From: Candidatus Methanophaga sp. AG-394-G06
Lineage (GTDB): Archaea > Halobacteriota > Syntropharchaeia > Alkanophagales > Methanospirareceae
Direction: 5' to 3'
Assembly (NCBI GenBank): GCA_009903405.1
Contig: PRCZ01000003.1
Coordinates: 15,347-67,847, forward strand
DNA: 52,501 nt
Part shown: positions 1 to 52,501 of the stretch, piece after piece
Numbering within the stretch: position 1 is the stretch's first letter
How the letters are laid out: every line of letters begins with the position of its first letter
Notes under the pieces: model-generated
What the model saw: only the letters and a program-made list of their open reading frames with translations
Told to the model about the DNA's origin: nothing
Database searches by the model: none
Translations under genes and position numbers: made by a program

Positions 1-14
1 CGTATTTGTATAGC

Positions 15-1388
15 TCACCTCAAACAAAGCTCATTGACGAGCAATTTTTTGAGTTCCGCGTAGACATCTTTTGCCTGTAACCGCCATGTGGCGAAGACCG
101 AAGCGATGTACTGGTAATATTCAGCGCCATCCTCAGATCTAAAGGTGCCTATGATCTTCCGCATGAGCACATGCTCCCTGATAACCTGCTCGCTGAGATT
201 GTTCGTTGGCTCCATACCGGGATAAAGTAGGCATGTGTACCAATTTCCCAGACCGTTTCTGATATAAGTTACCGGCTTCTTCAGTTCCGTGAACTTGCTG
301 AAATGCTCCGCTAACTCTGCCATTTCACTATCCCTCACTTCTTTCTGCTGTTTCCGTTCTTCCATGGATGTCGGCGGGTCTTTGCCGAGGAACCCCTTCA
401 ATACCTTGAATTTTTCATGAATGGCTTCTGACAGCTCCTTACCGCCAGGTTGTTCAATGAACGCATCTACGTCTCTTATCTGGTGTGCCCAGCAGCGCTG
501 CAAAATCGGAATGATATTATAGGCTCGCCAGCCATCGACAACGCCTGCACCGCTAATATCCCCACCAAAAATTTCACGCAAAACGTTCTGGCCCCTCGAG
601 GGTCTGATCACTACCACCACCTCATCCTCTGGCGTCCTGAAAGTCCAGAGCCAATAGTTTTTACCGAGAACTCGTATCCCCGTCTCGTCCATATAATTCC
701 ACGTCGCAGCTCTGACTTTATCGATATTTGCGGAATAAGTAGTCTTGCAAGCGTCTCCTACACGGAGAATTGCATCCTGAATGCCCTTAGGAGTGATGTT
801 GAAGGAATTGAGATGTAAAGCGAAATCATTGATTCTACGAAGAACGCCCCGAAGGCTAAATTTCAACATTATCAGATATACAAGTAGATCTACGCCGAAT
901 CTACCCTTTTGAGGGCATTCCTCGTCCTTTGCGATAAACACATGTCCACAGTCCTGGCACTTATATTTGTGACGATTGAACTGAATGACCTCGATCTTGG
1001 GCGGTGGAGGGAGTTCTTCGATAACCTGCTTTTCAACGCCACACTCCTCTAAATTGCCACTGCCGCAAAGCTCACATTGATCGGTAGTAACTTCCACCAC
1101 CCTGTCAGGCTCAGGTGTTGGTCTGGTTGCCACCCTATGCCCATTTGGAGCACCACGCTTCTTTGATGAGTTCTTGGATTCTGAGTTCTTCTTATATCTT
1201 TGCGCGGAAGAAGGAGTATGCGGATTTTCATATTTGGCGAGTTTAGCTTTTAGCTCTTCAATTAGTTTTGCCTGCTCAGCAATTATTTTTGCTTTCGCTT
1301 CGTTATCGCTTTTCAACTCTGCTACTATTTCCTCTAGCCCCTTTATCTGGAGCTTCAAACTTTGATAATCGCTTGCTGTTACAGGCAT
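15..1388 (-). mobile_element. IS66-family transposase (TnpC-like)
   Basis: 457-aa ORF; N-terminal coiled coil and 'NPHTPSSAQRYKK', zinc-ribbon 'CELCGSGN...CQDCGHVF', DDE-like 'YMDETGIRV', 'VVDGWRAYN', 'RCWAHQIRD', 'PTNNLSEQVIREHVLMRKI' typical of IS66 transposases. Confidence 0.92.
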
Positions 1389-1615
1389 CCCGCTATTTAG
1401 GCCCCCATCATCAAAAAAGTAATGTGACCATGCCTATTTAAATATGTTTGTCTCCTGAGGATAATATTGAGTAAATATGCTATTTCCATTACCCGCTACT
1501 GCATTATTATCGATGGGAAAATTCTGTAGCTAAACAAATACAAATAACCTATATATATACTACTACTTTAAAGCAGGATGTAGCCATGAGATCAATTAGG
1601 CGGGCGAGGTGAAAA

Positions 1616-2386
1616 GTGGAGGAGGAAGGATTACCAAAATTCTGGTCTATTTTGTATGCGTTGTATCGTCTAAAACGTATTTGTAACAGTTTTGAGCTTC
1701 AGAAGTATCTGTACCTTGCAAAAGTGGATGGCAAAGCGCCAATTGATTATATCTTTGTTGACGACTATTACGGGCCTTGCTGTTCATGCATAAAACAGGA
1801 TGCTATAGCTCTTGGAGAACAGGGCTATATAAAGGTATCATTTGAAAATGGCTGGGTCTTTGAAATTACCGAGGATGGAATAAAACAGGTTGAGAATTAT
1901 ATTAGGTCGGTACCAGTAGAAGTACGAAGATCATTTGACCTTATTTTAGAAAAATATATTTCCCTACCTCTGGTAAAGTTAAGAGATAATTGGTATATGA
2001 ACTCGAAACCACGTGATGAACACGAGCAAATAAAAAAGCAGCTACTCTCAGAGATAGATCTCTTATTGAATGAGTTCTCTCAATTTGAATCAAATGGTAA
2101 TTCGCTTTTCATACGCGGTTCAATAGATTATTGCCTGCTGGTGTTAAAGCGGGAAAATTTGGACGAAATTCAAAAGAATAACTTATTAGCCATAATTAAA
2201 GGATACCTTAAGAAAATCATGACATTAAGAGAGCTTACACGAGGTAATCAGAAGGTATTAGAGTATTTCTGCTTGAACGATATAAAAGAAGATTTTGAAC
2301 TGGCCCAAAAGGCATGTGTGGAATATAATGTCTTACCTGCGTTGTTCGATGACGACATAGATTTGTCCGCTCTTATTGAGGAATAA
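1616..2386 (+). CDS. Panacea/YwgA-like (SocA-like) domain protein, putative antitoxin-like partner
   Basis: ORF with GTG start; 'LQKYLYLAK...YIFVDDYYGPCCSCIKQDAIALGEQGYI...FEITEDGIKQVE' resembles the Panacea/DUF4065/YwgA fold pattern (LQKLLYLA...YGP...L...G.I...yxlTexG); 3 bp upstream of a PIN gene. Confidence 0.5.
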   Translation: MEEEGLPKFWSILYALYRLKRICNSFELQKYLYLAKVDGKAPIDYIFVDDYYGPCCSCIKQDAIALGEQGYIKVSFENGWVFEITEDGIKQVENYIRSVPVEVRRSFDLILEKYISLPLVKLRDNWYMNSKPRDEHEQIKKQLLSEIDLLLNEFSQFESNGNSLFIRGSIDYCLLVLKRENLDEIQKNNLLAIIKGYLKKIMTLRELTRGNQKVLEYFCLNDIKEDFELAQKACVEYNVLPALFDDDIDLSALIEE

Positions 2387-2389
2387 CAA

Positions 2390-3025
2390 ATGGGTTCGGG
2401 AGCGGAAGCACAAAAAATAGTCATATATGATACTAATTTGATAATTTATTATTGCTTTATGCACGAAGAGAAAATTAAAGGAAAGGCAGTAATTATTAGA
2501 GTTATGGGTTTTACGAACAGGATCCAAACACTTACAGAACAGTTTGTAACTGATGGTTTTGAAATTGAAACGATCTCAGGGGCGATGGCTGAGATCTTTG
2601 ATAAGGGCATAGCGAAAATTGTTGACGAATTTTGTGATGACCCCCAAACAAAAAGCTTGATCGGGCTTCCCGAAAGAGTGAAAATATCCAGTAGGATTCG
2701 GCTACGATTAGCACGGAAGACCGAGGAAAAGATTAAACGTCTACAGAATAAGGCATGGTTTAAAGTAATTGATTATCACCCGGACGAACGAGAGATAAGA
2801 GCGGTGAAGGATTTTTATCTGTCGCTTAACGGAACGCTAAAGATGGAAGAGCACAAGAGGAAGAAGAGGACGAGAGTGCCTTATCCCTCTGATATAGATA
2901 TGGCATTATTAACATACTCAAAGAAGACCGGAGCCCCGATAGTAACGAACGACAGTGATCTAACAGATTTTAAAGAAGAATTGGTGGCTAGAGGGTTATG
3001 CTCGGGCATAATAGTAGTTCCTTGA
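2390..3025 (+). CDS. PIN-domain protein (putative RNase toxin)
   Basis: Acidic PIN residues in order: 'YDTNLIIY', 'SGAMAEIFDKG', 'PSDIDMALLTYSKKTGAPIVTNDSDL'; tightly linked to the preceding ORF. Confidence 0.75.
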   Translation: MGSGAEAQKIVIYDTNLIIYYCFMHEEKIKGKAVIIRVMGFTNRIQTLTEQFVTDGFEIETISGAMAEIFDKGIAKIVDEFCDDPQTKSLIGLPERVKISSRIRLRLARKTEEKIKRLQNKAWFKVIDYHPDEREIRAVKDFYLSLNGTLKMEEHKRKKRTRVPYPSDIDMALLTYSKKTGAPIVTNDSDLTDFKEELVARGLCSGIIVVP

Positions 3026-3120
3026 ATTTCAAATGTGGAGAGAGGTAAAAAAGTAGCTGAGAGATGCCAGGAATAACAATGGCACATCCTCAGCCATATT
3101 TTTGCAATTATAACTCACAT

Positions 3121-3792
3121 TTATTTCTCCTTCTTTTCTTCTTCTAGTTTTTCATGCATATACTCGCCAACGGTCTCTCTGCCGCCCCAGCCCACTGAAA
3201 TACCTATAGCGACTCCAATGCCTATTCCAATACCCCATGCTAACGGAACGAGGAACGTGTATATGATTTGCATGTTGATGAGTAACTGCTCCATCGCTAG
3301 TACAAGCACTACTACTACCATGATCACCTTAAGCACCGGTGCTATTATATCAGCGAGAAGAATCTTATGGGTTCCTAGTGTTTCATCTATCCACTTCATG
3401 GCGATTGCAATCAGTATCATTCCCACTACCAGTATTATGGCTGCTATGATCAGACGCGGGAAGTATAGCGCAAGCGCAGTCATGAAGTCGGACAGATATG
3501 GTATGTTCAACACGTTTACGGCTGCCATGATGAAGATGATGTATATAAACCATCTAATCACAACATCAAAAATTTTCGAAATACTCCATCCCGTTTTCTC
3601 GATCGTATCTCCCACACCTGCTTTGCTCACCATAGCGTCAACGCCAATTTTATCAAGTACTAATCGCACGACTTTCCCGAGTACACGCCCTAGAATCAAT
3701 CCAATTATCAGAAGTATTATCGCTCCAGCTATCGCAATTAATGTATCGAAAAACTTAACTTGTATAAATGCTGCTTCTAGTTCTTCTAACAT
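3121..3792 (-). CDS. Mechanosensitive ion channel-like TM-helix protein (MscS TM_helix family)
   Basis: Multiple TM segments; 'IIGLILGRVLGKVVRLVLDKIGVDAMVSKAGV', 'LAWGIGIGIGVAIGISVGWGGRETVGEYMHEKLE'. Confidence 0.7.
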   Translation of the reverse strand: MLEELEAAFIQVKFFDTLIAIAGAIILLIIGLILGRVLGKVVRLVLDKIGVDAMVSKAGVGDTIEKTGWSISKIFDVVIRWFIYIIFIMAAVNVLNIPYLSDFMTALALYFPRLIIAAIILVVGMILIAIAMKWIDETLGTHKILLADIIAPVLKVIMVVVVLVLAMEQLLINMQIIYTFLVPLAWGIGIGIGVAIGISVGWGGRETVGEYMHEKLEEEKKEK

Positions 3793-4221
3793 TTTCTTAT
3801 CACCTCCTACTTGTTTTTATAGCGCTTATGTCATTACCTATTACTATGCAGGGACACAAAGGCCTATACTACGTATGTATTACGTGTATAAATAGTACGT
3901 GGGTACGGCTGAAGATACATGATACATGATACATGATGCAGGAGGGTTTTGATGGCGGTTCAGGCGTATAATGACTTGGAACTCCATCCGTCAAGTAAGC
4001 CAACAGGCAGACAAATACCATCAGCCTATTTAATATATCTGTCGGACACAGATTAGAGGTACAGGGACATTTTTTTCAAAATTCCTAACCTTTTTCGGCT
4101 TTTTAGCCAAAACCAAATATAATTAGGGCGTGATTTATATGCCCCTTACAACAAACCCTTTTTCTAAAGAAAAAGGCTTTACCGAAAAAGTTGTTGGTCA
4201 AGCTTTCTTTTAAACCATTTA

Positions 4222-4252
4222 TTTAGAAAAGCGTTTACGAAAAACGCTTCGC
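4222..4252. repeat. 31-bp palindromic repeat tttagaaaagcgtttacgaaaaacgcttcgc, copy 1
   Basis: Identical 31-mer at 35853-35883; stem AAGCGTTT/AAACGCTT. Confidence 0.85.
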
Positions 4253-4278
4253 AGTAAAAGAAAGAAAGGTTTTAGGGG

Positions 4279-6003
4279 ATGAAAAGAAAAAACGAAAAAA
4301 TGAATGAAACGAAAAGAAGATTAAGCGCTGTTGTAGTGCTAACAGGCATCTTAATCCTGGGTGCTATTGTGCTCTCTACGGAAATTGCAGGTGCAGAGTC
4401 GATGACGCCAGAGGAGCTCTTTGAGGCTCTCTCTGGCGGTCGGGCTATGAATGGCACAATGACAATAGGTGAACAGACTTCACCTACTATCGGCACGAGA
4501 ACTGTTATTCTGACCGGACCGACTTCTGCCGATTTTGTTATGATGCTGGAAGGAGAGGATGAAGCTGAGACAGGGGAAGCGTGGTGGGACGCGGACAAAG
4601 AGAAGTTTGCGATCAAGGAGGGAGACGAGGAACCCCTGTATTATGATTTACTGCCAAATGGCTATGGTAGCACTTATGAAATGGACGGTCTTCCCGAGTT
4701 GGACATCAGGGAGAATGTTACCTGCGAGGAGAGAGAGACTTTTGTTGATGAGAATACCACGGTAAAGACCTGGACAGCGAAAAATACAACTGGTGTCGTG
4801 GTAGCAAAATGGGAAGGTACGTTCACCCGGATCAAAGAGGCACCTGTTGAGGAGAACGAGACGATAAACATTGCAGTGGACAAACACGATGAAGCGGGCG
4901 TTACAAAGATAATCGCAGTACCGCTGTTCATATCATCACACAGCGGGCACATTGGCGAGATCGAGTATGTGCTTGGGCTGCGCGAGGAACTGCCGATGAT
5001 GAGCAGGAGGAGTAGACGAGTATTTGTCGAAGGAAAAGAGCTGGAACGTTCTATTGTAGCCCTTGAAGGAAGATACCGCGTTTCCTACACACCAATAGCT
5101 GAGACAGTAAGCGCAATGGGAGTAACAGCAAAGCAGCACCACGGCGGAGGAGAAGCGGAGGAAGAAGAACTCGTTCCCGTTGATACACAAACGAAGATCG
5201 TACTAGCGAATGCTATTGATGACCACTGGGCGATTGCGGATATTCTGGTGGATCACGCGGCTGCATTAAACGAAGATCCCGCCAATGAAACCATCGTACT
5301 CATTGCACACGGAACAGATAATGAATCCAATTTTGCAGGTTGGGTGAGCAGTTCCAAGTCGCTTGCAGAGCAGATGAAACTCAAATTGAGGTACGAAATG
5401 GGACTCAATATAAATGATGTACGATATTCTTTTGTATTTCCAAATGAGACGCTACATTCAGACCTCTTAGTAAGAGCGGTAGTGGAGAATGTTTCCGCGA
5501 CATCTGACACCATTGTGGTTCCGCTAATGGTCAGCGAAGGGTATTTCACGGGTAGAAAAATCCCAGGGCTGTTGCAGAACCTCAGTTACGCATATCCGGA
5601 AAAAGGGGAGAGAGCGCTGACACCGCATCGAGGTGACGTGAAAATTAACTCCGGACATCCATCCGACGGGCACGTGATGACCTTTGAGTACATATTGGGT
5701 TCAACCTCAACCGAAGACCTCACAATTGACGAAGGCGCAGACATAGTGAATATTACGGCAGATAACTACGTCTACTCATTCACTCGGAAGTCCACCAATG
5801 ATTCAATCACGCTCCGGGTGAAGGAAGAGCTATTCCCGGAACGATTCTTTGAACTGAGGACGAAGTGCAAATTGGCGAAAATGGAAAAAGGCGATGTAAC
5901 GAAAGAGGAGATGAAGGCGTTTAAAATGTTCAAGGAAGAGCTAAAGGAGAAGTTGATGTATCTGCCAGTCGACTATCTTTTCGACAACGTGAACAAAAGT
6001 TGA
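4279..6003 (+). CDS. Exported CbiX-like (sirohydrochlorin chelatase-type) domain protein
   Basis: N-terminal signal/TM segment; two chelatase-like halves: 'VTKIIAVPLFISSHSGHIGEIEYVLGL' and 'IVLIAHGTDNESNFAGW...IVVPLMVSEGYFTGRKIPGLL'. Confidence 0.7.
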   Translation: MKRKNEKMNETKRRLSAVVVLTGILILGAIVLSTEIAGAESMTPEELFEALSGGRAMNGTMTIGEQTSPTIGTRTVILTGPTSADFVMMLEGEDEAETGEAWWDADKEKFAIKEGDEEPLYYDLLPNGYGSTYEMDGLPELDIRENVTCEERETFVDENTTVKTWTAKNTTGVVVAKWEGTFTRIKEAPVEENETINIAVDKHDEAGVTKIIAVPLFISSHSGHIGEIEYVLGLREELPMMSRRSRRVFVEGKELERSIVALEGRYRVSYTPIAETVSAMGVTAKQHHGGGEAEEEELVPVDTQTKIVLANAIDDHWAIADILVDHAAALNEDPANETIVLIAHGTDNESNFAGWVSSSKSLAEQMKLKLRYEMGLNINDVRYSFVFPNETLHSDLLVRAVVENVSATSDTIVVPLMVSEGYFTGRKIPGLLQNLSYAYPEKGERALTPHRGDVKINSGHPSDGHVMTFEYILGSTSTEDLTIDEGADIVNITADNYVYSFTRKSTNDSITLRVKEELFPERFFELRTKCKLAKMEKGDVTKEEMKAFKMFKEELKEKLMYLPVDYLFDNVNKS

Positions 6004-6128
6004 CACGGGTTGTTTTTTGAAAGAAAGTTTTTTAGATGATTTTAGATGCATGTAATTCAAATTGAAAGATATATACATACACCGTATTGGTTACAACTTT
6101 ATTAACTTCTAACAAGATACTGAGTAGT

Positions 6129-7370
6129 ATGAACGAAAGAAAGAAGATAGGAATAATCACAAGTGGCGGTGATTGCGGCGGATTAAATGCAGTTATCAAA
6201 GGAGTCAGTTCAATGGCAAATTATTATGGCCTGGAAAATGTTGTTATACCCAATGGCTATGCCGGGCTCTACAATCTAATTGATTTCGAAACAGATGATC
6301 TAATCAGTTTAGATTATATTCGCATGGGTTTGTTTCATTCAAATATAGCAGGATCTGAAGCAGGGCATTCACGAGTGAAAATCTCAAAATTGGATGATGA
6401 AAATAAATATAATCGGATTAAGCAAGGACTTGATAAACATTCTATTGACGCATTAGTAGTAAGTGGCGGAGACGACACCGGCTCTGTTGCTCTGGATTTA
6501 CTAAATAATGGCATTGCAATAAACCATGTTCCCAAAACAATGGATTTTGATCTTCAGTCATATAGCGTTGGCGGCGACTCCGCAATTAATGCCATATCAA
6601 AAATGGCTGCAAATCTCAGAACCACTGCAAGAAGCCATAACAGGATTATGATTTTAGAAGTCTTCGGCAGATATGCAGGGCATGCCGCTTTTAGAGGCGG
6701 TATTGCAGCCGATGCAGACTGTATAATTATACCGGAAGTTGCCCCTGATTTCGATGTTATTTATGAGGATATGTTTGCTAAATATACCGAGCGAATAAAA
6801 AGCTCAGACGTAAAAGCCGGCAGTTATTTGATTGTCGTTTCTGAAGCGCTAAAAGGTAATAAGCCTGAAGATGACGTTGACGAGCGCGGATTTTTAATAG
6901 ATAAGACAAGAGGTTCCGATGCATTTGGGCACTATCCTCTTGCGGGTTCCGGAAAGACAATAGAAGCGGAACTAAAGAAACGAATGAAAAATGATGAGAA
7001 GATGAAACAATTCATGGAGCAGGTGCACATGTATGTTCAGGGCCAATACGACATACCTGAAATCCGGGTGATCCGACCAACACATCTGGTACGGTGCGGC
7101 GATTCGTCCGCTTATGATGCTAATTTCGGTAAAGAATGCGGTGCAGGAGCAGTTATATTATTGATGCAAAATGTTACCGGTGCTACTGTTACAGGTGTAA
7201 GAAATGGTGTTGTAGAATATATGGACATCTCGGAAGCGATAAAACAAAATACAGTAAATCTTGATCAGGTTGCATTGCACGAGGCACTTGGGATTTGTTT
7301 CGGCCGGAAGACCAAAAAAACGGGTTTCGAAAAGAAAATGAAACTCGATAGGGTAAACAGGTATTTGTAG
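6129..7370 (+). CDS. 6-phosphofructokinase, PfkA family, PPi-type active-site signature
   Basis: 'GIITSGGDCGGLNAVIKG', 'VVSGGDDTGS', 'VPKTMDFDLQSYSVGGDSA'; internal ATG at 6129 fits the canonical N-terminus better than 6087. Confidence 0.85.
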   Translation: MNERKKIGIITSGGDCGGLNAVIKGVSSMANYYGLENVVIPNGYAGLYNLIDFETDDLISLDYIRMGLFHSNIAGSEAGHSRVKISKLDDENKYNRIKQGLDKHSIDALVVSGGDDTGSVALDLLNNGIAINHVPKTMDFDLQSYSVGGDSAINAISKMAANLRTTARSHNRIMILEVFGRYAGHAAFRGGIAADADCIIIPEVAPDFDVIYEDMFAKYTERIKSSDVKAGSYLIVVSEALKGNKPEDDVDERGFLIDKTRGSDAFGHYPLAGSGKTIEAELKKRMKNDEKMKQFMEQVHMYVQGQYDIPEIRVIRPTHLVRCGDSSAYDANFGKECGAGAVILLMQNVTGATVTGVRNGVVEYMDISEAIKQNTVNLDQVALHEALGICFGRKTKKTGFEKKMKLDRVNRYL

Positions 7371-7374
7371 TTCC

Positions 7375-7450
7375 AAGAAAATAAATTATTGACTCAGATT
7401 AACGCTGATTAAGACAGAAGAAATTAAATCCGTGTAAATCGGCGTCTTGT
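7375..7450 (+). repeat. Partial copy of dispersed 'cagattaacgc' element
   Basis: 'aagaaaataaattattgactcagattaacgctgattaagacagaagaaattaaatccgtgtaaatcggcgtc'; compare 11301-11419. Confidence 0.85.
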
Positions 7451-7489
7451 ATTATGGCCTGTATTAACTTGACATTGTCACAGATCATT

Positions 7490-7585
7490 TACCGCAGAGT
7501 GCGCAGAGACATTAGAAAAAACAAGCGTGGATTGGAACGCTCTTGAACTCTGCGCCCTCGGCGATCCCCGCGTTGATAAATCACT
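7490..7585. repeat. Inverted-repeat element (accgcagagtgcgcagag ... ctctgcgccctcggcg)
   Basis: Complementary arms about 18-20 bp long around a ~50-bp centre. Confidence 0.6.
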
Positions 7586-7668
7586 AGTTTTTATGACAGT
7601 GCCTTTTGGGGTAATCTTCGGGTTAGGAATAGGAAGCTTGTTGGATAAAAATAAGGTGGCAAACAAAA

Positions 7669-8121
7669 ATGGGACATAAAATCAAAATATTGGTAATCTG
7701 TCTGCTAATAGCCGGCGTGATAATAGCGGGAATTGTTTTAGGGGCTCACTCTCTCTACAACCTGGTTGAACAAAAAGAGAGTGGAGTAAATATTGCTTAT
7801 GATGTTGTTAGTTCTCAGGGACAGGGGGGGATTGAGAACCTTTCAGGTATGGAGAGCGTGAAGGTACATGGAACAGTCTGGAACATAGGAGATAAAGCGG
7901 CGAAAAACGTAACGGTAACCATAATATTTACAGACCCTGCACACGACAAAGTAGTTAGAAAAACGGTGGTAGAAGGAGTGGATTTGCTTCCGGATGGAGT
8001 GCAATACGAAAAATTTAATACAGTATATTTTAGAGAATTGACCATACCAAAAACATTAGTGAATGAAACAATTCAGGTTAATTGGATAGAAGACGGGCAG
8101 TTAAAAACTTTGAGCTCATGA
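7669..8121 (+). CDS. Membrane-anchored/secreted protein with FxLYD/CARDB-like beta domain
   Basis: N-terminal TM 'IKILVICLLIAGVIIAGIVLGA', then 'VHGTVWNIGDKAAKNVTVTIIFTDPAHDKVV'. Confidence 0.6.
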   Translation: MGHKIKILVICLLIAGVIIAGIVLGAHSLYNLVEQKESGVNIAYDVVSSQGQGGIENLSGMESVKVHGTVWNIGDKAAKNVTVTIIFTDPAHDKVVRKTVVEGVDLLPDGVQYEKFNTVYFRELTIPKTLVNETIQVNWIEDGQLKTLSS

Positions 8122-8157
8122 GAGCGTGGGGCGATAACAGAAAAATAACGAAAAGAA

Positions 8158-8610
8158 ATGAACGCAGAAAAAGAAGAGAATATGGAAACATTATATTTGG
8201 CTAAGTGGGAAAGTAGATTCTGGGCTTGGCTTATTGACATCCTGTTGGTAGGATTTTTTTCGAGAGGATTTTTTTGGGATTTTGAGTTTATCAACATAGC
8301 GGGTTTTGGGATTAGTGGATTATTGATGTTTGCCTATTGGACTTTATTCGAAGGGTATAATGGACAATCTGTTGGTAAAATGGCATTGGGTTTAAAAGTT
8401 ACAGATCGGAACGGCAGGAAAATAGATTTCGGAGTTGCAGCATTAGAAAGTTGTGGCAAAGCATTTATTCTGCCATTGGATTGTCTTATTGGCTGGTTGG
8501 CTATGCCGAATAGTAAGTTGCGTCTCTTTAACCGGATTTCCAATACCATTGTTATAAAAACAAAGTATGAAGAACCCGAGGGGGTAAGATATGTCAAAGA
8601 AAAGGAATAG
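8158..8610 (+). CDS. RDD family membrane protein
   Basis: 'WESRFWAWLIDILLVGF...YWTLFEGYNGQSVGKMALGLKVTDRNGRKI...LFNRISNTIVI'. Confidence 0.88.
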   Translation: MNAEKEENMETLYLAKWESRFWAWLIDILLVGFFSRGFFWDFEFINIAGFGISGLLMFAYWTLFEGYNGQSVGKMALGLKVTDRNGRKIDFGVAALESCGKAFILPLDCLIGWLAMPNSKLRLFNRISNTIVIKTKYEEPEGVRYVKEKE

Positions 8611-8753
8611 TTTTTTGGTATTCAAGAACATTCGGAATTGCTTTATGTGTTTCGCTGTGCGGTATATTATGCCACCAACAAGAAACATGATCCGGAACTG
8701 CTGAAATGGTGGAACTGGAAGGAAGATGACTAAAGCCCGTAATTGTTTAGCTA

Positions 8754-8872
8754 ACCACAAGATTCCACAGATCCCCACACAACCTTCCTTTCATAAAGAA
8801 AGTTTGATCGAAGAAACGTATATTTTTTCATAAAACTTTTTCTAAAAAGTTTTAGGGTTGAACAATTGTGGT
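8754..8872. repeat. Composite hairpin repeat, 'aaccacaagatt...' family
   Basis: 'aaccacaagattccacagat' start, internal 'cctttcataaagaaag' and 'aaaactttttctaaaaagtttt' hairpins, ends 'caattgtggt'; similar composite at 29955-30100. Confidence 0.6.
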
Positions 8873-8935
8873 CATTCTCCCTGGAAAGAGAAATATGCAA
8901 AAGCTGAGTTTTTTGAAAAACTCTATCTAAACTTT

Positions 8936-9136
8936 CTAATCTAAAATTTCTTTTACTCTGCCGATTTCACCACTTTCAAGACGAACTTTAATTCCATGTG
9001 GATGTGTCCGCGAATTCGTTAGTATGCGTTGAACAACTCCTGTTGTAAGTTTACCTGTTTTTTGGTCCTTTTTTAATACGATTGCAACATGTAACCCCAA
9101 ACTAATATCAGCTCGAATAGTTCCATCCATATACAT
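8936..9136 (-). CDS. YwbE family protein (DUF2196)
   Basis: 66 aa 'GTIRADISLGLHVAIVLKKDQKTGKLTTGVVQRILTNSRTHPHGIKVRLESGEIGRVKEIL'. Confidence 0.85.
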   Translation of the reverse strand: MYMDGTIRADISLGLHVAIVLKKDQKTGKLTTGVVQRILTNSRTHPHGIKVRLESGEIGRVKEILD

Positions 9137-9148
9137 TTCTCCTTTAAA

Positions 9149-9405
9149 TTACTTGTATAATATCTCGCCATTTATTACTGTTACTGCCTGACCACAAAGT
9201 TCTATTTCTGTTTGGGGTTGGGCGTGAACCAGCGTAAGTTATAGCCCATATCGTTTTTATATAGAAATGCGGTTTCAGGCAGATTCAGTTCTTTCGCGAT
9301 CTTCAGCATATCCGAATAGGGAATGGTCTCGGATAAGATGCATACTCCTGCGGGATTGCCGGTAAAAGGCTTTGTTGTGAACGCATCAACTTGGATTGAT
9401 TTCAT
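9149..9405 (-). pseudogene. PhzF-family isomerase remnant with internal deletion and frameshift
   Basis: 'MKSIQVDAFTTKPFTGNPAGVCILSETIPYSDMLKIAKELNLPETAFLY...LRWFTP' then, in another frame, 'TEIELCGQAVTVINGEILYK*', a PhzF C-terminus-like tail. Confidence 0.75.
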
Positions 9406-9814
9406 GGGCTCGTTTCTCATACCAATATTTTTCTCGTCATTGATGATAGATAACGTTTGCGAATTTTTCATTAGTTGTAATTTCATTTTAATTCCTTAAA
9501 ACAATCTGCCGTATTTTTCATTCAATTGTCTCCTTATCATCGTTCGCTTCCATCAAGTCCTCTCAATCCTGATTCTATTCTCCTGATGTCGCCATAATAT
9601 TTCTCCTTAATGAATTCGTTATCTTTCCACGAGGGAATGTTAAGCAAAATAATTTCTGCAGACTTGACTCTCGGCTTTTATTTGCAAACGCTATATGCCT
9701 TTGCAAAAATGAACAAGTTATTTATATTCCCTCCTCTATCTAAAAGTCAGGAGACAGAAGTTTCAGTTAAAGGGAGCTAAGCAGTATATAGCTCTAACAC
9801 AAACGTGATGACAA

Positions 9815-10543
9815 ATGCTTTCCATACAAGGAGTAAGCAAGTACTTTGGTGGTATAACTGCCATCAAGGACGTAAGCTTTAGCATAGAGCAGGGCGAGAT
9901 AGTGGGTCTCGTGGGGCCGAACGGCGCCGGAAAATCAACGCTCTTAAACGTCATAAGTGGTGTCTACCTTCCTAGCTCGGGATCTATCATATTCAACGGA
10001 CTTGACATAACAGACCTGAGTCCGGATAAAGTATGTAAACAGGGGATCGCCAAGACATTCCAGCTCGTGCAGTCTTTTCCAGAACTCACGGCAATTCAAA
10101 ATGTCCTTGTAGGGGCGGTGTTCGGTAATTCAGATAAAATCAGCATGGTAGAAGCCCGGGAGAAAGCGGAAAAGAATCTTGAATTTATCGGCTACCCGAT
10201 GAATAAAATGAATTACCAGGTGAAAAACCTGACTGTTGTAGAGCTTAAGAGGATACAACTTGCAAGAGCTCTTGCAACTGAGCCAAAACTGCTACTATTA
10301 GATGAGGTGACGACCGGATTAAATCCGAAAGAAAGTAATGACGCAATCTCACTAATACAGAAGATCCGAGAGTCGGGGATAACAATACTCATAGTAGAGC
10401 ATGTTATGAGGGTTATAATGAACGTATCCGACAATATTGTTGTACTACATCACGGCGAAAAAATAGCGGAAGGAACACCAGATGAAATAGCAAACGATGA
10501 AAAGGTTATAACATCCTACCTGGGGGAAAAAATAGATGCATGA
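9815..10543 (+). CDS. livG: Branched-chain amino acid ABC transporter ATP-binding protein LivG
   Basis: Walker A 'GPNGAGKSTLLN', 'SPDKVCKQGIAKTFQLVQSFPELTAIQNVLVG', Walker B 'LLLLDEVTTGLNP'. Confidence 0.9.
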   Translation: MLSIQGVSKYFGGITAIKDVSFSIEQGEIVGLVGPNGAGKSTLLNVISGVYLPSSGSIIFNGLDITDLSPDKVCKQGIAKTFQLVQSFPELTAIQNVLVGAVFGNSDKISMVEAREKAEKNLEFIGYPMNKMNYQVKNLTVVELKRIQLARALATEPKLLLLDEVTTGLNPKESNDAISLIQKIRESGITILIVEHVMRVIMNVSDNIVVLHHGEKIAEGTPDEIANDEKVITSYLGEKIDA

Positions 10544-11255
10544 TACTACTATGCTTGAGCTAAAGGACTTAAAAGTCGCTTACGAGAAAGTGCAGGTGCT
10601 TTGGGACATATCCTTTAGCATTAAAGCAGGAGATGTTGTAACCCTTCTAGGATCTAACGGAGCCGGGAAGTCGACTACTGTAAAGACTATCCAGGGCATA
10701 CTTAAGCCGAAGTCGGGTAGCATCAAGTTCATGGACAAACATATTGAAGGATTACCGGCGTACAAGATAGTGGATGAGGGGATTGCTCTTGTACCTGAGG
10801 GCCGAGAGATATTCCCGAAGATGAACGTATTTGAAAACCTCATTTTGGGTGCCTATGTGCCACGAGCAAAGGAGTCCCTGGATGAGAGTCTCGAATGGGT
10901 ACTCAAGCTCTTTCCAAAGCTCGAAGAGCGGAAAAAACAGCTCGCCGGTACAATGAGTGGTGGAGAACAGCAGATGCTCGCAATCGCTCGCGCTCTGATG
11001 TCAAAACCAAAGCTCCTTATGATGGATGAGCCATCGCTCGGATTAGCCCCGGTGATCGTATTACAGGTATTCGAGATAATCAAGAAGTTGCATGAAGAAG
11101 GTGTTACCATATTGCTTGTGGAACAGAACGTACATCATGCACTTGAAATCGCTGATAGCGCCTATGTCCTAGAGAAAGGCAAAATCATCTTAGAAGGGAA
11201 AGGCCTTGAGCTTCTAGACGATGAGTATGTAAAAAGCGCATACTTAGGTGTCTAA
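10536..11255 (+). CDS. livF: Branched-chain amino acid ABC transporter ATP-binding protein LivF
   Basis: 'GSNGAGKSTTVKTIQGI', 'GIALVPEGREIFPKMNVFENLILGAY', 'MSGGEQQMLAIARALMSKPKLLMMDEPSLGLAPV'; overlaps livG by 8 bp. Confidence 0.93.
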   Translation: MHDTTMLELKDLKVAYEKVQVLWDISFSIKAGDVVTLLGSNGAGKSTTVKTIQGILKPKSGSIKFMDKHIEGLPAYKIVDEGIALVPEGREIFPKMNVFENLILGAYVPRAKESLDESLEWVLKLFPKLEERKKQLAGTMSGGEQQMLAIARALMSKPKLLMMDEPSLGLAPVIVLQVFEIIKKLHEEGVTILLVEQNVHHALEIADSAYVLEKGKIILEGKGLELLDDEYVKSAYLGV

Positions 11256-11300
11256 ATATTAACTTGACTTTGTCACATTTCATGCTAATCTGACAATGTC

Positions 11301-11419
11301 AAGAAAATAAATTATAGACACAGATTAACGCAGATTAACGCAGAAGAAATTAAATCCGTGTAAATCCGTGTAAATCTGCGTCCTAAATTAAATAGTTAGA
11401 AGTTATACTTTATATACAA
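11301..11419 (+). repeat. Full-length dispersed inverted-repeat element
   Basis: 'aagaaaataaattatagacacagattaacgcagattaacgcagaagaaattaaatccgtgtaaatccgtgtaaatctgcgtcctaaattaaatagttagaagttatactttatatacaa'; reverse-complement copy at 31007-31124, 3' half at 39483-39556. Confidence 0.9.
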
Positions 11420-11434
11420 CGAGGGAATCAAAAA

Positions 11435-12340
11435 TCAGTTTTTCAAAAACTTTGATTTTATCTTCTCCGGGATAGAGATAAGCCCTTTTGGCAGGAATAT
11501 CACTATAAGGATAAGGATCAGACCAATCAATATGAATCGCCCATAGGTCATGCCGAAAGAGCGTAGAACTTCCCAGATGGCTGTAATTACTACTGTTCCT
11601 AGTATTGGACCACCAATGGTGTATAGGCCACCACTTACAGAGTATATTATCGGCCAGAAAGATATGTCTATGCCATATACCTCCGGGGTTACATACCCGA
11701 AATGATGTATCTCCAGAGCGCCGGCAATTCCAGTGAAGAATGCGCTTGCTGCAAATGCTTTCAACTTATACACTGTTACATTGATACCCATTACCTTCGC
11801 TTCAAGCTCGTTCTCTCGTATGGCTTCCAGAGCGAGTCCCATCTTCGACTTCATTATCATGTAGATTATAACGATTACCACAACTGCTATGAGTAGTATA
11901 ATGTAATACTCATACATGACGTGATTTATTATCGTAACAGGAACTAATTTCTTCGCCGGGATACCGTCCCAACCGCCGGTGAGCCCTGAAAGCTCTACGG
12001 TTACCGTTTGAGCGATAATTGCAAATCCGAAAGTTACCATTGCGAGGAACCACGCCTTCAACCTTACACAGGTAAGGCCTATCAGAACACCAATAACAGC
12101 GGCAAAAAAACCGCCGATTACTATTGTCAATATCACAGGAAGACCAAAACTATTTGAAATTATCGCCGACACATAACCACCGATACCGAAAAAAGCGGCA
12201 TGACCTAAAGAACCCTGGCCTGAACTAGCGAGCAGATTCCATGCTGATGAATACATGGTAAAGACAAGCATTAAGATCAAAACAGTCAGAAGATATTGCT
12301 TGATTCCTAAGATCAGAGGTAATAGAAAAGCCAGAATCAA
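11435..12340 (-). CDS. livM: Branched-chain amino acid ABC transporter permease LivM
   Basis: 'GQGSLGHAAFFGIGGYVSAI', 'AIRENELEAKVMGINVTVYKLKAFAASAFFTGIAGAL', 'GGLYTIGGPILGTVVI'; no ATG, apparent TTG start. Confidence 0.85.
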   Translation of the reverse strand: MILAFLLPLILGIKQYLLTVLILMLVFTMYSSAWNLLASSGQGSLGHAAFFGIGGYVSAIISNSFGLPVILTIVIGGFFAAVIGVLIGLTCVRLKAWFLAMVTFGFAIIAQTVTVELSGLTGGWDGIPAKKLVPVTIINHVMYEYYIILLIAVVVIVIIYMIMKSKMGLALEAIRENELEAKVMGINVTVYKLKAFAASAFFTGIAGALEIHHFGYVTPEVYGIDISFWPIIYSVSGGLYTIGGPILGTVVITAIWEVLRSFGMTYGRFILIGLILILIVIFLPKGLISIPEKIKSKFLKN

Positions 12341-12427
12341 TGTGACAATGTCAATTTAAAGTTTTCTATTTTCTTTTAGTGTTTGAAACTCTTTGTCTCT
12401 TTCATACATTAGGCAACATATTTAAAA

Positions 12428-12462
12428 CTAAAATCAAAATCAAAATTAAAATTAAAATTAAA
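12428..12462. repeat. Short tandem AAAATC/AAAATT hexamer repeat
   Basis: 'aaaatcaaaatcaaaattaaaattaaaattaaa' directly upstream of the Shine-Dalgarno-like 'aaggagg'. Confidence 0.85.
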
Positions 12463-12474
12463 GGAGGCACAAAA

Positions 12475-12897
12475 ATGGATGATAAAATTTTCGGTTCTAT
12501 AATTAAACGAGCTAGAGATGAACCATACGCAAAGAAAATGGGAATAGAACAGGTGGCATTAGATGCAGGTTACTCAAAAGTCAAAATGATATTTAAGGGG
12601 GATATGGAGAATATGTTTGGTATGGCACATGGCGGCGCGATATTTTCTTTGCTCGATGAAGCATTTGAAATGGCTGCGAACTCACATGGAACTGTGGCGG
12701 TTGCGCTCAGTATGAATATCACATATATAAAACCTCCCTCGACTGGAGACGTCTTATATGCGGAAGCGAGAGAGGTGAGCAGATCAGGCAGAATCGGAAC
12801 ATACGCAATCAACGTTAAAACGGAAGGGGATAACTTAATTGCTATATGCCAAGCTCTAGCTTACAGAAAACGAGATAAATTGCCGTTTTTGGATTGA
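12475..12897 (+). CDS. PaaI-family hotdog thioesterase
   Basis: 'FGMAHGGAIFSLLDEAFEMAANSHGTVAVALSMNITYIKPPSTGDVLYAEAREVSRSGRIGTY'; ATG 12475 preceded by aaggagg. Confidence 0.88.
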   Translation: MDDKIFGSIIKRARDEPYAKKMGIEQVALDAGYSKVKMIFKGDMENMFGMAHGGAIFSLLDEAFEMAANSHGTVAVALSMNITYIKPPSTGDVLYAEAREVSRSGRIGTYAINVKTEGDNLIAICQALAYRKRDKLPFLD

Positions 12898-12929
12898 GCC
12901 CAATACCAAATAGCGATTAGTGTTTTTGT

Positions 12930-13040
12930 AGCATCACTGCGATGATAACAAAAGAGGCGGTGGATGAGTTGGGTCTGAAAGAAGGCGATAAAGTATAAGC
13001 TGTGATAAAAGCGACAGAGGTAATGGTGTCAAAGGACTAA
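12930..13040 (+). pseudogene. TOBE/Mop (molybdate-binding) domain remnant with in-frame TAA
   Basis: 'SITAMITKEAVDELGLKEGDKV*AVIKATEVMVSKD*'; ochre stop at 12996-12998 where Mop domains usually have an aromatic/hydrophobic residue. Confidence 0.75.
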
Positions 13041-13324
13041 AAAGCACCCTTCGGGTGCAAATCGATTGTTAGCTATGGCTGAGCATTGGATGGTTCCAAT
13101 CAGCTAATTTACATCCAAAAACTTCGTTTTCTCCCGGTGGTCTCTTCTCATAGCACACGAATGTCATTTTTCTTCCGCAATTTGGACATTTTGGCGCCTA
13201 TTTATTCACCTTCGTTGAGGTGTGAATATGTCTGGATGCATCAGTCATATCTATAGTTAGGTGATTATAATGATTGATGCAGCGTGAACGTGGTGTTATA
13301 GTGTATATACAATAAAAAAATAAA

Positions 13325-13347
13325 AGAGGATTAATTAATAATCCTCT
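13325..13347. terminator. Hairpin AGAGGATTA-attaa-TAATCCTCT
   Basis: Perfect 9-bp stem in the convergent gap between the thioesterase and MBL genes. Confidence 0.5.
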
Positions 13348-13389
13348 ATTTCTAGTTTTCAATTTTGTTCTGAATGAAGGCACTGTCGT

Positions 13390-15162
13390 TCACTTAAAAA
13401 GAGCGAGGAAGTTGTAAAGCTCTTGGGGATCAGCATCTGCTATAACAATATCTCCCTCGGAAACAGCCTCTTGTGGATCGAGCTTCCCTAGGACCACATT
13501 CTTCCACACCAATGATTCAGTGGTGACGGTGAATTCCGGATTATCCGGGATTTGTGGCTGAACTTCTAAAATACCCCGGCGAACGTGCATGGTATAGTCA
13601 GCGAGCTCTATGGTGTTAGTCAGGTCGGTTAAGTGGAGCCCGACGACGATATCCTTGTCCAATGATTTAGAGGCGTTGAGACTGACGGCCATGATTCCGA
13701 ATAACGTGTCCATGGGCATGTAAACAACAAGGTTTTCGTCGATCCTACTAAAGGCAGGGATCGGGATGGTTATCTGCCCTGTCTCTTCGAGGTACTCGGA
13801 CAAGAGGTAGTTGTGCGTTTGGGCGTTGTACGTCTCTTCAGCCAGCGAAATCATTGCCGCGTTCTTGATCGCGCGTGCTCCAGCGTGCTCCGGATTGAGC
13901 AGGAGAACATCGTCAGCAAGGATCAAGGCCCATTCCAATTTACCTTCATCCAGAGCATCCTGAGCTTTGGCTGCCAGTTGGTCTACCCCGCCGGCCAGCT
14001 CAGCCATTTCCTGCGCCTCGTCAGTCGGAGACATCGGGAACAGATCTCTGCATTTGCCTGTAAACCAGCCCATATACTGCGAGAAAATCTGGAAGACATC
14101 TCGATCCACTTGACCAAAATATTCCTGCACATAGGGATCATTGGCAAGGTGAGGCGGCAGCTCAACGACTTCAATGATTTCCCCGGGAGTCAACCCCTTG
14201 TTCATGTTTTGTACCGTCTGATCATGAACAAACTGGACGGCATCACGATAGTTGGTGAGTGTGCGGCTAATATTCTCAGCACCGACGAGTGGTTTGCCGC
14301 TATGTATCATGACCAAATATTCAGCGTTCAGGCTTCTCATCTTATCTATGCTCGCTATATAATCCAGCGGATTACGGAACGACGCACCACGTGTTGTTGT
14401 GATTGCAGGGAAAGACTTGTAGAAGTTACCTATTTGCACCAAGACCTTCTTCTCCGGCAACCAGACAAAGATTATGTCAGAGGTCTCTCCCGGCGCGTGC
14501 ATCAGAACGAGATCCACCCCCGCAATAGTTGTCTCCAGTTCATCCTGGACGGTTATAGTGGGCGGCAAGTAACCCGAGGGACCGGGGATCGAGAAAGGGA
14601 AAATACCACCATTGATAAAGTAACCAGGATCCTGCTGATACGGTAAACCCATGTATTTAATGGCCCGATAGGACTTGGTGGGAAATATCAAGCTGTAAAC
14701 GGCACCTGGTGGGCTGAAGAGGTTCTTAGGAAGACTCTCATGACTGATAATCTCTGGTGAGTCATTGCCGGCGAAGACAGTAGCTCCATGGATATGACAG
14801 TCGTGATAGTGCGTGTAGATAATAGCCTTTACGGGCTTTTTGGCGAAAATATTATCTAAATGCGCGTTAAACGCCGCTTTTACTATTCTCGCGGCCGTTT
14901 CACTCTCCGCTGGATCGATGATGATCAGTCCATCGGTTCCTTCTATCAAGACCGGATTGGCTCGAGCGTAGCCTACAGCGACAAAAACCCCATCGGTCAC
15001 ATTATAGACGGTCGGTGGCTTCCAATCGGCTGAAAGATTAACGAGCTTCGGATTGGCTTCAACTACCTCTGGGTCGAACGCAGAGGCCATGGAAATCCAT
15101 AGAAAGACGATACATAAAGCTACTGCAACATATGTACTCGCGATTAAAAATTGTTTTTTCAT
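13390..15162 (-). CDS. Exported MBL-fold alkyl sulfatase (SdsA/BDS1)-like protein
   Basis: Signal peptide; 'VYNVTDGVFVAVGYARANPVLIEGTDGLIIIDPAESETAARIVKAAF', 'IYTHYHDCHIHGA', 'APGETSDIIFVWLPEKKVL', alkyl-sulfatase dimerisation-like 'LAAKAQDALDEGKLEWALILADDVLLLNPEHAGARAIKNAA'. Confidence 0.85.
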   Translation of the reverse strand: MKKQFLIASTYVAVALCIVFLWISMASAFDPEVVEANPKLVNLSADWKPPTVYNVTDGVFVAVGYARANPVLIEGTDGLIIIDPAESETAARIVKAAFNAHLDNIFAKKPVKAIIYTHYHDCHIHGATVFAGNDSPEIISHESLPKNLFSPPGAVYSLIFPTKSYRAIKYMGLPYQQDPGYFINGGIFPFSIPGPSGYLPPTITVQDELETTIAGVDLVLMHAPGETSDIIFVWLPEKKVLVQIGNFYKSFPAITTTRGASFRNPLDYIASIDKMRSLNAEYLVMIHSGKPLVGAENISRTLTNYRDAVQFVHDQTVQNMNKGLTPGEIIEVVELPPHLANDPYVQEYFGQVDRDVFQIFSQYMGWFTGKCRDLFPMSPTDEAQEMAELAGGVDQLAAKAQDALDEGKLEWALILADDVLLLNPEHAGARAIKNAAMISLAEETYNAQTHNYLLSEYLEETGQITIPIPAFSRIDENLVVYMPMDTLFGIMAVSLNASKSLDKDIVVGLHLTDLTNTIELADYTMHVRRGILEVQPQIPDNPEFTVTTESLVWKNVVLGKLDPQEAVSEGDIVIADADPQELYNFLALFK

Positions 15163-15317
15163 CTTATCACCCCCTAATTTTTTATTTCATAGTCTCCATA
15201 CTATACCCTATACTTAAGTACGAGGCCTGCACTTAAGCAGGAGTGCCGATGACTTAAACTACACTGTTATTACAGGTACGTCACAGGAATATAAAAGCTT
15301 TTCGATTTTTTATTTTT

Positions 15318-15458
15318 GATGCGTCCCACCAAAAAGTTTGTTATAATCTCAATATCGAGCTCTTTGCAGGTTTCCCGAATGATTCCCTCCGCCGCTTCAG
15401 CAACTTCCCCCGTCAATACCTTTTCCCGATACTTCGGCGAAAAAACATGAATTTTGTC
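15318..15458 (-). pseudogene. IS200/IS605 TnpA (Y1 transposase) fragment
   Basis: Reverse strand reads 'DKIHVFSPKYREKVLTGEVAEAAEGIIRETCKELDIEIITNFLVGRI', the TnpA N-terminal region; no full ORF. Confidence 0.75.
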
Positions 15459-15506
15459 CCGGTAAAGTTTTCAAATGGAGCATGTAGCATGGAGATCAAA
15501 TACAAC

Positions 15507-15546
15507 ATTCAATTCGTAATTCGTAATTGATAATTCGTAATTGATA
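15507..15546. repeat. Short tandem repeat (aattcgtaattgat)n
   Basis: 'aattcgtaattcgtaattgataattcgtaattgat'. Confidence 0.8.
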
Positions 15547-15711
15547 AAAGAAAATCGGTGCTAAAAGCGAAAAGAAGCGAGAGACGGTGCGGCGTCCGCC
15601 TCTCGCTGATGGCCGCGCTAACAATTCCACGTTGGATAAAAATGGGTTGTAATAACGGCCATCCAATATGCATCCTTGTCCTTAACACGCCATGTTTTTT
15701 TTGCCGCTCTT

Positions 15712-16866
15712 TTACTCCCTTCTCTTTCTCAAGTGGCCATAAATAACTGCTAATAGTGCTGTAACCGCGAATACCGCTTCGAAGCCTGGTGTTGGCGTTG
15801 GAGTCTGTGAAGGCGTTGGTGCTGCGGGAGTTGGCGTTATTAGAGGTGTAAGAGCTAATTCAGCAGGTAATACGCCACTTCCTTCCGGTGGCACAATTGG
15901 TGGTTGTCCCATATCGGCAAAGATCTTCTGCCCGGCATCGCCTATGACAAACTGTACGAACTCCAGCCCAAGCTCAGGATTTTTCGCGTTCTTCGGTACG
16001 GTAATACCATAAACAATAGGCTTGCCCGTTTTTGTCTTCCCATCCGAAGTCTCTAATTCGACCTTTTTGTAAACGTCCGCATACTCCACCTTGCTCAAAT
16101 CTATTGGTTCCGGCAAATCAACAAATGCTAAATTGTGCTGAACTGCAACGCTCCTGTACTCAAAAGCATAATCAAGCCCCCCTTCCTCAACCATCGCTAC
16201 GAGTTCAACCGATTTCGGTCTTATACTTACCTTCTCTCTATTTGGCTTCAAATCTTCTGGCGTCTTTATGAGATACGTACCGTCTTCCTCACTTATCGTA
16301 ATTGCCGTGTTGTTGAGAATCAACTCATCGAATATCTGGTCATCGCCGTAATATAACTCCGCAAGCTGAAACACCATTACTGCCCTGTATCCGCAAGGGT
16401 CGAGATTCGGGCTTGAGAATGCAAACACTACACCATCTCGCCGGAGAATATCATACCAGTTATCGGGCGTAATTTCATCTGCATATCTACTCTTCTCCGG
16501 ATTATATGCAAGCACTAAATCGTTCGTTGCGAATCGGACAACCCAATCTGCATACTCTGGATACATCATGCTTGGTATGAGCGTGTAATCTGCGGATGCA
16601 ACCACATCCCCTATCTTTCCGACATCTGTTACCTGTCTTATCGCTGCTATACTACCCATTGACTCCCGGCGCACATCTACATCCGGATGTAACGTCTCGA
16701 ATTCTTTCTCCGCTTCTTCCAAAGGTACCGCTAAGCTACCGGCGTGGAAGATTTTGAGTGTTTTGGCTTCTTGCGCTTCCACAGAAGGGTTGTAAAAAGA
16801 GGCAAGCGATACGCAGACAATCACTACCATCGCTATTGCAAAGGCTAATATTTTTCTTCTTTCCAT
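15712..16866 (-). CDS. wtpA: Molybdate/tungstate ABC transporter substrate-binding protein (WtpA/ModA) with C-terminal PGF-CTERM-like signal
   Basis: 'LKIFHAGSLAVPLEEAEKEFETLHPDVDVRRESMGSIAAIRQVTDVGKIGDVVASADYTLIP', 'FAFSSPNLDPCGYRAVMVFQLAE'; C-terminus 'PTPSQTPTPTPGFEAVFAVTALLAVIYGHLRKRRE'. Confidence 0.9.
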   Translation of the reverse strand: MERRKILAFAIAMVVIVCVSLASFYNPSVEAQEAKTLKIFHAGSLAVPLEEAEKEFETLHPDVDVRRESMGSIAAIRQVTDVGKIGDVVASADYTLIPSMMYPEYADWVVRFATNDLVLAYNPEKSRYADEITPDNWYDILRRDGVVFAFSSPNLDPCGYRAVMVFQLAELYYGDDQIFDELILNNTAITISEEDGTYLIKTPEDLKPNREKVSIRPKSVELVAMVEEGGLDYAFEYRSVAVQHNLAFVDLPEPIDLSKVEYADVYKKVELETSDGKTKTGKPIVYGITVPKNAKNPELGLEFVQFVIGDAGQKIFADMGQPPIVPPEGSGVLPAELALTPLITPTPAAPTPSQTPTPTPGFEAVFAVTALLAVIYGHLRKRRE

Positions 16867-16972
16867 ATTATCATCATCCTCGATATGCTAAGATGTACAT
16901 ATCGATATAAAAAGGTTTTTGTTGGTGTCTTGTCAAGAACCTTTATATTAACAGAAGTAGATATGTGTAGTT

Positions 16973-17099
16973 GGGCATAGCGGCCATAGCGGCGGGGAAA
17001 CTCCCGGTCCCATTCCGAACCCGGAAGATAAGCTCGTCAGCGTTCCTTACTGTACTGAGTTGCGAGAGCACTTGGGAACTCTGGATCGCTGCTATGCCT
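16973..17099 (+). rRNA. rrf: 5S ribosomal RNA
   Basis: Terminal complementarity ggcatagcgg.../...cgctgctatgcc, conserved 'actcccggtcccattccgaacccggaagataagc', upstream TATA-like 'ctttatatta'. Confidence 0.92.
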
Positions 17100-17119
17100 A
17101 TTTCATTTTGAGCAGTTAC

Positions 17120-18355
17120 TTACGTTCCATACATCTTATAATAACCCATGAAATCAGCTATTGTCAGCATCAAATCAAGGCCTCGCATCCGGTTTAAGCC
17201 GCCGGACGCAGCCGAAATCTCATCGAATTTCTTCACGTTATCTTTCCTGATCCCTTCCCCTTTTATAACTATTGGGACAGGGTCACTACTGTGTCTTTTT
17301 AGTGGCACTGGCGTGCTATGATCTCCAGTAATGACAATGTAAGCATCGGCATCTTTTAGCCGCGCCACAAGCTCTTTATCTATCCGGGAGATCATGCTTC
17401 TCTTACCCTCGAAGTTGCCATCATGGCCCTTATTATCAGTATCTTTCACGTGAACAAAGACAAATTCATGATCCTCCAAAGACTGCAATGTCGCTTCCGC
17501 CTTATTATTTAAGTTTGTATCCGCCTTACCTGTCGCACCTTCAACAGGGATAATATCCATGCCAAGGTATTTGGCAACGCCCTTATAAAGAGACGCTCCC
17601 GCTACACATGCGGTGCTAAACCCAAACCGCTCTTTTATCGGTGTCACCACCTCATAGCTGCCCGCGCCTCGCGGCAAAATGATATTCGCAGGTAGTTCAC
17701 CCTTCTGTCTCCGCGCCTCATTTACTGGATGCTCATTCAATAGCTCATGGCTCATCCTGACAAATTTATTTACGATTGCTGCTGTCCTCAGGGCAGCATC
17801 GCCTTCTTTAAGTGGTTTGCATTCTTGTACAATACTCCCAGCTTCATGCGTATCCACATCGGATACGTATTTGGAGATATTTTCGCCTTTCATTACAAGT
17901 GCGCATCGATGCTCGGTAGTATTCTCCAGAGCGAGCTCAACACCGTCTATTTCAAGCCCGTTTAGTACAGAAGCCAGTTCTTTACTCCCGTTTCTTCCCG
18001 CTCTTCTATCCACGACCCGCATCTTTTCGTCCACAGTAGCGAAATTAGCTCTAAATGCAACTTCCCCCTTATGCAATTGCATGTCAGCGCCAAGCGCTTC
18101 AAACACGCCTCTGCCTGGATAATACTTGTAAGGATCGTAGCCAAAGAGGGAAAGATGTGCGGTATCGCTCCCCGGCACTATTCCCGGCGATATTACGTCC
18201 ATCAACCCATTTATGCCCTCTTCGCTTATTTTATCTATATTAGAGGTATCAGCAGCTTGTAGGGGTGTTTTTCCACCCACTGATGGACGGTCACCAAGGC
18301 CATCGCATATCAATAGTATCGCCTTATTTTTACCGTTGCCTAGTTTTACACTCAT
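17120..18355 (-). CDS. apgM: 2,3-bisphosphoglycerate-independent phosphoglycerate mutase, archaeal type
   Basis: 'KAILLICDGLGDRPSVGGKTPLQAADTSNIDKI', 'GSDTAHLSLFGYDPYKYYPGRGVFEALGADM', 'FVHVKDTDNKGHDGNFEGKRSMI', 'VITGDHSTPVPLKRHSSDPVPI'. Confidence 0.95.
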   Translation of the reverse strand: MSVKLGNGKNKAILLICDGLGDRPSVGGKTPLQAADTSNIDKISEEGINGLMDVISPGIVPGSDTAHLSLFGYDPYKYYPGRGVFEALGADMQLHKGEVAFRANFATVDEKMRVVDRRAGRNGSKELASVLNGLEIDGVELALENTTEHRCALVMKGENISKYVSDVDTHEAGSIVQECKPLKEGDAALRTAAIVNKFVRMSHELLNEHPVNEARRQKGELPANIILPRGAGSYEVVTPIKERFGFSTACVAGASLYKGVAKYLGMDIIPVEGATGKADTNLNNKAEATLQSLEDHEFVFVHVKDTDNKGHDGNFEGKRSMISRIDKELVARLKDADAYIVITGDHSTPVPLKRHSSDPVPIVIKGEGIRKDNVKKFDEISAASGGLNRMRGLDLMLTIADFMGYYKMYGT

Positions 18356-18391
18356 TGAATATTTATCAAGCGCGTATATTTATTAAAGTTT

Positions 18392-19339
18392 ATGGGCTTG
18401 GATTCAAAGATTGACTTAAAAGCGAAATTTAGGGGTGCTTTATTAGGCAGTGCAGTAGGCGATGCATTAGGCGCTCCTGTGGAAGGTTACGACATGGAGA
18501 TGGTGCGTTCTGTATATGGCGGGGAGTGGGAAATGATCTATGGCCGCTACACAGACGACACGGAGATGACGATCGGCGTTGCGGAATCATTAATAGAGAA
18601 TAAAGGCTTTAATGGTGCTGATATGGCACTTAAGTTCATCCAAAATTACAATGTAAAGAGGGGATACGGGCCAGGATCTAAAGAAGTGCTAAGAAGGATA
18701 CGCGAAGGTGAAAGTTTGGCGGATGCATCGGGAAAACTATTTGGTGGAAGAGGTTCTTATGGCAATGGTGCTGCGATGCGAATTGCCCCTGTAGGGCTTT
18801 TTTATTTTGATACATCAGATATGCTATGGGAAATAGCTTATAAATCCTCTAATATCACGCATTCTCATGAGCTTGGCAAGGCTGGAGCAGCTTTGCAAGC
18901 TTTAGCCGTCGCTTTAGCCGTGCGTGGACAAAAAGAGGATATGCTGCTCAAACTGAAAGAAGTTGTTAAAACTGTGATGTATACGAGTAAGCTAGGAAAG
19001 CTAAAGGCACTTTTGGATGAAGGAGCAACTAAAAAGAGGGTGATATCGGAATTAGGCAACGGAGTGGTGGCTTTTGAGTCGGTACCCACAGCTATTTACT
19101 CTTTTCTCCGATCCGATAATTTTAAGGATAGTGTAGTCTATGCGATAAGTTTAGGTGGGGATACTGACACCATAGGGGCGATGGCAGGAGCGATAAGCGG
19201 TGCTTACTACGGCGAAGCGGCAATTCCAAAAGCGTGGTTGGAGCGGTTAGAGGATGGTGAAAAGGGTAGAAGCTATATAAAGAAGTTGGCAGAGGATTTG
19301 TGTCAGATCAAGTTGCAGTTGTTGCAGGGGCGGTATTGA
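18392..19339 (+). CDS. ADP-ribosylglycohydrolase (ARH/DraG) family protein
   Basis: 'FRGALLGSAVGDALGAPVEGYDM', 'GRYTDDTEMTIGVAESL', 'ISLGGDTDTIGAMAGAISGAYYG'. Confidence 0.92.
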   Translation: MGLDSKIDLKAKFRGALLGSAVGDALGAPVEGYDMEMVRSVYGGEWEMIYGRYTDDTEMTIGVAESLIENKGFNGADMALKFIQNYNVKRGYGPGSKEVLRRIREGESLADASGKLFGGRGSYGNGAAMRIAPVGLFYFDTSDMLWEIAYKSSNITHSHELGKAGAALQALAVALAVRGQKEDMLLKLKEVVKTVMYTSKLGKLKALLDEGATKKRVISELGNGVVAFESVPTAIYSFLRSDNFKDSVVYAISLGGDTDTIGAMAGAISGAYYGEAAIPKAWLERLEDGEKGRSYIKKLAEDLCQIKLQLLQGRY

Positions 19340-19423
19340 CAGGAGTTGTAACGAAAGTTTTATATATTGATAATATTTATGATCTAACCGGATAATTAAT
19401 TCTTTGACGGGGGTGTAGAAGAG

Positions 19424-19963
19424 ATGATATTCAAAGCATTGAGTAGTACAACGCGGGTGGAGATGTTAAAGCTTTTAATGAAGAGAGAGTATCACGTGTC
19501 TGGTTTGGCAAAGGCGTTGGGAATATCAGTGCCGGTGGCTGCGAAGCATGTCAGAATTTTAGAGGGTGCGGATCTGCTGACGTGTAAACAATTCGGTAGG
19601 ACACATGTATTAAAGGTGAATCGGGAGAAGCTGTATGATGCAATGGTGGCTTTTAGCGAGGAATACGAGATAGAGGTTCAGAAAGGAACAAGCATTTTGG
19701 ATGCATTAAAGGAAGTGGCAGGCGTGGGAATAAAGAAAATAGGAGATAAAGAGTTCATTGTATCAATAGACGGTGAAGAAGGTTTTTTTGTATACGAAGT
19801 AAATGGTAAATTCCCGGATAAGCCGATTAACGAATATATGCTGGATCATGGTGGCGAGATAGAAATAAAGCGATTGGTTCCTGTCCTTAAGAAGCGGGTA
19901 ACGGTACATATGGGCAGCGGAGAAGGGAAAAATAATGAAAAAAGAGGAGATGTGGAAAAATGA
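19424..19963 (+). CDS. ArsR-family winged-helix regulator with C-terminal DUF4430-like beta domain
   Basis: 'IFKALSSTTRVEMLKLLMKREYHVSGLAKALGISVPVAAKHVRILEGADLL'; C-terminal 'EFIVSIDGEEGFFVYEVNGKFPDKPINEYMLDHGGEIEIKRL'. Confidence 0.8.
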   Translation: MIFKALSSTTRVEMLKLLMKREYHVSGLAKALGISVPVAAKHVRILEGADLLTCKQFGRTHVLKVNREKLYDAMVAFSEEYEIEVQKGTSILDALKEVAGVGIKKIGDKEFIVSIDGEEGFFVYEVNGKFPDKPINEYMLDHGGEIEIKRLVPVLKKRVTVHMGSGEGKNNEKRGDVEK

Positions 19964-20036
19964 ATGGTAACCGTTTGGTTGAGATGAGAATTAGATCGCG
20001 CTATCGTTTTGTTGAAACCAAATGAGGTGATATACG

Positions 20037-21311
20037 ATGATAAGAGCGAAGAAAGTAATTGCAATGACTTTTGCGGTGGCCGCTTTGATACTACTTGCAA
20101 CAGCCATTGTATCTGCCATTGATGGCCCCGCGGTCATGGTTACTAGCTACACTGTGGAGCCCGAAGCCTTGATGCCCGGTGACACTGGCACTATTACACT
20201 AACCATAAAGAATATGGATGAACAATCGTCAGAGACGGTGGAGACCGTTAGTGGAATAGGTTCTCAATCTACTAAAAAGCAATCAAAAAGTAGCATAAGT
20301 GCAGAAATAGAAACCATACGACTGAGTAGCAGAAGCAGTGACATAGAATGGCTGAGTGAAGGTTCTCGACGCACCGAATACTACAACGTAGGTGCTTTAG
20401 GACCTGGAGAGGGCATAAATATTAGTATACCAATAAAAGCTGCTGATTACGCTCGTGATGGCACTTATCACCCGGAAGTGTATATAGAAGTGGAAAATGG
20501 CGAAAATGTGCGGTTCCCTGTCTGTGTGAAAGTGGACAGTAGTGAAGTGGAACTACTTGAGACGGATGTCCATCCAGAGATTTCGCTCAGCGAGTCAAAG
20601 CAGATAGGGCTGGTGGTGGCGAATAATAGACCTAACTCAGTGAGCGGGGTAAATGTGCATGTGAAAGCAAAAACCGAGGAGATAGAAATCACGCCCAAAC
20701 AAATTTTCATAGGCGGTTTGGCGGCGGATGAAAAGCGGGTGGTGAATTTCACGCTCACGCCTCTTTCTGCGGGAGATATAGACATCTCGTTCGATGCCAC
20801 ATATAAGAACGGCGATAATGTACACCATAACGATCTTGAATCATCTGTATTGGTGAAGAGCATAGCAGATGTGAAGCTCATCCTGGTGAATGCGCCCGAA
20901 TTTGTTTATAAAGGAGACATAGCAAAGATTGAGTTTGACGTAGCTAATGGTATGGCAAAGGATATTAAAGCAGTATCCGTGAAGCCGGCGATAGTTGGGG
21001 AAACCGGAGGAGTCAGGCTATTACCTTCTGAATATTTTATTGGCGACATGGAAGTGGGTGACGTCTTTTCTGCTTCTTTTGAGCTTTATACTGTCGATTT
21101 AGATGTTGGCGATACAGAAATACCGTTTAAATTGGTGTTTCGAGATCTCGACACGGACAAGAGATATGAAATTCCAGGTTACGATGTACATATAGAGGTA
21201 AAGGAGCCGCAGGAGGGGGAGTTATCTATTTATCTGTTCATAGTCGCACTACTTGTAATTATCGTTGTTGTTGCCGGGCTGGTATGGGTAAAGCGAAAAC
21301 GAGGAAGGTAG
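20037..21311 (+). CDS. Exported COG1361/CARDB-like beta-domain protein with C-terminal TM anchor
   Basis: Signal peptide; 'YTVEPEALMPGDTGTITLTIKNMDEQ', 'LVVANNRPNSVSGVNVHVKAK'; C-terminal 'LSIYLFIVALLVIIVVVAGLVWVKRKRGR'. Confidence 0.8.
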   Translation: MIRAKKVIAMTFAVAALILLATAIVSAIDGPAVMVTSYTVEPEALMPGDTGTITLTIKNMDEQSSETVETVSGIGSQSTKKQSKSSISAEIETIRLSSRSSDIEWLSEGSRRTEYYNVGALGPGEGINISIPIKAADYARDGTYHPEVYIEVENGENVRFPVCVKVDSSEVELLETDVHPEISLSESKQIGLVVANNRPNSVSGVNVHVKAKTEEIEITPKQIFIGGLAADEKRVVNFTLTPLSAGDIDISFDATYKNGDNVHHNDLESSVLVKSIADVKLILVNAPEFVYKGDIAKIEFDVANGMAKDIKAVSVKPAIVGETGGVRLLPSEYFIGDMEVGDVFSASFELYTVDLDVGDTEIPFKLVFRDLDTDKRYEIPGYDVHIEVKEPQEGELSIYLFIVALLVIIVVVAGLVWVKRKRGR

Positions 21312-21318
21312 GTATACA

Positions 21319-21981
21319 ATGATCCACACCGAAAACCTAAGCAAAACGTACATGATGGGTGATGTGGAAGTACAAGCACTGCGGGCGGTGGACTTAGAGA
21401 TAAAAGACGGTGAGTTCATTGCTATTATAGGGCCTTCGGGCTCAGGCAAGTCCACGCTGCTCAATCTGATCGGCTGTTTGGATACGCCCACAAGCGGTGC
21501 GGTCTTCATAGATGGTATAGATACAGGAAAGCTAAGCGAAAATGGGCTTGCCGAGATAAGAAGGGAGAAAATAGGATTCATATTCCAGCAGTTTAATCTC
21601 ATCCACACGTTAAATGCGTTAGAAAACGTTGCACTTCCCATGTTCTTCGCTGGCGTGGGGCGAGAAACGAGGATAAAGAGAGCTGATGAATTACTTGCAA
21701 AGGTCGGACTTGGAGACCGCATGTACCATAAACCTTCGGAGCTGAGCGGTGGGCAGCAGCAGCGGGTGGCTATTGCACGGGCGCTTTCTAATGACCCGGA
21801 AGTCGTCATCGGCGATGAGCCAACGGGAAACGTGGATACTGAGACGGGAAACGCGATAATGGGTATATTAAAAGGTTTGAATCGCGATGGAAGGACGATC
21901 ATTGTGGTAACGCACGATGCAGAGATTGCAGCCTACGCAGGTAGAACAAAGCGGATGCGAGATGGAAGGGTGCTTGATTGA
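21319..21981 (+). CDS. ABC transporter ATP-binding protein (MacB/LolD type)
   Basis: 'GPSGSGKSTLLNLIGCLDTPTSG', 'IGFIFQQFNLIHTLNALENVALPM', 'LSGGQQQRVAIARALSNDPEVVIGDEPTGNVDT'. Confidence 0.95.
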   Translation: MIHTENLSKTYMMGDVEVQALRAVDLEIKDGEFIAIIGPSGSGKSTLLNLIGCLDTPTSGAVFIDGIDTGKLSENGLAEIRREKIGFIFQQFNLIHTLNALENVALPMFFAGVGRETRIKRADELLAKVGLGDRMYHKPSELSGGQQQRVAIARALSNDPEVVIGDEPTGNVDTETGNAIMGILKGLNRDGRTIIVVTHDAEIAAYAGRTKRMRDGRVLD

Positions 21982-21984
21982 GCA

Positions 21985-23178
21985 ATGCGAGACAAATTTC
22001 TGCTGGCTTTTCGGAGCATAAGAGAGAGAAAGGCGCGTTCAATACTCACTGTACTGGGTATTGCGGTGGGCATAGCGGCTATCGTCTCTTTGATGAGCGT
22101 CGGCTATGGTATGGAAGAAGCGATAACCGGTGAATTGACAGGGATGGCAGATATGATTTCGGTGATGCCAGGGGAAATCAGGGGTGCACATAGCTATATA
22201 GAAAAGGGGAGTTTCACAGATAGGGACGTAAGCGACTTACAGCGAATAGGTGGTATAAAGGAAATCTCGGCAATGACGTACGATGCCGCAGAAGTGGAGT
22301 ATAGAAACGAAAACGTGCCCATTTTTGTATTCGGTGGTGACACAAAAGAGCTGGAGGGCTTCTATGTGGAGCCTGTCGGACTCAAAGAAGGTCGCTGGCT
22401 CCGCGAGAATGATTATAAAGCGTGCGTCATCGGAGACCGTGTAGCCAATGACTTCTTCGATGAGGTCATACACGTGAACGATAAACTGGTAATAAATAGT
22501 GATAAATTCATTGTGGTTGGCGTTTTTGAAAAAGGGGACATGCTGTATTCTAATGACGTAGATAGCAACATTTTTCTCACGTTGCGTGCTGCAAAGGAGG
22601 TTCTGCAAACCGATGAGATAAAATACATCATAGTGCGGGTCTATAAGATAGAAGAAGCGGAAAGGGTAGCAGAGGAGATTGAGGAAGTGATAAATGATAA
22701 CCACGGGCTCGATGATTTCGCTATGGCAATGACGATGGGTAGCATGATAGAAATGATGGATGATATTTTCAATATCATACAGGGTGTTTTGGTGGGAATA
22801 GCGGCAATTGCACTCATTGTTGCATCCATTGGCATAATGAATACGATGCTGATGTCTGTGATGGAGCGAACGCATGAGATCGGCGTGATGAAAGCGATAG
22901 GCGCAAAAAGCCGCGATGTGCTCTCTCTTTTCCTGCTCGAATCGAGCATTGTGAGTCTGGTGGGCGGTGTAACTGGCTGTGTAGTGGGTGTCATCGTAGC
23001 TAAAGTTCTGAGCTTCTTAGGCAGCACGGCATCGGGATTAGAAATCGCAGCGATTGTGAAACCCGAAGTTTTACTCGCTGGAATAGCAGTTGCCGTGATA
23101 GTAGGAGTTCTATCAGGGTTCTATCCAGCGAGAAAAGCGTCGAGAATGAGCCCCGTGGAAGCAGTGAGGTATGGCTAA
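21985..23178 (+). CDS. ABC transporter permease (FtsX/MacB type), copy 1
   Basis: 'AFRSIRERKARSILTVLGIAVGIAAIVSLMSVGYGMEEAI', 'MERTHEIGVMKAIGAKSRDVL', 'GFYPARKASRMSPVEAVRYG'. Confidence 0.94.
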   Translation: MRDKFLLAFRSIRERKARSILTVLGIAVGIAAIVSLMSVGYGMEEAITGELTGMADMISVMPGEIRGAHSYIEKGSFTDRDVSDLQRIGGIKEISAMTYDAAEVEYRNENVPIFVFGGDTKELEGFYVEPVGLKEGRWLRENDYKACVIGDRVANDFFDEVIHVNDKLVINSDKFIVVGVFEKGDMLYSNDVDSNIFLTLRAAKEVLQTDEIKYIIVRVYKIEEAERVAEEIEEVINDNHGLDDFAMAMTMGSMIEMMDDIFNIIQGVLVGIAAIALIVASIGIMNTMLMSVMERTHEIGVMKAIGAKSRDVLSLFLLESSIVSLVGGVTGCVVGVIVAKVLSFLGSTASGLEIAAIVKPEVLLAGIAVAVIVGVLSGFYPARKASRMSPVEAVRYG

Positions 23179-23180
23179 AC

Positions 23181-23235
23181 CTTCATTCTAAAGAAAGAAG
23201 CTTTACCAAGAAAGATGGTTTTTGCAAAGCAAAAA
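23181..23235. repeat. Hairpin pair after permease 1 (cttcattctaaagaaagaag ... tttttgcaaagcaaaaag)
   Basis: Near-identical block after permease 2 at 24477-24531. Confidence 0.8.
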
Positions 23236-23259
23236 GATAAACAGAAAGGGTGTTGAGCG

Positions 23260-24474
23260 ATGAAGGATACATTTCTACTGGTGTACCGGAACATAAGAGA
23301 GCGAAAAACTCGTTCTATACTCACGATGCTGGGGGTTGTCGTGGGTATAGCGGCGGTAGTTGCAATAATGTCCATTAGCTACGGCATGCAGGAGTCAATA
23401 ACGGAACAACTAAGCGAGATGACGGATATTATTATGGTAACGCCCGGGAGTGCGGAATTAGGCAGTTTCGGTGATTTTGGCAGTTTTACTGAACGCGATT
23501 TGAAGGATGTAGAACGGATAAGTGGCGTGAAAGAAGCTGCGGCATTGATGGGCGAGATGCAAGAAGTGGAATACCGCGGCGAGAAAGTTATGGTGGAAAT
23601 CGTTGGTATTGAACCAAGAGATATGGACGCGGTATTTGGAGCGACTGTGAAACTGGAAGAAGACGGTGACAGTGAGACAAGTGCATCGGGACGAGAATTA
23701 CGGGATAATGACCGCAAAGCATGTCAAATCGGGTATAGCGTTGCCAATGATTATTTTAATTATGAAATAGGTGTTAACGACAGACTAACGATAAATGGGA
23801 GCAAATTCAGGGTTATTGGGGTATTGGAAAAGCAAGGAGGTTTCCGGTCCAATGTGGATGCGCAGATATACGTAACGAAAAGGGATGCGGTTACTATTTT
23901 CGATACCGACGATATTTCAACCATTTTCGTGCGTGTGCGGGATATAGGGGAAGCAGAGGGGATAGCGGATGAAATAGAGGAGCAAATAGACGATAACCAC
24001 AAATTGGACGATTTCACGTCTGCAATGGCGATGGGAGGTGCGATAGAGGAGTTAAAATCCATTTTCCAGATACTGCAAGTTTTTTTACTTGCCATCGCGT
24101 CTATATCGCTTATCGTAGCTGCTATGGGCATAATGAACACGACGTTGATGTCTGTTATGGAGCGGACGCATGAGATAGGTGTGATGAAAGCGATAGGCGC
24201 GAAAAACAGGAATATCCTATTTCTATTTCTGATGGAAGCGGGTGTGGTGAGTGGAATAGGTGGTGTTCTGGGTTGTATAGTTGGTTGGGGCGCTGCAGAA
24301 GTCATAAGTTTCGGGATATATACTGCTTTTGATGTGGAGATCGGAGTGGTTATGAAACTTCAGGTTCTGCTCGCAGGGGTTGCGGTTGCAGTGCTCGTAG
24401 GTATCTTATCGGGGTTATATCCTGCAAGGAAGGCGTCAAAGCTGAGCCCCGTGGAAGCAGTGAGGTACGAATAA
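23260..24474 (+). CDS. ABC transporter permease (FtsX/MacB type), copy 2
   Basis: Paralogue of 21985-23178: 'VYRNIRERKTRSILTMLGVVVGIAAVVAIMSISYGMQESI', 'MERTHEIGVMKAIGAKNRNIL', 'GLYPARKASKLSPVEAVRYE'. Confidence 0.94.
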   Translation: MKDTFLLVYRNIRERKTRSILTMLGVVVGIAAVVAIMSISYGMQESITEQLSEMTDIIMVTPGSAELGSFGDFGSFTERDLKDVERISGVKEAAALMGEMQEVEYRGEKVMVEIVGIEPRDMDAVFGATVKLEEDGDSETSASGRELRDNDRKACQIGYSVANDYFNYEIGVNDRLTINGSKFRVIGVLEKQGGFRSNVDAQIYVTKRDAVTIFDTDDISTIFVRVRDIGEAEGIADEIEEQIDDNHKLDDFTSAMAMGGAIEELKSIFQILQVFLLAIASISLIVAAMGIMNTTLMSVMERTHEIGVMKAIGAKNRNILFLFLMEAGVVSGIGGVLGCIVGWGAAEVISFGIYTAFDVEIGVVMKLQVLLAGVAVAVLVGILSGLYPARKASKLSPVEAVRYE

Positions 24475-24476
24475 AC

Positions 24477-24531
24477 CTTCTTTCTAAAGAAAGAAGCTTT
24501 ACCAAGAAAGATTGTTTTTGCAATGCAAAAA
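24477..24531. terminator. Hairpin pair after permease 2, convergent gap
   Basis: CTTCTTTC-taaa-GAAAGAAG perfect stem and TTTTTGCA-a-TGCAAAAA. Confidence 0.6.
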
Positions 24532-24554
24532 GAAAAGTGTCACTTTGGGAATAA

Positions 24555-25874
24555 TCATGATATAGTGGTTATAATCCTTTTCACTTTATTCGCTACTTCC
24601 ACTGCGGTATTACCGAATATCCGCACCATCGGCTCCTTACCGACCGCACCGAGATCGTAAACCACATCAGGCGAGAACACCACGCTTGCTTCTCTTACAC
24701 CCCAATCCATAGTCTTCGCTCCTGCGGGCTCTTTAGCACGATCAAATGACGAAATCGTCAACCCCAACTCTTCACATGCTTCTATCAGTTCTGACGTGTA
24801 TTTCAGGTTAATCGCACTTCTTTTCGTTTTATCGCGCTTCATCATCGTTAATATCAACCTTGCAACGTGACTACTTACGCCAAAATCTACACAGCCTGCG
24901 TGTACACCCTCTTTCGCTGAGACTATCCTACCATCTACCGCAGCAACGTCATGCTCGCTTTCCGCATCTGCTATTGCCATGCCTATGTTCGTTCCAACCT
25001 CAGGAATATGATTCTTGAAATTCCGCGTTTCTTTCAGCATCGTAACTGCTTCCTTTACGTTCTCCAGCACGAAACACCTATCTGCGTCATTACGTAAACT
25101 TTGATTTACCACGATTAAATTAGGCAATTCCTCACCGCGTAATATCGCATTATAAACAAATTTCTTTGCCGATGTAGCAGCATCGTGCAAAGTAGTACCT
25201 TTTGCCAGTTCAGCAGCTAGAGCTGCGGAAAAGGTACATCCTGCTCCATGCACTATCTTCTCCTGCTTTATCATGCTCGTGCTTATGTGCTCGAATTCAC
25301 CATCGTATATCAAATCCGTTGCCTTTCCGGCTGCTATTTCATGCTCTAAATGTCCACCTTTTATTATTACTGCTGACGCGCCCATTTCGTTTATTTTTAG
25401 GGCTGCCAATTTCGCATCTGCCTTATCCTTTATCTCCAACCCGGAAATACGACTCGCTTCGGGTACATTTGGCGTTACAACCGCGCAAATAGGAATAAGG
25501 AGTTCGATAAGCGTGTTTAAAGCATTATCCTCTAACAATATTCCGCCGGCGCCCGCTTTCATCACAGGGTCCAGAACGAAAGGCACACCATATAGTTTAA
25601 GCTGGGTGGCAGCCACCGCTATTATCTCCGCGGAATACAGCATACCCGTTTTTGCATAATCCACGGCTATATCGCTCATAATAGATTCTAGTTGCTGTTC
25701 CACGATTTTAACGGGTACTTCCTGTATCGCTTGCACGCCATAGGAATTTTGTGCTGTTATTGCTGTGAGTACGGATGTGCCGTGGACACCGAACGCAGAA
25801 AAGGTTTTTATATCTGCCTGTATTCCTGCGCCACCACTGCAATCCGAGCCACCGATGGTCATTACTCTCTTCAT
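24555..25874 (-). CDS. thiD: Bifunctional HMP/HMP-P kinase - ThiN thiamine-phosphate synthase
   Basis: ThiD '[40 protein letters not shown]', '[21 protein letters not shown]'; ThiN '[11 protein letters not shown]...[20 protein letters not shown]'. Confidence 0.95.
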
Positions 25875-25929
25875 TTTTGTTACTTTCTTTCAATATAATA
25901 AAAAATAAAAGGGAAGTGGGATTAAAAAG

Positions 25930-26463
25930 TCACTTTACCCTTATCAGACTATACTTCTCCCTCATCTCCTTTGTGATAAAGCCAATCCCACATCTATTCC
26001 CTGCTATCTCTATTGCTATTAGCTTATCCGGGTTCTTAAGGTTCACTTTTGGCTTTCTTCCATATACCTTCTCTATCAGGTCGTAAAAGTATCCGCCAAC
26101 TTCTCTTTCTACCGCTTGGCTTGATATGTCCTCTTTCATGCCTCTTCTCTCAACTCTAAATCCGAAAGTCTCACTCGGCTCGATTTCGTCTATATACCGC
26201 TCTATTCTACGCTTCAATACCGCCATCAGATTCTCTGGAGACACAAAAAAAGCATCATCTATAGGTATCACCCTGTTTAAATGGGGATACTTCTTATTCT
26301 CGGCATCTTCTAAGAATTCCACTATATCTTCTACGCGCCCTATCACTATATCCCTGAATCCTGAACGTTCGAACTCGCCGTCCTCTTCCAACTCCATTAA
26401 TAATTCACGCTCTGTATCCCTTTCCCCTATTGCCAGGACGTTCCAATCTTCTAACATTTTCAT
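25930..26463 (-). CDS. Stand-alone THUMP-domain protein (TAN1/COG1818-like)
   Basis: 'SETFGFRVERRGMKEDISSQAVEREVGGYFYDLIEKVYGRKPKVNLKNPDKLIAIEIAGNRCGIGFI'. Confidence 0.82.
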   Translation of the reverse strand: MKMLEDWNVLAIGERDTERELLMELEEDGEFERSGFRDIVIGRVEDIVEFLEDAENKKYPHLNRVIPIDDAFFVSPENLMAVLKRRIERYIDEIEPSETFGFRVERRGMKEDISSQAVEREVGGYFYDLIEKVYGRKPKVNLKNPDKLIAIEIAGNRCGIGFITKEMREKYSLIRVK

Positions 26464-26660
26464 CCCCCTTAATTTTTAATAGCATCCGATAAAAAAAATG
26501 GTATCTATTCCGGAAGTTTGTGCCAATGAATCTGCACAATAAATAACGAGAGATTTTGTTTTGTATCGGCAGATTCACATACGCCTGAAATGCTATTAAC
26601 CCCCTCATGTGTCCTGTGTCATGCATCTTCATCGTATCTATACAAATTAAATACTATGTT

Positions 26661-26900
26661 TTAGTCTGTAAAATAAAGCTCAAAAGGCTCCACCAGAGGA
26701 TAATTGTCCTTGTCCGAACTTATGATGTAAGGATTATCCCAAATACCATCGCCGTTGGTGTCAATGTCGTTGTAATCACTCCAGTAATTGCCCATATAGC
26801 TGGTTATTTCAATTATGTTCTCGAGGAAGATTCCGTTCGTATTGTTATATATCATGTTATTTGTGAGGGTGTTGTTGTTGTTTGTTCACTCGAAAATATT
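26661..26900 (-). pseudogene. C-terminal fragment of a NosD-like right-handed beta-helix surface protein
   Basis: 'NNTLTNNMIYNNTNGIFLENI...GNYWSDYNDIDTNGDGIWDNPYIISSDKDNYPLVEPF'; in-frame stop just upstream ('NIFE*TNNNNTLTNN'). Confidence 0.75.
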
Positions 26901-26951
26901 TAAGCTGTTCCACTCGAAACTGGCAGTATTTTTCTGGAGTATTCATAAAAA

Positions 26952-28487
26952 TCAATCATCAATTGGTTTCACTCTAAATTCCCAATTACTAAAAACTGTC
27001 ATGCCTATATCATTCACTGAAGTATTGCATACAGCAGCAGGAAATTGGCGGACCGTTGAAAAAACTATCGGCTCTTCCGGCATGGGATCAAGCGGAAGGT
27101 CCGCATCCTTTTGTATTACAAACCTGTATGCATCAAGATTTCCAAAATAGAATTCCTTCCAAAATTCCCGCTCTCCATTAGCAGCATCTAAATCCCAATC
27201 TGCACTCTCAGCGATAAATACATCTACGGGAACCCAGCCGTAATCCGGCAGATAGAATTCTGCCCAGAAATGATCTCCTCCAAGCTCAGGAAACAGCTGC
27301 AGCCCTCCACAAGCTCTGGCAGGTATTCCCTCTGCCCTGCACAGTGCACAAAAGTACATGCTCTGGGCGGCGCAATCCCCACGCAGGTTTTCATGGACAT
27401 AGAATGACTCAGGTTTTGAAAGAGTGCTTAACATCACGTGAGGCATACGATTATAGGAAACATTGCCAACAATATATTCATAAATTTTCTTTGCCGCAAG
27501 AAAAGGATTTTCTTCATCTCCAACAATATCCTGCGCTTTCTCTCTTATTTGAGGAGTGATTTTTATATTTTTGAATGATTTTGTATACTGCTTATACAGG
27601 TTGCTTTCTGTATCATATACCTCTACATTTGTATAATCAAACGTAAAATGCCTCTCAAAACGGGTAAATTTGAACTGAACAGAGATGTTAAGATCTTCTT
27701 CCAATTCATCTAATGGCACTTCCAGATACGCAATACCTATATCATCCTCAATGCTTGGAGAATTTTTCAGGTATTCTTCAGGTGTTACAGAAATAATCGC
27801 GACATCAACCTGTGACTCTGTTTCTATTGGAACCGGTATCCATAATTTCAAAATCCCTGTCCCCGGCAGTTGAGATCTTGGAATATTCAATATCCCCTTA
27901 CCCGAATAGTTTATGGGATTTGTATATCTTTGTTCAGATTTAGAGTTATTGTAATCTCTAAAAACCACATCTTTACCCAGGTCAAGGAAGCTACTTTTGT
28001 TTTGTGCTTTTAAATACTCATGCATAAGGTCAAGGTTTAGGAATCGTATATTGGATACAAACGCCCAAAAATATAATTTTTCGCCATCTGACGTTAAAGT
28101 CTGAAGATATCCCTCAGCCAGCCACGGCTCTCTTCTATCCTGAGAAACATTTGGAAAATTTTCCATAATCAGTTCTTCTGCCTCACTTTCATTGTATGGA
28201 AATTCCAGTGTGATCCACTTCATCTTGAACATCTCAAGAAGGGACTGGCGTGCTTTTTGCTCATCCCCCATTTCCAAATATTCATCGCGTGCCTGAGAAT
28301 ATAAATCGTATGCGGTGTTATAATATGCCTTGCTATAATATTCTTCTGCTTGGGAATATAACTTATCTGCGTTTGATTGTGTTTCTTCCGCAGTGCATCC
28401 TGTAAACATGGCAACTGTAACAATTGCACATACTACAATAATACCTACGCTTATGCCTATTCCAGGTTTCTTATTCATTTTTGTCAT
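26952..28487 (-). CDS. Lipoprotein-like transglutaminase-fold protein
   Basis: Lipobox-like 'AMFTGCTAEE'; TPR-like N-terminus; catalytic triad pattern 'RGDCAAQSMYFCALCRAEGIPAR', 'GGDHFWAEFYLPDYGWVPVDVF'. Confidence 0.85.
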   Translation of the reverse strand: MTKMNKKPGIGISVGIIVVCAIVTVAMFTGCTAEETQSNADKLYSQAEEYYSKAYYNTAYDLYSQARDEYLEMGDEQKARQSLLEMFKMKWITLEFPYNESEAEELIMENFPNVSQDRREPWLAEGYLQTLTSDGEKLYFWAFVSNIRFLNLDLMHEYLKAQNKSSFLDLGKDVVFRDYNNSKSEQRYTNPINYSGKGILNIPRSQLPGTGILKLWIPVPIETESQVDVAIISVTPEEYLKNSPSIEDDIGIAYLEVPLDELEEDLNISVQFKFTRFERHFTFDYTNVEVYDTESNLYKQYTKSFKNIKITPQIREKAQDIVGDEENPFLAAKKIYEYIVGNVSYNRMPHVMLSTLSKPESFYVHENLRGDCAAQSMYFCALCRAEGIPARACGGLQLFPELGGDHFWAEFYLPDYGWVPVDVFIAESADWDLDAANGEREFWKEFYFGNLDAYRFVIQKDADLPLDPMPEEPIVFSTVRQFPAAVCNTSVNDIGMTVFSNWEFRVKPIDD

Positions 28488-28622
28488 GCTTAAACTTGTA
28501 AGATACTACTGTTGCATGCATAGCCATATTTCTCTATTAATAACCTGAATTTTAGAGTATATAAAAGCTTTTCGCTTTTTTAATGTAGAAGATTCATATA
28601 ATAATATAAGGAGTTTAGATAG

Positions 28623-29954
28623 ATGAACAAAAAACTTTTGCGTTTGTTTCTTATTATCCTCGTTCTATCTGTTCTATTTGCCTTTGTTGCTTACGGCGGA
28701 GGAGCGGAAGAGGGTAAAAGAGTAATTTACGTGCTGAACTTAGAAGGAACGATCACAGAAGGCAGTACATTAAACGTAGTAGAAGGCTTTAAAGAGGCTG
28801 AGGAAATCGGTGCTGAAGCGGTACTGGTCGAACTCGATACGCCTGGTGGACTCGTTAGTTCCACGCTTGAAATAACCAAGGTAATATTAAATTCAAAAGT
28901 GCCGGTTATCACATATGTAACGCCGAAGGGCGCGATAGCAGCCTCTGCGGGCTCTTTCATATTGGTCTCGGGCAATATCGCCGCGATGTCTCCCGGAACG
29001 ACCACCGGATCCGCAATGCCTGTTGAAATCGGTCTTGAAGGTAGAAAACCAGCAGATAAAAAAACAATTAACTTCTTCGCCGGGCATATGGAGAGCATAG
29101 CGGCTTCAAGAGGTAGAAACGCAACACAGGCAAAGCGTTTCGTCACCGAAAATGATGCATTAAATGAAACTACCGCTTTAGAGCGAGGAATAATTGACCT
29201 CATTGCAGAGGATGAAACCGAGCTCTTAAACAAAGTTGATGGGATGACCGTTAAAATAGGGGGTAAGAACCACACATTAGCGACAAAAAACGCTTCGCTA
29301 TACGTTAAAGAAAAAACAGTACGTTCTTCACTGTTAGAATTGCTTAGCAACCCACAGATAGCGCTTATTCTCTTAATGGTTGGCATATACGGACTGATTT
29401 TTGGGTTCATGTCTCCCGGAACATACGTGCCTGAGATGATAGGTGCGATCTGCCTGATTTTAGGGCTTTATGGTATGGGGCTCTTCGACGTCAATATGTT
29501 TGGTGTGCTTTTAATAATTATCGCGGTTATTTTATTCATTGCCGAGGCGCTTACACCCACCTTTGGAATACTCACCGTAGGGGGTGCGGTATGCTTGATA
29601 ATAGGCGCTTTGATATTACCAAATGAGCCGTTACTATTTAATCCCGAATCGGAATGGTTTGAAGGGTTTTTACTAACGGTAATCGGAATTGCAGCGGCAT
29701 CTGCCGCTTTTTTCTTATTTGCCGTGGGCGCCGTTTTGGTAGCGAGAAGGAGAAAAGCAAAAGTAGGTGCGGAAGATCTTATCGGGAAAGTAACGAAGGC
29801 GGAAACTAAAATTGATGCAGACGCTGGCACGATAAAAACGAGAGGTGAAATCTGGAATGCACGGACTTTAGACGGTGAAACGATAATTGAAGGCGAGAAA
29901 GTGGTTATTGTAGACCGCGAAGGGTTGACATTGATCGTTAAGAGGAAAGAATAA
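28623..29954 (+). CDS. NfeD-like membrane serine protease (ClpP-class, long form)
   Basis: 'VELDTPGGLVSSTLEITKVILNSKVPVITYVTPKGAIAASAGSFILVSGNIAAMSPGTTTGSAMPV'; TM helices plus C-terminal OB-like NfeD domain 'DLIGKVTKAETKIDADAGTIKTRGEIWNAR'. Confidence 0.92.
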   Translation: MNKKLLRLFLIILVLSVLFAFVAYGGGAEEGKRVIYVLNLEGTITEGSTLNVVEGFKEAEEIGAEAVLVELDTPGGLVSSTLEITKVILNSKVPVITYVTPKGAIAASAGSFILVSGNIAAMSPGTTTGSAMPVEIGLEGRKPADKKTINFFAGHMESIAASRGRNATQAKRFVTENDALNETTALERGIIDLIAEDETELLNKVDGMTVKIGGKNHTLATKNASLYVKEKTVRSSLLELLSNPQIALILLMVGIYGLIFGFMSPGTYVPEMIGAICLILGLYGMGLFDVNMFGVLLIIIAVILFIAEALTPTFGILTVGGAVCLIIGALILPNEPLLFNPESEWFEGFLLTVIGIAAASAAFFLFAVGAVLVARRRKAKVGAEDLIGKVTKAETKIDADAGTIKTRGEIWNARTLDGETIIEGEKVVIVDREGLTLIVKRKE

Positions 29955-30100
29955 AAAACCACAAGATTTCACAAGATTAACACAACACTTTTTCTTTTTT
30001 ACAAAAAGAAAACCTGTGCTAAAAGAAAAAAAAGTTCTTTTGGTAAAGCTTTTCTTTTTAAGAAAAGGTTTGTGAAAATCTGTGTAATCTTGTGGTTATA
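29955..30100. repeat. Composite nested-hairpin repeat with 'aaccacaagatt' inverted ends
   Basis: 'aaccacaagatttcacaagattaacac ... aaaatctgtgtaatcttgtggtta' flank inner 'tttctttttacaaaaagaaa' and 'aagcttttctttttaagaaaagg' palindromes. Confidence 0.7.
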
Positions 30101-30139
30101 AAAATTACCTAAAGAAATACAAAAAAATAAAATCGTGAG

Positions 30140-30997
30140 GTGATGAAACAGATGCGTATTCTCCTGGGAGCACCAGTATGGTATGGCAACCGCCCATTCA
30201 AGAGGACATTAGAAGAGCTTCACAAGCTCGAGCTGGATTATTTTGAGTTTTCACTCGATTATCCATTGCCCGATTGCATGGGTAAAACGGACAGGGCAGA
30301 GCTAAAGGATTTATTAACTGATTATGGCATGAAAATCGCTTTTCATTCTCCTCTTGATATTTCCGTGGCGCATCCGAGGGAAGAGTTAGCAGATGCGAGT
30401 ATGACGATTTTAAAACGGTGTATGGATTTTTATACTGATTTGCAGCCACATTCGCTATACTACAATTTCCATTTGCATCCTCTGGTTTCCACGTATAAGC
30501 TTGAGGACGTGAGGGCAGAGATGAAAATAAAAGGTCTTAGAAGATGCGAAACAATAATGAGAATGGCTTCTGAGTCGGGTATAGTAGCAAGTGTGGAAAA
30601 CGATTTGGTCCCTTTCAAATGGTCCGACCTGATACTCGAAGCTCTTTTTTCGCCTGAGTTATATCTCACCTTCGATATAGGGCATGCGATAATGGCGGAA
30701 CTGCACCGTTCGAGAACGAAAGGCAGCAGTTATTTAGATTATATTGCGCAGTGGATAGAGAAGTGTGGTCCGAAAATGCTGGTGGTGCATTTGCATGATT
30801 GCGCCCTTACAGAGAAGCAAGACCATTTATCAATAGGAAGGGGAGAGTTAGATTTCGATGCGATTTTCGACATGTTGAAAAGAACGAATTGTAAATACAT
30901 AGTTATAGAGACTTTTTGGCGGAATAAGGATAAGGGGGAGATGAATTACGAAGAGCTGAAACGGAATGTGGACTTTTGTAGGAGTATGTTCTTTTAG
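30140..30997 (+). CDS. Sugar phosphate isomerase/epimerase-like TIM barrel (AP endonuclease family 2)
   Basis: 'LGAPVWYGNRPFKRTLEELHKLELDYFEFSLDYPLPD', 'IAFHSPLDISVAHPREELADASM', 'LTFDIGHAIMA', 'MLVVHLHDCALTEKQDHLSIGRGELDFDAIFDML'. Confidence 0.88.
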   Translation: MMKQMRILLGAPVWYGNRPFKRTLEELHKLELDYFEFSLDYPLPDCMGKTDRAELKDLLTDYGMKIAFHSPLDISVAHPREELADASMTILKRCMDFYTDLQPHSLYYNFHLHPLVSTYKLEDVRAEMKIKGLRRCETIMRMASESGIVASVENDLVPFKWSDLILEALFSPELYLTFDIGHAIMAELHRSRTKGSSYLDYIAQWIEKCGPKMLVVHLHDCALTEKQDHLSIGRGELDFDAIFDMLKRTNCKYIVIETFWRNKDKGEMNYEELKRNVDFCRSMFF

Positions 30998-31006
30998 CCC
31001 TTTTTA

Positions 31007-31124
31007 TTGTATATAAAGTATAATTTCTACCTATAAATTTAATTTGTGACGCAGATTTACACAGATTTACACGGATTTAATTTCTTCTGCGTTAATCTGC
31101 GTTAATCTGTGTCAATAATTAATT
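31007..31124 (-). repeat. Full-length dispersed inverted-repeat element, reverse orientation
   Basis: Reverse complement matches 11301-11419 along nearly its whole length, including the 'agaaattatactttatatacaa' end. Confidence 0.9.
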
Positions 31125-34100
31125 TTAGTTGGATATTATGCTTTCTTGTACATCCGGAACCACAACTTTACAATCCTCATAAACCTCAAAGTAGTATCCT
31201 GCCCCAGGCTTTAGCGTTTCCGAGCTGACTAAATATTCCCACTCGCCGTCCTCATACATAAATATGAACAGAGATACTATCCTATTCTGCACTGCATCAT
31301 CAAATGTGTATTCCTCGTAATCGAGTGTAACATTCAGCGCGGCTATCTTAACCTCTTCCGTTGATGGAACACCTATCATATTCCAACCCTTTGACAAGCT
31401 GAGTTCAAATGGCATTTCCACTGCTCGCCCGCTCAGATTCAAACTCGCTTGCTCTTCCGTCTCAACCAAATATGCTTTCCCGGGCTCAATCGCCGTTAAT
31501 GTCGAAGCTTCTGAATTATTCTTAAGGTGATATAACCAACACATATTCGCGGAATCGAAATAGAATACCGCAGAATACGGGACATCATCCAAAACCTGCT
31601 CCACATTGGACTCATAAAGCGCTACTGGACTTGAGAACGTGCTCCAACCTGCTGTTAGGTTCAGCTCCCAACATATCTTAGGCACGAAAACATAACTGAT
31701 TTTAAATTCCCGTGCTTCATACAGCTTTGGCATCGGGTTCATTACAGGGAATCGAACTATCTTCTTGTCTTCTCTATCATCTTCGCCATGCCAAACAATT
31801 CCGTTCATCCCTCTAACAACTACATCCTCTGCCTCTATCGGCAACTCAAGCTCGCCTATCAATGATGGCCATGCACGCTCATTTACTTTCCCCGCCACTA
31901 CTGGCTGCTCATACCAATAGGTCCACTTAGTTGCAGATTCATCAAGTGGTGTTATCGCCATTGTAACTACATACTCATTATCATTCTCACAGTCGCGTGA
32001 GATTATCGCCTCATCTATTGGCTTCTCCGGTATCTTAGGTAGTAATGGCTTAAACATGGGATCTCCTAACAAAATAAACTGCTCTGACGTTTCATTTATC
32101 ATTCCCGTAATTTCTTCCTCCCATCCTGGATACTCATTGAGCATATCCTCCGAATATTCAAGCTTTAACAGATAGAGATTTTTTGCATGTGTTAGTGCTT
32201 CTCCTACCGACATATTACCATAAATCAAGCTTTGATAGAAGGCCTTACTGAAATCCTCTGTTATAAATATCCATGAAAGCGAGTTTGCGCCGATGTAATT
32301 CACACTACCCGCTTCCAAGAATGACATTGCAATTGATCTATCCAAATCAAGAGGCTCGTAGAAGAGTTCATCACTCAACGAATCATAATACCTGCCACCT
32401 TTTAACCTCCCTGAAAGGCATGTGTAGGCATGCGTTGTTTGTGGTGCCAATCTAAGCATTTTCACATCTGTCGCATCTAAATACGGTTCTAACCATGCCC
32501 ATTGATTCAATGCCCAATCAGACTCCGAACCATGATGTAAGAAGAACACGATGTTCTTTCCATTGTTCATCTCCATCATTACTTCCGGACAATTTGCCTT
32601 CTCATAGACCTCAAAATCTACGGATAAGCCCGCATCTTCCAGATATTTGTTGATGTCTCCTGCTGTGGGTGTTTGTGGCGATGCTAAAGAGGGATTGGTA
32701 ATAACTAAAGCTTTCGATTTCCAATCCCCTTTCTCTGCTATCTTTTTGTATGCAAGCGTTCTTGCTATTACGGCTGATGCATCGTATACATCCAAGCCAA
32801 TTATTCGACCGGTTGCAACTTCACGGAAATCATCATCATCTAATTGGATATTGTAATCGCGATATATGTCAAATCCCATAACTGTCAAAATGGGATTATT
32901 TAGGCTATTCAAATAGCCTTCTTGAGCGAGAGCTGCGAGTTTTTCTTGGCTTTTCGGATCATTCAGCGCATCAATAAAGTATTGAGGCAAGTAATCCTCT
33001 ACCAAGCGGTAGTTATCATATGTGACTGATTGATTATACACCTGTCCCGTATCAACAAACGGGACCGATCCAGTACCACCAACAACTATTAGATAGTCCG
33101 GCTTGATTTTATAATCAAAAACGGACTCTTTAAGTCTTTCTTCCACCTCTAGAGGTATAATATCCGATGGGTTCTTGTTTATATCTATAACCGGTGCTTT
33201 CCTCGCCGCTGCGATCTGAGCAGCGGTTAAAGAGAGCTTAGGGATTTTTGTATATGCAAATGCAGTTGTATTAATAGGCGGAAAAAGAGTTGTCACATTT
33301 ATCTCATAGGTTGGCGTGTAACAGCAATCGCTACCATTGCAGCAGTGTATTTCAAATCCCCAGGTTCCAGATTTTGTTAAATTGATCTCTGCTTTACATC
33401 GCCCGGGACCGCCTTCCAACTGCTCCGTACATTCACTGCCCGAATGGGGCGGGTAATATTCAACGTACGTGCCGGATGTATTCAAGGTGACATCCCAGAT
33501 TATCAAAGCTGTGGTTCCCGCTGTGGCATTGACCGGATAAGAGATATTCCTAACATAGTCACAATAAGGTGGTTCTGCTATTATCTTTATCTCCTCATCG
33601 GGCAGGAACTTTTCAATCCCGTCAAAATATATAATGATTCCTTCGTCTATACTCTTTTCCTCGCCGGAATCCATTGCAAAATCCAATACCCCCTCAATAC
33701 TAAGTGTTGCCACCTCATTTGGATTCAAATCACCTATGTCCCACGTGATGTCCGTCCATGCAGGCAATCCAACCCCCACTATCTCTTCTATCTCTTCCGG
33801 TAAGGCTTGCGCACCATAAGACTCCAGGGTTACTTTTGAGTTGCCAGCCATAATAGGAGAAATTGGTGCCACTACAAATGCAAGCAATACAACAATTAAA
33901 GCGATGGTGACTCTCCCTCTACCACCCTTCTTCCTCGTTAGTGTATACGCCATCAAGAACATCAAAATCGCGAAAAGAACTCCGAACCCAGGTATCCTCA
34001 TTGACATACTTACGGTCCCGACAGTTGCGATGGCCGATTTCACGGTCCTTCGCGGTAGTAAGGTATCACGAATGATAATGTTTTCAACCACATCATCGCC

Positions 34101-35930
34101 CGTGTTTTTTACATTTACTGTGATATAATAGGTGGTGCCTTCTTGATCACAAGGAACTTCCGCGGGGAATAATTCTGTGCTCACGAGAATATCCCCTATT
34201 TCCTTCTCAAATTTAATGGTCTTCTGCTTTGGTGATCTCAATTCAAAATCCCTCGTATTGGTGAACACCACCGCATTAACCTCTTCCCCATTCTTCGCCA
34301 TCGCTCTTATCAGCATTTCATTTGCATCGCCCTGTGAAACCGAGATATTCATCGCTTCCAAATCCATTATCACATCCGGGCTAACAGCTCCAATGACTAT
34401 GGCATTGTCTGTATCCAGTGCATCACCAGTTGAATTTGGAATTACCGCACTCACATACAATATGGGATAGCCCAAATAAGAAGCGAGAGGCGCTGCTTCT
34501 ACTGCACTGTGATAATCTGTAGAGTTTAGTATCACCACGCCTTGAGACTGGTTCCAGCAGGAGGCGATCCTCGCCGCGGTATCAAAGATGTCCGTGCCAC
34601 AAATCCGCGATACTTCTATATCCCCGGGCAAACTTACATCTGCATCACCAATTATCGTGACGTGCTCCGGAGAATACTGTGATAAGAACCATGATGTGGA
34701 ATGCGGCATGGTTTTCAGCTCTAACCAGATGGGTGTGTATGCAATGTCATAATCAAGAACAACACCGGTCGCACCTGCATCCTTAGCATCTTCCATATTT
34801 CTTAGTGTGCCCTCGACATTCGGTACAGACATTGTATCCTCTATGTCGGTTTTACGCCAGAACAGGTATATAGCTGCTTCTTCACCAATATCTTGACATA
34901 GAATGCGAATATCCCTTGTTCCTATGGGAGCTATAAGCATGAGCTCTACATGGCTTGCAATCTCTTCACGATCATAACCCGCGGGATAATAATCATCAAA
35001 CGGATTTTGCATTTTGGCACCTATCGTTATCTCAGGATCCATTTTTTTAACTTGCTTGCAGAAGGATACAAAAAAGTCGGTGACCATACTAGCTCGCCAT
35101 TCGAACCATTTTTGTGTGTTCGAGCTATATCTATTGGCAAGGTCAACTTTTCCGGGGTCTATTCCCGTGTCATTCCAAAATCCTCTCTTACACAGATCGC
35201 AAAAACAGTAATCGCTCCCAGCATAGCCAAAATCAGATAGAACTACGCCGTCTATGTCATATCTTAGAACTTCTTCTGTCAAATTCAATAAGTATTCTTT
35301 ATATTCATCATCCAAAGGGCAAACCCATTCTTTGGATCTTTTATCTTCATTGTCCACTTGACTCCATTCCTGATGATCCCCAACGGTTATGGGATCGCGG
35401 AAACAAGACAATGCTGCAAATACGCTTAAACCTTCTTCATGCGCTTTATCTATGAATACTTTTGTGACATTTATATCCGGGCCAACAGCGTCTTCCTCCA
35501 CCACTTCGCTTGGGAAATAAACAAATCCGTTATCGTCTTTGACATTTATAATTACTGTGCTTACATTGCCAGACTTCAATTTATTTATAATTGGCGGAAC
35601 ACCATATTTCACTAGATCTGCATTTTCTAGCCAGCTATATCGCTCGCCTGTGTCCACACCGGTAGGCACTAACAATAGTGGTCGCGATGCATTTTCGGCT
35701 TGTGAGATCGCCAAAGGAGTAGCGGCGATTACATCTTGCCAGTTCCGTGTCCCCACTAAAATGACATCTGTATCGCCCCCATTAGAAGCAGCAGTTACCG
35801 TTTCTACCGCAACTAATGCAAGACAAAGGATTAAAGTCAATGCTATTGTCCCTTTAGAAAAGCGTTTACGAAAAACGCTTCGCTTAAAGAAATGTTTTTT
35901 AGGGGGCGATTTTTGTAGCATCTGTGTCAT
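31125..35930 (-). CDS. Giant exported multidomain protein: N-terminal TIM-barrel glycosidase-like region and C-terminal C25 (gingipain)-like peptidase domain
   Basis: 'GVVLSDFGYAGSDYCFCDLCKRGFWND' (glycosidase-like family motif); C25-like 'VVGGTGSVPFVDTG', 'NIVFFLHHGSESDWALN', 'THAYTCLSGRLKGG', 'GEALTHAKNLYLLKL', 'QFILLGDPMFKP'; start set at an internal ATG, the longest ORF begins at 35996. Confidence 0.8.
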   Translation of the reverse strand: MTQMLQKSPPKKHFFKRSVFRKRFSKGTIALTLILCLALVAVETVTAASNGGDTDVILVGTRNWQDVIAATPLAISQAENASRPLLLVPTGVDTGERYSWLENADLVKYGVPPIINKLKSGNVSTVIINVKDDNGFVYFPSEVVEEDAVGPDINVTKVFIDKAHEEGLSVFAALSCFRDPITVGDHQEWSQVDNEDKRSKEWVCPLDDEYKEYLLNLTEEVLRYDIDGVVLSDFGYAGSDYCFCDLCKRGFWNDTGIDPGKVDLANRYSSNTQKWFEWRASMVTDFFVSFCKQVKKMDPEITIGAKMQNPFDDYYPAGYDREEIASHVELMLIAPIGTRDIRILCQDIGEEAAIYLFWRKTDIEDTMSVPNVEGTLRNMEDAKDAGATGVVLDYDIAYTPIWLELKTMPHSTSWFLSQYSPEHVTIIGDADVSLPGDIEVSRICGTDIFDTAARIASCWNQSQGVVILNSTDYHSAVEAAPLASYLGYPILYVSAVIPNSTGDALDTDNAIVIGAVSPDVIMDLEAMNISVSQGDANEMLIRAMAKNGEEVNAVVFTNTRDFELRSPKQKTIKFEKEIGDILVSTELFPAEVPCDQEGTTYYITVNVKNTGDDVVENIIIRDTLLPRRTVKSAIATVGTVSMSMRIPGFGVLFAILMFLMAYTLTRKKGGRGRVTIALIVVLLAFVVAPISPIMAGNSKVTLESYGAQALPEEIEEIVGVGLPAWTDITWDIGDLNPNEVATLSIEGVLDFAMDSGEEKSIDEGIIIYFDGIEKFLPDEEIKIIAEPPYCDYVRNISYPVNATAGTTALIIWDVTLNTSGTYVEYYPPHSGSECTEQLEGGPGRCKAEINLTKSGTWGFEIHCCNGSDCCYTPTYEINVTTLFPPINTTAFAYTKIPKLSLTAAQIAAARKAPVIDINKNPSDIIPLEVEERLKESVFDYKIKPDYLIVVGGTGSVPFVDTGQVYNQSVTYDNYRLVEDYLPQYFIDALNDPKSQEKLAALAQEGYLNSLNNPILTVMGFDIYRDYNIQLDDDDFREVATGRIIGLDVYDASAVIARTLAYKKIAEKGDWKSKALVITNPSLASPQTPTAGDINKYLEDAGLSVDFEVYEKANCPEVMMEMNNGKNIVFFLHHGSESDWALNQWAWLEPYLDATDVKMLRLAPQTTHAYTCLSGRLKGGRYYDSLSDELFYEPLDLDRSIAMSFLEAGSVNYIGANSLSWIFITEDFSKAFYQSLIYGNMSVGEALTHAKNLYLLKLEYSEDMLNEYPGWEEEITGMINETSEQFILLGDPMFKPLLPKIPEKPIDEAIISRDCENDNEYVVTMAITPLDESATKWTYWYEQPVVAGKVNERAWPSLIGELELPIEAEDVVVRGMNGIVWHGEDDREDKKIVRFPVMNPMPKLYEAREFKISYVFVPKICWELNLTAGWSTFSSPVALYESNVEQVLDDVPYSAVFYFDSANMCWLYHLKNNSEASTLTAIEPGKAYLVETEEQASLNLSGRAVEMPFELSLSKGWNMIGVPSTEEVKIAALNVTLDYEEYTFDDAVQNRIVSLFIFMYEDGEWEYLVSSETLKPGAGYYFEVYEDCKVVVPDVQESIISN
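35853..35883. repeat. 31-bp palindromic repeat, copy 2, inside coding sequence
   Basis: Identical to 4222-4252; encodes KRSVFRKRFSK in the N-terminal region of the giant ORF. Confidence 0.85.
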
Positions 35931-36735
35931 TAACTGCCTCCCCCTTCTTTTCAATAATAAACGTGATAGCTCTAACAGAATCAGCCTTTGTAGCATTTGC
36001 GCATGACCGACCAGTTATTTCAACTGACAAATTCGTGCCCGGCATGGTTCCCGTAACGTTTAATAATAGATAATCCTCTTCATCCGCATTTAATATCATA
36101 TCGCATGGAAACTCACTAACCTCTTCTTCCTGAAGATAAAGCATTACATCCCAGCCTTCACCATCTTCAAATTCAGGCTCTTTTATCTCCATCACGTCAA
36201 GCCCTATACCGGTATTTTTTACTGTTAGCTCGAAGCTTGCCGTCTCGTTGATCGTTACGTTCTTAGTCATGACATCTTCTTCGCCATCTATACTCAAATC
36301 TATGCCATATACCTCTACGACTTTTGGAGCAACCGTGATAAAAATATCGACTTTTTTAGGCATTGAAGGAGGAAAACCTTCAGACGGGAAAAAGAAATAA
36401 GAATAGGTCGTATAGTTCCCCAGCTTTTGATCCGTTGGGACTGATGCAGTTACTACGAAAGTGCCCTCGCCATCTGCTTCAATTTCATCAATTCGCTCGG
36501 GTTCGATACACACCATCTCTGCACCATCACCTGCAACAGGAGTATGCGAAATATTATAGGCGGGTGAATCCTGATAATTTACAACGGTTAAATTTTTACT
36601 ACCTGATTCACCTGGTGAAAGATCAAACTCTACAGTGAAAAACACGGAGGATACAGCAGTTATGGTTGCCAAGATGAATAAGCACAATATAAGCATTCCA
36701 AATACCGTGACAAAATACCTTTTTTTGTTGCTCAT
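35899..36735 (-). CDS. Exported NEW3/COG1470-like beta-domain protein
   Basis: Signal peptide; 'FTVEFDLSPGESGSKNLTVVNYQDSPAYN', 'ASFELTVKNTGIGLDVMEI'. Confidence 0.7.
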   Translation of the reverse strand: MSNKKRYFVTVFGMLILCLFILATITAVSSVFFTVEFDLSPGESGSKNLTVVNYQDSPAYNISHTPVAGDGAEMVCIEPERIDEIEADGEGTFVVTASVPTDQKLGNYTTYSYFFFPSEGFPPSMPKKVDIFITVAPKVVEVYGIDLSIDGEEDVMTKNVTINETASFELTVKNTGIGLDVMEIKEPEFEDGEGWDVMLYLQEEEVSEFPCDMILNADEEDYLLLNVTGTMPGTNLSVEITGRSCANATKADSVRAITFIIEKKGEAVNDTDATKIAP

Positions 36736-36852
36736 TATCGACTACCACATATTACAACAAAAAGTTAGGTATATAAAAACCTGCCCCTAACTAACAAACT
36801 TAGGTGTGCCCAGATATTATATACAAAAAAAAGTGCGGGATTAGCTTAGCTA

Positions 36853-37686
36853 CTAACCCACATTATACGATGTTACGTCATATGCATATTCACCGCTACT
36901 CGTCCACGCATCTACAACCACTGTTCTCATTCCTCTGGGAGGCCCTATTGTGCCCGTGTCTGTATGCGTGCCTGCACTAACGTAGTGTGGTCCACAACGC
37001 GCCATACCTCCACCCTGTTTTAGGTACGTTGATCTTACATGGCATGGCTGGTTTACAGTGTAGTAAGTATATACTACGTTACTTGGTGGATATATGGTGT
37101 AGTACGAGGAACCCATCCAAGCATTAACTGTTAATGCCGGTTGTGGCGGTGTACTAGGCCATACATAGATCCATACTGAGTTACTCTCCCCAGTTGAACT
37201 TCCATCCGCATAAATTCGATTCCAGCCCACCTTCTCGGCGTCAAACTGGTGGTAGTAGTACCCTGCTTTTCGATATCCTAAAGGATTCCAATCCTTCCAT
37301 CCACCTGGATCTACCTCATATATCGAAATCCACTGGTTATGATCGTTGTAGAGTAGCAAATAAGTCCAGTCTCCAGCGTATAGGGCTGCGTTATCCTTAG
37401 TCCAGACGCCATTGTAAAGAGTCCATAGTTGACTTCCTGGAGTCATACTCAACCAGTCAACTTCTGGTAACTCTGGTAGCGGGCCTCCTATCACCACCAT
37501 TTTAGTATCTGTTGTGGGCGTTATACCCGAGCTTTTCGGTAATGCGGAGACATTTTCGCCGGAAACCGTTTTTCCCGTTGATGGTGGTGGCGGGGTTGTT
37601 GTAGGCTGTGATGCGCTGCAAACTGCTATCCCTACAAGAAGCACTATTACTGATATTGCGACTAACGCAAATATGCGCTTTTCCAT
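36853..37686 (-). CDS. Exported protein of unknown function, paralogue A
   Basis: Signal peptide; shares 'GSQLW.LYNG.WTK..AA.Y..D.TY.LL.ND..QWIS' and C-terminal 'YVSAGTHTDTGTIG.P.G.RTVVVDAWTSSGEY...VT.YNV' with 37795-38895. Confidence 0.8.
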   Translation of the reverse strand: MEKRIFALVAISVIVLLVGIAVCSASQPTTTPPPPSTGKTVSGENVSALPKSSGITPTTDTKMVVIGGPLPELPEVDWLSMTPGSQLWTLYNGVWTKDNAALYAGDWTYLLLYNDHNQWISIYEVDPGGWKDWNPLGYRKAGYYYHQFDAEKVGWNRIYADGSSTGESNSVWIYVWPSTPPQPALTVNAWMGSSYYTIYPPSNVVYTYYTVNQPCHVRSTYLKQGGGMARCGPHYVSAGTHTDTGTIGPPRGMRTVVVDAWTSSGEYAYDVTSYNVG

Positions 37687-37794
37687 TTTCTCTTTTTCAC
37701 CTCCTATCTCATTAAAATTACTATTCGATATATATACAAATAAAAATAAAAAATAAATAAAAAGATAAGATGTGGGCTTAGCTAGCCTAGCTAC

Positions 37795-38895
37795 CTAAAC
37801 CACATTATACCATGTCACTTTGGAATCATACTCGCCGCTGCTCGTCCATGCATCTACAACCACTGTCCTCTTTCCTTTTGGCCACCCTATTGTGCCCGTG
37901 TCTGTATGCGTGCCTGCACTAACATAGCTTGGTCCACTCCAGACAATATTGCTATTTTGTTTTATGTAGGTTACTCTTGCATAGCATGGCTTGTTTACTG
38001 TGAAGTAAATACATGTTGGACTCCCTATGTAGTAGGTGTAAGAGCTTGGCCATGCTGCTGAGACTGTAAATGTTGTTGGCCATGGTGTTGGTGTTGGCCA
38101 TGGTGGCCATGTTGGTGTTGGTGTTGGCCATGGTGGCCATGTTGGTGTTGGTGTTGGCCATGGTGTTGTAGGCCATACATAGATCCATATTACGTTACTC
38201 GACCCAGTTACGCTTCCCTTAGCTACAATTTTATGCCATCCCACAGCATCACCCTGGAACGTAAAGTACTTGTACCCAGGGTTTAGGTATCCCCAATTTC
38301 TCGTGTCCACCCAAGCACTTGGATAGGTCTCTTCCGTTGAAATCCATTGCCCTTGGTCGTTATCGAGGAGTATATAAGTCCGATCCCAATAGTATATGGC
38401 TGCGGAATTCTTCGTCCATGCACCATTGTAAAGAACCCACAGTTGGGATCCTGAAATCATCTTGATTTTACGTGGCGCGCCACCTATCTTTGCCACTTCT
38501 CCCTCGCTTATGGATGTCATTCCTGAAGGTGCCGGTAATCCCGAGACATCACCACCAATAGATGTTTTTCCAGTTGATGCTTTCGGAATTGTTGAAGGCT
38601 GTCCTTCGAGTGGTTTTGAGCTAGATATGGGAGTAGGTGTGGGCGTCAATGTTGGGTAGGGCTCTGGTGAAAATGTTGGGTACGGCACGGGTGGAATTAG
38701 TTCCCCATCTGGTGGTGGTGGTGGTCCAGGATCGTACAGCGCAGTTACCGGTGAAGAGGAGGAGATGATGTTAGACGGCTGTGATTCATTAGATGAAAGC
38801 GAGTCATTGGAAGGTATTAATGCACTGCAAATGGCTATTCCAGAAAACAGTAGTACAATTATCGCGGTTAATACAACAATAATACTTTTTTTCAT
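37795..38895 (-). CDS. Exported protein of unknown function with Pro/Thr/Trp linker, paralogue B
   Basis: Signal peptide; linker 'PTPTPTWPPWPTPTPTWPPWPTPTPWPTT'; C-terminal domain homologous to paralogue A. Confidence 0.8.
   Translation of the reverse strand: MKKSIIVVLTAIIVLLFSGIAICSALIPSNDSLSSNESQPSNIISSSSPVTALYDPGPPPPPDGELIPPVPYPTFSPEPYPTLTPTPTPISSSKPLEGQPSTIPKASTGKTSIGGDVSGLPAPSGMTSISEGEVAKIGGAPRKIKMISGSQLWVLYNGAWTKNSAAIYYWDRTYILLDNDQGQWISTEETYPSAWVDTRNWGYLNPGYKYFTFQGDAVGWHKIVAKGSVTGSSNVIWIYVWPTTPWPTPTPTWPPWPTPTPTWPPWPTPTPWPTTFTVSAAWPSSYTYYIGSPTCIYFTVNKPCYARVTYIKQNSNIVWSGPSYVSAGTHTDTGTIGWPKGKRTVVVDAWTSSGEYDSKVTWYNVV
38101..38160. repeat. Exact 30-bp tandem repeat x2 with partial flanking units
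   Basis: 'tggtggccatgttggtgttggtgttggcca' at 38101-38130 and 38131-38160. Confidence 0.95.
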
Positions 38896-39249
38896 TTTTT
38901 TTGTTTTGTCACCCCCTATCTTTTATACCGCTTTTTTATAGCGTTTCCCTTTATTCTTTGCGCTACATGTAATTTATATACGGTTTAAATTTAGTTCGGG
39001 ATACATAAAAAACTAGGGGTATAATAGTTAGGTATAATAGGCACGTAGTAGGTATGCTGGGATAGAACACTGTGATAAAGGTTCGTAATTGTTTTTGTTC
39101 ATTCCCAGTGGTGGACTCGCATTAAAGCTAACTATAAAAGGGCAAGCATACATAAAAAAGAGAAGCAATCGCTAAATAAGGCTAACCACAAGATTACACA
39201 GATTGAGTCTAAACAACTCTCTCATAAATGCTCAAAATTCAAGAATTTT

Positions 39250-39340
39250 TAAGACACAGATTAACGCTGATTAACACAGATTTAATCATCAGGACTTTAG
39301 AGTAGCATCTGTGTAAATCTGTGAAATCTGTGTCTTTATA
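39250..39340. repeat. Diverged copy of the dispersed inverted-repeat element
   Basis: 'gacacagattaacgctgattaacacagat...atctgtgtaaatctgtgaaatctgtgtc', ~28-bp arms. Confidence 0.8.
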
Positions 39341-39375
39341 GGATAATTACAAGAAAGAATAATTTTTGATAATCG

Positions 39376-39556
39376 GACGCAGATGAACGCAGATAATCAG
39401 GATTTTAAATATTTTGAGGGTTTAGTTGACGGAGGAGATCATTATACTCTTCTATCGAGTTTATAATTTGAGGAAATAGTTTTCTGCGTAAATCCGTGTA
39501 AATCTGCGTCCTAAATTAAATTTATTTATGGGTAGAAGTTATACTTTATATACAAT
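39376..39556 (+). repeat. Dispersed element copy with interrupted centre
   Basis: Left arm 'gacgcagatgaacgcagat' (39376-39394) and right half 'ctgcgtaaatccgtgtaaatctgcgtcctaaattaaatttatttatgggtagaagttatactttatatacaa' (39484-39555) separated by ~90 bp. Confidence 0.75.
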
Positions 39557-39600
39557 CAAAAATAGGAGGGTAAACTATTTAGTGGGAGTTCCCTAGCTTC

Positions 39601-42177
39601 CTAAACTAAACTAAACTCTATCGTGCCATCGGGAACATCCATCTTTATCTCATCGCCCGCTTTGAACTCGCCATTCAAAATCTTCAGAGACAGAGGATCT
39701 TCTATCATGCGCTGGATCATTCGCTTTATAGGTCGTGCTCCGAATACGGGGTCAAAGCCTTTACGTGCTATCAATTCCTTTACGCTCTCGCTGACAGAGA
39801 TCGTGATTCTTCTTTCGGCGAGTCTATCATGCAGATACTGCAGTTGAATCTCCACTATCTTCTTTATTTCGTCCATGCCCAACTGATTGAAAATGATGAT
39901 CTCATCAATTCGATTCAAGAATTCCGGTCGGAACTGAGTCTTCAGCACTTCCATTACCTTCTCCCGCAGCTCATCTCCGCTATATTCCTGCATAATCGTG
40001 CTCGCGACATTGGAAGTCATGATTTCTACGGTGTTTTTGAAGTTCACTGTCCTTCCATGTCCATCGGTAAGACGGCCATCGTCTAATATCTGAAGCAGCA
40101 GATTGAAGACATCGCCGTGCGCCTTCTCGATCTCATCAAAGAGTACAACGGTATATGGTCTTCTACGAACGGCTTCTGTTAAGAATCCACCCTCGTCATA
40201 CCCTACGTATCCGGGTGGCGCACCGATGAGCCTTGCAATTGAGTGCCGTTCCATAAACTCCGACATATCCATACGCACCATCGCCCGTTCATCATCGAAC
40301 AGGAATTCCGCAAGCGCCTTTGCAAGTTCTGTCTTCCCGACTCCTGTTGGACCCAGGAAGATAAAGGAGCCTATTGGTCTGTTTGGATCGCTAAGACCCG
40401 CTCTTGCTCTTCTAACCGCATTAGAGATCAACGAAATCGCTTCACCCTGGCCCACAACACGCTGTTTCAATCGCTCTTCCATATTAATGAGTTTCTCGGT
40501 ATCACCTTCCAGCATCTTCGATACCGGAATCCCGGACCATTTCGCAATTACCTCTGCAACGTCCTCCTCCTCAACTTCCTCATTTAGCATCTTCTGCTCT
40601 TTCTGTAGCTCTTGCAGTTTCTCATTCTGAATGTCCAGTTCATTTTGCAGTTCGACAAGCGAGCCATAGCGTATTTTTGCTACACGTTCTAAATCGCCAC
40701 TGCGCTCAGCCTGCTGCTCTTCTAACTTCTCCGCGTCCATCTTAGCTTTTATTTCGCGTATACGCTGTATTATCGCCTTTTCGTTCTGCCATCTAGCCTT
40801 GAGCTGGTCGCCGTTTTCCTTTAGTGTCGCCAGTTCATCGCCGAGCTTCACAAGTCGCTCCTTCGAGGCTTTGTCTTTCTCTCGTTTCAGAGCTTGTTCC
40901 TCAATCTCCAGTTGCCTGACTTTACGTTCTATCTCGTCAACTTCGACTGGCATACTGTCTATCTCAGTTCTCAACTTGGCAGCGGCTTCGTCAATGACGT
41001 CAATGGCTTTGTCCGGCAAGAACCTATCGGTGATATATCTATCGGAAAGCACAGCCGCAGCAATCAATGCAGAATCATGAACTCGTACGCCATGATGCAG
41101 TTCGTATCGCTCCTTCAACCCGCGCAGAATCGAGATTGTATCCGCCACGGTGGGTTCACGAACTAAAACCGGCTGGAATCTACGTTCTAGTGCCGCGTCC
41201 TTCTCGATATACTTACGATATTCATCTGTTGTTGTTGCACCCACACATTTGAGTTCGCCACGTGCGAGTGCGGGTTTGAGCATATTTGAGGCATCTATTG
41301 CGCCCTCTGCCGCACCGGCACCGACAACGGTGTGTAATTCGTCTATAAATAGTACTATCTGACCTGCAGCCTCATTAATCTCCTTCAATACCGCCTTTAA
41401 TCGGTCTTCAAACTCGCCCCGGAACTTCGCGCCGGCGATTAAAGCGCCCATGTCGAGGGCTACTACTTGCTTATCCTTTAACGTCTCCGGGACATCGCCG
41501 TTTATTATTCGCTGTGCTAAACCCTCAACTATCGCGGTCTTACCTACTCCCGCATCGCCAATAAGCACAGGATTGTTCTTCCTTCGTCTTGATAGGACCT
41601 GAATAACCCTGCGGATTTCGTCATTCCTGCCTATTACCGGGTCGAGCTTACCAGCACGGGCAAGATCGGTCAAATCGCGCGTGTATCGTTCCAGAGCCTG
41701 ATATTTCTCTTCCGGATTCTGATCTACTATCCGCTGCCCACCACGAATTCCGGTCAATGCTTCGTATATCCGGTCCTTTGTCACGCCCATACCGTTAAGG
41801 ATTTGTGGCGATGTGGGGTCTTCTGCAATAGCGAGAAGCATGTGTTCCGTACTCAGGTACTCATCCTTCATCGCCTGCGCTTCTTGCCATGCCGTTTCCA
41901 GCGTCTTATTCAATCTCGGCGATATGTATATCTGCTCGATCCCACCTCCGCCATGTACCTGCGGTAAGGAACTCAAATGCTCTGCGAGACGCGATTTGAG
42001 CAGGTCAATATCAATGCCTATCTTTTGCAATATCGGGACTGCTATACCTTCTGGTTGCTCTACAAGAGCCAACAATAAATGCTCCACATCTAACTGCTGC
42101 TGATTGTTATTATCTGCGATGTTCTTTGCTTCCTGAAGCGCCTCTTGCGCCTTTAAAGTCAGTTTGTCAAGCCTCAT
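39601..42177 (-). CDS. clpB: ATP-dependent chaperone ClpB
   Basis: Clp_N repeats '[21 protein letters not shown]', two AAA+ modules '[18 protein letters not shown]' and '[19 protein letters not shown]', middle coiled coil, '[36 protein letters not shown]'. Confidence 0.97.
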
Positions 42178-42321
42178 TTACACATACCTCGCTCTTTCTT
42201 TCTATAAATATAGCCATATATGGATTAATAAATATCTAAAACTCTAACACATATATAACTTAAATGAATCCCGTAACGTTGGAAATACTAAAGAACTGAT
42301 TTGCCATAATACCCGTTGAGA

Positions 42322-42413
42322 TGGGTAATCCCTCATAGGTATTCTACAAACCATAGGATTGAGTTGCAGATAAAACACGAAGTGTTTTAGTTTCAATCCC
42401 TTATAGGTATTCC
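42322..42413. CRISPR. Relic mini-CRISPR: two degenerate repeats flanking one 38-nt spacer
   Basis: Repeat 1 'tgggtaatccctcataggtattctacaaac' (42322-42351), spacer 42352-42389, repeat 2 'gtttcaatcccttataggtattcc' (42390-42413); consensus resembles GTTTCAATCCCTTATAGGTATTCTACAAAC-type repeats. Confidence 0.65.
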
Positions 42414-42488
42414 ATGTGTGTTCGGTTAAGTATTTATTTAGGGCCCAGACAACCAAAAGAAAAGATTATCATACAAAAAGTATTTTAT

Positions 42489-42518
42489 GGACACAGATTA
42501 ACGCAGATTAACGCAGAT
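42489..42518 (+). repeat. Left arm of dispersed element
   Basis: 'ggacacagattaacgcagattaacgcagat'. Confidence 0.8.
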
Positions 42519-42721
42519 GAAAATCACAAACTTCTAATTAATTTTGGTCGCTCTGCTCTGTGACGGTAAAACGTCGTATGGAAGACAAAAACAAAAAAGA
42601 TAAAACAGTCTAAATCAGTGTCGGAAATGTGTTGTTATATTATTTTATTTTATGGGTCATTATTTATGTTGAGTCGTACATAACCGAACACCTATGCCTC
42701 ACCTTTAGTTCCACATCAAAA

Positions 42722-43855
42722 TCACATCATTTCCTTTTTGATCCATTTTTTTAAAAAAACATCGGTGATATAGTAAATGTCACTCTCTTTTTCGATAATC
42801 TCTTTCTTCATCAACAGATTGATAGAAGTCTGAACCGAAGAAACCGCCCCCAGGTCATTATCGCGTACAAAATCATGAGAGAAGATTTTTTCACCACCCG
42901 AAGCGGCAATTGCGATAACCATTCGCTTCTGATGCCGAGGCAGAGTATTCCAGATGGTAACATAAACCGCGGATTGACCATCAAGTATCCCGTTCATGGT
43001 CGGCGTAATATCATCAAGTGTGATTTCCCTCTTGTCCAAACAGTTATTCCATAACTCATGACATAAAAATTGGACATTATACGGGTAGTTCTCTGTCACA
43101 TCCAAAATTTCGTCCAGCACACCCGCCTCTACCGAAAAACCTGTTCTTGAGAACTTATCCACTAAGAAGCTTTTGAATTCTTCTACTGGTATCTTACTGA
43201 GCGGCATTACCTTGCCCATATTGTAAAAAGCTCTTCGTTTATTGGTGACCATATCAGAGATTATGTGCCTCCGACTGCCCGCAAATAGATAGCTTACGAG
43301 ATCATGATGTTGAAAACATGCTCGCATACCCTTCTCTATCGCATCTCCATTAAAATTCGCGATTTCCTGAAATTCATCAAAAACCACGATAAAACTCTTG
43401 TTCCTCTTCTTGGCTATTCGCTGCGGTGCCTCATAGACTTCGTCGAACAGTTTACCAGCACTTTTTTCCTTCACTTCATAATCTAGTTCTATCGAGGGGC
43501 TGCCGTCTGAGCGGATAACCACCTTGGGACGGATGTTAGGGAAGAATTCCCTCACGAGTCTGTTAAATCTTTCTATTTTTGTTTCCGCCGCCTGGGATAC
43601 TACCTCTGTGTACAGCTCCAGCAAGCTTTTAAACGACGATACTTTAAAAAGGTCTATGTAAGCGGTATAAAAACCTTCCTTCTGTAATTTATCAAGCGCA
43701 TTCATGATTAAGGATGTTTTTCCGTATCTTCTGGGTGAGATAAGGAAGATAGTCCGACCTGCTTTTAGGTCCCTTGTGAGTTCTGCCAGCTCTGTTTCCC
43801 TGTCTGCAAAGTCTTCTCCCGTTACCACTTCGCCATACCTGAATGGGTTCTTCAT
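42722..43855 (-). CDS. Archaeal AAA ATPase (ATPase_2 family) with C-terminal winged helix
   Basis: 'FADRETELAELTRDLKAGRTIFLISPRRYGKTSLIMNAL', 'SFIVVFDEFQEIANF', 'YLFAGSRRHIISDMV'. Confidence 0.9.
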   Translation of the reverse strand: MKNPFRYGEVVTGEDFADRETELAELTRDLKAGRTIFLISPRRYGKTSLIMNALDKLQKEGFYTAYIDLFKVSSFKSLLELYTEVVSQAAETKIERFNRLVREFFPNIRPKVVIRSDGSPSIELDYEVKEKSAGKLFDEVYEAPQRIAKKRNKSFIVVFDEFQEIANFNGDAIEKGMRACFQHHDLVSYLFAGSRRHIISDMVTNKRRAFYNMGKVMPLSKIPVEEFKSFLVDKFSRTGFSVEAGVLDEILDVTENYPYNVQFLCHELWNNCLDKREITLDDITPTMNGILDGQSAVYVTIWNTLPRHQKRMVIAIAASGGEKIFSHDFVRDNDLGAVSSVQTSINLLMKKEIIEKESDIYYITDVFLKKWIKKEMM

Positions 43856-43935
43856 TTTTAGTCCTTCATTTACATTTGTATTATAATGTTATTATGTATT
43901 TATACGTAACGTGCATGCACATAACCACAACTGTT

Positions 43936-44203
43936 TTATCCTCTTCCATCATTTAGCACCGCCACCATCCCAAACCCCTGCGAATTCTTCGCTCCTATAC
44001 CGCAATCATAACTCATATCGCCCCTGCAACCGAGAGAAGGTGAACATCTTGAAACTTCGCTTCTCGAACATGAACCCCTGATCATGTAAGAATTCACCAA
44101 GCTCCGGCGTGATATTAGCGTATAAAAAACCCTGGACAGTATAATTATACTGTATCGGCAGTGATAAGCGCTTCTCACAACCAAACTCCAGCGTTATCCG
44201 CAT
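43936..44203 (-). pseudogene. cas6: cas6 remnant: N- and C-terminal segments joined across an internal deletion
   Basis: 'MRITLEFGCEKRLSLPIQYNYTVQGFLYANITPELGEFLHDQGFMFEKRSFKMFTFSRLQGRYEL*' followed in another frame by 'YDCGIGAKNSQGFGMVAVLNDGRG*' (Cas6 Gly-rich C-terminus). Confidence 0.8.
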
Positions 44204-44310
44204 GATGCGTTAACATGTCACGCAACAAATATAAACTTATAGGGTACAAAGAATTATTAAGTTTTTACGGGTTCATAGAATCAAAATTAAAAAAGCAATA
44301 CACTACTCAA

Positions 44311-44349
44311 GATTAAATCTGTGTTAATCAGCGTTAATCTGTGTCTTAA
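44311..44349 (-). repeat. Arm of dispersed element, reverse orientation
   Basis: 'gattaaatctgtgttaatcagcgttaatctgtgtctt'. Confidence 0.75.
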
Positions 44350-44511
44350 AAATCCTTGGAAAATGATATATATGATACAGTTCGAGTAAATTATTATTTG
44401 TGAGTTCCCTCAAGCTAAATCCGTGTCTATAATTTGGGTATATCAATTAAGAATGGATGGACATAATGGGCGAGTTCCACATCTAAAAAATCGATTTCTT
44501 CTTATCTTATC

Positions 44512-47274
44512 CTACGCCCCCATCCGCACCCAACTCACCCCATCCTCATCTTCCGTCACCCTAAGCACATACTCCATATAATCCTTAACCTCCTCGATAT
44601 GCGTAATAAGGAATATCTGCCGGAACTTCTTCGATAGCTCATTCAGTGCAGTTATGATATTCCGCTTCCGGAGCGCGTCCTGCGACCCGAAAATCTCATC
44701 GAGGATAATGAAATTAGTCTGAATCGCACTCCGTTCAGAGACGACAGCGGAAATCGCAAGCCGTAGACACAGATTCGCTAGGTCCTCCTCTCCGCCTGAG
44801 AACCGGTTTATCGCATACGGCGTCCCTTCATCATAGATGAACACATCATAGTTCTCATCCAGCTCCAACTTGCTGTATTTACCATCTGTTAACCGGCGCA
44901 GCATATCAGATGCGTAATCAGAAAGCATCGGCCGAATCATACCCACCATATACACCTTGAAGTCGTTCATTAACCGCTCAAGCAAGCTGAGATACATTAG
45001 CTCTGTCTCTTCCTTCGCTTTATCCGCCAGTAACCGTTCCTGCTCCGCTATATCCGCCAGCACATGCTCTATCTCCCTGCACACGTTCTCGAACTCATTC
45101 CTCTTCGCCATAAGCTTCAGCTTCATTTCGTTCAGTTCATTATTCTTACGTTCGTAGCCTACCTTCAACGCAACAAACGCCATTTTGTCAAACGCCAAAT
45201 CATCCATCTGCCGCTTCAAAGCTCTTATATCGGCTGCAATCTCGCGTTCCAACTCGCTAAGCAGTTGCAAGTTATCTTTTACTTCTTTTGCTCGCTCTAC
45301 CTCTGCTCGTAACCCGATTATCTCGCGATATATCACTTCAAGGTCTTTTAACGTTGCGATAACCGACTTGTAGACGTTATTATCGAACTCCACAGCCATA
45401 ACAGGCGCCAAATCGGCATTTATCTGCTCCAATTCAGTGTTCCAGCGCACTAATTCACGCCGTTCATGTGTTATCTTTAGCTCGAATTCCTTCTTCGCGC
45501 TAACTTTCTTATCAAGCTCGTTTAGCTTCGTGCTAACCGCTTTATAGACCTTCTCGTCAAATTCCACAACTTGAAAAGGCCTCAAAGCTGTTAAAATACG
45601 CGCCAATTCCACGCGCCATAAGTTCAATTCCTTATCTTCCTGCTCTAGCTTTACGTCCAGTGCACGCATCTCAGTCATCCGAGTATCCAGCTCATTCGCC
45701 ACCTTATTATGTGTATCTTCCTCTCGCGTCTTAGAACCGAGCTCATCCTTATTTTCCTTGTATTCGTTATACAGTGTGTAATAATTCGCCTTCTTTGCTT
45801 CTGTCTCATCATTAAGCTTTTTTAGCAACGCTTCGTAATGCGTGCCCAATTGCCTCTCGCACATCGGACATTCGCCATCATGACCCAAAGCCACGATCTT
45901 CTTCCTTTTCGCCATGCGCTCTTTTACATCATTCTTGAGTTCTAACGCAGACGATTTAAGCGCGCCGATAGAAGAAATTAAACTCTCCTTTTGCGTCCTT
46001 AGCCCTTCTAGCTTCTGTTTCGTCGTTTGCAACCGCTCCTTTAGCCCCGTAAATTCTTGCCGGTCTTCTATCAGCCGCTTTGTTCTCGTCTCTCGTGCCC
46101 CGATCTCCGTCATTGTCTTCTCTTTTTGTCTCGTTAATTCTAGCTTCTGCTGAAATCTTACTCTAAGCGCATCCAGCTCGTCTTTGTGCTGCGTCTGCGC
46201 TTCAAAGGCAGCGTCTACACCCTCAAATCCTGATAAATTAGTGGTCAATGCTTTTAGCTCGCCTTCACGTCTCGTTATCTCTTGCGTGATTTTATCTTTA
46301 CGTTTCAATAGCTCATGCTTCCGTTGATATTTTTCACGCAACGCATCCAGCTCCTCCTTATCCGCTCTAAACTGGAAATACTGGACCTCTTTATCCAGAA
46401 GACCATCAAGCCGTTTCTTCTTCGTCTGCAAATCCGTTAGCTCTTTCTCTTTCTCGTCTTTACGCTTCTTCGTATTCTCTAGGTCACTTCTTCGTGCGCC
46501 CATAGTATTGCTCAATTCCATGTATTGCTCGTATTTCTTCGTTGCCGATTCCAGTTCCTCTTTCGCAACTGCGGTCTCTTTCTCTTTAGTTACCTTATCC
46601 GTTTCTAGCTCGTTTATACTCGGTATGAGCTTCTCTTTCTGCTTCTCCCGCTCTTCGTTCCTACTTTTAAATATTTCAAGCTTCTTTATGCCGTCTTTAT
46701 CAACAGTTGCGGTTTTTATACCCTCTATCCGTTTCTCTTTACCTCGCTTATCCACCCGTATTGCCTCTATACTGTTTTCTATCCGCTCGATGCCGAGCAT
46801 ACGAAGCACGAGCTTTTTTCGCTCTGCTGCTTTCATTAATGATAGCGCGTTCAATTCCTTCTGTCGTGCGAAAACAGAAGTGAAGAAGGACTGGTAATCC
46901 ATACCTATTCTGGCCTCTATGGCTCCTGAGACCTCGTCAGCGTTGTTTGTTATCTGATTGCCATTGATAACGAGACTTGCTTTCGGCACTAAATTCTTGC
47001 CTGCCATCTCCCTTACTACTCTATACGCATCTCCATCCAGTTCGAACTCTAAGGCAACGCGGCAGGATTCACTATGCGGTGCGCCCTCCCGCTTTATAAG
47101 TTCTTTTGTTGTTCGTGCCGCATGATGCCCGAACAGGACCCAGCCGATCGACTCTATTAACGTTGTCTTCCCAACGCCGTTTAGACCTATAATGCCTATA
47201 ACACCATCTGGGATTTCAACATTCACGTTCTTATATTTACGGTAATTCCTCAGTGTTAGCGTCTTTAATAGCAT
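44512..47274 (-). CDS. rad50: Rad50-like SMC ATPase with zinc hook
   Basis: 'MLLKTLTLRNYRKYKNVNVEIPDGVIGIIGLNGVGKTTLIESIGWVLFG', zinc hook 'GECPMCERQLG', C-terminal 'FSGGEEDLANLCLRLAISA', 'IILDEIFGSQD'; internal ATG at 47274 preferred, longest ORF starts at 47511. Confidence 0.9.
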   Translation of the reverse strand: MLLKTLTLRNYRKYKNVNVEIPDGVIGIIGLNGVGKTTLIESIGWVLFGHHAARTTKELIKREGAPHSESCRVALEFELDGDAYRVVREMAGKNLVPKASLVINGNQITNNADEVSGAIEARIGMDYQSFFTSVFARQKELNALSLMKAAERKKLVLRMLGIERIENSIEAIRVDKRGKEKRIEGIKTATVDKDGIKKLEIFKSRNEEREKQKEKLIPSINELETDKVTKEKETAVAKEELESATKKYEQYMELSNTMGARRSDLENTKKRKDEKEKELTDLQTKKKRLDGLLDKEVQYFQFRADKEELDALREKYQRKHELLKRKDKITQEITRREGELKALTTNLSGFEGVDAAFEAQTQHKDELDALRVRFQQKLELTRQKEKTMTEIGARETRTKRLIEDRQEFTGLKERLQTTKQKLEGLRTQKESLISSIGALKSSALELKNDVKERMAKRKKIVALGHDGECPMCERQLGTHYEALLKKLNDETEAKKANYYTLYNEYKENKDELGSKTREEDTHNKVANELDTRMTEMRALDVKLEQEDKELNLWRVELARILTALRPFQVVEFDEKVYKAVSTKLNELDKKVSAKKEFELKITHERRELVRWNTELEQINADLAPVMAVEFDNNVYKSVIATLKDLEVIYREIIGLRAEVERAKEVKDNLQLLSELEREIAADIRALKRQMDDLAFDKMAFVALKVGYERKNNELNEMKLKLMAKRNEFENVCREIEHVLADIAEQERLLADKAKEETELMYLSLLERLMNDFKVYMVGMIRPMLSDYASDMLRRLTDGKYSKLELDENYDVFIYDEGTPYAINRFSGGEEDLANLCLRLAISAVVSERSAIQTNFIILDEIFGSQDALRKRNIITALNELSKKFRQIFLITHIEEVKDYMEYVLRVTEDEDGVSWVRMGA

Positions 47275-47511
47275 ATCTATATATTCATAACAATTCTTTG
47301 TGTAATAAGTTTTTACCCGCTTCCAGGCTTTATAAGGTGCATTAGTTTCAGGTAAACTTATATTTGATACATTTTTCTTTTCCGTGTCTAATGTATGTGC
47401 GGCTATCGCCAGAGAAGGCTCTCTATCCTCATGTTGGTAGAAGGTAACTCCTTCGGAATCAAAGAATGGTATACATCCGAGAGGGCGATGAAAATACTCT
47501 GTCTCATTCAA
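47275..47511 (-). pseudogene. Duplicated fragment of the neighbouring gene (47552-48508) in frame with rad50
   Basis: 'NETEYFHR...EGVTFYQHEDREPSLAIAAHTLDTEKKNVSNISL' aligns with 'NETEGFYHHEESGFVSTTPEDVIFCRYEGKGPSLQITADSLATEEGNVSDVRL'. Confidence 0.65.
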
Positions 47512-47551
47512 TCCCGCATTTCAGATATTTATAGAGAAGACTAAAGAAATA

Positions 47552-48508
47552 TCATACTCGATATACCATTAAATAGAGAAAACGTGTGTTCTCTCGTCCT
47601 GCTTCGCTAACTAATAGAAGCCCTGACCAAGGATCACCAAACTCATCATTAAATGACCATCTGCTCCAGGCAAAAGAAGCAGTCATTCCATCCTCTTTTA
47701 ACTCCCAACCCGCTTTCATGAGTTGTTCCTGATAATGAGTAGTTAATTCGCTTACATTTAGTTCCGTCTCTATGGTTGCTTCTGACTGCCACTGACCGTC
47801 GCCACCACCGGAACCTCTACTTCTTAGAATAGCACCTTCTGGGGGTTTTAGCGGAGGTAATATTTCCGCTCTATCCTCCCAGGATGGCCCATAAAAACGT
47901 TCCGTGCAGAGTCCAGTTCCCGGATCGGTATCCAAGTCTAATCTTACATCTGATACATTTCCCTCTTCTGTGGCTAAACTATCTGCGGTTATCTGCAGAG
48001 AAGGCCCTTTACCTTCATACCGGCAAAAGATAACATCTTCAGGCGTAGTAGATACAAATCCGCTTTCCTCATGGTGATAAAAGCCTTCTGTCTCATTCCA
48101 TCCGGCATTCTTCAGACTATCGCGATAAAATTTGATAACCTCATTCGGCTCCATCGGTACGTCAAGGATGATTTTAACTCGCTTATATGTGCCCTCAGAC
48201 CGTATTAAGCTACCTATAACATCTGTATCACTTGGAATGGGGACATCCACCGTTAGGTTACTTGGCAGCTCACCCGGTAGGATGACAACTGGTTTACTTG
48301 GGGGATAGCTGGGATTTGTCAACATGCGCTCTACAAAGCGAAGCAGTTCAACAGATGAATTGACCTCAGAGCTGTTTTTTGCGGACATTGATATAATTGG
48401 GGAAGGCTCCAGGGCATCATTGAGTGGGGAAGAAGCAACACTGCCTACTACCCCGAAGGAGATAAAGATCAAAACTACACTTAGCGCCGTTAACCAACTT
48501 TTTATCAT
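47552..48508 (-). CDS. Exported hypothetical protein
   Basis: Signal peptide from internal ATG 48508 'MIKSWLTALSVVLIFISFGVVGSVASS'; two similar alpha/beta-like halves around 'LKNAGWNETEGFY' and 'LMKAGWELKEDG'. Confidence 0.65.
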   Translation of the reverse strand: MIKSWLTALSVVLIFISFGVVGSVASSPLNDALEPSPIISMSAKNSSEVNSSVELLRFVERMLTNPSYPPSKPVVILPGELPSNLTVDVPIPSDTDVIGSLIRSEGTYKRVKIILDVPMEPNEVIKFYRDSLKNAGWNETEGFYHHEESGFVSTTPEDVIFCRYEGKGPSLQITADSLATEEGNVSDVRLDLDTDPGTGLCTERFYGPSWEDRAEILPPLKPPEGAILRSRGSGGGDGQWQSEATIETELNVSELTTHYQEQLMKAGWELKEDGMTASFAWSRWSFNDEFGDPWSGLLLVSEAGRENTRFLYLMVYRV

Positions 48509-48623
48509 CCTATATGATCTACGTTTCAGAGTATAAAAAGCTTTTTGGTTTTTCATTAATAATTTTATGGTCAGACACGCACAAATATCTCTCAGCAATA
48601 CAAATAGAGATATAACCAGAACC

Positions 48624-49022
48624 ATGACACTCCCAAACGAAGTTAAAGAGAGATTAGAAGAAGTGATCAACGATTGGCTCTTGGGATTCAATGAGATAGC
48701 GGAATCGGAATCCCATTTTTTAGATGCGGTAGGACTAGAGCCAAAGCTTGAAACATTACTGAGCTATACCATTGGTGTATTGGACTCTATTGTCGGCGGC
48801 TATATCCATTGTTTATATAACCGTGGGATGACAGAGGAGGAGGATGAGGAACTGATCGAACTGCTGCAAGGAAAAATGCCAGAGCTTGAGCAGAAATTCA
48901 AACTGTTTCTCAAGAACGAAGAAAAAATAGTAACAATTATTTATGATGCATATCAGCACAGACATTGGCGGTACATTTACCGATTTCGTAATCTCCGATG
49001 GCGAGAAGATAGAGTCATTTAA
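48624..49022 (+). CDS. Small hypothetical protein; 3' end overlaps hydantoinase gene
   Basis: 'MTLPNEVKERLEEVINDWLLGFNEIAESESHFLDAVGLEPKLETLLSYTIGVLDSIVGGYIHCLYNRGM...'; residues after 'KIVTIIYD' read through the hyuA start. Confidence 0.45.
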   Translation: MTLPNEVKERLEEVINDWLLGFNEIAESESHFLDAVGLEPKLETLLSYTIGVLDSIVGGYIHCLYNRGMTEEEDEELIELLQGKMPELEQKFKLFLKNEEKIVTIIYDAYQHRHWRYIYRFRNLRWREDRVI

Positions 49023-50904
49023 GGTGCCGTCCACACCGCAGAATCCGGAACTCGCTATCGAGAACGGTCTTGATAGACTCACCACAGTTACTTCATTCTC
49101 TCATGGCGCGACGATAGCGACAAATGCGGTCCTGGAGCGAAAAGGTGCACGAATCGGATTGATAACAACAAAAGGCTTTGTAGACGTCCTTAAAATCGGT
49201 CGTCAAAAACGTGCACAGCTCTACAGGCTTGATTCCACAAGACCACTGCCATTGGTTGACCACTATTTTGAACTCTCCGAGCGCGTATCCTCTGACGGTG
49301 TCCTAATTATGCACCCGGCGGAAGAGGAGGTTCTGGCCGTGGTAGAACAGCTAAAATCTCTTGGCATTGAGTCCATAGCTATCTGCTTTTTATTCTCGTT
49401 CAAAAACCCCGAAAATGAACGTGCTGTAAGAGCTGTGCTGGAACGAAATGGACTAAAAAACGTTTCTTGCTCTTCCGAAGTGCTACCGGAATTCCGCGAA
49501 TATGAACGGATGTCCACAACCGTCTTAGATGCATATCTAAAGCGAATTGTAGATAGCTACATCGCCAGAATAGAATCCATTCTGGCGCAGAAAGTGCAAT
49601 TCTACGTCATGCAATCCAACGGCGGAGTAGTTAAATCTGGACTTGTGAAGCGAAAGCCCGTGAATATGCTCCTGTCAGGCCCCGCAGGCGGGGTAGCCGC
49701 TTCAAAGTTCCTGTGCGACCTCATCGGGCTAAACGACGTAATAACCTATGACATGGGCGGAACAAGTGCCGATGTCGCTACGGTAATAGGCGGTAATCTA
49801 TCATGGACTTCCGAGGGCAGTATAAAGGGCATACCGCTAAAAATGCCGCTTGTAGACCTCGTAACTGTTGGCGCGGGCGGCGGAAGCATTACGTGGTTAG
49901 ATGCAGGTGGCGCTTTACGTGTGGGCCCCGAAAGTGCAGGTGCTTCCCCGGGCCCCATCTGCTACGGGCTAGGTGGAACGGACGTCACGGTAACAGATGC
50001 TGATTTATTATGCGGGTTTATCAATCCGAGCTACTTCGCAGGTGGTGAAATGGTTTTAGAAACAGAGAACGCGAAAAGGGGTATGGAAAAGCTCGCGAAT
50101 GTGATTGGGATGTCATATGAAGATACGATTATGGGCGTTTGGAATGTAGTGAACTCAAACATGATTAGTGCCATCCGATTAGCGTCTGTGGAAAGAGGAC
50201 TCGACATCCGTGACTTCGCTTTAATCGCCTTTAGCGGTGCAGGGCCCGTGCATGCAGCCGCATTGGCACGAGAGCTGAACATCCCAAAAGTTATCGTTCC
50301 TTTTGCACCCGGTGTATTCTCGGCCTATGGCATCATGGTATCAGATGTGCAACTGGATTATAGCAGGGCTAACATATTGCGAGTGGGAGAAGCGGAAGCA
50401 GAAGCGTTTGTAAATGAGACAATAGAAGATTTTACGGCAGCAGCCAAAAGAGAGCTTATGATGCAAGATATTGAGTTTGAAGATGCGATGCTGTTGCCAT
50501 CTCTGGATATGCGCTATGTTGGTCAGAGTTATGAACTGAACGTGAGCTACAATGGCCTGGAAGCGGCACAAACACGCTTTTACGATTGCTATCGCCAACA
50601 ATACGGCTATTCTATGCCTTCAGAGGCCGTAGAAATCGTTAATGTTCGGTTGCAGGTGATGGCAGCCAGAGCGAAACCGAAACCACCGAAGGTTGTGGTT
50701 AACGCTAAGGGCAAACCTGTCGGATATAGAGCGGTGCTGTTTGAGGATGGGCGAGAGAAAATACCAGTATACCGAAGAGATGATTTGCCATTGGAGCACG
50801 AAGGCGCGGCGATTATTGAAGCGAAGGACTCTACCATCGTTGTGCCCCCAGGCACGAGCTTCTCTGTTGATCTGTATGGCAATATTATTATGCACGTTGC
50901 CTAA
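48943..50904 (+). CDS. hyuA: Hydantoinase/oxoprolinase family subunit A
   Basis: 'STDIGGTFTDFVISDGEKIESFKVPSTPQNPELAIENGL', 'SHGATIATNAVLERKGARIGLITTKGFVDVLKIGRQKR', 'LLSGPAGGVAAS', 'DMGGTSADVATV', 'AFSGAGPVHAAALA'. Confidence 0.94.
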   Translation: MMHISTDIGGTFTDFVISDGEKIESFKVPSTPQNPELAIENGLDRLTTVTSFSHGATIATNAVLERKGARIGLITTKGFVDVLKIGRQKRAQLYRLDSTRPLPLVDHYFELSERVSSDGVLIMHPAEEEVLAVVEQLKSLGIESIAICFLFSFKNPENERAVRAVLERNGLKNVSCSSEVLPEFREYERMSTTVLDAYLKRIVDSYIARIESILAQKVQFYVMQSNGGVVKSGLVKRKPVNMLLSGPAGGVAASKFLCDLIGLNDVITYDMGGTSADVATVIGGNLSWTSEGSIKGIPLKMPLVDLVTVGAGGGSITWLDAGGALRVGPESAGASPGPICYGLGGTDVTVTDADLLCGFINPSYFAGGEMVLETENAKRGMEKLANVIGMSYEDTIMGVWNVVNSNMISAIRLASVERGLDIRDFALIAFSGAGPVHAAALARELNIPKVIVPFAPGVFSAYGIMVSDVQLDYSRANILRVGEAEAEAFVNETIEDFTAAAKRELMMQDIEFEDAMLLPSLDMRYVGQSYELNVSYNGLEAAQTRFYDCYRQQYGYSMPSEAVEIVNVRLQVMAARAKPKPPKVVVNAKGKPVGYRAVLFEDGREKIPVYRRDDLPLEHEGAAIIEAKDSTIVVPPGTSFSVDLYGNIIMHVA

Positions 50905-50936
50905 TGTCTTGTCATGTGTGTTTGGTTAAGTATTTA

Positions 50937-50970
50937 CTGACACAGATTAACACTGATTAACGCAGATAAA
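50937..50970 (+). repeat. Left arm of dispersed element
   Basis: 'ctgacacagattaacactgattaacgcagat'. Confidence 0.75.
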
Positions 50971-50975
50971 AAAAT

Positions 50976-51009
50976 ATCTGCTCAAAAAGCCATAGGTTTT
51001 TGAGCAGAT
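50976..51009. terminator. Perfect 13-bp hairpin ATCTGCTCAAAAA-gccatagg-TTTTTGAGCAGAT
   Basis: Convergent gap between hyuA and asd. Confidence 0.6.
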
Positions 51010-51014
51010 ACGAA

Positions 51015-52061
51015 TTATATATACCCCTTCTCCACCAGTACCTCGGCGTTCAATATAGAAGCACCCGCAGCGCCTCTTACTGTGTTATGGCCTTGCGCAA
51101 TATATTTTACTTCGTTCTCCAGCCGCCCACTTCTTATCCGTCCTACCGATATACTCATCCCTCTACCCGCATCGCGGTCTAACTTCGGTTGCGGTCTATC
51201 CCGCTCCTCGCGTACTATTATCGGCTTTTCCGGTGAGAACGGCGTGTCAATCTCTCTAGGGAAGTTCACAAACGCATTCTTTACTTCCGCTTCCGTTACA
51301 CTATCCTCAAATTTTACCCATATCGCTTCCGTATGTCCGTCTATCACCGGAACGCGATGACAGGAGGCGCATATATTGATAGTCGCGTCTTTTATCTCCG
51401 AACCCTCCAGAGTACCAAGTATCTTTAGCGGTTCACTCTCCATCTTACCTTCTTCCGTTGCTATAAACGGTATTACATTATCCAATATCGCCATTGACGA
51501 CACACCCGCGTATCCGGCGCCCGATACCGCTTGCATTGTTGATACCCGCACCTCTTTTAGCTTTAAACTCATTAAAGGCTTCAAACTCAAGACCATCACA
51601 ATTGTCGAGCAGTTAGGATTTGTTATAATAAACCCGTCCCAACCCCATTTCGATCTCTGCTCTTCTATTAATGCCAAATGGTCTCTATTTACCTCCGGTA
51701 TAACTAAGGGCACATCCTTTTCCATTCTATGCACCGCGACATTACTGGAAACCGCATATCCTGCCTGCGCACAGCTCTTCTCCACTTTGATTGCCGTTGG
51801 CCTGGGCAAAGCAGAGAACATAAGTGCTATGTCGTCGGTCTCCGAGATGTCGTCAACGGATTTCACCACTGTTTCGGCCGCTGCCTCCGGCATCTCATAC
51901 GGAAGGAACCATTTCGCTACCTCTCTGTATTTCTTACCCGCACTTCTCTCAGAAGCGTAGAGAGCTCCAAGCTCAAACCAGGGATGCCCGTCCAGAAGCT
52001 GCACGAACCTCTGCCCCACGCTTCCCGTTGCTCCCAATACCCCCACTTTTATTCTTCTCAT
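51015..52061 (-). CDS. asd: Aspartate-semialdehyde dehydrogenase
   Basis: 'MRRIKVGVLGATGSVGQRFVQLLDGHPWFELGALYASERSAGKKY', 'ITNPNCSTIVMVLSLKPL', 'VSTMQAVSGAGYAGV', 'CASCHRVPVIDGHTEAIWVKF'; internal ATG at 52061 preferred. Confidence 0.95.
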   Translation of the reverse strand: MRRIKVGVLGATGSVGQRFVQLLDGHPWFELGALYASERSAGKKYREVAKWFLPYEMPEAAAETVVKSVDDISETDDIALMFSALPRPTAIKVEKSCAQAGYAVSSNVAVHRMEKDVPLVIPEVNRDHLALIEEQRSKWGWDGFIITNPNCSTIVMVLSLKPLMSLKLKEVRVSTMQAVSGAGYAGVSSMAILDNVIPFIATEEGKMESEPLKILGTLEGSEIKDATINICASCHRVPVIDGHTEAIWVKFEDSVTEAEVKNAFVNFPREIDTPFSPEKPIIVREERDRPQPKLDRDAGRGMSISVGRIRSGRLENEVKYIAQGHNTVRGAAGASILNAEVLVEKGYI

Positions 52062-52152
52062 AGCTGCATCTCTTAGCCCTTCTTCTGGAAAGGATTTAAA
52101 TCTTTTTATAGTGCCTGCATGTAAAGTAGATATACAGAGGTGAAAACAGACA

Positions 52153-52299
52153 ATGGCAAGATTTCCAGAAGCAGAAGCAAGACTCTTCAATATGAAGATA
52201 TGCATGGATTGTAACGCGAGAAATCCGATTAGGGCGAAGAGGTGCAGGAAATGCAACTCAAATAGTCTGAGGCTGAAATCTCGACATAGAAGTAAATAA
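52153..52299 (+). CDS. rpl40e: 50S ribosomal protein L40e
   Basis: 48 aa '[48 protein letters not shown]', CxxC...CxxC zinc ribbon; absent from the supplied ORF track (too short). Confidence 0.95.
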
Positions 52300-52330
52300 A
52301 CGCCTGGCCGGCGTGCATGCGGGGTAATCT

Positions 52331-52501
52331 ATGAGAAAGGGAAAAGTAATAGCCGTAGCAGGGAAGGGTGGAACCGGGAAAACCGCTATTGCTGCACTTT
52401 TAATTCGGGCACTACTTGGGTCTAAGGGAAATGAAGAGATATGCATATTAGCTGTGGATGCAGATGCCGATTCTAACCTGCCCGAGGCCCTAGGTATATC
52501 G
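52331..52501 (+). CDS. CooC/ParA-like P-loop ATPase (partial, runs off window)
   Basis: 'MRKGKVIAVAGKGGTGKTAIAALLIRALLG...ILAVDADADSNLPEALGI', deviant Walker A GKGGTGKT. Confidence 0.85.
   Translation, partial: MRKGKVIAVAGKGGTGKTAIAALLIRALLGSKGNEEICILAVDADADSNLPEALGIS

Follow-up and report, generated by a model that had tools for sequence, protein, structure and literature searches.

Vestigial CRISPR-Cas loci are a known phenomenon, as in Haloquadratum walsbyi HBSQ001, where a residual CRISPR with a MITE is present without cas genes (PMC3119063), and insertions of IS elements and MITEs into cas genes have been broadly documented (PMC10359306). Similar arrangements of repeats are also found in the CreA genes of CreTA modules, where two repeats, one of them degenerate, lie close to a cas6 gene (PMC8501985). 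The CRISPR arrays of ANME-1 archaea have been used for virus discovery (PMC9894754). The locus described here is from a 1.53-Mb genome in 119 contigs (75% complete), the same-family relatives of which belong to the Methanophagales, that is, the methane-eating ANME-1 archaea; the window, meaning the whole stretch of 52,501 nucleotides that was analysed, is part of contig C53. It adds an unusually legible case to the vestigial CRISPR-Cas systems already known, and the locus is best explained, with a probability of roughly 0.87, as the scar of an ANME-1 CRISPR-Cas locus in which cas6 suffered a 473-bp deletion and the rest was removed by a deletion with a MITE at its edge.

The array remnant and its genomic setting

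The relics (Table 1) are bounded by two minus-strand genes, one clpB-like (39601-42177) and the other rad50/SMC-like (44512-47511). On the clpB side, homology to same-genus relatives ends at 42263, where the CRISPR island has its outer edge, and on the rad50 side it ends at 44517, and thus positions 42264-44516 represent a lineage-specific island. An undeleted version of the clpB-rad50 locus was seen in no relative, and no empty site is visible, the same-genus genomes having the two genes on different contigs. The DNA identity to genome G039, a member of another ANME-1 genus, is 92% for the cas6-ATPase segment (42722-44240) as compared with 73% for rad50 and 81% for clpB, and this difference points to a probable transfer of the island between ANME-1 genera that preceded its decay.

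Table 1. Features of the relic locus, in window coordinates
Feature	Position	Strand	Evidence
ClpB upstream region, shared with same-genus relatives	42178..42263	-	blastn to G029 and G028 ClpB loci, 88-91%
Terminal CRISPR repeat, leader-distal, degenerate at GTTTC side, TGGGTAATCCCTCATAGGTATTCTACAAAC	42322..42351	-	6 mismatches to intact G034 repeat
Single 38-nt spacer	42352..42389	-	unique in genome, absent from 52 relatives
CRISPR repeat cut after 23 nt, GTTTCAATCCCTTATAGGTATTC	42390..42412	-	23/23 identical to G034 consensus repeat
284-bp MITE, ends CATG.GTGTTCGGTTA...TAACCGAACAC.TATG, without target-site duplication	42413..42696	+	full-length relatives 79-87%
ATPase 3' flank, conserved exactly to MITE edge	42697..42721	-	blastn to G043 covers 42697-43924, 87%
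Intact ATPase_2-family gene, 377 aa	42722..43855	-	PF01637 E=2.4e-11
cas6 relic, C-terminal Gly-rich end MSYDCGIGAKNSQGFGMVAVLNDGRG, shifted frame	43936..44016	-	PF01881; 85% to G035/G039 Cas6
Deletion junction TGAGTTA	44009..44015	-	DNA alignment with G039 and G035
cas6 relic, N-terminal 65 codons, open frame then TGA	44009..44203	-	92% to G039/G035 Cas6
cas6 upstream region, conserved with G039/G035	44204..44240	-	blastn

The initial annotation described two copies of a CRISPR-like repeat around a unique 38-nt segment, an arrangement that was confirmed, with the second copy found to be truncated. An 18-nt repeat core, AATCCCTYATAGGTATTC, is found at 42327 and 42395 and at no other position in the whole genome, and dinucleotide shuffles of the window yield a mean of 0.13 matches at up to 3 mismatches. 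The core is carried by four of the 53 genomes of the order, counting the source genome itself. In the same-family genome G034 (ANME-1 GoMg2), the intact repeat, GTTTCAATCCCTTATAGGTATTCTACAAAC, forms a 26-copy array with spacers of 36-37 nt on contig C211, while on contig C59 a 7-copy array, one copy of which is degenerate and terminal, adjoins genes read as cas2, cas1, cas4 and cas3, the Cas3 being verified by profile. The period of the G034 arrays is 66-67 nt. Genome G028, of the same genus as the window, possesses a 2-copy array beside cas7, cas5, cas3, cas4 and a type I-B Cas1. Judged by its sequence, the 30-mer is a genuine CRISPR repeat, being close or identical to one that forms regular arrays with unique spacers, and that it would be found beside cas genes in relatives was borne out in G034 and G028. 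The form of the 30-mer first reported, however, is that of the degenerate terminal repeat, whereas the true consensus begins with GTTTC.

At the G028 and G034 loci, the leader end is the end of the array nearest to cas2, and the repeat at the far end is degenerate on the GTTTC side. The terminal repeats of G028 and of G034 C59 are degenerate on the same side as the first repeat of the window, which reads TGGGTAATCCC... and has likewise degenerated on the GTTTC side. Because of this same-sided degeneration, the window can be said to keep the oldest, leader-distal end of an array, comprising the terminal repeat, one spacer and the 23 nt that are left of the repeat after it. No leader adjoins the array, and the place where it would be expected is occupied by the MITE and the ATPase flank. 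A third, very decayed copy had been suspected at 42260-42288, where the best alignment to the repeat extends over 9 nt with a score of 7, a value that random 51-nt stretches of the window reach in 27% of cases, and where the spacing of 60 nt does not fit the period of 66-68 nt; this candidate was discarded as a chance-level similarity.

With regard to the spacer, no self-target was found within 3 mismatches in the source genome or in the 52 relatives. The protospacer search that had been proposed for it, conducted with two 21-mers and two 17-mers against viral contigs and by blastn of the full spacer against phages, returned only chance-level partial matches of at most 28/38.

Short arrays recur in the genus of the window, as the G028 array (L032 9082-9176) consists of only two repeats and one spacer in a genome with a type I-B cas operon. 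In the 26-copy array of G034 (L033 9689-11352), three spacers are duplicated within the array (for instance, ATGGTATAAGCGTTTCAAAAACC...), indicative of internal duplication of array units.

The cas6 relic and the ATPase gene

The region 43936-44203 had been proposed to encode a Cas6 remnant with both ends recognisable and the middle missing, and this holds up, as the translation matches Cas6 profiles as well as intact Cas6 proteins (92% identity). The N-terminal part matches PF21350 (E=4e-4) and the C-terminal part PF01881 (E=1.2e-6) and TIGR01877 (E=4.6e-7), such that the N-terminal domain and the C-terminal Gly-rich loop are both present; the uninterrupted open frame of some 246 aa is not, having been broken by the deletion and a frameshift. 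In an alignment with the intact cas6 genes of G039 and G035, the DNA is collinear at about 91-92% on either side of one gap, with the two blocks sharing TGAGTTA. The relic corresponds to the gene of intact relatives minus exactly 473 bp between the direct repeats TGAGCTA and TGGGTTA (G039), an arrangement that is explained by one slip between 7-nt near-identical direct repeats, and the reading frame is lost because 473 is not a multiple of three. Relative to G039 and G035, dN/dS is 0.06-0.17 for the two cas6 fragments, which comprise only about 65 and 21 codons, and 0.15 for the ATPase gene. As the values for the fragments are low and similar to that of the ATPase gene, most of the divergence in cas6 would have arisen while the gene was functional, which suggests that the deletion is young relative to the split from G039 and G035.

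The ATPase gene is positioned directly after cas6 in G039 and G035, whose contigs end inside it, and in G043, where cas6 and the ATPase gene are followed by MntA/HepT genes and cas3. G023 has the gene between cas4 and cas1, with a 36-repeat array after it. Because of its position next to cas6 in three relatives and between cas4 and cas1 in a fourth, the ATPase gene is part of the ancestral CRISPR-cas locus, and not a newcomer in the window. Among 80 loci homologous to the ATPase gene, a convincing array was found only at that of G023, beyond which a simple detector gave five candidate hits, and most non-ANME relatives of the gene have no array nearby.

MntA/HepT toxin-antitoxin pairs lie within the CRISPR-cas loci of two ANME-1 genomes (L142 5448-6220 and L124 2467-3251). 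The ATPase gene of G023 is split over two contigs (L142 14690-14888 and L143 99-1042), and the two parts overlap by 9 bp (nt 191-199), as is typical where an element has inserted. The G035 contig (L125) ends at the same nt 199, and the same site may have been hit in two genera, G023 and G035.

As had been noted from the sequence, no other cas gene lies in the window, the genes of the relatives' loci having been used for the tblastn search. The genome-wide search covered Cas1, Cas3 and Cas6. In the 75%-complete genome, it found no Cas1 (the same search was positive in nine of 14 control genomes), no Cas3 over the curated cut-off (which G028, G034, G023 and G043 all exceed) and no intact cas6, the sole Cas6 match being the relic; a second array was likewise not found. 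With cas6 broken, the window lacks a functional type I-B set (intact cas6, cas3, cas5, cas7, cas8 and cas1/cas2). At 75% completeness, loss of the system is likely, but the missing contigs may contain further cas genes or arrays.

The mobile element beside the array

The end of the second repeat is not due to decay but is the edge of a MITE. The repeat stops at TATTC and is followed by CATGTGTGTTCGGTTAAGTA, which corresponds to the ends of a short non-coding element. This element is a MITE of the GTGTTCGGTTAAGTA family, as evidenced by terminal inverted repeats and by full-length homologues in G034, G030 and G037, which measure about 250-315 bp (79-87%). Many of the copies in these three genomes are flanked by duplications of 9-10 bp (for instance, AAAAAGTATT at L256), the duplication of the target being present at G034 and G030 copies of the family. 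The MITE of the window is full length, lacks a target duplication and has two flanks that are unlike each other, the left being the CRISPR repeat and the right, from 42697, the normal 3' flank of the ATPase gene. The absence of the duplication is read as a sign of later deletion and, together with the nature of the two flanks, suggests that the MITE probably marks the deletion of the leader, the array body and the other cas genes. Mismatched flanks would be expected if two MITEs had recombined or if a deletion had started at one MITE, and a single MITE insertion with a later deletion next to it would look no different from MITE-MITE recombination.

An IS-like element with the terminal repeats of the window MITE interrupts the last repeat of the 26-copy array on G034 C211 (L033 11350-11391). 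Its sequence resembles the end of a transposase gene, and it lies one nucleotide further on than the insertion in the window. Because the flanking contexts otherwise differ, the G034 element probably inserted independently. Two genera have elements with the same ends no more than 1 nt apart in their position on the repeat (42413 in the window; about 11372 in G034 C211). It is doubtful that this ANME-1 transposon/MITE family prefers CRISPR repeats as insertion targets, but if it does, CRISPR arrays would be recurrent hot spots of immunity loss driven by mobile elements.

A dispersed repeat resembling GATTAACGCAGATTAACGCAGAT occurs in the window at 42467-42518, 44317-44368, 11304-11349, 31081-31147, 39241-39281 and 50928-50972, and is present inside the MITE, outside it and in relatives.

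Proposed decay of the locus, rival explanations and known systems

The ancestral island would have been located between rad50 and clpB, with the order, on the minus strand, of cas6, the ATPase gene, the effector and adaptation cas genes, the leader, the array and the terminal repeat. Judging by relatives, the system was type I-B-like, and by analogy with other genera the lost cas genes would have been situated between the ATPase gene and the array. The order and polarity of the relics fit the loci of relatives, with the degenerate end of the array outermost as in G028 and G034. One lesion, shown by alignment, is the deletion between direct repeats, through which cas6 lost its middle part and its reading frame. 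The other would have begun with insertion of the MITE in the last-but-one repeat of the array, followed by a deletion from the MITE to the ATPase 3' flank that took with it the leader, the array body and the remaining cas genes, most likely through recombination between two MITE copies, as the missing target duplication and two unrelated flanks imply. The remnant would be incapable of spacer acquisition, transcript processing and interference, with the ATPase gene a surviving intact passenger.

Two readings of the locus had been offered initially, one being a locus near the end of decay and the other an orphan mini-array, whose repeat-spacer unit would be transcribed and processed in trans by a Cas6 from elsewhere. 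Decay is the better fit, as the search of the 75%-complete genome turned up no cas1, no Cas3 above the curated cut-off and no intact cas6 that could serve as processing enzyme. The second repeat does retain its complete ATTGAAAC handle side, and such repeats are shared across ANME-1, with overlap of CRISPR repeats between ANME-1 lineages (PMC9894754); however, it lacks the other 7 nt (TACAAAC), the terminal repeat has no handle and the leader is gone, making a functional mini-array highly improbable. A CreTA-type antitoxin RNA, in which two diverged repeats and a spacer-like segment guide Cascade to the promoter of a nearby toxin RNA, is scarcely credible despite the resemblance to CreA genes, since no neighbouring promoter offers the seed pairing that such an RNA requires (nt 1-5 and 7-11, with a TTC PAM). 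The best seed match in 41300-44600 is 7 nt, equalled by 40% of shuffled spacers and not preceded by TTC, and neither the Cascade genes nor cas6 were found intact; for want of a PAM-bearing seed match to a neighbouring toxin promoter, the CreTA module was rejected.

It is also unlikely that no large deletion took place and that the island always consisted of cas6, the ATPase gene and a short array, with effectors elsewhere. At the contig ends of G039 and G035, cas6-ATPase pairs do occur apart from other cas genes, but in G043 and G023 the locus continues with cas3 and other cas genes, and the leader end of the array is missing in the window, its place flanked by the MITE edge. Alternatively, the dispersed MITE may have caused unrelated places to be joined in the assembly, such that the array and the cas6-ATPase segment were not neighbours in the cell. 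Such a chimera is very unlikely, given that the longest exact match to another MITE copy of the same genome is 55 nt (six loci examined), that the cas6 deletion lies outside the MITE, and that a random join would rarely place cas6, the ATPase gene and the array, each a part of CRISPR loci, in the correct order and polarity, even though MITE copies are numerous in the genome and the copy in the window has no target duplication.

Loss of CRISPR-Cas is usually inferred from absence. In the scar described here, the lesions are legible base by base, one a microhomology deletion in cas6 and the other a deletion of the rest edged by a mobile element. The host lineage is uncultured, and research on its virus ecology relies mainly on CRISPR spacers; the locus, which changes no principle, is a useful example and counsels caution where an array or a cas6 gene counts as evidence of immunity.

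The locus shares with CreTA (PMC8501985) two partly degenerate repeats around one spacer-like segment near cas6, but differs in the absence of a seed-matched promoter and in that cas genes were not found intact. Compared with the Methanophagales type I-B loci (G028 C19, G023 C106/C64 and G034 C59), the repeat family, the Cas6 family and the gene polarity are the same, whereas those loci have complete operons and leaders and the window only scars. As in the surveyed cases of mobile elements that disable CRISPR-Cas (PMC10359306), an element is involved, although in that survey the insertions are into cas genes, and in the window the element has entered a CRISPR repeat at a place where there is also a large deletion. 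HBSQ001 (PMC3119063) is likewise an archaeal CRISPR remnant with a MITE in the array, and has an intact counterpart in a relative. In HBSQ001, however, five spacers and the leader survive without any cas relic, whereas the window keeps the leader-distal end and a broken cas6, with the MITE at the edge of the deletion.
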